Below, piece by piece: positions 1 through 45,375 of a DNA stretch of 45,375 nucleotides (position 1 is its first letter; every line of letters starts with the position of its first letter). The notes under the pieces were generated by a model that searched no databases, had not been told where the DNA came from, and saw nothing but the letters and a program-made list of their open reading frames with translations. The translations under genes were made by a program, and so were the position numbers. The stretch lies in the NCBI GenBank assembly GCA_016874795.1, contig VGTG01000032.1, positions 1-45,375 of the forward strand, written 5' to 3'. The stretch comes from Deltaproteobacteria bacterium. GTDB lineage: Bacteria > Desulfobacterota > Binatia > UBA12015.

Positions 1-174
1 CTCGCGAACGCGGTGGTCGAAGGCGGCTACACGATCGAGCCGGGACAGGTCCTGATCACGGGCGCGCTCGGGCGTCCCGTCGCGGGAGTGCCCGGCCGTT
101 ACGAGGCGACGTTCGGGCCGCTCGATCCGCTCGCGTTCACGCTCCAGGGACGATCGGGCGCGGCCACGCCGTAG
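1..174 (+). CDS. 2-keto-4-pentenoate hydratase family protein, C-terminal fragment
   Basis: Only the last 57 codons are inside the window; the frame is open from base 1 to the TAG at 172-174. The visible part (GYTIEPGQVLITGALGRPV, then PGRYEATFG and a final strand LDPLAFTLQ) matches the C-terminal end of the MhpD/TesE hydratase-decarboxylase family, where a glycine-rich G-x-V-L-x-T-G turn is followed by a short PG-x-Y segment. Members hydrate 2-oxopent-4-enoate-type products of meta-cleavage pathways in the cytoplasm. The 3' end overlaps the convergent amidohydrolase gene by about 75 bases. The catalytic N-terminal part is not visible, so substrate cannot be judged. Confidence 0.75.
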   Translation, partial: LANAVVEGGYTIEPGQVLITGALGRPVAGVPGRYEATFGPLDPLAFTLQGRSGAATP

Positions 175-1310
175 AGCTTCGCCGCGTTCTCGAAGAGGAG
201 CTTGCGCCGCGTCTCGGCGCTCTGCCCCGCGAGCCCCGCGTCGATCTTCTCACGCACGTTGCCGTACAGGCAGACGGGGTGCGGATAGTCCGTCTCGAAG
301 AGGACGTTGTCGACGCCGATGCGGTCGAGGAGCCGCTGCGGTGCGAGCTCCTCGAAGAAGTAGCAGCCATACACCTGCCGAGCGAAGTACTCGCTCGGTT
401 TCATCTCGAACTCGGGACGCTCGTCACGGACGCGCGAGTACTCGAACGCGTAGTCCGTCGCCTCGAGGATGAACGGGATGAAGCCGATGCCGCTCTCGAC
501 GGAGACGACGCGAAGCTTCGGGAAGCGCGCGAGCACGCCGGAGAGGAGGAGCTCGGCGAGCTGCTTGCCGTTCTCGAGGAAGAGGCTCACCGCGGTGCGC
601 GCGTTGACCGCACGGATGCCGTACGCGGCGATGCGCTCCGGGCTGAACTCCTCCGTCAAGCTGCCGCTGCCGATGTGGAAGCTCACGGGGAGCCCGGTCT
701 CCTGCGCCGCGGACCAGAGCGGATCCCAGAAGCGATCGCCCAGCACCGGCTGGCCGAAGCGGTTCGGCTCGCCGGTGAACAGGATGCCGCGATGCCCGAG
801 TGCCGCGCAGCGCTCGATCTCGCGCGCCGACTCCTTCGGATCCCAGAACGGCGTCGCGCAGATCGGGATGAACCGGCGTGGGTCGGGCTCGATCCAGTCG
901 AGGAGAAAGTCGTTGTACGCGCGGACGCAGGCGAGCATCAGCTCCTGGTCGCCGAGCTTCAGGAACGACTCGTTCCCGAAGCCGCCGACGTTCGGGTAGA
1001 GCGCCATCGCCCAGACGCCGATCGAGTCCATGTACGCGAGGCGCGCCTTCGCATCGTAGGCGGCGGGCGGGACCTCGCCGAAGGTGCGCGGCGCGGCTGG
1101 GAACGGCTCCGGCCAGCCCGCGACGGCGGTGTGGCCGACGGGAACGGGTGCCGCGCCGTCGCCGATCTTCCAGACGTCGAAATCCCATTTCGGGTCGTGC
1201 ACGACGCGCGGCGCCCGGTCGCGGAACTTCGCCGGCAGGCGGGCGCTCCACGTATCGGGCGGCTCGGTGATGTGCGTGTCGGCGTCGATCACCCAGTCCG
1301 TCTGTGGCAT
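99..1310 (-). CDS. Amidohydrolase 2 family metal-dependent hydrolase
   Basis: The product is about 403 aa. It begins with the metal-binding D-x-H motif of the amidohydrolase-2 superfamily (DADTHITEPPD), has SFHIGSG in the middle, LRVVSVESGIGFIPF, and the late ETDYPH motif with the conserved aspartate. These enzymes are TIM barrels that hydrolyse or decarboxylate cyclic and aromatic acids (ACMS decarboxylase, gamma-resorcylate decarboxylase and relatives). The start at 1310 is chosen because GGAGG sits 5 bases upstream; an in-frame start at 1343 lacks this. The last 25 residues read into the convergent hydratase gene, suggesting a secondarily extended C-terminus. A second paralogue lies at 13365-14432. 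Exact substrate unknown. Confidence 0.9.
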   Translation of the reverse strand: MPQTDWVIDADTHITEPPDTWSARLPAKFRDRAPRVVHDPKWDFDVWKIGDGAAPVPVGHTAVAGWPEPFPAAPRTFGEVPPAAYDAKARLAYMDSIGVWAMALYPNVGGFGNESFLKLGDQELMLACVRAYNDFLLDWIEPDPRRFIPICATPFWDPKESAREIERCAALGHRGILFTGEPNRFGQPVLGDRFWDPLWSAAQETGLPVSFHIGSGSLTEEFSPERIAAYGIRAVNARTAVSLFLENGKQLAELLLSGVLARFPKLRVVSVESGIGFIPFILEATDYAFEYSRVRDERPEFEMKPSEYFARQVYGCYFFEELAPQRLLDRIGVDNVLFETDYPHPVCLYGNVREKIDAGLAGQSAETRRKLLFENAAKLYGVAAPDRPWSVNASGSSGPNVAS

Positions 1311-1403
1311 CGGAACCTCCGCCCCTTCTCTACTTCGTCTCACGGGGGACAGCCACCGCTTCCCGGCAGACCTCGCGTGCGGCGGCTGCTACCCTCGAGG
1401 GAG

Positions 1404-2144
1404 ATGGAGCCGCGCCCCCGAGCACCGCGACGGCTCGCCGGCGAGCCGGGCGAGTGGGTGATCCACGATCAGCCGACTCCGTGCGTCTACTTGACGGGAC
1501 AGACGGCGCGGCTGCCGCTGCGTCTTCCTCTTCGGCGTCTCGGCCGCGCCGAGCTCGGCACGCGCCTCGAGCAGGGAGACCGCCGCCAGGGCGTGCTCCT
1601 CTACCGGCCGAGCTGCCCGAGCTGCAACGCGTGCGAGCCGATCCGGCTCGACGCCGAGACGTTCCGGCCGACGCGGACGCAGAAGCGGATCTTTCGTCGA
1701 GGCGAGGAGCAGATCCGCACGACCGTGCGCACGCCGCGCGTCACCGAGGAGAAGGTCGCGCTCTACAACCGCCACAAGCTCGAGCGGGACCTCGCGATCG
1801 GCGACGACCTGCTCGACGCGGAGAGCTACCGCGAGTTCCTCGTCGACAGCTGCACGGAGACGCTCGAGATGGAGTACCGGGTCGGCGACGAGCTGATCGC
1901 GGTCGCCCTCGTCGATCGCGCCGCGAACGGGCTGTCGGCCGTCTACTGCTACTTCGACCCGGGCTTCGGGCACCTGAGCCCGGGCACCTACTCGATCCTG
2001 AAGCAGCTCGAGCTGTGCCGCGCCGCGCGGCTCCAGCACCTCTACCTCGGGCTGTACGTCCGCGGCTGCGCGACGATGGAGTACAAGTCGCGTTACCTGC
2101 CGCACGAGCGGCTCATCGACGGGCGCTGGCAGACGTTCCGCTGA
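1404..2144 (+). CDS. bpt: Aspartate/glutamate leucyltransferase (ATE/Bpt family)
   Basis: The 246-aa product carries the ATE family layout: an N-terminal domain with PCVYLTGQTARLP, then RRQGVLLYRPSCPSCNACEP with the conserved paired cysteines, and a GNAT-like C-terminal domain with YCYFDPGFGHLSPGTYS and YLGLYVRGCATMEYK. Family members transfer leucine (Bpt) or arginine (Ate1) from aminoacyl-tRNA to the N-terminus of proteins, marking them for ClpS/ClpAP degradation. The length of about 246 aa fits bacterial Bpt. ATG at 1404 is preceded by GAGGGAG. No clpS or clpA is nearby. It is transcribed divergently from the amidohydrolase with a 93-base gap. Which amino acid is transferred is inferred from the bacterial subfamily only. 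Confidence 0.9.
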   Translation: MEPRPRAPRRLAGEPGEWVIHDQPTPCVYLTGQTARLPLRLPLRRLGRAELGTRLEQGDRRQGVLLYRPSCPSCNACEPIRLDAETFRPTRTQKRIFRRGEEQIRTTVRTPRVTEEKVALYNRHKLERDLAIGDDLLDAESYREFLVDSCTETLEMEYRVGDELIAVALVDRAANGLSAVYCYFDPGFGHLSPGTYSILKQLELCRAARLQHLYLGLYVRGCATMEYKSRYLPHERLIDGRWQTFR

Positions 2145-2181
2145 CCCCGTCGGAGCGCTTCGAGGGAGCCTTCGAACGCCG

Positions 2182-2380
2182 GACCTCGACAGCCGGAAGG
2201 GCGTCGACGGAGACAACCCCGACTCGAAGCTCCTGAAGGCGCGCGTCGAGTTCGTGTGCGGACGGAGCGTCGTCGTGCTGAAGGTGACGGGGCACCCGAA
2301 CGCGGGCTCGCCGAGCTGGGGGATCTGCGGCAACGACGGATTGCCGTCCGTCGCAATCCCCGCCGAAGCCGAGTCCGGGA
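2182..2380 (+). pseudogene. Protein-like remnant without start or stop
   Basis: Between bpt and the convergent patatin gene, one plus-strand frame reads like ordinary protein (DLDSRKGVDGDN, KLLKARVEFVCGRSVVVLKV, SPSWGICGND) rather than the arginine-rich shadow typical here. It has no convincing start codon or ribosome binding site, and its frame runs on into the antisense of the patatin gene. I do not recognise the family. It may be the tail of a lost gene, or chance. Confidence 0.25.
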
Positions 2381-3226
2381 TCAGCTGCGGGACGCGACGA
2401 AGCGCTCGCCGTCCCGCCGTCCGAGCTCGAGGGTCGCGTCGACGAGCGCCGGGCTCGTATAGTCCCATTTCTCGATCGGGATGTTCTCGGACGGCTGCAC
2501 GTAGGTGCGCCCCGGCGTCCGCGGGACGAGGCGGTCGTCGTAACGTCGCGTGAGCAGGACGAGCGTCTCCTTCGCGCCGTCGACCGTCTCGATCGGCACG
2601 TTGTCGATCAGCCCGCCGTCGAGCACGGGCCGCGCGTCGCGCCGGTAGACGGGCGTGAAGGGCGGCGTGCACGAGGACTGCAGGATCAGGTCGGCGATCT
2701 CCTCGGCCGTGCGGCACTCGCGCAGCGAGGCGATCTCCGAGACGAAGCCGGCGCGCCGCGCGAGGATCGGATGGACGCGCGGCCGCAAGAGCTTCTCGGC
2801 CTCGTACGCGAGGAACCCGAGCGCCACGCCGGAGCGCGCACCGAGCCACGCCGGAAGACGTGCGAGAAGGACGCGAATCTCCGGTCCGTCCCGGAGACGC
2901 GCCAGCGCCGCGGGATCACGGCAAGCGTGCAGGATCGTGTCGCGATAGATCCGTTCGTGCGGAAAGACCGGCTCGCGCCGCAGGAGGTTCCGCGGATACG
3001 CGTTGCGGTGGTTCTGCGCCGCGCGCGATTTGAAGTAGGCGACGCCCTCCTCGACCGCACCGGCGAGCACCATGCACGCCATCGCGGCGCCCGCGCTCAC
3101 CGCTCCGATCTCCTTCGGCGCGAGCCCGACGGCCGGTGCCGCGACCTCCCAGAACCCGACCTGCCAGAAGCAACGGCAGCCGCCGCCGGCGAAGACGACG
3201 GCGTCGTACGAAGCGGCTTCTTTCAC
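2381..3226 (-). CDS. Patatin-like phospholipase family protein
   Basis: The 281-aa product opens with a glycine-rich oxyanion-hole segment (VVFAGGGCRCFWQVG), a nucleophile elbow around residue 44 (IGAVSAGAAMA) and a late D-G-G motif (PVLDGGLIDNVP) that supplies the aspartate of the Ser-Asp dyad. Patatins are lipid acyl hydrolases. Two positions differ from the textbook motif: GGGxRG is GGGCRC, and G-x-S-x-G is A-V-S-A-G. The serine and aspartate are present, so activity is plausible. The start is GTG at 3226, with GAAGG close upstream. The glycine-zipper lipoprotein gene ends 39 bases upstream on the same strand, so the two may be co-transcribed. Confidence 0.85.
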   Translation of the reverse strand: MKEAASYDAVVFAGGGCRCFWQVGFWEVAAPAVGLAPKEIGAVSAGAAMACMVLAGAVEEGVAYFKSRAAQNHRNAYPRNLLRREPVFPHERIYRDTILHACRDPAALARLRDGPEIRVLLARLPAWLGARSGVALGFLAYEAEKLLRPRVHPILARRAGFVSEIASLRECRTAEEIADLILQSSCTPPFTPVYRRDARPVLDGGLIDNVPIETVDGAKETLVLLTRRYDDRLVPRTPGRTYVQPSENIPIEKWDYTSPALVDATLELGRRDGERFVASRS

Positions 3227-3265
3227 GCCTTCGAGGAATCGGGCGGCGGGCCTCGAGCGTCGGTC

Positions 3266-3547
3266 CTACTGCGAGGACTTCTGCGACGACTTTCCCGCCT
3301 GATAGCCCTGCTGGTACGAGGACTCCTTGGACTTCTCGTACTGGTCGTAGAGATAGCCGCCGAGGAGCCCCGCCCCCGCGCCCGACACGGCGCCGAGACC
3401 CGCATTGCCGGCGATCGCACCGATGATCGCGCCGCCGCCGGCGCCGATGACGCCACCCGAGAGGGTGCGCTGCTCGGTCGCGGACATGTTGGAGCATCCC
3501 GAAACGATCACGAGCGACGCTGCCGCTGCCACGAAGATGGTTTTCAT
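3266..3547 (-). CDS. Glycine-zipper lipoprotein
   Basis: The 93-aa product has a lipoprotein signal with a lipobox around IVSGCSN (Cys at about residue 18). It then has a glycine/alanine-rich zipper (GGVIGAGGGAIIGAIAGNAG and GAVSGAGAGLLGGY) typical of outer-membrane glycine-zipper (SlyB/Pcp or YMGG-like) proteins, and a hydrophilic tail (YDQYEKSKESSYQQGYQAGK). The start at 3547 is supported by the signal peptide and an AGGTG upstream. Likely an envelope-anchored small structural protein. It lies between the Rap1a-like gene (7 bases away) and the patatin gene, all on the minus strand. Confidence 0.85.
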   Translation of the reverse strand: MKTIFVAAAASLVIVSGCSNMSATEQRTLSGGVIGAGGGAIIGAIAGNAGLGAVSGAGAGLLGGYLYDQYEKSKESSYQQGYQAGKSSQKSSQ

Positions 3548-3554
3548 CGGACAC

Positions 3555-3920
3555 CTACTTCTTGCACGGGAACGTCTCGTGGAGGAACTTGAAGAGCGTC
3601 GCCGCAGCATTCTCCTTCATGTACTGCGGATGGCCCTTCGCCCACACGAGGAAGTCCTGCAGGATCTTCTGGCGCGGGGGCGTCGGATCGGGAGGACAGA
3701 CGAACTTCTTCCCGACGCCCAGATAGTACTGCCACGCCCCCACGGCATACCCGTGGCAGAAGCCCATCGCCGGTCCGTACATCGGATCCGAGGTCGGCGT
3801 CGAGCAGACGTCGACCAGGTCCTGCGCGTCGGCGACCTTGAAGTCCTCCGTCGCGACGCCGCGCGCGCCGGCCGGCCACAGCAGAAACGCGAAAAACGCG
3901 AGTACGAAAGCTCTCTTCAT
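3555..3920 (-). CDS. Rap1a/Tai-like secreted protein
   Basis: The 121-aa product has a cleavable signal peptide (MKRAFVLAFFAFLLWPAGARG) and the pattern of the Rap1a/Tai fold: an early cysteine (LVDVCSTP), the FCHGYAVGAW motif, FVCPP, a C-terminal segment around HPQYMKENAAATLF, and a terminal FPCKK. The founding members neutralise type VI secretion amidase effectors in the periplasm, but the fold is widespread and most homologues have no known effector. No toxin or T6SS gene is visible here, so an immunity role is not supported. ATG at 3920 follows GGAGGG. The first of three same-strand genes (with the lipoprotein and the patatin). Confidence 0.75.
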   Translation of the reverse strand: MKRAFVLAFFAFLLWPAGARGVATEDFKVADAQDLVDVCSTPTSDPMYGPAMGFCHGYAVGAWQYYLGVGKKFVCPPDPTPPRQKILQDFLVWAKGHPQYMKENAAATLFKFLHETFPCKK

Positions 3921-3978
3921 GGGTCCCTCCTCGCCGGAGCCCAGGCGAACATTCGCGCCGCGGCGGGTCAAGACCCGA

Positions 3979-4017
3979 GCGGGGAGAGGACGCGAACTTT
4001 TCGCATCCTCTCCCCGC
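3979..4017 (-). terminator. Strong hairpin, probable terminator
   Basis: A perfect 12-bp stem (GCGGGGAGAGGA at 3979-3990 against 4006-4017) extends inward by five more pairs after one mismatch, closing on a 3-base loop. It lies just past the stop of the small minus-strand gene at 4080-4271 and upstream of the Rap1a-like gene, so it most likely ends the former. There is no clear T tract on the minus strand. A shorter palindrome (GGGTC-AA-GACCC) sits immediately beside it at 3965-3976. Confidence 0.5.
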
Positions 4018-4079
4018 CGAGCCGGCGTCTCGCGCTCCCCCGCGCCCTCCGGGCTACCGAGCCCGGAAGGCGCTCCACC

Positions 4080-4271
4080 TCAGCGCGGCCACTTGAGCCC
4101 GAGAGCCCGTAGTCGCGGAATGAAGTACGACGGATCCCGCTCGACGAGCTCCGCGATCTCGCGGTCCGGGAGGGCGTCGTACGCCGCTCTCGCCTCGTCA
4201 TCCTCCAGATGCCCACGCCCGGAGACGATGGCCGCGCTCGGGCTTCCCTCTGCCTCCACCGTCGATCTCAT
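4080..4271 (-). CDS. Small hypothetical protein
   Basis: A 63-aa frame with protein-like composition in its second half (DEARAAYDALPDREIAELVE, then YFIPRLRALGLKWPR). That half would form two amphipathic helices. I do not recognise it. Support comes from normal codon usage and the strong hairpin just downstream. There is no clear ribosome binding site for the ATG at 4271, so the true start may be internal, for example near the GTG that begins VSGRGHLE. Confidence 0.45.
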   Translation of the reverse strand: MRSTVEAEGSPSAAIVSGRGHLEDDEARAAYDALPDREIAELVERDPSYFIPRLRALGLKWPR

Positions 4272-4314
4272 GAAATCGCTACGTCACGATTCGAAGCGGT
4301 GGTCAACTTCGCCG

Positions 4315-4345
4315 TTGTGGAAAACCATCCGCAAGTTATCCACAA
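4315..4345. promoter_or_regulatory. Convergent pair of DnaA-box-like sites
   Basis: TTATCCACA at 4336-4344 is a perfect match to the consensus DnaA box. A second, opposite-facing TGTGGAAAA at 4316-4324 differs at one base. Together they form an 11-bp inverted repeat (one mismatch) with a 9-base spacer, inside a locally AT-richer 130-base gap. No replication gene lies nearby, so this is a candidate DnaA-binding or titration site rather than an origin. Confidence 0.4.
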
Positions 4346-4409
4346 GCGTCAATCACGAAGTCGGGCGCGCAGCAGAATCGGCCCTTGACAGAGCTCGAGG
4401 TCCAGAGGC

Positions 4410-5045
4410 TCAGCGAAGGAGCGCGGCGCGGACGAGATCGAGGCGATCATTGCCGAAGTACATCTCATCCCGATCGACGAACATCGTCGGCGAGCCGAAT
4501 CCGCCACGCTCGATCAGCTCGTCCGTGTTGGCGCGCAGCCGCTGCTTGTACTCGGGCGACTCGGTCTTCCCGAGGATCTCGTCGCGATCGAGCCCGACGC
4601 GCTCGGCGATCCGGGCCAGCACCTCCGGCTGAGAGATGTCCTGCAGCTCGCCCCAGTACGCCTCGAAGACCGCGCGCGCGAAGGGCACGAGGGAGCCGTG
4701 CTCCTCGGCGACGAGGCATCCGCGCATCGCGCGGACGCTGTTCACGGGAAACACGGGCGGCTGCCCGATGCGGAGCCCGGTGAAGCGCGCCCAGTCGGCC
4801 AGGTCCTTCACGTAGTAACGTGCCTTCCGGCCGGCGCCCGATGCGTCGTCTTCCCCGAGCGCCGAGGCGAGACGGCTGCGGTTCTCGTAGAGTCCTCGGT
4901 TGACGGCGTTGAACACGCCGCCGACGAGGATCGGGCGCCACGAGACCTCGCAACCGGTCTCGCGGATCACGCCCTGCACGCGATGGAACGCGAGATACGT
5001 CCAGGGGCTCGAGCAGTCGAAGAAGAGCTCGAGGCGACGGCTCAC
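4410..5045 (-). CDS. 2-hydroxychromene-2-carboxylate isomerase family (DsbA-like)
   Basis: The 211-aa product starts LELFFDCSSPWTYLAFHRV, the thioredoxin-fold start of the HCCA isomerase/DsbA family, where the S-P-[WY] segment holds the glutathione-activating serine. It continues with ILVGGVFNAVN, PPVFPVNSVRAMRG and GGFGSPTMFVDRDEMYFGNDR, the cis-proline region and conserved C-terminus. Such enzymes isomerise 2-hydroxychromene-2-carboxylate in naphthalene-type degradation; many homologues act on other, unknown substrates. The GTG start at 5045 overlaps the stop of the DUF1330 gene (GTGA), so the two are translationally coupled. Confidence 0.88.
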   Translation of the reverse strand: MSRRLELFFDCSSPWTYLAFHRVQGVIRETGCEVSWRPILVGGVFNAVNRGLYENRSRLASALGEDDASGAGRKARYYVKDLADWARFTGLRIGQPPVFPVNSVRAMRGCLVAEEHGSLVPFARAVFEAYWGELQDISQPEVLARIAERVGLDRDEILGKTESPEYKQRLRANTDELIERGGFGSPTMFVDRDEMYFGNDRLDLVRAALLR

Positions 5046-5482
5046 TCGACCTGCTTGCGGGGCGGCGCGAACGCGTTCATCACCGTGGTCGTACAGATGA
5101 GCCGCGAGTCGGCGAGAGCCGCGGTGCGATGCACGGTCACGGCGCGGTACTCGGGATCTCCGATCATGTCGAGGAACGCCTTGAGCGACGGGTATTCGAC
5201 GAGGACGGCCTCGTTCCACTCCTCGCCTTCCGGAGCGATCACGGACATCGCGACGTTGCCGAGCCAGAGGGCGCGTCCGCCGGCCGCGTACACCTTCTGG
5301 AGCGCGACCTCGGCATAGCGCTGGTACGCGTCGCCGCCGCTGCACGGCCTTGCGTCGAAGTCGGGCGGATACGCCGCGCGCTGGCGAAAGCGCAGCAGGT
5401 TGATCATCACGATGGTGCCGGGAACGTCGCGGGCGCCGAAGAGCGCCGCGAAGCGCTCCGGCGTGGGGTCGATCGATGGCAT
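5042..5482 (-). CDS. DUF1330-like protein (dimeric alpha-beta barrel)
   Basis: The 146-aa product has the DUF1330 pattern: PGTIVMINLLRFR near residue 24, DAYQRYAEVA, GGRALWLGNVAMSVI, EEWNEAVLVEYPSLKAFLDM and a final DPEYRAVTVHRTAALADSRL. The fold is a small ferredoxin-like dimeric barrel found in stress and monooxygenase-like proteins; the reaction is generally unknown. ATG at 5482 follows GAGGAGA. Its stop overlaps the start of the HCCA-isomerase-like gene by four bases, so both probably serve one catabolic step. Confidence 0.85.
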   Translation of the reverse strand: MPSIDPTPERFAALFGARDVPGTIVMINLLRFRQRAAYPPDFDARPCSGGDAYQRYAEVALQKVYAAGGRALWLGNVAMSVIAPEGEEWNEAVLVEYPSLKAFLDMIGDPEYRAVTVHRTAALADSRLICTTTVMNAFAPPRKQVE

Positions 5483-5636
5483 CGTCGTCTCTCCTCGGGC
5501 GGCGACGGCGCGCCGCGCGGGACGAGCTTACGCATCCGGCGGACCGGCTGTCCATGCGCGTCGGCGGGCTTGTCGCACGCCGCGCGAGGCGGCAAGATTC
5601 CCTCGTGGCCAACCGGGCATTGGGGAGGGAGGAGAC

Positions 5637-5927
5637 GTGGCACGCTACGCGATCGACATCGTGCAGGCCCACGGCGGCGACCCATTCGAGTTCACCGTGA
5701 CGGTGCGCGGCAAGCGCGAGACGAAGCACGCCGTGGTGCTCTGCGAGGCCACGCTCGAGCAGCTCGCCCCCGCCGGCACGTCACCGGAGCAGCTCGTACG
5801 CGCCGCCTTCGAGTTCCTCCTCGATCGGGAGTCGAACGAGTCGGTCCTGCCCCGCTTCGACGTCAGCGTGATCGAGCGGTACTTCTCCGATTTCCCGAAG
5901 GAGGTCGGAACGTACCTCGCCCGCTGA
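5637..5927 (+). CDS. Conserved hypothetical protein
   Basis: A 96-aa acidic protein. The start is GTG at 5637, chosen because GGAGGGAGGAGAC lies directly upstream. The text reads ARYAIDIVQAHGGDPFEFTV at the N-terminus, then TLEQLAPAGTSPEQLVRAAF and a C-terminal IERYFSDFPKEVGTYLAR. The layout is a short beta-rich N-terminus followed by helices; there is no signal peptide, cysteine cluster or membrane segment. I do not recognise a function. It is divergent from DUF1330 and convergent with the Zn-ribbon/OB-fold gene. Confidence 0.75.
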   Translation: MARYAIDIVQAHGGDPFEFTVTVRGKRETKHAVVLCEATLEQLAPAGTSPEQLVRAAFEFLLDRESNESVLPRFDVSVIERYFSDFPKEVGTYLAR

Positions 5928-5933
5928 GGCAGC

Positions 5934-6365
5934 TCAGGCCCGGATCCACCGCGGCAGCGAGACGTCGTCCACCTGCTGGAACACGACGCGAACCGGCTCG
6001 CCGATCCGGATCGTCGCGGGGTCGACCTCGTTGATCGGCCCTTCGGGCCGCGCGACGAGGTTCCCGAGGATGCGGAGGCTCGGGTCCTCCTCGAGCGCGA
6101 CCGTGATCACGTTGTACGGCGCGAGCTCCGCGTACGCGGGGAGGAGCGGCGGGTGCGGCACGACGCACGACCAGATCGTTCCGCGACCCGAGAGCGCTTC
6201 CCACTTCGCTTCGATCGAGCGGCACGCGGGACACATCGGACGCGGCGGCATTCGCCGCGCGCCGCACGCGGCGCACGCCTGGATGCGGAGCTCGCCTGCG
6301 GCGGTCGCCTGCCAGAAGGGCGCACTCGCGGGATCCTCGAGATCGGGCAGAAGAAAGCTCGCCAT
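5934..6365 (-). CDS. Zn-ribbon domain-containing OB-fold protein (DUF35)
   Basis: The 143-aa product begins with a rubredoxin-like zinc ribbon (IQACAACGARRMPPRPMCPAC; four cysteines in two C-x2-C pairs) followed by the OB fold (GRGTIWSCVVPHPPLLPAYA, PYNVITVALEEDP, GEPVRVVFQQVDD). DUF35 proteins partner thiolase-superfamily enzymes, for example ChsH2-Ltp2 in steroid side-chain cleavage and archaeal acetoacetyl-CoA thiolase/HMG-CoA synthase complexes, and can help position acyl-CoA. The upstream gene is exactly such a thiolase-like protein, 2 bases away. GGAGGTAACG precedes the ATG, overlapping the thiolase stop, so the pair is coupled. Confidence 0.92.
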   Translation of the reverse strand: MASFLLPDLEDPASAPFWQATAAGELRIQACAACGARRMPPRPMCPACRSIEAKWEALSGRGTIWSCVVPHPPLLPAYAELAPYNVITVALEEDPSLRILGNLVARPEGPINEVDPATIRIGEPVRVVFQQVDDVSLPRWIRA

Positions 6366-6367
6366 CG

Positions 6368-7525
6368 TTACCTCCGGAGGAGGACCGCGCTCGTCGGCAC
6401 GCCCTCGCCGCTCGTCACGAGGCAGGACTCGGCGCCCTCCACCTGGCAGGGCGAGGTCCCGCGCATCTGACGCACTCCCTCGAGGATCAGGTTGAAGCCG
6501 TGCACGTAGGCCTCCGACATCCCGCCGCCGGAGGTGTTGGTCGGAAGGCGTCCGCTCGGCCACTCGAGCGCGCCGTTCTCGGTGAACGCCGCGCCCTCGC
6601 CGCGCGCGCAGAACCCGTAGCCCTCGAGCGAGAGCGGGATCAGAGGGCTGAACGCGTCGTAGAGCTGCGCGACGGGCACGTCCGCGGGCTTGATCTCGCT
6701 CCGCTCCCAGAGGAGCCGCGCGCACGCGTACGACGGACCCAGGAGCGGGTCGTCGCAGAAGTAGTTCGTCATCACCTGGTGCTGTCGTGGGATGCTCTGC
6801 GCGAAGGAGTGCACGTACACGGGCGGTTGGCGGAGGTCCCGCGCGCGCTCCGCAGAGACGATGACCACCGCGAGAGCGCCGTCTGTCTCGAGGCAGTTGT
6901 CGAAGAGGCAGAGCGGCTCGGAGATCCAGCGCGCCTGCATGTACTGCTCGTGCGTGAGCTCGCGGCCGTACATCGTCGCGTTCGGGTTCCGGTTCGCGTG
7001 CTTGCGGAAAGCGACGGCGACGTTCGCGAGGTGCTCGCGCTTCGCACCGAACTCGTGCATGTACCGCCGCGTCAGCATCGCGATCTCGTCGACCGGGCGG
7101 AGGAGCCCCCAGGGCCGACTCCATTGCTGTGCGCCCTCGAGACGCTGCCCGACGTTCGCCCACGGCCGGCTCGACTTCGCGGCCCGCTTGCGCGCGCGCC
7201 ACGCGACCGCGGCCGTGCACTGCCCGGTCGCGACCGCCATCGCGGCGTGCCCGATCGCGCCGCAGCCGGCGCCGCCGCCGTAGCCGATCTCGCCGAAGTA
7301 CGTGATGTCGCCGAGGCCGACGCTGCGCGCGATCTCGAACTCGCGGTTGTTCTCCATCGAGTACATCGAGAGGCCGTCGACCTCCGACGCGTCGATGCCC
7401 GCGTCCTCGATCGCCGCTGCGATCGCCTGACAGGCGAGCGACAGCTCGGAGTCCTCGAGCCCCTTCGCGAAGCGCGTCTGGCCGATGCCGACGATGGCGG
7501 TGCGGTCCTGGATTCCGATCGACAT
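6368..7525 (-). CDS. SCP2/lipid-transfer-type thiolase-like protein
   Basis: The 385-aa product shows the thiolase fold of the SCP2/Ltp branch: AIVGIGQTRFA at the N-terminus, SLACQAIAAAIEDAGIDASE, a GYGGGAGCGAIGHAAMAV segment (Cys88), LCLFDNCLETDGALAV, AQLYDAFSPL and NTSGGGMSEAYVHGFN. In true thiolases the last motif contains GHP with a catalytic histidine; here that is replaced, as in Ltp2-type aldolases. With its DUF35 partner directly downstream it most resembles an Ltp-DUF35 retro-aldolase or CoA-ester lyase. That assignment is inference; the fold is clear. No strong ribosome binding site is seen before ATG 7525. Confidence 0.88.
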   Translation of the reverse strand: MSIGIQDRTAIVGIGQTRFAKGLEDSELSLACQAIAAAIEDAGIDASEVDGLSMYSMENNREFEIARSVGLGDITYFGEIGYGGGAGCGAIGHAAMAVATGQCTAAVAWRARKRAAKSSRPWANVGQRLEGAQQWSRPWGLLRPVDEIAMLTRRYMHEFGAKREHLANVAVAFRKHANRNPNATMYGRELTHEQYMQARWISEPLCLFDNCLETDGALAVVIVSAERARDLRQPPVYVHSFAQSIPRQHQVMTNYFCDDPLLGPSYACARLLWERSEIKPADVPVAQLYDAFSPLIPLSLEGYGFCARGEGAAFTENGALEWPSGRLPTNTSGGGMSEAYVHGFNLILEGVRQMRGTSPCQVEGAESCLVTSGEGVPTSAVLLRR

Positions 7526-7637
7526 GGGCCTGTGCTCACCACATCGCGAGCGCTCGCGCCAGCGTCGGCGGCCGGGCGTCGCCCCAACGGCATCGACGGC
7601 TCTGGCGTTCGACGTGCGCCGCGGACTACAGAGCCTC

Positions 7638-8333
7638 ATGCGCCTCGCGCTCCGCGTCGCAGCGAGTGGTCTCGTCGCGGCCTTGGCGTGCACCTCCGCG
7701 CCGGAGAATGCACCGGAGCCGACCGCGACCGTGAGCGCGGAGCCGCTTGCGACGCCGAGCGCGACCGACGTCGCAAAGCCGCTGCTCGGATTCTCGGTTT
7801 CCGGCGGCGGCCTCGGCCACCGGACGTACGGCAAAGCCCTCGACGACATCACCGGAAGCTGGCTCTTCGATCGCCGCTCGCGCCAGACGGAGGTCCACCT
7901 CTCCGGGCAAGAAGGCTCGCTTCGCGTCGGCCTCGATCTCTCGATCCCGCTCCGCGGGCCGGGCACCTACGAAGCGCGCTCCGAGTACCGCGGCATCGAC
8001 CGGCGCTTCATCGTCGCACTCACCGATCACGCGACCGGTGAGCGGACCTCGCTCGTCGCGGTCGAGGCGAGCGCGACGCTCGCGACGAGCCCGGCGGATC
8101 CGGCGTGGCTCGAGGGCCGCTTCCAGGGACGCTTCGCGGTCGGCCGGCTGTCGAGCGGTCGCGACGTCCTCGACACGCCGCCCGAGAAGCGCATCTTTGC
8201 GACGATCACGGGCGGCCGCTTCGCGATCGGCTTCGCCGACACGCTTCGCGGCCGCGGACGCCCCTGGCCGCAGGGCTCGAGCGCCGTCCTCGATCGTCGA
8301 AAGTCCGTCCTGCGGGGATCGAGCGATCCCTAG
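7638..8333 (+). CDS. Hypothetical lipoprotein
   Basis: The 231-aa product has a lipoprotein signal (MRLALRVAASGLVAALACTS; lipobox LAC, Cys at residue 18), a short low-complexity linker rich in Pro/Ala/Thr, and a beta-rich domain (LLGFSVSGGGLGHRTYGKAL, RQTEVHLSGQEGSLRVGLDL, FIVALTDHATGERTSLVAVE, GGRFAIGFADTL). The family is not recognised. It would be anchored to an envelope membrane facing the periplasm. It is divergent from the thiolase gene with a 112-base gap and is followed 24 bases later by an alpha/beta hydrolase. Confidence 0.75.
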   Translation: MRLALRVAASGLVAALACTSAPENAPEPTATVSAEPLATPSATDVAKPLLGFSVSGGGLGHRTYGKALDDITGSWLFDRRSRQTEVHLSGQEGSLRVGLDLSIPLRGPGTYEARSEYRGIDRRFIVALTDHATGERTSLVAVEASATLATSPADPAWLEGRFQGRFAVGRLSSGRDVLDTPPEKRIFATITGGRFAIGFADTLRGRGRPWPQGSSAVLDRRKSVLRGSSDP

Positions 8334-8357
8334 CCCGGCCAGGTATCTAGGGGCGCG

Positions 8358-9266
8358 GTGACGCCTGCGCCCTCCTACCCCGGTGCCCTGGCTCCCGAGC
8401 GCGCGTGGTGGCTCGAGTCCCTCGGCGTGCGCTTGCGCGTGCACGAGTGGGGTGATCCCGGCGCACCGCCGGTCGTCCTCTGCCACGGCATGTTCGACCA
8501 CGGGCGCGTGTTCGACGTGCTTGCGCCGCTCCTCGCGGAGCGCTTTCGGGTCGTCGCGTACGACGCGCGCGGACACGGCGACTCGGAGTGGGCCTCGGCC
8601 TACTCGTGGCCGATCGACGTGATCTCGATCGTGCAGCTCCTGCGCTCGCTCCGGCGGCCGGCCCATCTCGTCGGACACAGCCGCGGCGGCGCACAGGCGA
8701 CGGACGCGGCCGCGCGCGCGCCCGTCGACGTTCGCCAGCTCGTCAACATCGACGGCTTCGGTCCCCCGCCGGAGGGCTTCGACGAATTCGGCGAGCGCAG
8801 CACGAAGCCGCTTCCCGAGCGCTTCGCCGAGTACCTCGACTGGCGCCGCGGCGCGAGCACGCGATCGACGTGGCGCGCGTACGACGGGATCGAAGACCTG
8901 GTCGACCGCCGCATCCGACAGAATCCGAGATTGACGCGCGAGTGGCTGCGCTACTTCGCGTACCACGGCGCGCGGGAGACCGAGCGCGGCTGGATCTGGA
9001 AGGCGGACCCGCACCTGACGCGCGGCTTCGGCCCGTGGCAGCCCGGGTGGATCGCGCCGGGATGGGCGCCTCTCCGCGTGCCGATGCTCGCAGTGACCGG
9101 CACCGAGCGCGACACGTGGGGCCCGCTGCCCGAGAAGCTGATCCAGGAGCGTCTCGCGTACGTCCCGCACGCCGAGCGGGCCCGCGTCGCGGGCGCGGGC
9201 CATTTCGTGCACCTCGAGCGTCCGCGCGAGACCGCGGACGTCCTGCTCGCCTGGCTCGAGCGATGA
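8358..9266 (+). CDS. Alpha/beta hydrolase
   Basis: The 302-aa product is a canonical alpha/beta hydrolase: VVLCHGMFDHG oxyanion segment, YDARGHGDSEW, nucleophile elbow GHSRGG (Ser), and a C-terminal GAGHFVHLERP carrying the catalytic histidine. It is cytoplasmic, with no signal peptide. Likely an esterase, lactonase or C-C bond hydrolase; the substrate is unknown. The start is GTG at 8358. Its stop overlaps the start of the next, related gene (ATGA at 9263-9266), so both are made together. Confidence 0.9.
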   Translation: MTPAPSYPGALAPERAWWLESLGVRLRVHEWGDPGAPPVVLCHGMFDHGRVFDVLAPLLAERFRVVAYDARGHGDSEWASAYSWPIDVISIVQLLRSLRRPAHLVGHSRGGAQATDAAARAPVDVRQLVNIDGFGPPPEGFDEFGERSTKPLPERFAEYLDWRRGASTRSTWRAYDGIEDLVDRRIRQNPRLTREWLRYFAYHGARETERGWIWKADPHLTRGFGPWQPGWIAPGWAPLRVPMLAVTGTERDTWGPLPEKLIQERLAYVPHAERARVAGAGHFVHLERPRETADVLLAWLER

Positions 9267-9979
9267 TGACCAGCTCGATGATCCGGCTCGAGCACGGTCG
9301 AGCGACGCTCGCTCTGCATCGCCTGCGCGACGCGGAAGGTCCCCCGCTCCTTCTCCTGCACGGGCTGCGCGGCTCGAGCGCGGACTGGAAGGAAAGCGGC
9401 GACCCCGACGCCTGGCCGGGCTCCGTCTACGCGATCGATTTCGCGGGCCACGGCGGCTCGGGTTGGCTGCGCGGCGGCGGCTACCATCCGGAGATCTTCG
9501 CTGCGGACGCGGATCTCGCTCTCGAGGAGATCGGGACCGCGTACGTCGTCGGAGCGGGCGTCGGCGCCTACGCGGCTCTGCTGCTCGCGGGCGCGCGGCC
9601 CGACCTCGTGCCTGCGGCGCTGCTCCTTCCGGGGAGAGGGCTCGACGGCGGAGGCGGACATCCCGACTTCTTCGCTTTCGCGCGCGGCTTCGACGCCGAG
9701 CTCCGCACGCTCACGAGCCCACCGGAGCCGCCGCCCTCGCACGACCCGCTCGTGCGTCACGCCGAGACCGACGTGCGACCGCCGGAGTACGCGAGCGCGT
9801 TCGCCGAGCGCGCTCGCCGGCTCATCCTCGTCGCGCGTGACGGAGTCGCACCGCGGTGGTGGACCGCGGTCGTCGAGTCGCCCGCCGCCGAAGCCGTCCA
9901 CGGTGCGGCGACGCGCTCGTGGAGCGAGCTCGCGACCGCACACCTGCTCGTTGCATCACCTGCGCGTGATGGCGCGTGA
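9263..9979 (+). CDS. Alpha/beta hydrolase-fold protein lacking the nucleophile serine
   Basis: The 238-aa product has the fold's early landmarks (LLLLHGLRGSSADW, AIDFAGHGGSGW), but the nucleophile elbow reads V-V-G-A-G-V-G-A-Y: the serine of G-x-S-x-G is glycine. No obvious catalytic histidine follows in the C-terminal third. It is therefore probably non-hydrolytic, perhaps a pseudoenzyme partner of the upstream hydrolase, to which it is translationally coupled by an ATGA overlap. The proline-rich loop EPPPSHDPLV is unusual. It might also be a decaying paralogue. Confidence 0.8.
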   Translation: MMTSSMIRLEHGRATLALHRLRDAEGPPLLLLHGLRGSSADWKESGDPDAWPGSVYAIDFAGHGGSGWLRGGGYHPEIFAADADLALEEIGTAYVVGAGVGAYAALLLAGARPDLVPAALLLPGRGLDGGGGHPDFFAFARGFDAELRTLTSPPEPPPSHDPLVRHAETDVRPPEYASAFAERARRLILVARDGVAPRWWTAVVESPAAEAVHGAATRSWSELATAHLLVASPARDGA

Positions 9980-10028
9980 GCCGCGCTTCGCTTTCACCCG
10001 CACGGGGATCCCGATAAGGAGGAGAGCC

Positions 10029-10382
10029 ATGAAGAAGGCCCTCCTCTGCGTCGTCGCAGCGCTCGCCGGCGCGTGCACGATGCCCTCGTCGCAGCCGGTC
10101 GCACGACCGAAGGTCATCGTCGCTCGCGAGCAGGCGCTCGCACCGCGCGTGCTCGTCGCGACGCCGCCGCCGCCGTTACGGATCGATCCCGCGAAGCCTC
10201 CGGGACCCGGCGGCGATGCGATGTGGCGCACCGGACACTGGTCGTTCCGCGCCGGGCGCTACGTGTGGATCCGGGGCGCGTGGGTCGTTCCGCCGCGCGA
10301 GGGGCTCGAGTGGCAGGCCGGCTTCTACCACCGCACCGTCGAAGGAGGAGAGTGGGTCGAGGGGCACTGGCGGAAGGAGTAG
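10029..10382 (+). CDS. YXWXXG-repeat lipoprotein
   Basis: The 117-aa product has a signal peptide with a lipobox (ALAGACTMPSS), a proline-rich linker, and tandem aromatic motifs (MWRTGHWSFRAGRYVWIRGA, EWQAGFYHRTVEGGEWVEGH) of the YXWXXGXW type seen in small surface lipoproteins. Function unknown; likely outer-membrane-associated. AAGGAGG lies 9 bases before ATG 10029, a strong start. Its 3' end overlaps the convergent acyltransferase by 58 bases. Confidence 0.85.
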   Translation: MKKALLCVVAALAGACTMPSSQPVARPKVIVAREQALAPRVLVATPPPPLRIDPAKPPGPGGDAMWRTGHWSFRAGRYVWIRGAWVVPPREGLEWQAGFYHRTVEGGEWVEGHWRKE

Positions 10383-11191
10383 CGCCTCGTCGATCCTCGA
10401 GAAGCCCTGGCGGGAGGCGGCTCGTCGCCGCTGCGGAACTCGGCCAGGTTCGCCTCCATCTCGGCGCGGACCTGCTCGACGGCCGTGCGCGGATCGGCGC
10501 GGAATCGCTCGAGCGGTGCCGGCTCGGAGACGTGCACGCGGATTCGCAGGCCGGGAAGGTTCGCGAGCATCTGCGCCGGCTTCGCCGCGTGCCACGTGCC
10601 GTCGAGCGTCACGACGACGACGTCGAGGTCGAGCTCGTGGCAGAGGATCGCCGTGCCCGCCGCCTTGAAGGTGCGCAGGTTGCCGTCTCGGCTCCGCGTC
10701 CCCTCGGGAAAGATGACGCAGCCCGTTCCCTCCTCGCGTACCGCTCGAGCGAGCGCGCGGAGCGGCGCTTCGGCCGCGACACCGCCGGCCTTGCGGTCGA
10801 GAAATGCGAAACGCGCCGTCCGCGTGGCGGGGCTGATGTTCGGGATGCCCCACTCGAGCTCCTTCTTCATCACGAACTTGATGTGGCCCACGCGGAACAG
10901 CCACACGAGGACGACGATGTCGATGATGCTCTGGTGGTTCGAGATGACGAGAAAGGAGCGGCTTGGCTCGGGAGTGTAGCCGCTCGTCCGGACGTCGACG
11001 CCGCAGATCCACACGCCCATTCGGAGGACGCTGCTTCCCCAGAAGCGCATCGTCTCGTTCAGGAGCGGCCTTCCCCACCGCGGGTAGATCCACACGAGCG
11101 GCGTCAAGACGAAGCGCGAGTAGAAGCCCATCACCAGGAGGAAGGGCAGCATGGCGAGCAGGAGAAGGATCGGGGATGCGCGCCGCAGCAT
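10325..11191 (-). CDS. 1-acyl-sn-glycerol-3-phosphate acyltransferase (PlsC-like)
   Basis: The 288-aa product begins with a membrane segment (ILLLLAMLPFLLVMGF), then the acyltransferase blocks: ISNHQSIIDI (H-x4-D catalytic motif), VMKKELEWGIPNI, and VIFPEGTRSRDGNLRTFKAA (block III). It transfers an acyl chain to lysophosphatidate or a similar lysolipid at the inner membrane. The length is 30-50 aa above the usual; the extra residues are a low-quality C-terminal tail that reads into the convergent lipoprotein gene. ATG 11191 is the first in-frame start before the membrane segment, without a clear ribosome binding site. Confidence 0.9.
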   Translation of the reverse strand: MLRRASPILLLLAMLPFLLVMGFYSRFVLTPLVWIYPRWGRPLLNETMRFWGSSVLRMGVWICGVDVRTSGYTPEPSRSFLVISNHQSIIDIVVLVWLFRVGHIKFVMKKELEWGIPNISPATRTARFAFLDRKAGGVAAEAPLRALARAVREEGTGCVIFPEGTRSRDGNLRTFKAAGTAILCHELDLDVVVVTLDGTWHAAKPAQMLANLPGLRIRVHVSEPAPLERFRADPRTAVEQVRAEMEANLAEFRSGDEPPPARASRGSTRRYSFRQCPSTHSPPSTVRW

Positions 11192-11256
11192 CGCGGCGCC
11201 AAAAATGGCCCGCGTCCGGCGGGTGCGCAAGAGAGGGTACCGTCGAGCCGCCGTGC

Positions 11257-11820
11257 TCAGCTCCCCCCGAGGAGGCCTTCCTTCAAGCTCTCGTCCGCGG
11301 GCTTCGAGCCGAGCCAGGTCGCAAAGAGAGCCCGCATGAAGTCGGCTCCGGCGATCGTGCCCTTCTCCTGTCCGCCGATCTGGACGGTCGTCCCCGTGCC
11401 CGGGACGTAGTCGAACGTGACGACGGTGCCCGTCGTCAGCGGCTGCGAGAAGTAGCTCATGAACGTCTGCTTCTCGCTCTCGAGCGTGCTCGGCGCGGTC
11501 TTGGCGAACCCCTCCTTCGAGGCGTCGTTCATCTCTTCGTGCGAGACCTCGCGGAGGAACTGCAGCGTGAGTCGCTTCGGCTCGTTCCTCTCGATCACGG
11601 CTTTCGCGTCGCTCGTCTTCTTCGGGAGATAGAGCGCCGCGACGTAGACCTTGACGAAGACGTAGGCCGTGCGGACGCCGACGCCGTTCAGCTGGAGCGT
11701 CGCGCCGGCGACCGAAGCGGTATCCGGGAACGTCACCCCCTGGATCTCCGCGGCAGGAGCGCCGCTCGAGACCACGAGAAGCAGCGCGAGCGCGCCGAGC
11801 GCCGAACCGATCTTCTTCAT
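11257..11820 (-). CDS. Chalcone isomerase-like periplasmic protein
   Basis: The 187-aa product has a signal peptide (GALALLLVVSSGAPAAEIQG) followed by the bacterial chalcone-isomerase-like domain: VTFPDTASVAGATLQLNGVG, RTAYVFVKVYVAALYLPKK, KRLTLQFLREVSHEEM, and GTTVQIGGQEKGTIAGADF. The fold is shared with plant chalcone isomerase and fatty-acid-binding proteins. Bacterial secreted members have no proven isomerase activity and may bind fatty acids. ATG 11820 follows a GGGGGATCAGG stretch. It lies 61 bases from the divergent YhhN gene. Confidence 0.88.
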   Translation of the reverse strand: MKKIGSALGALALLLVVSSGAPAAEIQGVTFPDTASVAGATLQLNGVGVRTAYVFVKVYVAALYLPKKTSDAKAVIERNEPKRLTLQFLREVSHEEMNDASKEGFAKTAPSTLESEKQTFMSYFSQPLTTGTVVTFDYVPGTGTTVQIGGQEKGTIAGADFMRALFATWLGSKPADESLKEGLLGGS

Positions 11821-11881
11821 CCTGATCCCCCGCTCGTCGAGAACCGCTTGAACCGACCTCTCCCGGACGCCAGGATCCGCC

Positions 11882-12529
11882 ATGCCGGTGACGTCCCCTT
11901 CTTCCTTCTACGCCCTCTCGACGGTACTGGCCACGGCCGCCTACCTCGCGACCGAGATCCGCGATTGGCGCCTCGTGTCCTGGATCGCGAAGCCGCTCGC
12001 GGCGACGGGCTTCGTCGCGACCGCGCTCGCCGCGGGCGCGCTCGAGTCGAGCTACGGCCGCTGCATGCTCGCCGGCCTCCTCTTCTCCTGGGTCGGCGAC
12101 GTCGCGCTCCTGTCCCGCGGGAGCTCGACCGGGTTCCGCGTCGGACTCGTCGCGTTCCTCCTCGGCCACGTCGCGTACGCCGTCGCCTTCGTCGTTCGCG
12201 GCGTATCGCCGCTCGCGTGCGTCCTCGCGGCGGTCGTTCTCGCCGTACCTGCTTCGCTCGCGATTCGCTGGCTCGACCCATACCTGCCCCCGGCGCTGCG
12301 CTGGCCCGTCCGCGCGTACGTGACGGTGATCACGACGATGGTCGTCTTCGCCGTCGGGACGGTCGCCGCTTCGGGAGGAGCGGCGATCCTGATCGGCGCG
12401 CTGATGTTCTACGTCTCCGATCTCGCGGTCGCGCGCGATCGATTCGTCGAGAAGACGATCTGGAACCGCACCTGGGGTACGCCTCTCTACTTCGTCGGAC
12501 AGGTGGTGCTCGCGCTCACGGTGCGATAA
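11882..12529 (+). CDS. YhhN family membrane protein (lysoplasmalogenase-like)
   Basis: The 215-aa product is a polytopic membrane protein with about eight helices and the YhhN/TMEM86 signature: LAGLLFSWVGDVALL, then GLVAFLLGHVAYAVAF, and ILIGALMFYVSDLAVARDRF. The conserved aspartates of the GD and SD motifs are present. Animal TMEM86B is a lysoplasmalogenase hydrolysing the vinyl-ether bond; the bacterial activity is inferred. A TTGAAC at 11848 with a 17-base spacer to CAGGAT could place the transcript start on the ATG, so it may be leaderless. It is divergent from the chalcone-isomerase-like gene. Confidence 0.88.
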   Translation: MPVTSPSSFYALSTVLATAAYLATEIRDWRLVSWIAKPLAATGFVATALAAGALESSYGRCMLAGLLFSWVGDVALLSRGSSTGFRVGLVAFLLGHVAYAVAFVVRGVSPLACVLAAVVLAVPASLAIRWLDPYLPPALRWPVRAYVTVITTMVVFAVGTVAASGGAAILIGALMFYVSDLAVARDRFVEKTIWNRTWGTPLYFVGQVVLALTVR

Positions 12530-12549
12530 CGAGACACGCAGGAACTCCG

Positions 12550-13362
12550 GTGCTCGAGGGCTTCGATCGGTTCGGCTTCACGCACGACGGCGCGCGCCGC
12601 GACGTCTACACACGCGGCAGCGGTCCCGGCGTCGTCGTCATCCACGAGGTCCCGGGGATCACGCCGGAGGTCGCGCGCTTTGCGCGCCGCGTCGCGGACG
12701 ACGGGTTCACCGTCTTCGCGCCGCATCTCTTCGGAACGCCGGGGCAACCGCTCTCCGTCCCGTACGCGCTCGCGCAGGTGGTCCACTGCTGCATCAGCCG
12801 GGAGTTCCACGTACTCGCGGAGCGGCGCTCGAGCCCGATCACGGACTGGCTCCGCGCACTCTGTCGCGAGGCGCACCAGCGCTGCGGCGGCCCCGGCGTC
12901 GGCACGATCGGCATGTGCATGACGGGCAACTTCGCGCTCGCTCTGATGGCCGACGCGTCGGTGATGGCGCCGGTCCTGAGCCAGCCGTCCCTGCCCTTCG
13001 GGCTCACGCCGGCGAAGCGCGCGGCGCTGCACGTCTCCGACGAGGAGCTCGCGATTGCACGGCAACGCGCCGCCGCGGGCTGCACGGTCCTCGGCATGCG
13101 GTTCACGGCCGATCCGATGGTTCCGGCGGAGCGCTTCGCGACGCTGCGGAAGGAGCTCGGCACGGGATTCGAGCCGATCGAGATCGACAGCGGCCCCGGG
13201 AACCCGCACGGCATTCCGCGGACGGCGCACTCCGTCGTCACGACGGACCTCGTCGACGAGGAAGGTCATCCGACGCGAAAGGCGCTCGACCGCGTGCTCG
13301 CCTTCTTCCACGAGCGCCTGCGGCCGGGCGAAGCACACGAAACGCACCACACGGGAGACTGA
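12550..13362 (+). CDS. Dienelactone hydrolase family protein
   Basis: The 270-aa product has the DLH pattern: PGVVVIHEVPGITPEVARFA, VFAPHLFGTPGQP, and a nucleophile elbow GTIGMCMTGNFALAL in which cysteine is the nucleophile, as in true dienelactone hydrolases. A late ...RTAHSVVTTD segment may carry the histidine. It is cytoplasmic and likely hydrolyses a lactone or ester in aromatic degradation. The GTG start at 12550 follows AGGAACT. It lies 20 bases after yhhN and 2 bases before the amidohydrolase gene, which fits a shared pathway. Confidence 0.88.
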   Translation: MLEGFDRFGFTHDGARRDVYTRGSGPGVVVIHEVPGITPEVARFARRVADDGFTVFAPHLFGTPGQPLSVPYALAQVVHCCISREFHVLAERRSSPITDWLRALCREAHQRCGGPGVGTIGMCMTGNFALALMADASVMAPVLSQPSLPFGLTPAKRAALHVSDEELAIARQRAAAGCTVLGMRFTADPMVPAERFATLRKELGTGFEPIEIDSGPGNPHGIPRTAHSVVTTDLVDEEGHPTRKALDRVLAFFHERLRPGEAHETHHTGD

Positions 13363-13364
13363 AG

Positions 13365-14432
13365 ATGCAGATCATCGACGCCGACGGTCACGTCGCCGAG
13401 GGCGCCACGCTCGCCGTGGAAGCCATGAAGAGGTTTCCGGATCACATCCGCGTCCGCGACGACGGCCGCATCGGCCTCCTCATCGAGGGACGCCACTATC
13501 CCGAGGACCAGGGCCCGGGCGCCGGCTGTCCGCCGGAGCACGGCCTGAGCCGCGCCGAGGGCATCGCGCACGGCTCGATGGAGGGCGTGCTCCGCGACGC
13601 GAGCCGCGATCACATCGACACGATGGTCCTCTATCCGAGCTTCGGTCTCTGCGCGCCGAGCATCGAGGACCGCGACTTCGCGATCGGCTTCTCGCGGCTC
13701 TACAACGAGTGGCTCGCGGACTACTGCAAGCCGAGCGGCGGACGGCTTCGCGGCGTCGCGGTCGTGCCGATCGAGCACGGCGACGTCGCGATCGACATCA
13801 TGCGGGAAGCGAAGAAGCTCGGGCACGTCGCGGCAATGCTTCCCCCGGCGCTCAAGACGCGGAACCTCGACCATCCCGACCTCGAGCGGTTCTACGCGGC
13901 CGCTTGCGAGATCGACATGCCGCTCGGCATCCACGGCGCGCCGGGGATCCACTTGCCGAAGATCGGCGTCGACCGCTTCACGAACTACATCCAGGTGCAC
14001 TGCATCAGCTTTCCTTTCGATCAGATGACCGCGATGACGGCGCTCGTGAGCGGCGGCGTGTTCGATCGCCATCCGAAGCTTCGCGTAGCGTTTCTCGAGG
14101 CCGGCGTCGGCTGGGTTCCCTACTTCATCGACCGCATGCACGAGCACTTCGAGAAACGCGGCGACTGGATCGAGAACGGCTGGAAGCGCGACCCGAAGGA
14201 GTACCTCCAGGCAGGGAACGTCTGGGTGAGCTGCGAGCCGGAGGAGCCGATCCTTCCCGGCGTGATCGACGTCCTCGGCTCGGACTTCATTCTCTACGCG
14301 AGCGATTATCCGCACTGGGACGGCGACTGGCCGGAGAGCACGCATCACCTGCGTACGCGCGACGACATCGACGAAGGAGCACGCGCGCGGATCGCCGGCG
14401 AGAACGCCAGACGCTTCTACGGGCTCGGCTGA
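13365..14432 (+). CDS. Amidohydrolase 2 family protein
   Basis: The 355-aa product starts IIDADGHVAEG, the D-x-H metal site, and has PLGIHGAPGIH (third ligand region), LRVAFLEAGVGWVPYFIDRM and the catalytic ASDYPHWDGDWPES near the C-terminus. It belongs to the ACMSD/2-amino-3-carboxymuconate decarboxylase-like branch acting on cyclic or aromatic acids. It begins 2 bases after the dienelactone hydrolase stop, so the two form an operon. It is about 50 aa shorter than the paralogue at 99-1310. Substrate unknown. Confidence 0.92.
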   Translation: MQIIDADGHVAEGATLAVEAMKRFPDHIRVRDDGRIGLLIEGRHYPEDQGPGAGCPPEHGLSRAEGIAHGSMEGVLRDASRDHIDTMVLYPSFGLCAPSIEDRDFAIGFSRLYNEWLADYCKPSGGRLRGVAVVPIEHGDVAIDIMREAKKLGHVAAMLPPALKTRNLDHPDLERFYAAACEIDMPLGIHGAPGIHLPKIGVDRFTNYIQVHCISFPFDQMTAMTALVSGGVFDRHPKLRVAFLEAGVGWVPYFIDRMHEHFEKRGDWIENGWKRDPKEYLQAGNVWVSCEPEEPILPGVIDVLGSDFILYASDYPHWDGDWPESTHHLRTRDDIDEGARARIAGENARRFYGLG

Positions 14433-14499
14433 GCGACTCGCCTGGCGTTCGCCCTTCTTCGGGCTGGCGTAACGCTACGAAGCGGGGCAACGATCGAGA

Positions 14500-14704
14500 A
14501 GGCCGCGTGGAGCTCGAACGGCGGCCCACGAGGGGGAGGGGATTCCAGCTCGACGAGGTGCGCCTCCCGGACGCCAGCCGCGTCCTTCTCGGCCTCGGCT
14601 CGGCCTCGGCTTCGGCTACCGCCTGTGGGACGAGATCTACTTCGACATGGCGTACATGCACGTCTTCGTTCAGGACGGCAGCATCGGCGACGGCGGTACA
14701 CTAG
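14500..14704 (+). pseudogene. FadL-like outer-membrane protein remnant, frameshifted
   Basis: Two neighbouring frames give the two halves of a FadL/TodX C-terminus. The first (FQLDEVRLPDASRVLLGLG, from 14543) matches the family's LPD-x-x-R-x-x-x-x-x-G strand. The second, in another frame from about 14605 (LGFGYRLWDEIYFDMAYMHV), matches the following G-Y-R-x-x-D...D-x-A-Y-x-H strand. The break lies in the repetitive CTCGGCCTCGGCTCGG stretch near 14590-14610. Everything upstream of roughly 14500 is missing. It is a decayed fatty-acid/hydrocarbon channel tail, next to a TetR gene. Confidence 0.55.
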
Positions 14705-15277
14705 CTAGTCGTCGATCAGCCGCCCGAAGAGGATCTTCTCCCACACCGGCTGCACCTCCGCCGCCGGCTTGCCCGTGAGCTGCTCGAGCTGCTCGTCGGA
14801 GAGAAGCGCCCGCACCATCACGCCGCCGACGAAGCAGAGGAGGCGGAGCTGACGGTCAAGCGTCATGTCGCCCATGCGCGAGGCCGCTTCGCTCAGGACC
14901 GCCTGGACGGGGTGCAAGAGCTCCCGGTTCGAGTAGCCGCGCTGCTCGGGATCGTGCGCCGACTGCAGGTCGAGCCAGATCTGCAGGAGCTTCGGGTTCA
15001 GGATCGAGAAGTTCGCATAGTGTTCGAGGACCGCGCGCGGCCCCTCGTGCTCGAGCTTTTCGCGCGCTTCGACGACGTACGCCTGCGCGAGGCGCCGGCC
15101 GCACTCCCGATAGAGAGCGTCCTTCGAGCCGAAGTAGTAGTTGATGCTGCCGACCGTCACGCCCGCCTGAGCCGCGATGTCGCGCACGCTGGCGCCCTCG
15201 AAGCCGTGCTCCGCGAAGAGCTCGGTCGCCGCCTCGTGGATGCGCGTAGCGGGATCTTTCCTCGCGGCGCCCCTCAC
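14705..15277 (-). CDS. TetR/AcrR family transcriptional regulator
   Basis: The 190-aa product has the TetR helix-turn-helix (RIHEAATELFAEHGFEGASV, then RDIAAQAGVTVGSINYYF) and a C-terminal ligand domain of about 130 aa (YANFSILNPKLLQIWLDLQS ... LLCFVGGVMVRALLSDEQL). It represses its targets until a ligand binds. The GTG start at 15277 overlaps the stop of the VOC gene (GTGA), so it is the last gene of the GPx-kinase-VOC-TetR run. It may control that operon or the FadL-like gene whose remnant follows. Longer upstream frames overlap the VOC gene and are not used. Confidence 0.9.
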   Translation of the reverse strand: MRGAARKDPATRIHEAATELFAEHGFEGASVRDIAAQAGVTVGSINYYFGSKDALYRECGRRLAQAYVVEAREKLEHEGPRAVLEHYANFSILNPKLLQIWLDLQSAHDPEQRGYSNRELLHPVQAVLSEAASRMGDMTLDRQLRLLCFVGGVMVRALLSDEQLEQLTGKPAAEVQPVWEKILFGRLIDD

Positions 15278-15678
15278 GGCGTGACCGTCAAGAGCTCGAG
15301 CAAGTTTCCGTCGGGATCGCGAAAGTAGAGCGACTCGCCCCAGCGTCCGTTGCTCGCCGGTCGCGGCTCCGGTCCGAGCTCGATCGCGACCCCGTGGCTT
15401 TCGAGGCGCTGGCGCGCGTCGCCGATCGATCCCGTCCATCGGAAGCAGAGGTCCTGCGATCCCGGCAGCGGCGTGGTCGCGTGCGGCGAAGCGGGCGCCG
15501 CGGCGGGATGCACGTTGATCCGGCTCTGTCCCACCTGCAGTGAGAACACGGGCAGCTTCCCCTCGCGCCAGAGGTCGAGGTACAGCACCTCCGCGCCGAG
15601 CACGTCCGCGTAGAACGACGCCGTCCGCTCTGGATCCGAAACGGTGATCGCGACGTGATCGAGCCCCTCGATCGGCAT
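15274..15678 (-). CDS. VOC (glyoxalase/bleomycin-resistance) family protein
   Basis: The 134-aa product is a single VOC module: GLDHVAITVSDPERTASFYA at the start (metal-site His), SRINVHPAAA and LCFRWTGSI in the middle, and ESLYFRDPDGNLLELLTV at the end with the conserved metal-binding glutamate. VOC enzymes are metal-dependent lyases, dioxygenases or resistance proteins; the substrate cannot be read. The start at 15678 is chosen as the methionine immediately before the first strand. It lies 10 bases after the kinase-like gene and is coupled to TetR. Confidence 0.9.
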   Translation of the reverse strand: MPIEGLDHVAITVSDPERTASFYADVLGAEVLYLDLWREGKLPVFSLQVGQSRINVHPAAAPASPHATTPLPGSQDLCFRWTGSIGDARQRLESHGVAIELGPEPRPASNGRWGESLYFRDPDGNLLELLTVTP

Positions 15679-15688
15679 GGCGACGCCG

Positions 15689-16363
15689 TCAGCTCGGGAA
15701 ACGCCGGCGGAACGCGGCCTCCACCAGGTCGACGGCACCGTCGATCGTCAGCGTCGTCGTGTTCACCGCGAGGTCGTACATCCCCGGGTCGACGTGCTCG
15801 ACGGAGAAGTTGTGCTTCCAGAACTCGCGACGCCCTTCGTCTTCGCGGCGAAGTCGCTCGGTCGCCTCGTCCGCCCGGACCGCGCGGATCTTCGCGAAGC
15901 GATCCCGGCGCGCCTCGAACGGCGACACGACCATGACGCGGAGCGTGCTCTCGGCGGGCAGGATCGACGCGCTTCCGCGTCCGATGATCACCGTCTGGCC
16001 GCGCATGCCGAGCGTCGTCACGATCCGGACTGTCTCGCGCAGGTAGTCGGTCTCGTTGAAGCGACGGTGCCGGAAACCGTCGAGCACGTGGCGGTCGATC
16101 GCGGTCTCGACGTGCTCGTCGAGTCCCGCGACGAGATCCTTCCCGATTCCTTCGCTCTTCGCGATCTCGTCGACGATCTCGCGGCCGAACACACCGTAGT
16201 CGAGACGGATGGCGAGCTTCTGCGCGAGCTCCGTCGCACCGGAGTACGGGAGGCGAGAAACCGCGACGCACGGCTTCGCCGGGCGCTTCGCGGCGCCCTG
16301 GTTGACGCGCTCCCAGCGGCGCGCCTGCTCTTCGACGATCTGATTGACGCTGTGACTTGCCAT
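15689..16363 (-). CDS. Cytidylate kinase-like family protein
   Basis: The 224-aa product matches the cytidylate kinase-like family: a P-loop region KPCVAVSRLPYSGATELAQK, LDYGVFGREIVDEIAKSEG, GQTVIIGRGSASIL, LRVMVVSPFEARRDRFAKI, and HVDPGMYDLAVNTTTLTIDG. Such proteins resemble CMP kinase but usually have an altered nucleotide-binding loop and an unknown substrate; several are fused to or neighbour stress and transport genes. It starts 2 bases after the glutathione peroxidase stop and precedes VOC by 10 bases. Confidence 0.88.
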   Translation of the reverse strand: MASHSVNQIVEEQARRWERVNQGAAKRPAKPCVAVSRLPYSGATELAQKLAIRLDYGVFGREIVDEIAKSEGIGKDLVAGLDEHVETAIDRHVLDGFRHRRFNETDYLRETVRIVTTLGMRGQTVIIGRGSASILPAESTLRVMVVSPFEARRDRFAKIRAVRADEATERLRREDEGRREFWKHNFSVEHVDPGMYDLAVNTTTLTIDGAVDLVEAAFRRRFPS

Positions 16364-16365
16364 TT

Positions 16366-16854
16366 CTACGCGAGCTCCCGCTCGATCGCGGCGACGAGCG
16401 CCGGAGCCTCCGGGGTCACGGTCGGGTCGAAGCGCCCCACGACCTGGCCCTTCCGCCCGATCAAGAATTTTCCGAAGTTCCACTTCACGTCACCCGACCC
16501 CTCGGGCGCGGTGTCCTGGGTCGTGAGCCACTCGTACAGCGGAGCCCGCTGCGCCCCGTTGACGTCGATCTTCGCGTACAGCGGGAAGCTCACGCCGAAA
16601 CGCGTCTCGCAGAAGCCCTTGATCTCCTGCTCGGTGCCCGGCTCCTGGCCGGCGAACTGGTTGCAGGGAAAGCCGAGGACCGAGAGCCCGCGGTCCGCAT
16701 ACTTCTCGTGCAGCTTTTGAAGCCCTTCGTACTGGGGAGTGAGACCGCAGGCCGAGGCGACGTTCACCACCAGCACGACGCGGTCGCGGTGCGCGGCGAG
16801 CGACTGATCGGCGCCGTCGATCGTCTTCATCGTGAAATCGTAGAGGGTCGACAT
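16366..16854 (-). CDS. Glutathione/thioredoxin peroxidase (Cys type)
   Basis: The 162-aa product has all GPx landmarks: VVLVVNVASACGLTPQYEGL with the peroxidatic cysteine in place of selenocysteine, LGFPCNQFAGQEPGTEQEI with the resolving cysteine and the glutamine of the active site, and VKWNFGKFLIGRKG with the W-N-F tryptophan. It reduces hydroperoxides, probably using thioredoxin as in most bacterial Cys-GPx. ATG 16854 is the natural first residue. First gene of a four-gene run (GPx, kinase-like, VOC, TetR). Confidence 0.95.
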   Translation of the reverse strand: MSTLYDFTMKTIDGADQSLAAHRDRVVLVVNVASACGLTPQYEGLQKLHEKYADRGLSVLGFPCNQFAGQEPGTEQEIKGFCETRFGVSFPLYAKIDVNGAQRAPLYEWLTTQDTAPEGSGDVKWNFGKFLIGRKGQVVGRFDPTVTPEAPALVAAIERELA

Positions 16855-16917
16855 GGCGCCTTTTCTAGCGCAGGTCGGAAGCCAGGGCGAGCGCGGCGGG
16901 GAATCCGGGCGAGGCGC

Positions 16918-17061
16918 CTACTTCACCTTGAACGACTTGCGCTGCTCGGCGGACGACGCCCAGTAGGCGTCCCGCACCGTGAGCTGCGCTTGGTAGATCC
17001 CCGGAGGATAGACCCTCTCGTCAAAGACGGTCGCGGGATCGACGGCACCCCATGTCCGACT
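16918..17061 (-). pseudogene. Stranded C-terminal tail of the beta-helix protein
   Basis: Directly after the TGA at 17062-17064 the same frame continues for 47 codons to a TAG at 16918-16920. It reads as a normal end of a PKD/Ig-like domain (WGAVDPATVFDERVYPPGIY, then QAQLTVRDAYWASSAEQRKS, FKVK). The upstream gene stops in mid-domain (AYTMTVVDRLSRTVV). The simplest reading is a nonsense mutation that separated the last strands from the protein. Confidence 0.55.
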
Positions 17062-18444
17062 TCACACGACGGTACGGCTCAAACGATCGACGACCGTCAT
17101 CGTGTAGGCGACGAGGAGACCTTCTCCGGTCGACCCCTCCGCCGACAGACGAGCCGTCGTCGGCTGCCCGGGCTTCACCTCCACGCTCCGCGCGATGCGC
17201 GCCTTCGGCGGAACGCTCCGCTCCGGACACGGGCCCTCCTGCCACCCGACGACGTCCCGGTCGGCCGGCGTGACGGTTCCGTCGTGATCGACATCCGCGC
17301 CCGGGTTCCAAGTCGCGTCGCCGGGTACGGAGCCGAGCGCCGCCTCGACCGGCGCGAGATCCGCCGGTCCGACGGTGCGGTCCCCGTCGACGTCGGCGTT
17401 GCAGCCCGGGAAGAGCACCGTCGCCGCCTTCGAGAGCTTGCCGCCGTACACCGGACGGTCGAGCGTCACCGTCTTCGTCGTCTCGAACGCCTTCTCGCAG
17501 CTCGCAAACCACGGACGGTCGACGAACGTCCCCGACGAGCGGTTGTCGAAGCACGTTCCGGACGGATTCGTGAAGCGCGAGAGCGTGATCGCGTTGTCGA
17601 GCGATCCGTTCGCGATCCGGAGCGTCCCTTCGAACTCCTCGAAGAGGAACGTGTTGTCGCGATTGTCGTCCTCGAGCCACTGCAGCGGCGAGCCGAGCCA
17701 GCGGTTGTAGGAGAAGTCGTTCCAGGACGCGGAGCGCATCTCGAGCCCCTGCGAGCCACCCGTCGCGACGTTGCCGCGGATCTCCGAGTCCTCGACGGAG
17801 ATCAGATACATCTGCTCGAACCCGTTGTGCGCGAGCCGGTTTTCGAAGATCTGCACATCCTCGGAGTGCGAGACGTGCAGGCCCTCGTTGCCGTTGTCGT
17901 CGATCTCGTTCCGTAGGACGAGGATCTCGCTCGAATCGGCGACGTCGATGCCGTATCCCGTGCCGTTCTCGTCCGGATCCTTCCAGCCGTTCTCGTGGGC
18001 ACGGTTGTCCTCGAGCGTGACGCGCGTGGAGTCGGTGACGTAGATCCCCCACCAGAAACCCGTCACCTCGCAGTTGCGCACCGTGACCTGGTCCACGGGT
18101 CGCGTCGCGGAGCCGACCCGGATACCGAACTCCTCCTTCCGTCGATCGGCGGGTCCACGGATCGCGAAGCCGGCGCAGTCGAGGACGACGTCGGAATCGA
18201 CGCGGAGGCCGACGAGCTCGTCGACGTCCTCGGGCCACGCGCACGGGCCGATGTCCGCGGTGAGCGTCGTGTCCACGATCACGCGATCACCGCACTGGCA
18301 CGGGATCGCTCCGCCGCAATCGGCGGCCCGCACCGTGGCAGCGAGCGCGAGCGAGGCGACGACGGCGACGGCGACCGACGCCGCGAGGAGAGGGAGGCTG
18401 GCTGGGCGGGAGCGGCTCCGCATGGCGCTTCGATTGAGACGCAT
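17062..18444 (-). CDS. Secreted right-handed beta-helix protein with dockerin-type repeats
   Basis: The product is about 460 aa. A signal peptide (LLAASVAVAVVASLALAATV) is followed by a mature start ADCGGAIPCQCGDRV, then NosD-like parallel beta-helix coils (GYGIDVADSSEILVLRNEID, EGLHVSHSEDVQIFENRLAH, and more). Around residues 345-400 are two Ca-binding dockerin-type loops (DVDGDRTVGPADL and DVDHDGTVTPADR), then the start of a PKD/Ig-like domain. It is exported and probably binds or cleaves surface polysaccharide; no catalytic residues are evident. The start may be ATG 18444 or 18423. The stop falls inside the last domain (see the tail at 16918-17061). Confidence 0.85.
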   Translation of the reverse strand: MRLNRSAMRSRSRPASLPLLAASVAVAVVASLALAATVRAADCGGAIPCQCGDRVIVDTTLTADIGPCAWPEDVDELVGLRVDSDVVLDCAGFAIRGPADRRKEEFGIRVGSATRPVDQVTVRNCEVTGFWWGIYVTDSTRVTLEDNRAHENGWKDPDENGTGYGIDVADSSEILVLRNEIDDNGNEGLHVSHSEDVQIFENRLAHNGFEQMYLISVEDSEIRGNVATGGSQGLEMRSASWNDFSYNRWLGSPLQWLEDDNRDNTFLFEEFEGTLRIANGSLDNAITLSRFTNPSGTCFDNRSSGTFVDRPWFASCEKAFETTKTVTLDRPVYGGKLSKAATVLFPGCNADVDGDRTVGPADLAPVEAALGSVPGDATWNPGADVDHDGTVTPADRDVVGWQEGPCPERSVPPKARIARSVEVKPGQPTTARLSAEGSTGEGLLVAYTMTVVDRLSRTVV

Positions 18445-18471
18445 CGCGCATCGGGCGTGAGCGCGCAAGCC

Positions 18472-19215
18472 TCAATCGCGACAGAGGCCGAGAGCACGGA
18501 GCTGCTGCTCCACGAGCGGCGCCCAGCCGCGGTTCGCGAGCGGGCTCGCGGGGCTCGGATGGAGCACCTCGGCGATCCGCGGTCCACCCTCCCCGAACGT
18601 CGCGCGCGCACGACCGGCGGCGAACCCACCGATGCCGACGACCCACTCCGGCTCGAGGCAGGAGACGACCGCGCGCAGGTGGCGGTCGCACGCCGCGAAA
18701 AGCGCCTCCCGCTCGGCGGACGGCAGCTTGTCCGGCGTGCGATTCCGGCCGCTCTCCTCGAGGAACAGCAGCGGACAGTAGTTCGCGACGTAGTGCGCCG
18801 CGAAGAACCGCTCCGGAGTGCCGAAGCGCTCCGCGATCGTGCCCCAGAGGCGCGCGCCGCTGACCTCGCTCCGCGTGCAGGCGAACCCCTGCACCGGACG
18901 CCGCGGATGCTCGCCCTCCGGCCGGCCGATGCGCGTCTCGATGCCGAGCCAGTCGCGGACGAGCCCGACCTCGCCGAAAGGCACGCCCGTCTGCGCCATT
19001 CCGAACGGTCCCGGGTTCATCCCGAGGAAGACGACCCGCTTGCGGGTGCCCGCGTAGCGCCGGACGTACGCACGGTGCGCTTCCGCCGCATACCCGAGCG
19101 GGTCGTAGACGTGCGTCACCGGCGCCGCGAAGCGAAGCGGCAACAGGTCGCGATGGAGACGGCGCGCCGCCGCCCAGACGCGCGCGGCGCGATCTCCGCC
19201 GGCGGCGCCCGCCAC
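18472..19215 (-). CDS. SMUG1-type uracil-DNA glycosylase
   Basis: The 247-aa product contains GMNPGPFGMAQTGVPFGEV at residues 65-83, nearly identical to the active-site motif 1 of SMUG1 (UDG family 3), and HPSPASPLANRGW near residue 219, the SMUG1 motif 2 with its catalytic histidine and DNA-intercalating loop. It removes uracil and oxidised pyrimidines such as 5-hydroxymethyluracil from DNA. The GTG start at 19215 lies 1 base after the bisphosphate nucleotidase stop, so the two are co-transcribed. Family-3 enzymes are uncommon in bacteria but known there. Confidence 0.95.
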   Translation of the reverse strand: MAGAAGGDRAARVWAAARRLHRDLLPLRFAAPVTHVYDPLGYAAEAHRAYVRRYAGTRKRVVFLGMNPGPFGMAQTGVPFGEVGLVRDWLGIETRIGRPEGEHPRRPVQGFACTRSEVSGARLWGTIAERFGTPERFFAAHYVANYCPLLFLEESGRNRTPDKLPSAEREALFAACDRHLRAVVSCLEPEWVVGIGGFAAGRARATFGEGGPRIAEVLHPSPASPLANRGWAPLVEQQLRALGLCRD

Positions 19216-19216
19216 G

Positions 19217-20197
19217 TTAGCGGCCGAGCGCCTCGCGGACCGCTTCGATCACCGCGTCGTGGATCGCGCCGCTCGTCGCGACGACGCCGGCGTTCCGAGC
19301 GAGCGTGCGCCCATGTGTGAAGTCGAGCGGCGCTCCGTCGACGTCGGTCACGCGTCCGCCGGCGGCCTCGACGACCAGCTTTCCCGCCGCGTGATCCCAG
19401 ATCTTCTCGCGGTAGTCCTTCCGCGTCGGCAAGCGGAGATAGATCGAAGCGTCGCCGCGCGCGACCGCGGCATACTTGCACTGCGAGTCGATGCGATACG
19501 GCTCCGAGCGAATGCCGAGCTGGCGCGCGATCTGCTGCGACTGGTCCTGATCGGAGTGCCCCGACTCGACCGATTCGCAGAAGCGCGCTTCGGCGAGCGT
19601 CGCGGGCGGCGCGACGCGGACGTCGACGCCCGGCGCCTTCTCGTCCCAGAGCGAGAACGCCTTCACGCCGCCGCCGTGCTGCGCGACGAAGAGGCCGCCC
19701 GTCCCGCCCGCATACGGCAGGTTCGGACAGCCGAGGACGCCGAGGACGACTTCGCCGCGCTCGATCAGCGCGAGCGCGACCGCGTACTGCTCGCCGCGCA
19801 GGAAACCCGTCGTGCCGTCGATCGGATCGAGCGTCCAGTAGCGCTCGCCGTCGGCCGAGGCGCCTCCCAGGTCGATCCAGTCGAGGACGCGCGCTTCCGT
19901 CACGTCCTTCCCGAGCTCGACGGCGACCCGCTCGACGACGCGACGTCGCACGTCGACCTGCTCGCCGCGAAGCTCCGCCGCGTCCTCCTCGCCAACGATG
20001 CGGTCCTTCGGCAGTGCGCGCTCGAGGTGCGCACAGACGACCGCTTGCGAAGCATAGTCCGCGACGGTGACCGGGCTCTTGTCCTTCTTCTCGTACGAGT
20101 CCGCCTGGACCAGCTCGCGCTGCACTGCGGCACAAACGCGCGCGGCCGCGCGAACGGCGTGCGACGCGGCGCGCAGCTCCTCTCCTCGTTCCGTCAA
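19217..20197 (-). CDS. 3'(2'),5'-bisphosphate nucleotidase (inositol monophosphatase superfamily)
   Basis: The 326-aa product has the Li-sensitive phosphatase motifs: KDKSPVTVADYASQAVV, IVGEEDA (metal Glu), TLDPIDGTTGFLRG, and IWDHAAGKLVVEAAGG. The layout and length fit the HAL2/CysQ-like branch, which removes the 3' phosphate of PAP formed in sulfate assimilation and sulfation. The TTG start at 20197 is chosen because AAGGAGG lies 5 bases upstream. It is divergent from adenosine kinase (64-base gap), fitting since its product AMP feeds the same nucleotide pool. Confidence 0.92.
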   Translation of the reverse strand: MTERGEELRAASHAVRAAARVCAAVQRELVQADSYEKKDKSPVTVADYASQAVVCAHLERALPKDRIVGEEDAAELRGEQVDVRRRVVERVAVELGKDVTEARVLDWIDLGGASADGERYWTLDPIDGTTGFLRGEQYAVALALIERGEVVLGVLGCPNLPYAGGTGGLFVAQHGGGVKAFSLWDEKAPGVDVRVAPPATLAEARFCESVESGHSDQDQSQQIARQLGIRSEPYRIDSQCKYAAVARGDASIYLRLPTRKDYREKIWDHAAGKLVVEAAGGRVTDVDGAPLDFTHGRTLARNAGVVATSGAIHDAVIEAVREALGR

Positions 20198-20207
20198 CGG
20201 CGCCTCC

Positions 20208-20235
20208 TTGTGATTCGAGTCGACACCTCTATAAC
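20208..20235 (+). promoter_or_regulatory. Promoter for the adenosine kinase gene
   Basis: TTGTGA (20208-20213) and TATAAC (20230-20235) with a 16-base spacer resemble a sigma-70 promoter. The -10 is the clearest in this GC-rich region. It points to the kinase ATG 27 bases downstream and overlaps the leader of the divergent nucleotidase gene. Confidence 0.5.
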
Positions 20236-20261
20236 AGCCCCGGAGCGCGCCGGGAGAGCCG

Positions 20262-21260
20262 ATGTCCAACGCCACCTACGACGTCCTCGGAATCGGAAAC
20301 GCGATCGTCGACGTGCTCGCGAGCGCGGAGGACCACTTCCTCGCGCGTCACGGCCTCGCCAAGGGAGCGATGCAGCTCATCGATTCCGACGAAGCCGAGC
20401 GGCTCTACCTCGCGATGGGCGCGGGCGTCGAGGCGTCCGGCGGCTCGGCGGCCAATACGATCGCCGGCGTCGCGTCGCTCGGCGGGAAGACCGCTTTCGT
20501 CGGCAAGGTGAAGCGCGACCAGCTCGGCGAGATCTTCGCGCACGACGTGCGCGCGCTCGGCGTCCACTTCGATACTCCGATGGCCGACGACGGGCCGCCG
20601 ACGGCGCGCTGCCTGATCCTCGTCACGCCCGACGCGCAGCGGACGATGAACACCTATCTCGGCGCTTGCGTCACGCTCGGACCGTCCGACGTGAGCCCCG
20701 ATCTCGTGCGCGCCGCGAAGGTGACGTACCTCGAGGGCTACCTCTGGGATCCGCCGGCGGCGAAGGAGGCCTTCCGCGCCGCGAGCCGGATCGCGCACGA
20801 GGCGAGCCGCGAGGTCGCCTTGACGCTCTCCGACGCGTTCTGCGTCGACCGCTACCGCGCCGAGTTCCGCGATCTCGTCGCGACTTCGATCGACCTCCTC
20901 TTCGCGAACGAGAACGAGATCTGCTCCCTCTACGAGGTCGACACCTTCGACGAGGCTCTGCAGCACCTGCGCGGCGGACGCGCCCTCGCCGCCCTGACGC
21001 GCAGCGAGAAGGGCTCCGTGATCGTCTCCGGCGACGACGTGCACGTGATCGATCCCGCGCCCGCCTCGAAGCTCGTCGACACGACCGGCGCCGGCGACCA
21101 GTACGCCGCAGGCTTCCTCTACGGATACACGCACGGCTACGACCTCCCGAGCTGCGGCCGCCTCGGCGGAGTCGCCGCCGCCGAGGTCATCTCGCACTAC
21201 GGAGCGCGCCCGGCGACCTCGCTTCGCGACCTCGCCCGCGCGAACGGCTTCCCGCGTTAA
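20262..21260 (+). CDS. Adenosine kinase-like PfkB family sugar kinase
   Basis: The 332-aa product is a ribokinase-fold kinase: YDVLGIGNAIVDVLASAEDH at the N-terminus, the substrate motif GGSAANTIAGVASLGG, AFVGKVKRDQLGEIF, and the ATP/anion-hole motif LVDTTGAGDQYAAGFLYGY with the catalytic aspartate. The sequence style (NAIVDV, AMQLID, GGSAANT) is that of bacterial adenosine kinase-like PfkB proteins, which phosphorylate adenosine to AMP; substrate by homology only. GGGAGAGCC precedes ATG 20262. Malonyl-CoA decarboxylase follows after 56 bases. Confidence 0.92.
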   Translation: MSNATYDVLGIGNAIVDVLASAEDHFLARHGLAKGAMQLIDSDEAERLYLAMGAGVEASGGSAANTIAGVASLGGKTAFVGKVKRDQLGEIFAHDVRALGVHFDTPMADDGPPTARCLILVTPDAQRTMNTYLGACVTLGPSDVSPDLVRAAKVTYLEGYLWDPPAAKEAFRAASRIAHEASREVALTLSDAFCVDRYRAEFRDLVATSIDLLFANENEICSLYEVDTFDEALQHLRGGRALAALTRSEKGSVIVSGDDVHVIDPAPASKLVDTTGAGDQYAAGFLYGYTHGYDLPSCGRLGGVAAAEVISHYGARPATSLRDLARANGFPR

Positions 21261-21316
21261 CCTGCACACGCGACCCGTCCGATAGCCCGGAAGCGGCGGT
21301 GTCCGCTCGAGAGACG

Positions 21317-22663
21317 ATGCAGAGAGCTCCGGCAGGCGGCAGCGAAAACGAGAGCGCAGCGTGGTCGCGCCGCATCGTCGAGTGCCTCGAAGGCCCCGGC
21401 GGCGAGGTCTCCGCACGCATGCGCGCCGCGGCGCTCGCCGAGACGTACACGGGGCTCGACCGCGAAGCGCGGCATCGCCTCCTCGAGCTTCTCGCGGAAC
21501 GCTTCGGGCCGGCCCCGCAGAACGTCGACGCGGCGATCGACCGCTATCGCGCCTCGAACGACGACGCCTCGCGGATCACCGCGGAAGCGGCGCTTCGCGA
21601 AGCGCTGACACCGCCGCGCCGCCGGTTGCTGACCCAGTTCAACGCCGTCGAGGGAGGCGTCAAGTTTCTCGTCGACCTCCGCGCCGATCTCCAGCCGATC
21701 GCCTCGCAGAGCCCGCACCTCGCGAGCCTCGACGACGACCTGAAGGACCTTCTCGTCTCGTGGCTCGACTTCGGCTTCCTCGAGCTCGCGCGGATCACCT
21801 GGAGCTCGCCGGCGGCGCTCCTCGAGAAGCTGATCGCCTACGAAGCCGTGCACGAGATCCGCTCGTGGCAGGACCTGCACAACCGCCTCGACTCGGACCG
21901 GCGCTGCTACGCCCTCTTCCATCCTTCGATGCCGTCCGAGCCGCTCGCGTTCGTGGAGGTCGCACTCTGCGTGGGCCTCGCGCGAAGCATCCAGCCGCTC
22001 CTCGACGAGTCGGCGCCGCTCGACGACCCGCGCGAGGCGGACACCGCGATCTTCTACTCGATCACGAGCCCGCAGCGCGGCCTGCGCGGCATCAGCTTCG
22101 GGGAGTTCCTGATCAAGCGGGCCGTGGACGCTCTGCGCCGCGACCTGCCACGCCTCGAGCACTACGCGACGCTCTCTCCGGTGCCGGGGTTTCGCGTCTG
22201 GCTCGAGTCGCGTCTCGCGCGCGAGCCGGAGCACCTGCACCTCGGTGAGATCGGAAGGCCGGCCGACGCGGAGGCGGTCCGTCAGGTCGTCGCCGACCGA
22301 AGCCTCCTGTCGCGCGACGACGGGCCGCCGTCGCTCGCCGAGACGCTGAAGCGGCTCTGCGCGCTCTACTTCGCCGAGCGGCGCGGCGACGGACAGCCGC
22401 TCGACCCGGTGGCGCGCTTCCATCTCCGGAACGGCGCGCGGCTCGAGAGCATCAACTGGCGCGCCGACACCTCGCCGAAGGGCATCCGCCAGTCGCTCGG
22501 GCTGATGGTCAACTACAGCTACGACCAGAGCGAGATCGACGCGAATCACGAAGCGTACGCGAAGGAGCGCTGCCTCGCGGTTTCGAGCGGCGTGCACCGC
22601 TTGATGCAGGAGGCCGGCGCCGAGCCGCGCGGGATCCGCGCGATCGGCCGTGCCGGCGGCTGA
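21317..22663 (+). CDS. Malonyl-CoA decarboxylase
   Basis: The 448-aa product has an N-terminal helical domain with RLLTQFNAVEGGVKFLVDLR, and a C-terminal GNAT-fold catalytic domain with AIFYSITSPQRGLRGISFGE (catalytic-serine region) and ARFHLRNGARLESINWRAD followed by SLGLMVNYSYD (catalytic histidine and conserved tyrosine). It converts malonyl-CoA to acetyl-CoA and CO2, limiting fatty-acid synthesis or using malonate. The length matches bacterial MatA-type enzymes. ATG 21317 follows a weak GAGAG. No malonyl-CoA synthetase or malonate transporter is adjacent. Confidence 0.93.
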   Translation: MQRAPAGGSENESAAWSRRIVECLEGPGGEVSARMRAAALAETYTGLDREARHRLLELLAERFGPAPQNVDAAIDRYRASNDDASRITAEAALREALTPPRRRLLTQFNAVEGGVKFLVDLRADLQPIASQSPHLASLDDDLKDLLVSWLDFGFLELARITWSSPAALLEKLIAYEAVHEIRSWQDLHNRLDSDRRCYALFHPSMPSEPLAFVEVALCVGLARSIQPLLDESAPLDDPREADTAIFYSITSPQRGLRGISFGEFLIKRAVDALRRDLPRLEHYATLSPVPGFRVWLESRLAREPEHLHLGEIGRPADAEAVRQVVADRSLLSRDDGPPSLAETLKRLCALYFAERRGDGQPLDPVARFHLRNGARLESINWRADTSPKGIRQSLGLMVNYSYDQSEIDANHEAYAKERCLAVSSGVHRLMQEAGAEPRGIRAIGRAGG

Positions 22664-22761
22664 ACCGCGGCGGCGACGGTTTCTGGCCTCTCGGCACACG
22701 TGATATCCAGGGATCGAGCGAGCCTCTCGTCGTCGCGAAACGAGCCGGCTCGCTCCCGACG

Positions 22762-23472
22762 ATGCCCCCGAAGAGAACGCGAGCGACGCTGATGCTGGCA
22801 CCACTGGTCGCCTCCTGCTTGCTCGCTCCGACGGACGCACGCGCGCAGGTCGGCAGGAGCGGCAACGCCGTCGACGCGCTCTCCCGCAACCCGACGGGAC
22901 CGTCGCCGCGGAATCCGGTCGGGCCGCCACTCCGGAATCCCGTCGGTCCCTCGCCGCGGAATCCGGTCGGGCCCTCGCCCCGAAACCCGGTCGGGCCGTC
23001 GCCGCAGAATCCAGTCGGGCCGCCGCCGCTGAATCCGACCGGTCCGCCGCCGTTGAACGCGGTCGGACGAACGCCGTTCGACCCGACCGGTCCCACGCCC
23101 CTCGATCCGACGGGACCGCCGCCGCTCGACGCCGTCGGCGAGACGCCTTTCGATCCCGCGGGCCCGACGCCCCTCGAGGCCGTTGGAGACACGCCGCTCG
23201 ATGCGACGGGCCCGACGCCGCTCGACGCGGTCGGCGACCCGCCGCTCGAGCCGACCGGCCCGGCGGCCTTCGATCCCGACGCGACGGTCGCGGTGATCGA
23301 GGATCGCGGCGTCCTGACGGACGTCTCCGCGACGTTCTTCTGCGAGGGACACGGGCGGGGCTTCGCGAGCGAGGACAGCTTCGCCGATCACCTTCTCTCG
23401 ACGCACGGATTCTCGCTCGAAGAGGCGGCGCCCGACCTGTTCCTCGATCAGGGAGTCTGGATCCTTCCCTGA
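22762..23472 (+). CDS. Secreted octapeptide-repeat protein with C2H2-like motif
   Basis: The 236-aa product has a signal peptide (LMLAPLVASCLLAPTDARAQ). Residues 43-170 then hold sixteen uninterrupted 8-residue repeats of the form [ND]-[PA]-[VT]-G-P-x-P-[LFR] (for example NPVGPSPR, DPTGPTPL, DAVGETPF). A 66-residue C-terminal domain contains F-F-C-E-G-H...H-L-L-S-T-H: Cys194, His197, His210 and His215, a C-x2-H-x12-H-x4-H pattern with the spacing of a classical zinc finger. The repeat should form an extended proline-rich stalk. I recognise no family. The broken exosortase gene lies 370 bases downstream on the other strand. Confidence 0.8.
   Translation: MPPKRTRATLMLAPLVASCLLAPTDARAQVGRSGNAVDALSRNPTGPSPRNPVGPPLRNPVGPSPRNPVGPSPRNPVGPSPQNPVGPPPLNPTGPPPLNAVGRTPFDPTGPTPLDPTGPPPLDAVGETPFDPAGPTPLEAVGDTPLDATGPTPLDAVGDPPLEPTGPAAFDPDATVAVIEDRGVLTDVSATFFCEGHGRGFASEDSFADHLLSTHGFSLEEAAPDLFLDQGVWILP
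22888..23271 (+). repeat. Sixteen in-frame 24-bp coding repeats
   Basis: These encode the octapeptides of the secreted protein. The first half (NPVGPSPR type) is highly uniform, suggesting recent duplication. The second half alternates D-P-T-G-P-T-P-L with D-A-V-G-E-T-P-F-like units, so the higher-order period there is 48 bp. Confidence 0.9.
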
Positions 23473-23569
23473 GCGACGCACTCGCGGCGAAGAACGCGCG
23501 CGGCGCGCTTCGCCGGCGGATCGACGCGCATCGCCGCGTTCCGGCGCAGCTTCTCCTCGAGAGAGGATC

Positions 23570-24250
23570 ACGAGCTCTCGCCCGACCGCGAGATGCGCTC
23601 TCGCCGACGTCGGGTTCCGCTCCGCGGTCCGCTCGAAGCGCGCGAGCCGGTCTTCCGGCCCGATCGACGGCGTCGGAAGGAGGGAAACGACGAACACGGC
23701 GAGCACCGCGGCCCACGCGAGGAACGCCGCGCGCCCGCTGCCCGTCCCGCTTCCCGCGGGCAGCGAGCGATCGTCCGCCAGGAGAGCGGGAGCATACGCG
23801 AGCAGCACGAGCGCCGCGGGCAGCAGGAGCTGCAGGACAGACATGCAGGTGAACCCGCTCGAACGCCGCGGGCCAGTATGCCCCGAGGACGAGGAGGCTC
23901 GCGACCCGGAAGAGGTTCACCACGAAGATCGCCGGCACGCCGAGCAGCACCCCCATCCCACGCGCACGCCAGGAGGTCGGAAACGCGAGCACCGCGGCCA
24001 GGTAGATCGTCGCCGGCAGGAGCCCGTTGCACGCGTCGACCACGAGGACCTCGAAGCCGTCGAACCCGAGGCGGGTACCCTCCTGCAGCGTCACGGCGCC
24101 GAAGGGTGCGAGGAGCGAGGCGACGAGGCGTGCGACGAGACGGCAGAGCGGGGCCTCGAGCCAGCGGTCGGCGGTGTCCGTCGCGAGGCCGACCTGGAAC
24201 AGGGCTACCCAGGCGAGGAAGAACGCAGTGAACCGGAGATGAATTTTCAC
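23570..24250 (-). pseudogene. Exosortase H-like gene, frameshifted and fused to a TPR-like fragment
   Basis: From GTG 24250 the first 137 codons read as an exosortase/archaeosortase: helices FTAFFLAWVALFQVG, FEVLVVDACNGLLPATIYLA with catalytic Cys74, PAIFVVNLFRVASLLVLGAY with Arg115, and FERVHLHV with His134. The frame then turns to arginine-rich noise. The neighbouring frame from 23844 restores a membrane helix (SVLQLLLPAALVLLAYA), a second helix (AAFLAWAAVLAVFVVSLL) and a TPR-like stretch (ERTAERNPTSARAHLAVGRE), ending without a stop near 23570. Exosortases cut C-terminal sorting signals at the inner membrane. All three catalytic residues precede the break, so a truncated active protein is possible. 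Confidence 0.6.
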
Positions 24251-24522
24251 TCCGGGGCCTCGTGTAACGCGGTTGCAACACGATAGAGACAGACCCGCAA
24301 CATCTCCCCCGTACCCTACCACGCGGAGAGGAGGCCGGAGGAGCGGGTACGCGCATGCCCCGCGAGCGGGTCGACGACTCTCGCGACCTCGCCCGATGGC
24401 AGGAGCGCCGGGAAGGCGCCGTTGCGGCGATCCGGGCGAGCCGAAGTTCTCGCGCTGAGCGCGAGCTCGCAGCCGGGCGATCCTCTTGGACGGCAGGACG
24501 GGAAGAAAGGAACAGGAAGAAG
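24251..24522. other. Leader region of the phosphate-transport operon
   Basis: No gene is evident here. The stretch separates the broken exosortase gene from pstS. It contains an inverted repeat TCGTGT-12 bases-ACACGA at 24260-24283 that could be a regulator site. No convincing Pho box (tandem CTGTCAT-like 7-mers) is seen. A+G-rich sequence (GGAAGAAAGGAACAGGAAG) immediately precedes the pstS start. Confidence 0.4.
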
Positions 24523-25509
24523 ATGACGAGGAAGAAACTGGGGAGCGCGCTCGCGCTCGCGTGGCTCGCGACCGTCGGAGCGACGGCGCGCGTCGACGCG
24601 TCCCCCGTTCAGATCGACGCGAGCATCAAGCCCTACGCGAAGGCCAGCGGGGTCTCGGGAAGCCTCAGCAGCATCGGGTCCGACACGCTCAACAACCTGA
24701 TGACGCTCTGGGCCGAGTCGTTCCGCAAGCTCTACCCGAACGTGCGGATCCAGATCGAAGGAAAAGGCTCCTCGACCGCTCCTCCGGCGCTCATCTCCGG
24801 GACCGCGCAGATCGGCCCGATGAGCCGCGCGATGAAGCCGAGCGAGGTCGACGAGTTCGAGAAGAAGTTCGGGTACCCGCCGACGCAGATCAAGGTCGCG
24901 ATCGATGCGCTCGCGGTCTACGTCAACAAGGACAACCCGCTCGAGAAGATGACGCTTCCCGAGGTCGACGCGATCTTCTCGAAGACGCGCAACTGCGGAG
25001 CTCCCGCGGACGTGACGACCTGGGGCGCGGCCGGCATCGCCGACGCCGCGTGGAAGAGCAAGCCGATCAGCCTCTACGGACGCAACTCGGCTTCCGGAAC
25101 GTACGGCTACTTCAAGGAGGTGGCGCTCTGCGGCGGTGACTTCAAGGACACCGTCAAGGAGCAGCCGGGATCGGCCTCGGTCGTCCAGGGCATCACCGAG
25201 GACATGAACGCGATCGGCTACAGCGGCATCGGCTACCGCACCTCCGGCGTGAAGTCGCTGCTCATCGCCGCGAAGGAAGGACAGCCGTTCGCCTCGACGG
25301 ATCCCGAGGAGGTGCTCGCGGGGAAGTATCCGCTCGCGCGCTTCCTCTATCTCTATGTGAACCGGGCGCCGGGGAAGCCACTCGATCCGCTCGTCGAGCA
25401 GTTCGTGCGCTTCGTCATGAGCCACGAAGGTCAGGAGGTCGTCGTGAAGGACGGCTACCTGCCGCTCTCGTCGGTCATCATCGCGCAGGAGAACGCGAAC
25501 CTGCAGTGA
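24523..25509 (+). CDS. pstS: Phosphate ABC transporter substrate-binding protein (PstS family)
   Basis: The 328-aa product has a signal peptide ([18 protein letters not shown]) and the PstS family motifs: [38 protein letters not shown] (phosphate-binding GxSST loop), [20 protein letters not shown] and [17 protein letters not shown]. It binds phosphate in the periplasm and passes it to PstCA. The paired cysteines at NCGA and LCGG may form a disulphide. AGGAAG precedes ATG 24523. The permease gene follows after 46 bases. Confidence 0.95.
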
Positions 25510-25555
25510 GGGAAATCGTGTTTCTCGCCCTTCGGACCGGTACGGCGGAGGTGTC

Positions 25556-27835
25556 GTGACGCCGTCCGAGGGAACACCCTTCCCGCTCGCGAGCCCGATG
25601 GACGGCGCGCCGCGGCCTCCCGCCGCGGACGCGCCGCCGTTCGGGCGGTCCGCGAGCGCGCTCCGGCGAAGGCTTCGCGCCGATCGTCTGGCGACGCTCG
25701 TCGTCACGGCGGGCGGCGTCGGCATCGTCGCGAGCATCCTCGCGATCCTCGTCTTCATCGTCGCGGAAGTGCTGCCGCTGATCTATCCGGCGCGCGTCGA
25801 GACGGCGGCGGAGCTGCCGCTTGCGGGAGGGGCCGCTCGCGCTCTCGATGCGGATCCGTATCGAACGCACGTCGCGGCCCTCGGCGCGGACGGCGTCCTC
25901 CGCGTCATCTCGCTCGGCAACGGATCCGTCGTCGCCGAGAAGAGCATCCTCCCCGCCGGAGCGGCGCTCGCGCAGGCGGACGCGTCGCAGGCGGACGTCT
26001 TCGCCGCCTCGACCGAGGACGGCCGCGTGATCCTGACGTCGCTCGACTGGCACGCCGACTTCGCGACCGGCTCGCGGAAGGTGACCGCGTCGATCGGAGA
26101 AAGCCGCGTTCTCCAGCTCGACGCCGGTGGAAAGGCGCTCCGCGCGTTCGCCGCGCGGCTCGTCGACGATCGCGGGCCGGTCGCCGTCGGACAGCTCGCC
26201 GACGGGTCGCTCGCGACAGTCGCCGTCGTGCGGGAGGAGAACGCGTTCACCGGCGCGGTGACGGAAAGCGAAGAGCGGACCCGCAGCGAGCCGGTCGCAC
26301 CGCTGTCGGCGCTCGTCCTCGACGACGCCGGCCGAAACCTCTTCGGCGGCGACGCCGAAGGTCGCCTCCTCTGGTGGCGCCTCGCCGACGGGAAGCTCTC
26401 CGAGCCGCAGATCCGCGCCGGCGAAGCGCCGGGCGTCAGCGCGCTCGCCCTCCTGATCGGCGGCCGCTCCCTCGTCGTCGGTCGCGAGAGCGGCGCGCTC
26501 GAGACGTGGTCGCTCGTTCCGGATCGGGACCTCGGCAGCGCTCTCACGAGGATCCACGCGCTCCCCGGCTTCGCGGAAACGGTCACCCGGATCGTGCCGT
26601 CCTGGCGCGACAAGGGCTTCTTCGCGTCGAGCCGAAGCGGCGATCTCGGGCTCTTCCACTCGACGTCGGAGCAGCTCCTCTGGCAGGACCGCGCGCCCCT
26701 CCCGGACGTCTCGGCGATCGCCTACTCCCCGCGGGGAGACACCGTGTACGTCGCGGGCGGCGGCGAGCTCGCGGTGCTCGACGTCGACAACCCGCATCCC
26801 GAGATCAGCCTCGGCACCCTCTTCTCCCGCGTCTGGTACGAGGGCTATCCCGAGCCGACGTACGTCTGGCAGTCGAGCAGCGGCTCGGACGACTTCGAGC
26901 CGAAGCTGAGCCTCGTTCCTTTGCTCGTCGGCACGCTGAAGGGAACGCTCTACTCGCTTCTGATCGCGATCCCGCTCGGCGTGTTCGGCGCGATGTACGT
27001 CGCGAACTTCATGGCGCCGCGGCTGAAGCAGATCGTCAAGCCGACGATCGAGATCATGGCCGCTCTTCCGAGCGTCGTGCTCGGCTTCCTCGCGGGCCTG
27101 TGGCTCGCTCCTCGACTCGAGCAGCTCTTCCCCGCGCTCTTGCTGATGATCCTTCTCTTCCCCGTTCTCGTGATCGGAGCCGGCATCGCGTGGGACCGCG
27201 TGCCGGCGCGCTTGCGCAGCAAGCTCCCGGTGGGCGTCGAGGCGCTCTTCTTCATCCTCGTCCTCGCCGTCGGCATCCTGCTCTCCATCCTCGCGAGCGG
27301 GCCGATCGAGCGGCTCGCCTTCGGCGGCGACTTCCAGGCGTGGCTCCTCGGAACGACCGGGCTTCCCTACGACCAGCGGAACGCGATCGTCGTCGGCCTC
27401 GCGATGGGCTTCGCCGTGATCCCGATCATCTTCGCGATCTCCGAGGACGCTTTCGCGAACGTGCCGGCGAGCCTCGTCTCCGGATCGCTCGCCCTCGGCG
27501 CGAACCGCTGGCAGACGGTGACGCAGATCGTCCTCCCGACCGCGAGCCCGGGCATCTTCTCCGCCGTCATGGTCGGCTTCGGCCGCGCCGTGGGCGAGAC
27601 CATGATCGTGCTGATGGCGACGGGGAACACGCCGATTCTCGACTGGAACCCGTTCAACGGCTTCCGCACGCTCTCCGCGAACATCGCCGTCGAGATCCCG
27701 GAAGCACCGCAGTTCGGAACGCTGTACCGCGTCCTGTTCCTCGCGGCCCTCCTCCTCTTCGCGCTGACCTTCGTCCTGAACACCGTGGCCGAGGTCGTTC
27801 GCCAGCGACTCCGCCGCCGCTACGCCGAGCTTTGA
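25556..27835 (+). CDS. pstC: Phosphate ABC transporter permease PstC with large periplasmic propeller-like insertion
   Basis: The 759-aa product has a first helix around residues 45-75, then about 370 extracytoplasmic residues made of repeated beta blades (VAALGADGVLRVISLGNGSV, DVFAAST..., FFASSRSGDLGLFHST, DTVYVAGGGELAVLDVDN). The permease core starts near residue 460 (VGTLKGTLYSLLIAIPLGVF) and contains the ABC inner-membrane signature (SGSLALGANRWQTVTQIVLP ... GFGRAVGETMIVLMATGN). A typical PstC is near 310 aa; enlarged PstC proteins are known in pseudomonads. The GTG start at 25556 follows GGAGGTGTC. Confidence 0.93.
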   Translation: MTPSEGTPFPLASPMDGAPRPPAADAPPFGRSASALRRRLRADRLATLVVTAGGVGIVASILAILVFIVAEVLPLIYPARVETAAELPLAGGAARALDADPYRTHVAALGADGVLRVISLGNGSVVAEKSILPAGAALAQADASQADVFAASTEDGRVILTSLDWHADFATGSRKVTASIGESRVLQLDAGGKALRAFAARLVDDRGPVAVGQLADGSLATVAVVREENAFTGAVTESEERTRSEPVAPLSALVLDDAGRNLFGGDAEGRLLWWRLADGKLSEPQIRAGEAPGVSALALLIGGRSLVVGRESGALETWSLVPDRDLGSALTRIHALPGFAETVTRIVPSWRDKGFFASSRSGDLGLFHSTSEQLLWQDRAPLPDVSAIAYSPRGDTVYVAGGGELAVLDVDNPHPEISLGTLFSRVWYEGYPEPTYVWQSSSGSDDFEPKLSLVPLLVGTLKGTLYSLLIAIPLGVFGAMYVANFMAPRLKQIVKPTIEIMAALPSVVLGFLAGLWLAPRLEQLFPALLLMILLFPVLVIGAGIAWDRVPARLRSKLPVGVEALFFILVLAVGILLSILASGPIERLAFGGDFQAWLLGTTGLPYDQRNAIVVGLAMGFAVIPIIFAISEDAFANVPASLVSGSLALGANRWQTVTQIVLPTASPGIFSAVMVGFGRAVGETMIVLMATGNTPILDWNPFNGFRTLSANIAVEIPEAPQFGTLYRVLFLAALLLFALTFVLNTVAEVVRQRLRRRYAEL

Positions 27836-27845
27836 GGGCCAGCGC

Positions 27846-29480
27846 TTGACCGCCGACGAGAAGAGACGTCGCCGCACCGAGAGGCTCGGACAGGCGTTCA
27901 CGTGGCTCTGCGGCGGAGCGCTCGCGCTCAATCTGCTTCTCACCATGGCGCTTCTCGCGCTGATCGCCGTCAACGGCCTCGGCTATTTCTGGCCGAAGAA
28001 GATCACGCTGCTCACGATGACGGACGGCAGCGCTCGGCTGGGAGAGATCCAGGAGACCGAGGAGATCCCCGGCTCGGACGGCGCGACGCGAACGCGCGTC
28101 AAGGTCGGAAACCGGGACGTGACGGGCGCGGACTTCGTCTGGGTCGACGATGCGGACGTCCGCTCCCGCTCGCTGCCCGCCGACGCCACGCTTCTCGAAC
28201 GGCTCGAGTGGGGCAACTTCTACGGAGCTCCCGTCGAGCTCCGCCGCGGTGACGAGGTGCTCGCCTCGGGGCCGGAACCCGTCGTGCGCGCCGTCGGCGA
28301 GATCCTGCCGCAGCGCATCGCGGAACGCGCCGCCCTCCAGGCTCTCGAGCGCGGCCAGATCGGCGACGTCAACCGCGAGATCGAGCAGCTCCGCCTCGCC
28401 GATCGCCGCCTCGATCTCGATCGCCTCACGGAGGCCGAGCACGCGCGCCGCCGCGCGGAGATCCAGCAGGAGATGGAGGTCCACCGGCAGGAGTACGAGC
28501 GGCTCGCCGAGCAGCTCTTCGCCCGACGGGAAGCGCTCGCCGCCGAGACGCTGGTGATGCGGACCGCGGACGGCGGCACGAGGGACGTCGTTCTCGGCGA
28601 GGTCGTCCGGGTGGTGCAACCCAATGCGCTCGGCGTCCTCGACTCGCTCGGGCTCTATGCGAGCCGCGTGTGGGAGTTCGTCAGCGACGACCCGCGCGAA
28701 TCGAACACCGAGGGAGGAATCTTCCCCGCGATCTTCGGCACCGTGATGATGGTGTTCATCCTCTCGTTCGTCGTGGCGCCCTTCGGCGTCCTCGCCGCGC
28801 TCTACCTGCGCGAGTATGCGCCGCAGGGGCCGCTCGTGCGTCTCGTTCGCATCGCGGTCAACAACCTCGCCGGCGTGCCCTCGATCGTCTTTGGAGTGTT
28901 CGGCCTCGGGTTCTTCGTCTACCTGATCGGCGGGACGATCGATCAGGTCTTCTTCCCGGAGGCGCTGCCCGCTCCCACGTTCGGAACCGGTGGCATCGTC
29001 TGGGCGAGCCTCACGCTCGCTCTCCTGACGGTGCCCGTCGTCATCGTCGCGACCGAGGAGGGCCTCGCCTCCGTTCCACGGAACGTGCGCGAAGGATCGC
29101 TCGCGCTCGGCGCCACGAAGTTCGAGACGACGTGGCGGGTCGTGCTTCCCGCCGCGGCGCCCGGGATCATGACGGGTCTGATCCTCGCGATGGCGCGCGC
29201 CGCCGGCGAGGTCGCGCCGCTGATGATCGTCGGGATGGTGAAGCTGGCGCCGACGCTGCCGATCGACGGACAGTTCCCGTTCGTCCATCTCGAGCGGAAG
29301 TTCATGCACCTCGGCTTCCACATCTACGACGTCGGCTTCCAGAGCCCGAACGTCGAGGCGGCGCAGCCGCTCGTCTTCGCGACGGCGCTCCTCCTCGTCC
29401 TCGTGGTGACGACGATGAACCTGGCCGCGATCCTGCTGCGGAACCGGCTGCGCGCGAAGTACGCGACGAGCCCGGTCTGA
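27846..29480 (+). CDS. pstA: Phosphate ABC transporter permease PstA with large insertion
   Basis: The 544-aa product has one N-terminal helix (GGALALNLLLTMALLALIAV), then about 220 periplasmic residues including a charged probable coiled coil (IAERAALQALERGQIGDVNR ... EYERLAEQLFARREALAAET). The PstA core begins with GGIFPAIFGTVMMVFILSF and carries the EAA-like loop (REGSLALGATKFETTWRVVL) and ARAAGEVAPLMIVGMVKL. The usual length is near 290 aa. The TTG start at 27846 lies 10 bases after pstC. No pstB or phoU follows; the next gene is convergent. Confidence 0.93.
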   Translation: MTADEKRRRRTERLGQAFTWLCGGALALNLLLTMALLALIAVNGLGYFWPKKITLLTMTDGSARLGEIQETEEIPGSDGATRTRVKVGNRDVTGADFVWVDDADVRSRSLPADATLLERLEWGNFYGAPVELRRGDEVLASGPEPVVRAVGEILPQRIAERAALQALERGQIGDVNREIEQLRLADRRLDLDRLTEAEHARRRAEIQQEMEVHRQEYERLAEQLFARREALAAETLVMRTADGGTRDVVLGEVVRVVQPNALGVLDSLGLYASRVWEFVSDDPRESNTEGGIFPAIFGTVMMVFILSFVVAPFGVLAALYLREYAPQGPLVRLVRIAVNNLAGVPSIVFGVFGLGFFVYLIGGTIDQVFFPEALPAPTFGTGGIVWASLTLALLTVPVVIVATEEGLASVPRNVREGSLALGATKFETTWRVVLPAAAPGIMTGLILAMARAAGEVAPLMIVGMVKLAPTLPIDGQFPFVHLERKFMHLGFHIYDVGFQSPNVEAAQPLVFATALLLVLVVTTMNLAAILLRNRLRAKYATSPV

Positions 29481-29608
29481 GTCTCGGGGCGATCGCTTCC
29501 GTCGCGATCACGACGAAGCTCTCGGCCTCCCGCGCTCGGCGCTCGTTCGACCACCCGCCGAAGCGAGCGGGTCGGGAAGCTGGCGCTTCGCGAGGTCGAG
29601 GAGCGTTC

Positions 29609-30583
29609 TCAGCTCCGTCGCACGCCTGGCCCGAGACGACGGCGGAGATCCATCTCGAATTCGCGGATCGCGTCGCCGCAGTGCTCGGACTTGAGTGCGG
29701 CGAGGCGCGGATGACCCGCGTCGCGCTCCTTGTCCCACTCCTCGGCGAAGCGTCCGGAGACGATGTCGTCGACGAGCTCCCGCATCCGCGAGGCGAAGTC
29801 GAGCTTGTCGTAGGAGCCGCGCCGCGAGAGCTGGCCGTATTGGCTCGTCGGCGAGTGGTACTCCATCTGCTGCGCGAAGCCTTCACGGCGGAGAAGCCCG
29901 TAGGTGCGCTCCACCTCACCGGAGAGAACGAGCTCCGTGACGACGGCCTCGAGCGGAATTCCCTGCTCGAGCATCGCTCCGACGAACGAGCCGCTCGCGT
30001 GCGTCAGCGCGGGCGACAGGACCTGCTCGACCGCGAGATCGAGGATCGCCTCCTGGCGCGCCGTCATCTCGATCGCGCCCTCGCGGAGACCTCCGATCGC
30101 CTTCGCGATCGCGAGCGTCCGGGCGAGCGCCGTCCCCGTGACGTCGCGGTGGATGCCGACCGCCGTGATGAACCCCGCGCCCTCGACGTAGCACTGGCGC
30201 ACCTCGGGCCCGAGCATGCGCGGCGCGACCATGCCGATGTCGCCCGGCGGATCGAAGCGGTCGAAGGCGACGGTGTAGCCGCTCGCGAGAACCGTGAGCG
30301 CGCGCTCGGACGGCTGGAGCGGCAGCAGCGGGATGACGTCGTCCGGGATCAGGACGCAGAGGACGTCGGCCTGGTTCGCCGAGGCGACATCGCCGGCGCG
30401 AAATCCGTCCTTCTCCGCCTGCTCGCGCGAGGCGTCGGCGCGCACGCAAACGCTCACGTCGAGGCCGGAGTCGCGCAGGTTCAGCGCCCACGAGCGCCCC
30501 TGGTTCCCGTAACCCACGACCGCAACCCGCGCGCCCGCCAACGCTTCGATCGAGGCGTCCTTCTCGTAGTAGATCGTCGTCAT
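29609..30583 (-). CDS. Ketol-acid reductoisomerase family protein, diverged
   Basis: The 324-aa product has the Rossmann NADPH site VAVVGYGNQGRSWALNLRDS at residues 20-39 and the KARI C-terminal helical domain, but in altered form. Where normal enzymes have DLFGEQ, this reads LDLAVEQVL (the metal-site Asp and Glu keep their spacing). TELVLSG replaces HELKLIVD, and HSPTSQYGQLS replaces ISNTAEYG. The metal and serine ligands appear conserved, yet the surroundings are atypical. It may be a true IlvC of a divergent clade or act on a different 2-acetolactate-like substrate. No ilvB/ilvH neighbours. The start at ATG 30583 fits the family. Confidence 0.82.
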   Translation of the reverse strand: MTTIYYEKDASIEALAGARVAVVGYGNQGRSWALNLRDSGLDVSVCVRADASREQAEKDGFRAGDVASANQADVLCVLIPDDVIPLLPLQPSERALTVLASGYTVAFDRFDPPGDIGMVAPRMLGPEVRQCYVEGAGFITAVGIHRDVTGTALARTLAIAKAIGGLREGAIEMTARQEAILDLAVEQVLSPALTHASGSFVGAMLEQGIPLEAVVTELVLSGEVERTYGLLRREGFAQQMEYHSPTSQYGQLSRRGSYDKLDFASRMRELVDDIVSGRFAEEWDKERDAGHPRLAALKSEHCGDAIREFEMDLRRRLGPGVRRS

Positions 30584-30632
30584 GGCGGCAGATTCCTCGG
30601 AACCAGCCGCCCCGGTCAAGAGGGCCGCGCAC

Positions 30633-31400
30633 TCAGCTCGTGAGACGTCGGACGATCGCGCCCCGCGACCACGCGTAGAGTCCCGCCGAGAGCAGCAGGA
30701 TGTAGGCGAGATCCAAGAGCAGGATCGGCGAGAAGGTGCCGGCGAAGCAGGCGCGCGCCATCCGTACCGGGTGCAGCAGCGGCAAGACCTCCGCCACCCA
30801 GAGCCAGCCCCCCTGCAGCCGCTCGCCGATCGGGAAAAACACGTCCGAGAAGAGAAAGAGCGGCGTCAGGAACAGCGTGAAGTAGAAGCTGAACAGATCG
30901 ATCGTCGCGACGCGCAGCGTGAACGCGGCGCCGATCACGGCGAAGAGCAACCCCGCGAGCGGCACGACCGCGAGCGCCAGGAGAGAGTGCGGAAGCGGTG
31001 CGAGCCCGTACGCCGCGACGACCAGGAAGAACGCGCCGCCGTAGATGCACGCCCGCGTCGTCGCCCAGAGCAGCTCGCCCACGAGAACGTCCTCCGGCTG
31101 GAGCGGCGTCGTCAGCATCGCGTCGTAGGCCTTCTCGTAGCTCATACGGACGAAGATGTTGTAGGTCACCTCGAAGCTCGCGCCGTTCATCGCTGCGACG
31201 CAGATCAAGCCCGGCGCGAGGAACTCGACGTAGGAAACGCCGCCGATCCGGTCGATGTACGCCCCGACGCCGATCCCGATGGACATCAAGTAGAAAACCG
31301 GCTCGAAGAAGTTCGGCAGGATGTTGAGCTTCCACGTACGCGCGTACATCGAAGCGTTGCGGCGCCAGACCGCGAGAGCGTGCGGCAGGGAGACGCTCAC
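30633..31400 (-). CDS. ABC-2 type transporter permease (NodJ-like)
   Basis: The 255-aa product has six membrane helices in the ABC-2/NodJ arrangement: NILPNFFEPVFYLMSIGIGV, YVEFLAPGLICVAAMNGASF, YGGAFFLVVAAYG, LLALAVVPLAGLLFAVIGAA, and FTLFLTPLFLFSDVFFPIGE. It forms the channel of an exporter with the ATPase encoded immediately upstream. The GTG start at 31400 overlaps the ATPase stop (GTGA). Related pairs export lipo-oligosaccharides, polyketides or drugs; the cargo is unknown. Confidence 0.92.
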   Translation of the reverse strand: MSVSLPHALAVWRRNASMYARTWKLNILPNFFEPVFYLMSIGIGVGAYIDRIGGVSYVEFLAPGLICVAAMNGASFEVTYNIFVRMSYEKAYDAMLTTPLQPEDVLVGELLWATTRACIYGGAFFLVVAAYGLAPLPHSLLALAVVPLAGLLFAVIGAAFTLRVATIDLFSFYFTLFLTPLFLFSDVFFPIGERLQGGWLWVAEVLPLLHPVRMARACFAGTFSPILLLDLAYILLLSAGLYAWSRGAIVRRLTS

Positions 31401-32332
31401 GCGTCGGCCTCGCCGATGCGGGTGCCCGTGAGGAGCAGGAACACGTCTTCGAGGTTCGTCGGGCGGACGACCGCGCGGCAGCCGCCGCTCTCATCGAACC
31501 GGTGCACGCGCTCGAGGAGCGGCGCCACGTCGGACGCGTAGACGATCAGGCGATTCCCGGCGCGCATCCGGCGGATGCTTCCGCCACCTTCGCCGAAGAG
31601 CTTCTCTTCGTCGATCGCACCGCAGTCGAGCTCGAGCGCCTCGGCGGCGAGATGGCGCGCGATCAGCGTGCGCGGCGCCCCCTGGCTCTCGATCCGCCCG
31701 TTCGCGAAGATCGCGACGTCGTCGCAGAGCCGCTCCGCCTCGTCCATGTAGTGCGTCGTCAGGAGGACGGTCGTGCCGGTGGCGCGAAGCTCGCGGACGC
31801 GCGCCCAGACGGCCTGCCGGATCGCCGGGTCGAGACCGGTCGTCGGCTCGTCGAGGATCAGGAGCTCGGGCCGGTTCATCAGGGAGAGAGCGATCGCGAG
31901 CCGCCGCTGGAATCCGCCCGAAAGATGCCGCACCGGAACCTTCGCGTGCGAGCGCAGGTCGAGGAAGTCGACGAGCTCTCCGACGCGACGCTCGAGCTCG
32001 GCTCCGCGAAGCAGATGGAAGCGCCCGAAGACGCGCAGGTTGTCCTCCGGCGAAAGGGACTCGATCAGCGCGTTCTCTTGCAGCGTCACGCCGAGACGAG
32101 AGCGCACCTGCCGCGGCTCGCGCGCGACGTCGAGGCCGAAGACGTGAACCCTGCCCGCGGTCGGACGGGTGACGCCGTAGACCATGCGAAGCGTCGTCGT
32201 CTTGCCGGCGCCGTTCGGGCCGAGGAGGCCGAAGCAGGCGCCGGCCGGGACGTCGAGGTCCACGCCGTCGACGGCGCGGCGCTCGCCGAACCGCTTGGCG
32301 ACGCCGCGCAAGGAGACGAGGGGCTCGATCAA
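31397..32332 (-). CDS. ABC transporter ATP-binding protein (NodI/drug-export type)
   Basis: The product is about 311 aa with a complete nucleotide-binding domain: FGLLGPNGAGKTTTLRMVYG (Walker A), QENALIESLSPEDNL, RHLSGGFQRRLAIALS (signature), ELLILDEPTTGLDP (Walker B) and LLTTHYMDEAERLCDDVA (H-loop), followed by a 100-aa C-terminal domain typical of the NodI/DrrA branch. The start is uncertain. TTG 32332 gives the usual MIEPLVSLRGVAKRFG N-terminus; GTG 32365 lies inside the composite hairpin repeat. Coupled to the permease gene. Confidence 0.93.
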   Translation of the reverse strand: MIEPLVSLRGVAKRFGERRAVDGVDLDVPAGACFGLLGPNGAGKTTTLRMVYGVTRPTAGRVHVFGLDVAREPRQVRSRLGVTLQENALIESLSPEDNLRVFGRFHLLRGAELERRVGELVDFLDLRSHAKVPVRHLSGGFQRRLAIALSLMNRPELLILDEPTTGLDPAIRQAVWARVRELRATGTTVLLTTHYMDEAERLCDDVAIFANGRIESQGAPRTLIARHLAAEALELDCGAIDEEKLFGEGGGSIRRMRAGNRLIVYASDVAPLLERVHRFDESGGCRAVVRPTNLEDVFLLLTGTRIGEADA

Positions 32333-32337
32333 TCGAC

Positions 32338-32431
32338 CGAGAGGGGCGCTGCCCCTCTCCTCCACGCGGCAAAGCCGCGCGGAGCCTCCTCACCCCGCTC
32401 GCTCGCGCTCGGCCGCGCGCTTCGCGCGCGG
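32338..32431. repeat. Composite three-hairpin repeat, copy A
   Basis: Reading the plus strand, three palindromic modules follow each other: GAGGGGCGCTGCCCCTC, then GCGCGGC-TTT-like GCGGCAAAGCCGC, then a CCGCTCGCTCGCGCTCGG segment with CGCGCGCTTCGCGCGCG. The same order of modules recurs at 43760-43855. It lies between the Smr gene and the ABC ATPase gene. Confidence 0.7.
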
Positions 32432-32456
32432 AACGGTGTGCTCACAAGCTCCGAGA

Positions 32457-33026
32457 TCAAACGACCGGGTCGCGGGCGCGGCGGAGAAGGACGTAGAGCG
32501 CGCCGGCGCCGCCATGGCGCGCGTCCGCCGGGCCGATGCCGATCAGCCGATCGCTGTGGCGGCCCTCGGTGATCCAGCGCGGCACCGCAGAGCGCAGCAC
32601 GCCGCCGCCGTCGCGGGCGGTTCCCTTCCCGGTCACGACGAGGAGACAGCGCCGCCCCTCGAACCAGGCCTGCTCGAGGAAATTCGTCACCGCGGAGAAG
32701 GCTTCCTCCTGGGTGTAGCCGTGCAGGTCGAGGGTGGCTTCGATCGGGATCCGCTCCTCCCGGAGGCGGTCGTAGGTGCGCCGGTCGAAGGCGAAGGAGG
32801 GGTCGCCGTCACCGGTCGGGGCGGCGTCCTGCCGCATGCGGAAGCGCTCGGCGAGGCCCGTGCCCGGGGCCTCTTCCGGGGATTCCTCGGGCGGCGGCTC
32901 GGTGCGGTCGCCGAGGGGCGTCACGTCCCGCATCGCCTGCTCCCAGGCGGCGTCGTCGTCCAGATCCATCGCGACGTCGAGCTCCTCCTGCTCCACGTCC
33001 TCGTCGATGCGGCCATCGGATCCCAT
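32457..33026 (-). CDS. Smr domain protein
   Basis: The 189-aa product has a disordered acidic N-terminus (about 80 aa, Glu/Asp/Pro-rich) and a C-terminal Smr domain: PIEATLDLHGYTQEEAFSAV (the LDLHG motif), CLLVVTGKGTARDGGGVLRS and GAGALYVLLRRARD. Standalone Smr proteins have nicking or RNA endonuclease activity and act in DNA repair/recombination or ribosome-collision rescue. ATG 33026 has GAGGAGG upstream, at a slightly long spacing. The downstream neighbour on the strand is the ABC exporter. Confidence 0.92.
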   Translation of the reverse strand: MGSDGRIDEDVEQEELDVAMDLDDDAAWEQAMRDVTPLGDRTEPPPEESPEEAPGTGLAERFRMRQDAAPTGDGDPSFAFDRRTYDRLREERIPIEATLDLHGYTQEEAFSAVTNFLEQAWFEGRRCLLVVTGKGTARDGGGVLRSAVPRWITEGRHSDRLIGIGPADARHGGAGALYVLLRRARDPVV

Positions 33027-33165
33027 TGCGATTCAGACCTCCTCGCAGTCTGGGGGGAACCTCATGACGCAAGATGTAACACATCCCAAGGGCTCCGCCG
33101 AAAACCCGGGCGGGCCGAAGCGCGCGCGGCCCTGCTCTCGGGGAGCGGCCGAGCGGCGGACGTGG

Positions 33166-33188
33166 CGGCGCCGGGGAAGCCGGCGCCG
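33166..33188 (-). terminator. Hairpin after the metal-site protein gene
   Basis: A 9-bp perfect GC stem (CGGCGCCGG against its complement) with a 5-base loop sits about 20 bases beyond the stop of the gene at 33209-33577. There is no T tract, so it is a probable rather than certain terminator. Confidence 0.4.
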
Positions 33189-33208
33189 GGCTTGGTCGGG
33201 ATCCCTGC

Positions 33209-33577
33209 TCACGCGCCGTTGCCGAAGCGCGTAAGGGTTTCCTCGCTCTCGAAGTAGCGAACTTTTCCGTCCACACCCGCCCCGATCACGGCGGTCGCCT
33301 TGTCGACCTTCTTGCCGGAAACGGGGTCCGTGGACTGCCGAACGGCGGCGTCGGCCGCCAACCGTCCTTTGCACATCTCGCAGCAGCCGTAATACGTCTT
33401 TCCCTCGACCTCGACCGCGATCTGGTCCTTCGGGAAGACGGTGTCGTTCACCATGCAGACGCGCTTGGCTTCGACCCGCTCGAGCTGCTCCGCCTCGGCC
33501 GGGAGCGCGAGGAGCAGAACGGCGACGGGTATCCAGGCGATCGCGGCACTCCAGAGTGCCGCCTTGCGAATCCGCAT
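33209..33577 (-). CDS. Periplasmic TRASH/YHS-like metal-binding protein
   Basis: The 122-aa product has a signal peptide (AAIAWIPVAVLLLALPAEAE) and a compact cysteine/methionine site: Cys41-Met42 (RVCMVNDTVF), then Cys65-Cys66-x-Met68-Cys69 (TYYGCCEMCKGRL), followed by DPVSGKKVDKATAV and YFESEETLTRF. This layout resembles TRASH/YHS domains that bind copper or other soft metals. Role inferred: metal sensing or delivery in the periplasm. AAGGAGCC precedes ATG 33577. No copper pump is adjacent. Confidence 0.8.
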   Translation of the reverse strand: MRIRKAALWSAAIAWIPVAVLLLALPAEAEQLERVEAKRVCMVNDTVFPKDQIAVEVEGKTYYGCCEMCKGRLAADAAVRQSTDPVSGKKVDKATAVIGAGVDGKVRYFESEETLTRFGNGA

Positions 33578-33682
33578 GTCAGGCTCCTTTCCCGGAGGCG
33601 GTTCTGCCTCACGTATTCTCTATTTGCGGCAAACCGGCAGATCTCGCAAGTCGGGCGGAGCGGGCGATCGCCGGAGGGATCG

Positions 33683-34156
33683 TCAGCGCGGAGGGTTGTA
33701 GAGCACCATCATCTCGTAGATGAGCGCCGGAACCGTCTGCCCGACGACGCCGACCTCGATCTCGTTCGTGATGAGCGTGCCCTTCGGCTTTCCCTCGACG
33801 TTCACGAGGCGGGAGCGCGCATGCAGCTTCGCGCCCGCGGGGACCGGAGCGAGAAAGCGGAGCTTGTTCGCGCCGTAGTTGACCGCATTCCCGGCGCCGA
33901 CGACCTGGTAGTCGGTGCGGGTACGGATCGTCGGAAGGAGGCTCAGCGTCAGGAAGCCGTGCGCGATCGGGCCGCCGAAGGGGCTCTCCTTCTTGGCGCG
34001 CTCGACGTCGACGTGGATCCACTGGCGATCGCCGGTCAGCTCCGCGAACCGGTTGATCATGTCCTGGGTGACCTCCATCTCGGGTCCCCACTCGCTGTGC
34101 TTGTCGCTGATCTTCGCCTTCAGGGCCGGGATGTCGTCGAAGCGGATCTCCTGCAT
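33683..34156 (-). CDS. MaoC-like dehydratase ((R)-enoyl-CoA hydratase)
   Basis: The 157-aa product has the hot-dog-fold hydratase motif: MINRFAELTGDRQWIHVDVE with the catalytic aspartate and histidine, then SPFGGPIAHGFLTLSLLPTI. It hydrates trans-2-enoyl-CoA to (R)-3-hydroxyacyl-CoA, linking fatty-acid oxidation with other pathways. The length fits single-domain MaoC/PhaJ enzymes. GAGGAG lies upstream of ATG 34156. It is divergent from the SNF2 helicase gene (153-base gap). Confidence 0.93.
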   Translation of the reverse strand: MQEIRFDDIPALKAKISDKHSEWGPEMEVTQDMINRFAELTGDRQWIHVDVERAKKESPFGGPIAHGFLTLSLLPTIRTRTDYQVVGAGNAVNYGANKLRFLAPVPAGAKLHARSRLVNVEGKPKGTLITNEIEVGVVGQTVPALIYEMMVLYNPPR

Positions 34157-34309
34157 CGTGCTCACTCCTCGTTCGGCGCGGCGGACTCGACCCGCCGGCT
34201 CGACTGAAACCTTGGTGAAAAAAGAGCCGCTCCTCAATGGCACCGAAAACGCACGCTTGGAAGAGGTGCTTTGCTTGGCGAAAGGACCGCGGGTAGGCTG
34301 GACGGTTCG

Positions 34310-37920
<3,611 letters not shown>

Positions 37921-37924
<4 letters not shown>

Positions 37925-39789
37925 CGACGCCCCTCCCGCGACGCGACGAGGCGCCCGCCTGGGATCGGAGCGACGTCGCGGCGCTCGCCGGGCTCCTTCT
38001 CGTGCTCGTCGTCTTCGCGGCGCGCTCGTGGCTCGCCTGGGGCCACCCCGAGGACGACTACGGGCGCGAGATGTGGACGCCGCTCCGCGTGCTCGAGGGC
38101 GAGGTGATGTACCGCGACTTCCGCTACCGGTACGGCCCGTTCTCGCCGTATCTGCACGCGCTCCTCTACGGAGCGTGGAAGCCGCATCTGAACGTGCTCT
38201 ATGCGAGCGGCCTTCTCTCGACGGCGCTCGTCGTGGTCACGCTCTATGCAGCGGGACGGCAGATCGCGTCACGGGCCGTCGCGGCGGGCGCGTGCCTTCT
38301 CGCGATGGTCGACCTGATGTTCTTTCCCGGCGGCGTCGGCACGTTCAGCTACGTCTTCCCGTACGCGTACCCGGCGCTGCACGGGCTTCTCTGGCTCCTG
38401 CTCGCGCTCGCCGCCTCGCTGCACGCGATTCGCACTCCGTCGCGCGCGGCGTTCGCGATCTCCGGCGTCGGGATCGGGCTTGCGCTCCTGACGAAGCACG
38501 AGGCCGCGGGGATCGCGGTCGGGCTCGGGGGGCTGACGGTCCTCGCGACGCTCCTTCGCGATCGACGTGCGGCGTTGCTCGCGGCCGCGGCGATCGCGGT
38601 TCCCGCTCTCGGCATCCCCGCGCTCGCGTACGGCGCGCTCTCTCTCGCGATGCCGACGCCCCGGATCATTCTCGATACGCTCTTCGAGCCCGGTTACTTC
38701 AACCGCACCTTCTTCTGGCACACGGCCGGGTTCTCGACGGACGCGCCGACGAGCGAGATCGTCGCGACGCTCGCGGCGCAGCACGCCTCCGCGGCGGCCC
38801 TGTACGGCCCCGGCCTCCTGCTCGTGGCAGCGATGGGTTGGGCCCGCTCCTCCCGCGTCAAGCAAACCGCCCGGTGGGTGGCGCTCGCGCTTGCATGCGC
38901 CGGCTTCGCGTGGATCCTCTGGCGCGTCGGCGCCGCCGTCACAACCGGCCCGGGTGCGGCGCGAGCGCTCGTCCTGGCCCTGAAGCCGCGTTACGGCGGG
39001 CTGCCGATCGTTCTCGGCGGCTGGCTCGTCGTCGAGACGGCGATCGCCGCTCGCTCGGCCTGGAAGCGCGAGGCACCCGCCGTCGCGAACCTGCAGCGGC
39101 TCGTCGCGGTGGCGGTCGGGCTCGCGATGCTCCATCGCGTTCCCGCCTCGCTCGTGCCGCTCAACTACGCGAACTTCGCCCTGCCGGTCGCTCTCCTCCT
39201 CCTGTGCGTGCTGCTCTTCGAGATCGCTCCGGCGAGCCTCGGTGCGCTCGGAGCGAACGCGGGCGCGTCGCGTGCGGCCGGACTGGCGCTCGTCGGCCTC
39301 CTCGCCGTCGCGATCGGCACGGAGCGCTGGCACCGCTGGAACGAGCGCCGGACGCCGTTCGTCACTCCTGTCGGAACGATGCTGCTCGCCCGCGGCGACC
39401 CGTATCTGCCGATGTACCGTGAGGCGCTCGAGCTGATCGAGAAGGAGACGGCACCCGACACGCGCATCGCAGCGATCCCCGGCGAGAACTCGCTCTACTT
39501 CCTCTCCGGCCGAAAGAACGGGCTCTACGAGATCAACCTGATCGGGCTCCTCAACTCACCCGAGGAGGAGCGCGCCTACGTCGCCGACCTCGAGCGCGAG
39601 AATCCGAGCCTGATCCTCATCTCGAGCCGCCCGCAGTTCGAGTACGGGCGGTTGGCCTTCGGCGTCGACCACGGCCACATCGTCCAGCGCTGGATCGAGG
39701 AGAACTACGAGCGCCTCGATCGGACGCTCGGGAAGAAGATGGTCCGGGCGCAGGTGTGGCGACGGCGAGACTCCGCGGACAAGGGCTAG
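37921..39789 (+). CDS. Polytopic membrane glycosyltransferase-like protein (GT-C type)
   Basis: The 622-aa product has 10-12 helices and the GT-C layout: an early extracytoplasmic acidic loop (HPEDDYGREMWTPLRVLEGE, then MYRDFRYRYGPFSPYLHALL), repeated membrane segments (for example LLWLLLALAASLHA, GIGLALLTKHEAAGIAVGLG), and a C-terminal periplasmic domain of about 130 aa. The D-D and the R-D-F...G-P pattern is typical of dolichyl/undecaprenyl-phosphate mannosyltransferase-like enzymes. It likely adds sugars to lipids or proteins at the periplasmic face. The GTG start overlaps the helicase stop (GTGA). The 3' end overlaps the convergent NYN gene by 4 bases. Confidence 0.85.
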
Positions 39790-41330
39790 CTGTCGCCGAT
39801 CTTCCGATCGCGCGAGGCACGCGACGAGGTCTTCGAGGTCCCCTTCGAGCGAGACTTCGAAGCCGTCTTGCGCTTCACGGTCGTCTTGCGGCGCCCGCTG
39901 CCGCGGCGCGACGTCGTCGCGGCACCGTCCGCCGCTTCGGCGTCCTCGGCCCCGACGGCGGGCTCTGCGGTCGCGTCCTCGGCGCTCGCCTCGATCTCGT
40001 CCTCGTCGGTCGCGTCCGCGACCCGCTCGGCCGCGAACGCTTCGCGCGGCTCTTCCTCGTCCGCCGTCTCCCTCGCCGCGGTCGTCTCCTCGAACGAGCT
40101 CGGGACGGTCTCGTCGACGATCGGCTCTTCGACGGCGCGCGGCGAACCCGCCTCGCCGCCCTCGGACGACATCGGCGTCACGCGCCAGGCGCCCTGCCGG
40201 TCGCGCTGCATCCGGACAATGCCCTCGCGCTGCCCGAGGTGCATCAGCTCGGTCAGCGTACGGAACCCGTAGCGCTCCTCGTTGAAGTCGGGATCGATCG
40301 AGCGCAGCGCCTGCGCGAGGTGGCGAACGTACGTCGGCTTCCCTGGACGCGCCTCGGAGAGCTTCTCGACGGCGCGACGAAGAAGCGCGACCGCCTCGTT
40401 GGACGACCGCTGCACGGCCGGCTCGCCCTCTCCCCCCGCGTCGCTCGCGGGAGCGCGCGGTGCCTCGACCGGACGCGGACGAGGCTCTGCGGTCACCGGA
40501 GCGGGTTCGGCCGAGCCGTTTCCGCTCGCCGCGGCGCCGGCTGCTTCCTCGCTCGCCTGCGCGGCTTGGGCCTCGGCCTCGCCGTTCACCTCGACGAGAT
40601 AGCCCTGGTCGATCCGGCGCATCGTCAGGAGCTTCTTGTTCTCGAGGCGCTGGATGAACTCGCGGAAGGAGGAGGTGCCGTAGTCGCGCTCGCTGAACGT
40701 CGGATCGAGCTGCAAGAGAGTGCTCTTGAGCGGCCCGAGCTGTGGCTGGACACCGCGATCCGCGAGCACCTTCAACGCGCGCTGGACCTTGTCGAAGCCC
40801 TGCTTCAGGGGCAACCGGGCGTTGACCGGGCCCCGGCTCTGCTGCTGCGAGCGGCGTCCGCCCGAGAGCAGGTTCTCGTAGGCGATGAACTCGTGGCAGT
40901 TCCGCTGCAGCGTCCCGCTGGTGAACGAGCGGCCGCCGACGACGAGGACGCGCTTCCCGAACTGCTTCAGCTTCTCGACGAGCGCGATGAAGTCCGAATC
41001 GCCCCCGACGATCGCGAAGGCGTTGATGTGCGGACGCGTGAACGCCATCTCGAGGGCGTCGACGACCAGGTTGATGTCAGCGCCGTTCTTGTCGCCGCGG
41101 GGGGTCACGTTCCGCTGCACCATGTGCACGGCGTGGTCCGTCAGAGTCCGGCTGTGATTTCCGGCGCGCGCCCAGTCTCCATAGGCGCTCTTGGACACCA
41201 CCTCGCCCCGCTCCCGCAGGGCGTCCAGCACGAGGGCCAGATCGAGCTCGTTGTTGAGCGTCGTCTTGACGCCGATCTCGATGTTGTCGAAGTCGATGAA
41301 AACCGCGAGTTGCAGCCGATCCTCTTCCAA
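39786..41330 (-). CDS. NYN domain ribonuclease-like protein with two OST-HTH/LOTUS domains and basic tail
   Basis: The 514-aa product starts with a NYN/PIN-like nuclease domain: LAVFIDFDNIEIG (Asp13, Asp15), KNGADINLVVDALEMAF and AFAIVGGDSDFIALVEKL carry the acidic cluster. Two winged-helix OST-HTH (LOTUS) domains follow (KVQRALKVLADRGVQPQLGP...; LLRRAVEKLSEARPGKPTYV...), joined by a Pro/Ala/Glu linker. After an acidic stretch comes a Lys/Arg/Ser/Thr tail (RKTTVKRKTASKSRSKGTSK) like histone H1. RNA binding and cleavage are likely. The TTG start at 41330 is chosen for GGGAGG 6 bases upstream and the immediate NYN strand. Confidence 0.9.
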   Translation of the reverse strand: MEEDRLQLAVFIDFDNIEIGVKTTLNNELDLALVLDALRERGEVVSKSAYGDWARAGNHSRTLTDHAVHMVQRNVTPRGDKNGADINLVVDALEMAFTRPHINAFAIVGGDSDFIALVEKLKQFGKRVLVVGGRSFTSGTLQRNCHEFIAYENLLSGGRRSQQQSRGPVNARLPLKQGFDKVQRALKVLADRGVQPQLGPLKSTLLQLDPTFSERDYGTSSFREFIQRLENKKLLTMRRIDQGYLVEVNGEAEAQAAQASEEAAGAAASGNGSAEPAPVTAEPRPRPVEAPRAPASDAGGEGEPAVQRSSNEAVALLRRAVEKLSEARPGKPTYVRHLAQALRSIDPDFNEERYGFRTLTELMHLGQREGIVRMQRDRQGAWRVTPMSSEGGEAGSPRAVEEPIVDETVPSSFEETTAARETADEEEPREAFAAERVADATDEDEIEASAEDATAEPAVGAEDAEAADGAATTSRRGSGRRKTTVKRKTASKSRSKGTSKTSSRASRDRKIGDS

Positions 41331-41398
41331 TCTCAGCCTCCCACCGGCGGGATTAAAGCATCCTGATTCCCGCGGGGCCAGGATCGAGCACGGGAACC

Positions 41399-42610
41399 TT
41401 AGCCCGGAAGGAGCGCGGTCAAAGAGCGCCCCTGCAGCGCCCGGTTCCATGCGGACGTCAAATGCTCGTCTCCGAGCCCGTCGACCAGGCGCTCGGCCTC
41501 CTCCGGCAGGGGGAAGCCCGTGAACGTCGCGTCGGCGAGCACGAGCGCGCGGTCGAGTCTGCGCTGCGCCGAAGCGACGTACCCGTAGCGACGCTTCTTG
41601 CGGGCGCGCGCGAGGTCCTCGGCGGTCGGCGGACGAGCGATCGATTCGGCGAGGACCTCGTCGACAACCCCGGCGAGCCGATCGGCCTGCCCCGGACGAG
41701 CGCTCGCGGAGAGCACCGCCGCGGCCCACCCGACGCCCACCTCGAGCCCCGCCGAAACCTCGTACCCGAGGCCGTAGCGCTCGCGCACCGCCTGGAAGAG
41801 CGCTCCGTCCGCGTCGGCGCCGACGAGATCGAGCGCAACTCCTACCGCGAGCAGGTTCTCGATCCGCGCGTCGAGCTCGAGAAAGCGGGCGACGAAGCTC
41901 TGACCGCGCGGTCCGCCGCGCACGACCAGGCGGCCTCGCGCCTTTCCGCGCGCCCCCGCGCCGCGGGCGGGCTTCCCGACGCGGTCCGCTCGGACGTGGC
42001 GCCGGACCGCGCGCCGGACCGTCTCTCCCGCGACGCCGCCGACGACGCAGAGCACCGAGTTTGCGTTGACGAAGTAGCGGCGGAGAAAGCGGACGACGTC
42101 CTCCGGCTGCATCGCGCGCAGCGAGGCTCCCGTTCCGCAAATGGGGCGGCCGATCGGCGCGTCGAAGAACGCCTCCCAGCCGCGCTCGTGCAGAAAGTCG
42201 AGCGGGTCTTCCTGGTAGCTCCGGATCTCGTCGAGGACGATTCGCCTCTCCTTCGCGAACCGGCGCGCGTCGATGCGCGTCTCGTAGAACTGCTCGGCGA
42301 GAAGCCCGATCGCGTCCTCGACGTCCTCGTTCAGAACCTCGAGAAGGATCTCGACCGTCTCGTAGCTGGTCTCGGCGTTGTGGTTCCCGCCGAGCTCCGC
42401 CGCGCGACGGTTCAGGGCGAGCTGGTCGAGACGCTCGGTTCCCTGAAACAACATGTGCTCGGCCATGTGGGCGAGGCCCGGGACCGCGCCGTCGAAGCGG
42501 GCGCCCGCGCGGACGCTCCAGACGAGCGCCGTCAGCGGACCCGGCACCTGCTCGTACACGACGCGGAGCCCTCGCGTGCGCGAGCGACGGATGGTGGAGC
42601 GTCTTCCCAT
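41399..42610 (-). CDS. M16 family zinc metallopeptidase
   Basis: The 403-aa product has the inverted zinc motif H-x-x-E-H ([13 protein letters not shown], His48, Glu51, His52) and [20 protein letters not shown], then the second M16 half-domain ([40 protein letters not shown]). A single-copy M16B-type peptidase of this length usually works as a homodimer or with an inactive partner; no partner is adjacent. It lacks an obvious signal peptide, so it is probably cytoplasmic. It is divergent from glpX. Confidence 0.92.
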
Positions 42611-42657
42611 CCGACAGTCGGAAAGCGGTTTTCGGGTCTCGAAGCAACTCGCCGAGA

Positions 42658-42666
42658 TGCTAGTAT
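42658..42666 (+). promoter_or_regulatory. Extended -10 promoter upstream of glpX
   Basis: TGCTAGTAT has the TG-n-TAnnnT form of an extended -10 element, about 52 bases before the glpX start in the 108-base divergent gap. No good -35 is seen, which such promoters do not need. Confidence 0.4.
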
Positions 42667-42718
42667 TCTTGCCCCACGTAACGGCCCCCCGTCCGGGGCC
42701 TTCCCAGGAGCGTCGCCG

Positions 42719-43693
42719 ATGATCGAAGATCAACTCGCCAAGGAATTTCTGCGTGTCACGGAGCTCGCCGCGATCGACTCGGCGCGAACCATGGGTCAGG
42801 GAGAGCGGCGCCATTCCGACCACGTCGCCACCGAGGCGATGCGGCGCGCGATGGACACGCTGCCGATGCGCGGCGAAGTCGTGATCGGCGAGGGCGAGCG
42901 CGACGAGGCGCCGATGCTGTTCATCGGCGAGAAGGTGGGCCGCGGCGGCGCGTCCGATCCCGAGGTCGACATCGCGGTCGACCCGCTCGAGGGCACGAAT
43001 CTTTGCGCGACGGGCGCGCCGGGCGCGATCGCGGTGCTCGCCGCTTCCGAGCGCGGCGGCCTCTTGAAGGCGCCCGACTGCTACATGGAGAAGATCATCG
43101 TCGGGCCGCGCGCGAAGGGCTCGATCCATCTCGACGCGCCCGTCGCCGAGAACCTGAAGGCGATCGCGAAGCGGCTCGAGCGCGAGGTGAACGAGCTCGT
43201 CGTGATCGTGCTCGACCGCGAGCGCCACGAGCAGCTGATCGCCGACATCCGCGCCGCGGGCGCGCGCATCAAGCTGATCGGCGACGGCGACCTCTCGGCG
43301 GGCATCTCCGCGGCCGTCCGCGGCACGAACGTGCACGCGGTGATGGGCATCGGCGGCGCTCCGGAGGGCGTTCTCACCGCGGCCGCGCTCCGCTGCCTGA
43401 ACGGCGGCATGCAGGCGCGCCTCGTCCCGACGAAGGAGGGACAGGAGGAGCGCATGAAGGCCATGGGAATCACCGACCCGAAGCGGATCTACTCGGAGCG
43501 CGACCTGGCGCCCGGGGACGAGATCCTGTTCGCGGCGTCGGGCGTGACCGACGGCGCGCTCTTGAAGGGCGTGCGCTTCTTCGGGCACGGGCATCGCGTC
43601 GCCTCGGTCCTGATGTCGCGCAAGTCGCGGATGATCCGCTTCGTCGACACGGTCCACGTCGAGGAGTCCCCCGGTATCGGGATTGAATTTTAG
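42719..43693 (+). CDS. glpX: Class II fructose-1,6-bisphosphatase
   Basis: The 324-aa product matches GlpX closely: [40 protein letters not shown] (metal-binding acidic motif), [40 protein letters not shown] and [20 protein letters not shown]. It dephosphorylates fructose-1,6-bisphosphate in gluconeogenesis, with possible sedoheptulose-1,7-bisphosphatase activity. AGGAGCG lies 7 bases before ATG 42719. The composite repeat begins at the base after its stop. Confidence 0.96.
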
Positions 43694-43747
43694 GCGAGGG
43701 GGCGCTGCCCCCTCGCCGAAGGCGCGGCAAAGCCACGCCTTCTCCAC
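43694..43747. repeat. Hairpin repeat, copy B (54 bp, first tandem unit)
   Basis: This unit contains the GAGGGGGCGCTGCCCCCTC palindrome and the GGCGCGGCAAAGCCACGCC module. It is identical over all 54 bases to the unit at 43760-43813, from which 12 bases separate it. It starts immediately after the glpX stop codon. Confidence 0.9.
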
Positions 43748-43759
43748 GGTTGATCGCAA

Positions 43760-43855
43760 GCGAGGGGGCGCTGCCCCCTCGCCGAAGGCGCGGCAAAGCC
43801 ACGCCTTCTCCACTCCCCCGCTCGCTCTCCGCTCGGCCACGCGCTGCGCGCGCGG
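43760..43855. repeat. Composite three-hairpin repeat, copy C
   Basis: The first 54 bases are an exact copy of 43694-43747. They are followed by the third module (CCGCTCGCTCTCCGCTCGG with CGCGCTGCGCGCGCGG), so the complete order of modules is the same as at 32338-32431. It ends about 36 bases before the aroC -10 element. Confidence 0.85.
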
Positions 43856-43891
43856 ATTCGTCGGGTCGGGTGCGGGGGAGCGAGGGTCCGG

Positions 43892-43897
43892 TATACT
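43892..43897 (+). promoter_or_regulatory. -10 element of aroC, probably leaderless transcript
   Basis: TATACT differs from the TATAAT consensus at one base and ends 6 bases before the GTG start of aroC. Transcription would begin at or very near the start codon, and there is no Shine-Dalgarno sequence. No clear -35 is present. Confidence 0.5.
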
Positions 43898-43903
43898 GCC
43901 GGC

Positions 43904-45013
43904 GTGAGCTCGACCTTCGGGCATCTATTCCGGATCACGACGTTCGGTGAGTCGCACGGCGGCGGCATCGGCGTCGTGGTCGACGGGTGCCCGCCGCGCG
44001 TGCCGCTGACCGCGGCCGACATCCAGATCGAGCTCGATCGGCGCCGGCCGGGACAGAGCCGGCTCACGACGCCGCGGCAGGAGGCGGACCAGGCGGAGAT
44101 CCTCTCGGGCGTGCTCGACGGGCAGACGCTCGGCACGCCGATCGGCATCCTCGTCCGGAACCAGGACGCACGCTCGGACGCCTACGACCACCTGCGCGAC
44201 GTCTACCGTCCGTCGCACGCCGACTACACGTATGACGCGAAGTACGGAATACGCGACTGGAAGGGCGGCGGCCGCGCGAGCGCACGAGAGACGGTCGCAC
44301 GCGTCGCGGGCGGTGCGATCGCCCGCCGCGTCCTCGCCCACCTCGGCGCCGGCGAGATCCTCGCGTGGGTGAGCCAGGTCCACACGATCGAGACGAGCGT
44401 CGACCCCGAGACTGTGACGCGCGAAGCGATCGAGGCGACGATCACCCGATGCCCGGACGCGGCCGCTTCCGAGGAGATGATCCGGCGCATCGACGGCGCG
44501 CGGCGCGAGGGCGACTCGCTCGGTGGCGTCGTCACGTGCGTCGCGCGCGGTGTGCCGGCGGGGCTCGGCGAGCCCGTCTTCCACAAGCTCGAAGCCGACC
44601 TCGCGGCGGCTCTCCTCTCCCTTCCCGCCTGCAAGGGCTTCGAGATCGGCTCGGGATTCGCGGGCACGCTTCTCACGGGCATCGAGCACAACGACCCGTT
44701 CTTCCGGGAGGGCGAAGGCGTTCGGACGCGATCGAACCGCTCCGGCGGCGTTCAGGGCGGCATCTCGAACGGCGAGCCGATCGTCGTGCGCGCCGCGTTC
44801 AAGCCGACCGCGACGATCCGGAAGGCGCAGGAGACCGTCAATACCAAGGGCGAGGCGGTTCGGCTCGAAGCGCAAGGTCGCCACGATCCGTGCGTCCTGC
44901 CGCGCGCCGTTCCGATGGTCGAAGCGATGGTGGCGCTCGTCCTCTGCGACCACCTCCTGCGGCATCGCGCGCAGGTCGGTCCGGCAGAGAAGCAAACGAT
45001 CGAGGCGTTCTAG
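43904..45013 (+). CDS. aroC: Chorismate synthase
   Basis: The 369-aa product carries the chorismate synthase signatures: [80 protein letters not shown] and [17 protein letters not shown]. It converts 5-enolpyruvylshikimate-3-phosphate to chorismate using reduced FMN, the last shared step of aromatic amino-acid synthesis. The GTG start at 43904 gives the normal N-terminus ([16 protein letters not shown]). Its stop TAG shares the CTAG palindrome with the convergent thiD stop. Confidence 0.97.
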
Positions 45014-45375
45014 CGCACGAGGCGGAGGACGCGCGAGCCGCCTCCGATCGGCGTCGCACCGACGATCGCCTCGTGCACGAAGCGCTTCGCCGTGACGACC
45101 GCTTCCGCGAGCGTCGCGCCGAGCGCGAGCCGCGCGGCGATCACGGCCGAGAGCACGCAGCCCGTCCCGTGCACCGGCCCGACGTCGACGTGCTCGGCAC
45201 CGATCTCCTGGAATCCGGAATCGTCGAGAAGGACGTCGACCGCGCCCTTCCCGAGGTGGCCGCCCTTGACGAGCACCGCGGCGACGCCCTGATCACGCAG
45301 CGCGGACGCGGCGTCGCGCATGCCGCCGAGGCTCGCGATCGTGCGCCCGGTGAGAGCGCTCGCCTCGTGGAGGTT
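45010..45375 (-). CDS. thiD: Hydroxymethylpyrimidine/phosphomethylpyrimidine kinase, C-terminal part
   Basis: The gene runs off the right edge; 121 codons to the stop are visible. It reads [35 protein letters not shown], and [20 protein letters not shown], the last being the GTGC anion-hole/catalytic-cysteine motif of ThiD, then [20 protein letters not shown]. It phosphorylates HMP to HMP-P and HMP-PP for thiamine. Convergent with aroC. No TPP riboswitch can be seen because the 5' end is outside the window. Confidence 0.95.

Follow-up and report, generated by a model that had tools for sequence, protein, structure and literature searches.

A putative exported, single-cysteine C2H2-type zinc-finger family in Candidatus Binatia

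The window, the whole stretch of DNA that was analysed (45,375 nucleotides), comes from a draft genome of 360 contigs. It carries, 98 bases after a malonyl-CoA decarboxylase gene, a gene for a predicted exported protein with a repeat array and a finger-like C-terminal domain. The features of this gene are as follows:

22762..23472, + strand: gene for a putative exported octapeptide-repeat / single-Cys zinc-finger protein of 236 aa (open reading frame; same-frame homologues)
22762..22845, + strand: predicted Sec-type signal peptide, residues 1-28, putative cleavage between DARA and Q29 (crude rule)
22885..23268, + strand: 16 tandem octapeptides, residues 42-169, a presumed flexible stalk (repeat register)
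23290..23469, + strand: C-terminal segment modelled by AlphaFold2 (AF2), residues 177-236
23341..23343, + strand: C194, first putative zinc ligand (invariant, 36/36 members)
23350..23352, + strand: H197, second putative ligand (H 26, D 7, C 3; n=36)
23389..23391, + strand: H210, third putative ligand (invariant, 36/36)
23404..23406, + strand: H215, fourth putative ligand (H 31, D 5; n=36)

Long minus-strand frames overlap the gene, yet codon-position GC of 0.74/0.60/0.84 favours the plus frame, and a shadow-ORF artefact was rejected. Because homologues conserve the plus frame, 22762-23472 is a real gene and not a minus-strand shadow. The signal peptide has an n-region with KR, a hydrophobic core of 11 residues (mean KD 2.27) and an A-x-A-like motif before Q29, and a signal peptidase I motif fits the protein; all signal-peptide calls were made with a crude in-house rule, not SignalP. 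A lipobox-like sequence occurs in 2/36 members, namely the window protein (VASC at C19) and L046, and is absent in the six other members from family f1, that of the window protein. Since the lipobox Cys is not conserved, a lipoprotein was rejected for the family as a whole, not for the window protein by itself.

Beside the finger gene, at about 23570-24322 on the minus strand, we observed an exosortase-H-like gene whose N-terminal part scored 78.8 bits against TIGR04177 (cut-off 86). Hydrophobic sequence seems to resume in another frame near 23845, and the gene has either a draft frameshift or is broken. As this gene adjoins the finger gene, we considered whether the finger protein is an exosortase (PEP-CTERM type) substrate. 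This was rejected, as the protein is without a C-terminal transmembrane helix and basic tail: past residue 170 the maximum KD19 is 1.01, and the final residues are DQGVWILP. Elsewhere in the window, 17062-18468 (minus strand) encodes a right-handed beta-helix / NosD-like protein, a stretch of which resembles dockerin type I at a score under the cut-off.

The preliminary description of this DNA had reported a signal peptide followed by 16 octapeptides and a C-x2-H-x12-H-x4-H motif in the C-terminal domain. The repeats are present in exact 8-residue register, and the motif stands at C194/H197/H210/H215, in full C194-x2-H197-x3-F201-x5-F207-x2-H210-x4-H215. The mature protein contains 1 Cys and 3 His in total, which are the four motif residues; its only other Cys, C19, lies inside the signal peptide. 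When the C-terminal 66 residues (171-236) were shuffled, a looser form of the motif, with C/H/D at the second ligand and including the hydrophobic positions, arose in 10/200,000 shuffles.

We then examined the repeat array at the protein and DNA levels. Residues eight apart were identical at 75/120 positions; 20,000 shuffles averaged 18.1 and never exceeded 33. The array is uniform on its N side and alternating on its C side, as had been described: neighbouring units on the N side share 81% of residues (lag 1), and on the C side identity is 59% at lag 2 versus 50% at lag 1. Units 1-7 are the more uniform part, and units 8-16 alternate with a 16-residue period. The further suggestion of ongoing expansion did not hold, for units 3, 4 and 5 have the same protein sequence yet only 19-21/24 bases in common, the divergence falling at synonymous sites. 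Since protein-identical units differ in their bases, the array is old and has been conserved as protein. The number of units varies between relatives, with 16 in the window and 1-4 in six other f1 members, these f1 counts being made with a strict pattern that undercounts looser units; G003, the nearest relative, has about 3 looser units and is undercounted in this way. Linkers in the other families are 35-137 residues long and often rich in Pro, Gly, Tyr, Val, Arg or His. Because linkers vary in this manner across families, the stalk is a variable spacer and the C-terminal domain the conserved part. Five loci (L015, L046, L122, L123 and L124) encode long linkers with 9-24 His in the mature chain, possibly extra metal-binding segments.

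To place the C-terminal domain, we compared it with catalogued families and with related genomes. The window protein matched no Pfam family at E<=10 and none in NCBIfam, which bears out the earlier statement that no family was recognised; the analysis likewise supports the earlier reading of a zinc-finger-like module on an exported stalk rich in proline. Seven relatives gave two chance-level Pfam matches and nothing else, and 30 members scanned singly against Pfam and NCBIfam gave only scattered weak matches. The best single-member Pfam match was Zn_peptidase (E 0.0083, in one member), followed by Nuc_N (0.01). Pfam zf-C2H2 was matched by 1/30 members (E 0.085), and the window domain matched 0 families; that unrelated families outscore zf-C2H2 in single members was counted against a zinc-finger reading. 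A domain search of 98 relatives found 16 with a match at E<=0.1, the window's own genome included, of which two, L013 (E 0.024) and L017 (E 0.082), were spurious, being without the motif and in no alignment. A profile search then yielded 36 copies in 33/148 genomes of class Candidatus Binatia, spread over 19/72 genera and six families. In a 395-genome sample of the phylum, with at most 16 candidates scored per genome, the 3 matches all fell inside this class. Plasmids gave no match at E<=0.1; a scan of viral contigs with one pattern picked out 23 stretches, of which 0 encoded a relative. Peptides of the window protein, run against a contig collection, retrieved no relative, and a scan with an f1-type pattern gave five matches, four or five of them already-known f1 copies. 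When the literature was searched for zinc fingers that are exported, bacterial or of CHHH type, no such family was among the matches listed. Judged by these searches, the domain is an uncatalogued family, found across one class of uncultured bacteria. Alignment A1 holds 14 sequences and A2 and A4 hold 30 each; motif and export counts use all 36 copies.

The putative ligand positions were compared across these copies. The pattern C-x2-[H/D/C]-x12-H-x3-5-[H/D] is kept in 36/36 members, with the ligand sets CHHH in 21, CDHH in 7, CHHD in 5 and CCHH in 3; the ligand Cys is thus single in 33/36. Asp occupies both variable ligand positions in 0/36 proteins. The two variable columns hold only C, H or D, compared with a median of 9 residue types over 55 well-filled columns. 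The eight lowest-entropy columns are the four ligands, an aromatic residue two before the Cys, the F, the hydrophobic core and an L after the third ligand, the last of them in rank tying with column 40 at 1.25 bits (two decimals). Seven of the eight fall at what we take to be the signature positions of classical C2H2 fingers; the L after the third ligand does not. The preliminary description had made its reading depend on conservation of the Cys and His residues in homologues. This held without exception for the C194 and H210 positions (invariant, 36/36) and not for the H197 and H215 positions, which vary; the latter carry metal-ligand residues only (H 26/D 7/C 3 and H 31/D 5), which favours metal binding. 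Substitution confined to metal-binding residues would be hard to explain without a metal. In a tree built from few columns, with 10/33 inner branches open and with counts that compare the three non-CHHH labels among themselves only, the five CHHD rows formed one group (100/100), and CDHH needed two changes, with a single origin still possible.

Asp as second ligand has a precedent in the CysAspHis2 sphere of the M. loti Ros homologues Ml1-Ml3 (PMC9779718). Tetrahedral geometry is kept with Asp (Ros87_C27D) or His (a eukaryotic finger) at the second position, and a second-position Asp can also disturb this geometry in eukaryotic fingers, according to another paper (PMC5745721).

Structure prediction was carried out with AF2 on a 30-member alignment, giving models without zinc. 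For the window protein (mean pLDDT 85.0) the predicted elements are strands 192-194 and 199-201, helix 204-215, helix 219-225 and strands 227-229 and 232-235. Per ten-residue block, mean pLDDT was 93-97 from residue 197, 82 for 187-196 and 46 for 177-186. A CDHH member used as second query gave the same element order (mean pLDDT 84.6). The fold predicted in these two divergent members is thus a beta-beta-alpha finger followed by a helix and a hairpin.

Searches with the family profile against PDB sequences matched PRDM9 (3.2e-11), HIC2 (3.3e-5), ZBTB17 (8.3e-5) and ADR1 (0.0032), and by manual count 31/42 sequences at E<=10 were C2H2 proteins. In the highest scores several tandem fingers are added together; the ADR1 match covers one stretch. 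In three PDB chains inspected in detail, single fingers scored E 0.72 or worse, which was counted against the zinc-finger reading. The same 30 sequences reversed gave 1 match, Dachshund (E 1.5), which is not a zinc finger, and the window domain alone matched nothing significantly among PDB sequences (best E 0.13). In Foldseek the top match of both models was a C2H2 finger at non-significant values (best E 1.5 and 0.95). C2H2 titles made up 20/35 rows for the window model and 23 among the best 50 of 111 for the CDHH model, the remaining rows being mostly unrelated proteins. VIA alignment, which covers Foldseek's own matches only, returned 13 chains at Z 2.3-3.5, 12 of them zinc fingers.

A plausible Sec-like N-terminus was found in 36/36 members under a lenient rule that picks the start codon to maximise the signal-peptide score, several of the starts being GTG or TTG. 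The weaker signals are those of L038 and L123 (whose best hydrophobic window includes a polar or charged residue), L044 (no A-x-A-like motif) and L124 (no K/R before the core). VKOR is a disulfide-forming oxidase; the window genome has a VKOR homologue and gave no match to DsbB, a pattern that would fit an oxidising periplasm. A lone Cys has no partner for a disulfide inside the finger, which may therefore keep its metal in such a compartment, and we infer that, with the second Cys lost, the finger can retain zinc beyond the cytoplasm. This oxidation argument does not predict the three CCHH members, exceptions in which both ligand Cys are present. An extra Cys pair after the finger, carried by 9/12 f2 members, could form its own disulfide.

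To look for functional partners, we analysed the gene neighbourhoods of the finger loci. The main recurrent arrangements are:

L055 (genome G005), 7511-9512: ECF sigma / zf-HC2 anti-sigma / DUF3106 group before uvrB
L034/L065, L036, L059, L060, L061, L070, L071: f2 loci with a downstream GlcD-like FAD-linked oxidase
L044/L105, L047, L066, L067, L073: f8 loci with a downstream phasin-like gene

The order anti-sigma/DUF3106/finger/uvrB is present in five f1 genomes (G004, G005, G006, G009 and G010), with an ECF sigma gene ahead of the anti-sigma gene on the four contigs long enough; the G006 contig ends within the anti-sigma gene. Gene identities were assigned by Pfam in G005 (PF04542/PF08281 for the ECF sigma, zf-HC2 PF13490 for the anti-sigma, PF11304 for DUF3106) and carried to the other f1 genomes by tblastn. 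In G005 the finger ATG lies on the DUF3106 stop codon in a 4-bp ATGA overlap. A literature search on DUF3106 found no paper. In the window's genus DUF3106 is directly followed by uvrB in 4/4 genomes, the operon being split between two contigs in G000; the finger gene is elsewhere in 2/4 (G000, G003) and was not found in 2/4 (G001, G002). Anti-sigma and DUF3106 matches in the window genome are on contigs other than that of the finger. The G003 finger locus, on a 6-kb contig, has no neighbours in common with the window, and a 1198-aa frame opposite this copy, without a Pfam match, is probably a shadow. No sigma, anti-sigma or DUF3106 match was obtained at ten finger loci that are not in the operon set, of which nine belong to other families. 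An envelope-stress link is therefore real for part of f1 and only suggestive for the window copy.

A universal operon partner was also sought and rejected: none is common to all families, and the neighbours in f1, f2 and f8 differ. In f2 the GlcD-like oxidase gene lies downstream on the same strand in 7/10 finger-bearing genomes, directly next to the finger gene or about 1.5 kb off (8 loci, two from one genome). In f8, 5/5 genomes with a CDHH copy have the phasin-like gene downstream of it and in the same orientation (6 loci, two from one genome).

Taken together, we consider it reasonably probable that the window protein is a Sec-exported Pro/Gly stalk bearing a CHHH C2H2-type finger that binds one Zn(II) and acts as a tethered binding head in envelope homeostasis. 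On this proposal, the predicted signal would direct Sec export to the periplasm or outside, and the octapeptide stalk, as its sequence suggests, would span or reach. One Zn(II) at C194, H197, H210 and H215 would lock the beta-beta-alpha finger with its helix and hairpin, as conservation and prediction suggest, and the resulting small rigid head may bind a protein or surface partner in the envelope. With a single Cys the head would retain its metal even in an oxidising periplasm, conditions that would endanger an ordinary two-Cys finger. In close relatives the finger would be made as the last gene of the ECF-sigma/anti-sigma/DUF3106 group.

The leading rival, which we hold to be rather doubtful, is a periplasmic zinc sensor or buffer that would bind Zn(II) reversibly, its occupancy serving as a signal or reserve for the anti-sigma/DUF3106 partners of the f1 operon. 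For the bacterial CZB domains, which have 3His,1Cys sites, a response to zinc availability has been proposed (PMC13370339). The sensor would also suit the anti-sigma and DUF3106 gene order in 5 relatives, with the ECF sigma visible in 4, the four members with 21-24 His in the mature chain, and the ligand sets that differ between genera, as expected if affinity were tuned. Four protein ligands, however, usually mean a structural zinc site, and the window protein has no His beyond its ligands; the ten other finger loci lack sigma, anti-sigma and DUF3106 matches, and the window genome holds its anti-sigma and DUF3106 genes on contigs away from the finger. A wider proposal, that these proteins form an extracytoplasmic C2H2-type lineage whose single-Cys sets (CHHH, CDHH, CHHD) evolved to keep zinc in an oxidising compartment and which serves, in the ECF-sigma operon of relatives, as the periplasmic zinc/redox reporter head of a flexible stalk, seems to us unlikely.

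The site might alternatively hold no metal, with the conserved Cys/His residues serving redox, covalent-attachment or hydrogen-bonding roles and the C2H2 look being convergent. Some Ros-family fingers fold without zinc (PMC9779718), and C2H2 fingers are matched only weakly, both by single members and by fold; we nevertheless regard this as improbable, because four positions at C2H2 spacing hold only C, H or D in 36/36 members and D occurs at either variable ligand position, never at both in one protein. Extracellular nucleic-acid binding in the manner of classical C2H2 proteins, with DNA outside the cell as one possible target, would agree with the profile and fold similarity to DNA-binding fingers and with the mildly basic fingers of f6 and f14 (mean charge +2.2 and +2.5). 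It is very improbable for the window protein, since the f1 heads are acidic (mean finger charge -2.1, whole domain -5.3; window finger -3, domain -7) and only a single finger is present.

If the tethered zinc-finger reading is right, an exported finger family with the eukaryotic x12 spacing and no Pfam or NCBIfam model would broaden the bacterial roles of this fold; the bacterial C2H2-type fingers described in the accessible part of a review are the DNA-binding Ros/MucR regulators (PMC9779718). The family would be a natural experiment in zinc-ligand exchange among C, H and D, with a testable reason, the avoidance of a disulfide outside the cytoplasm. For metal chemistry it supplies naturally occurring CHHH, CDHH and CHHD fingers; single-Cys fingers are called infrequently characterised in PMC5745721.

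Among known systems, the CZB (chemoreceptor zinc-binding) domain likewise has a bacterial 3His,1Cys zinc site, which in the finger family is putative. CZB domains are helical and belong to cytosolic signalling proteins, and Pfam holds a CZB model; membership was rejected, as the window protein is without any Pfam family at E<=10. A 2026 preprint states that the Cys-His-His-His motif is found only in CZB proteins (PMC13370339), a claim that would need qualifying if zinc were confirmed here. AFV1p06, an archaeal-virus zinc finger (PDB 2lvh), is likewise a finger of the prokaryotic world and, unlike this family, is viral; in Foldseek it aligned with the CDHH model over 32 columns (TM 0.64 on target, rmsd 1.1) at a non-significant E of 5.9.

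Ros/MucR proteins (PF05443) resemble the family as bacterial fingers with an added helix and, in Ml1-Ml3, a CysAspHis2 set (PMC9779718). The Ros ligands C79/C82/H92/H97 form C-x2-C-x9-H-x4-H (same source), whereas x12 spacing occurs in 36/36 family members, and Ros proteins, in contrast, are DNA-binding regulators. At E<=1 none of the 30 members scanned matched PF05443, and the window genome had no match to it either; Ros/MucR membership was rejected both on the C-x2-[CD]-x9-H-x3-4-H spacing and on this profile.

The family also resembles the classical eukaryotic C2H2 or Kruppel-type finger (PF00096). Both have [FY]-x-C-x2-[ligand]-x3-F-x5-hydrophobic-x2-H-x3-5-H with a predicted beta-beta-alpha fold, the family profile matches PDB C2H2 fingers, and the C-x2-5-C-x12-H-x3-5-H spacing is present in 36/36 members. 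Unlike classical fingers, the family is predicted to be exported, has a single finger with an extra C-terminal helix and hairpin, carries His or Asp in place of the second Cys in 33/36 members (the window protein being CHHH) and scores below the Pfam cut-off for PF00096; the window protein is also acidic. As the spacing and predicted fold agree with C2H2 and the ligand set and Pfam score do not, the family would be a variant of the C2H2 finger and not a member.
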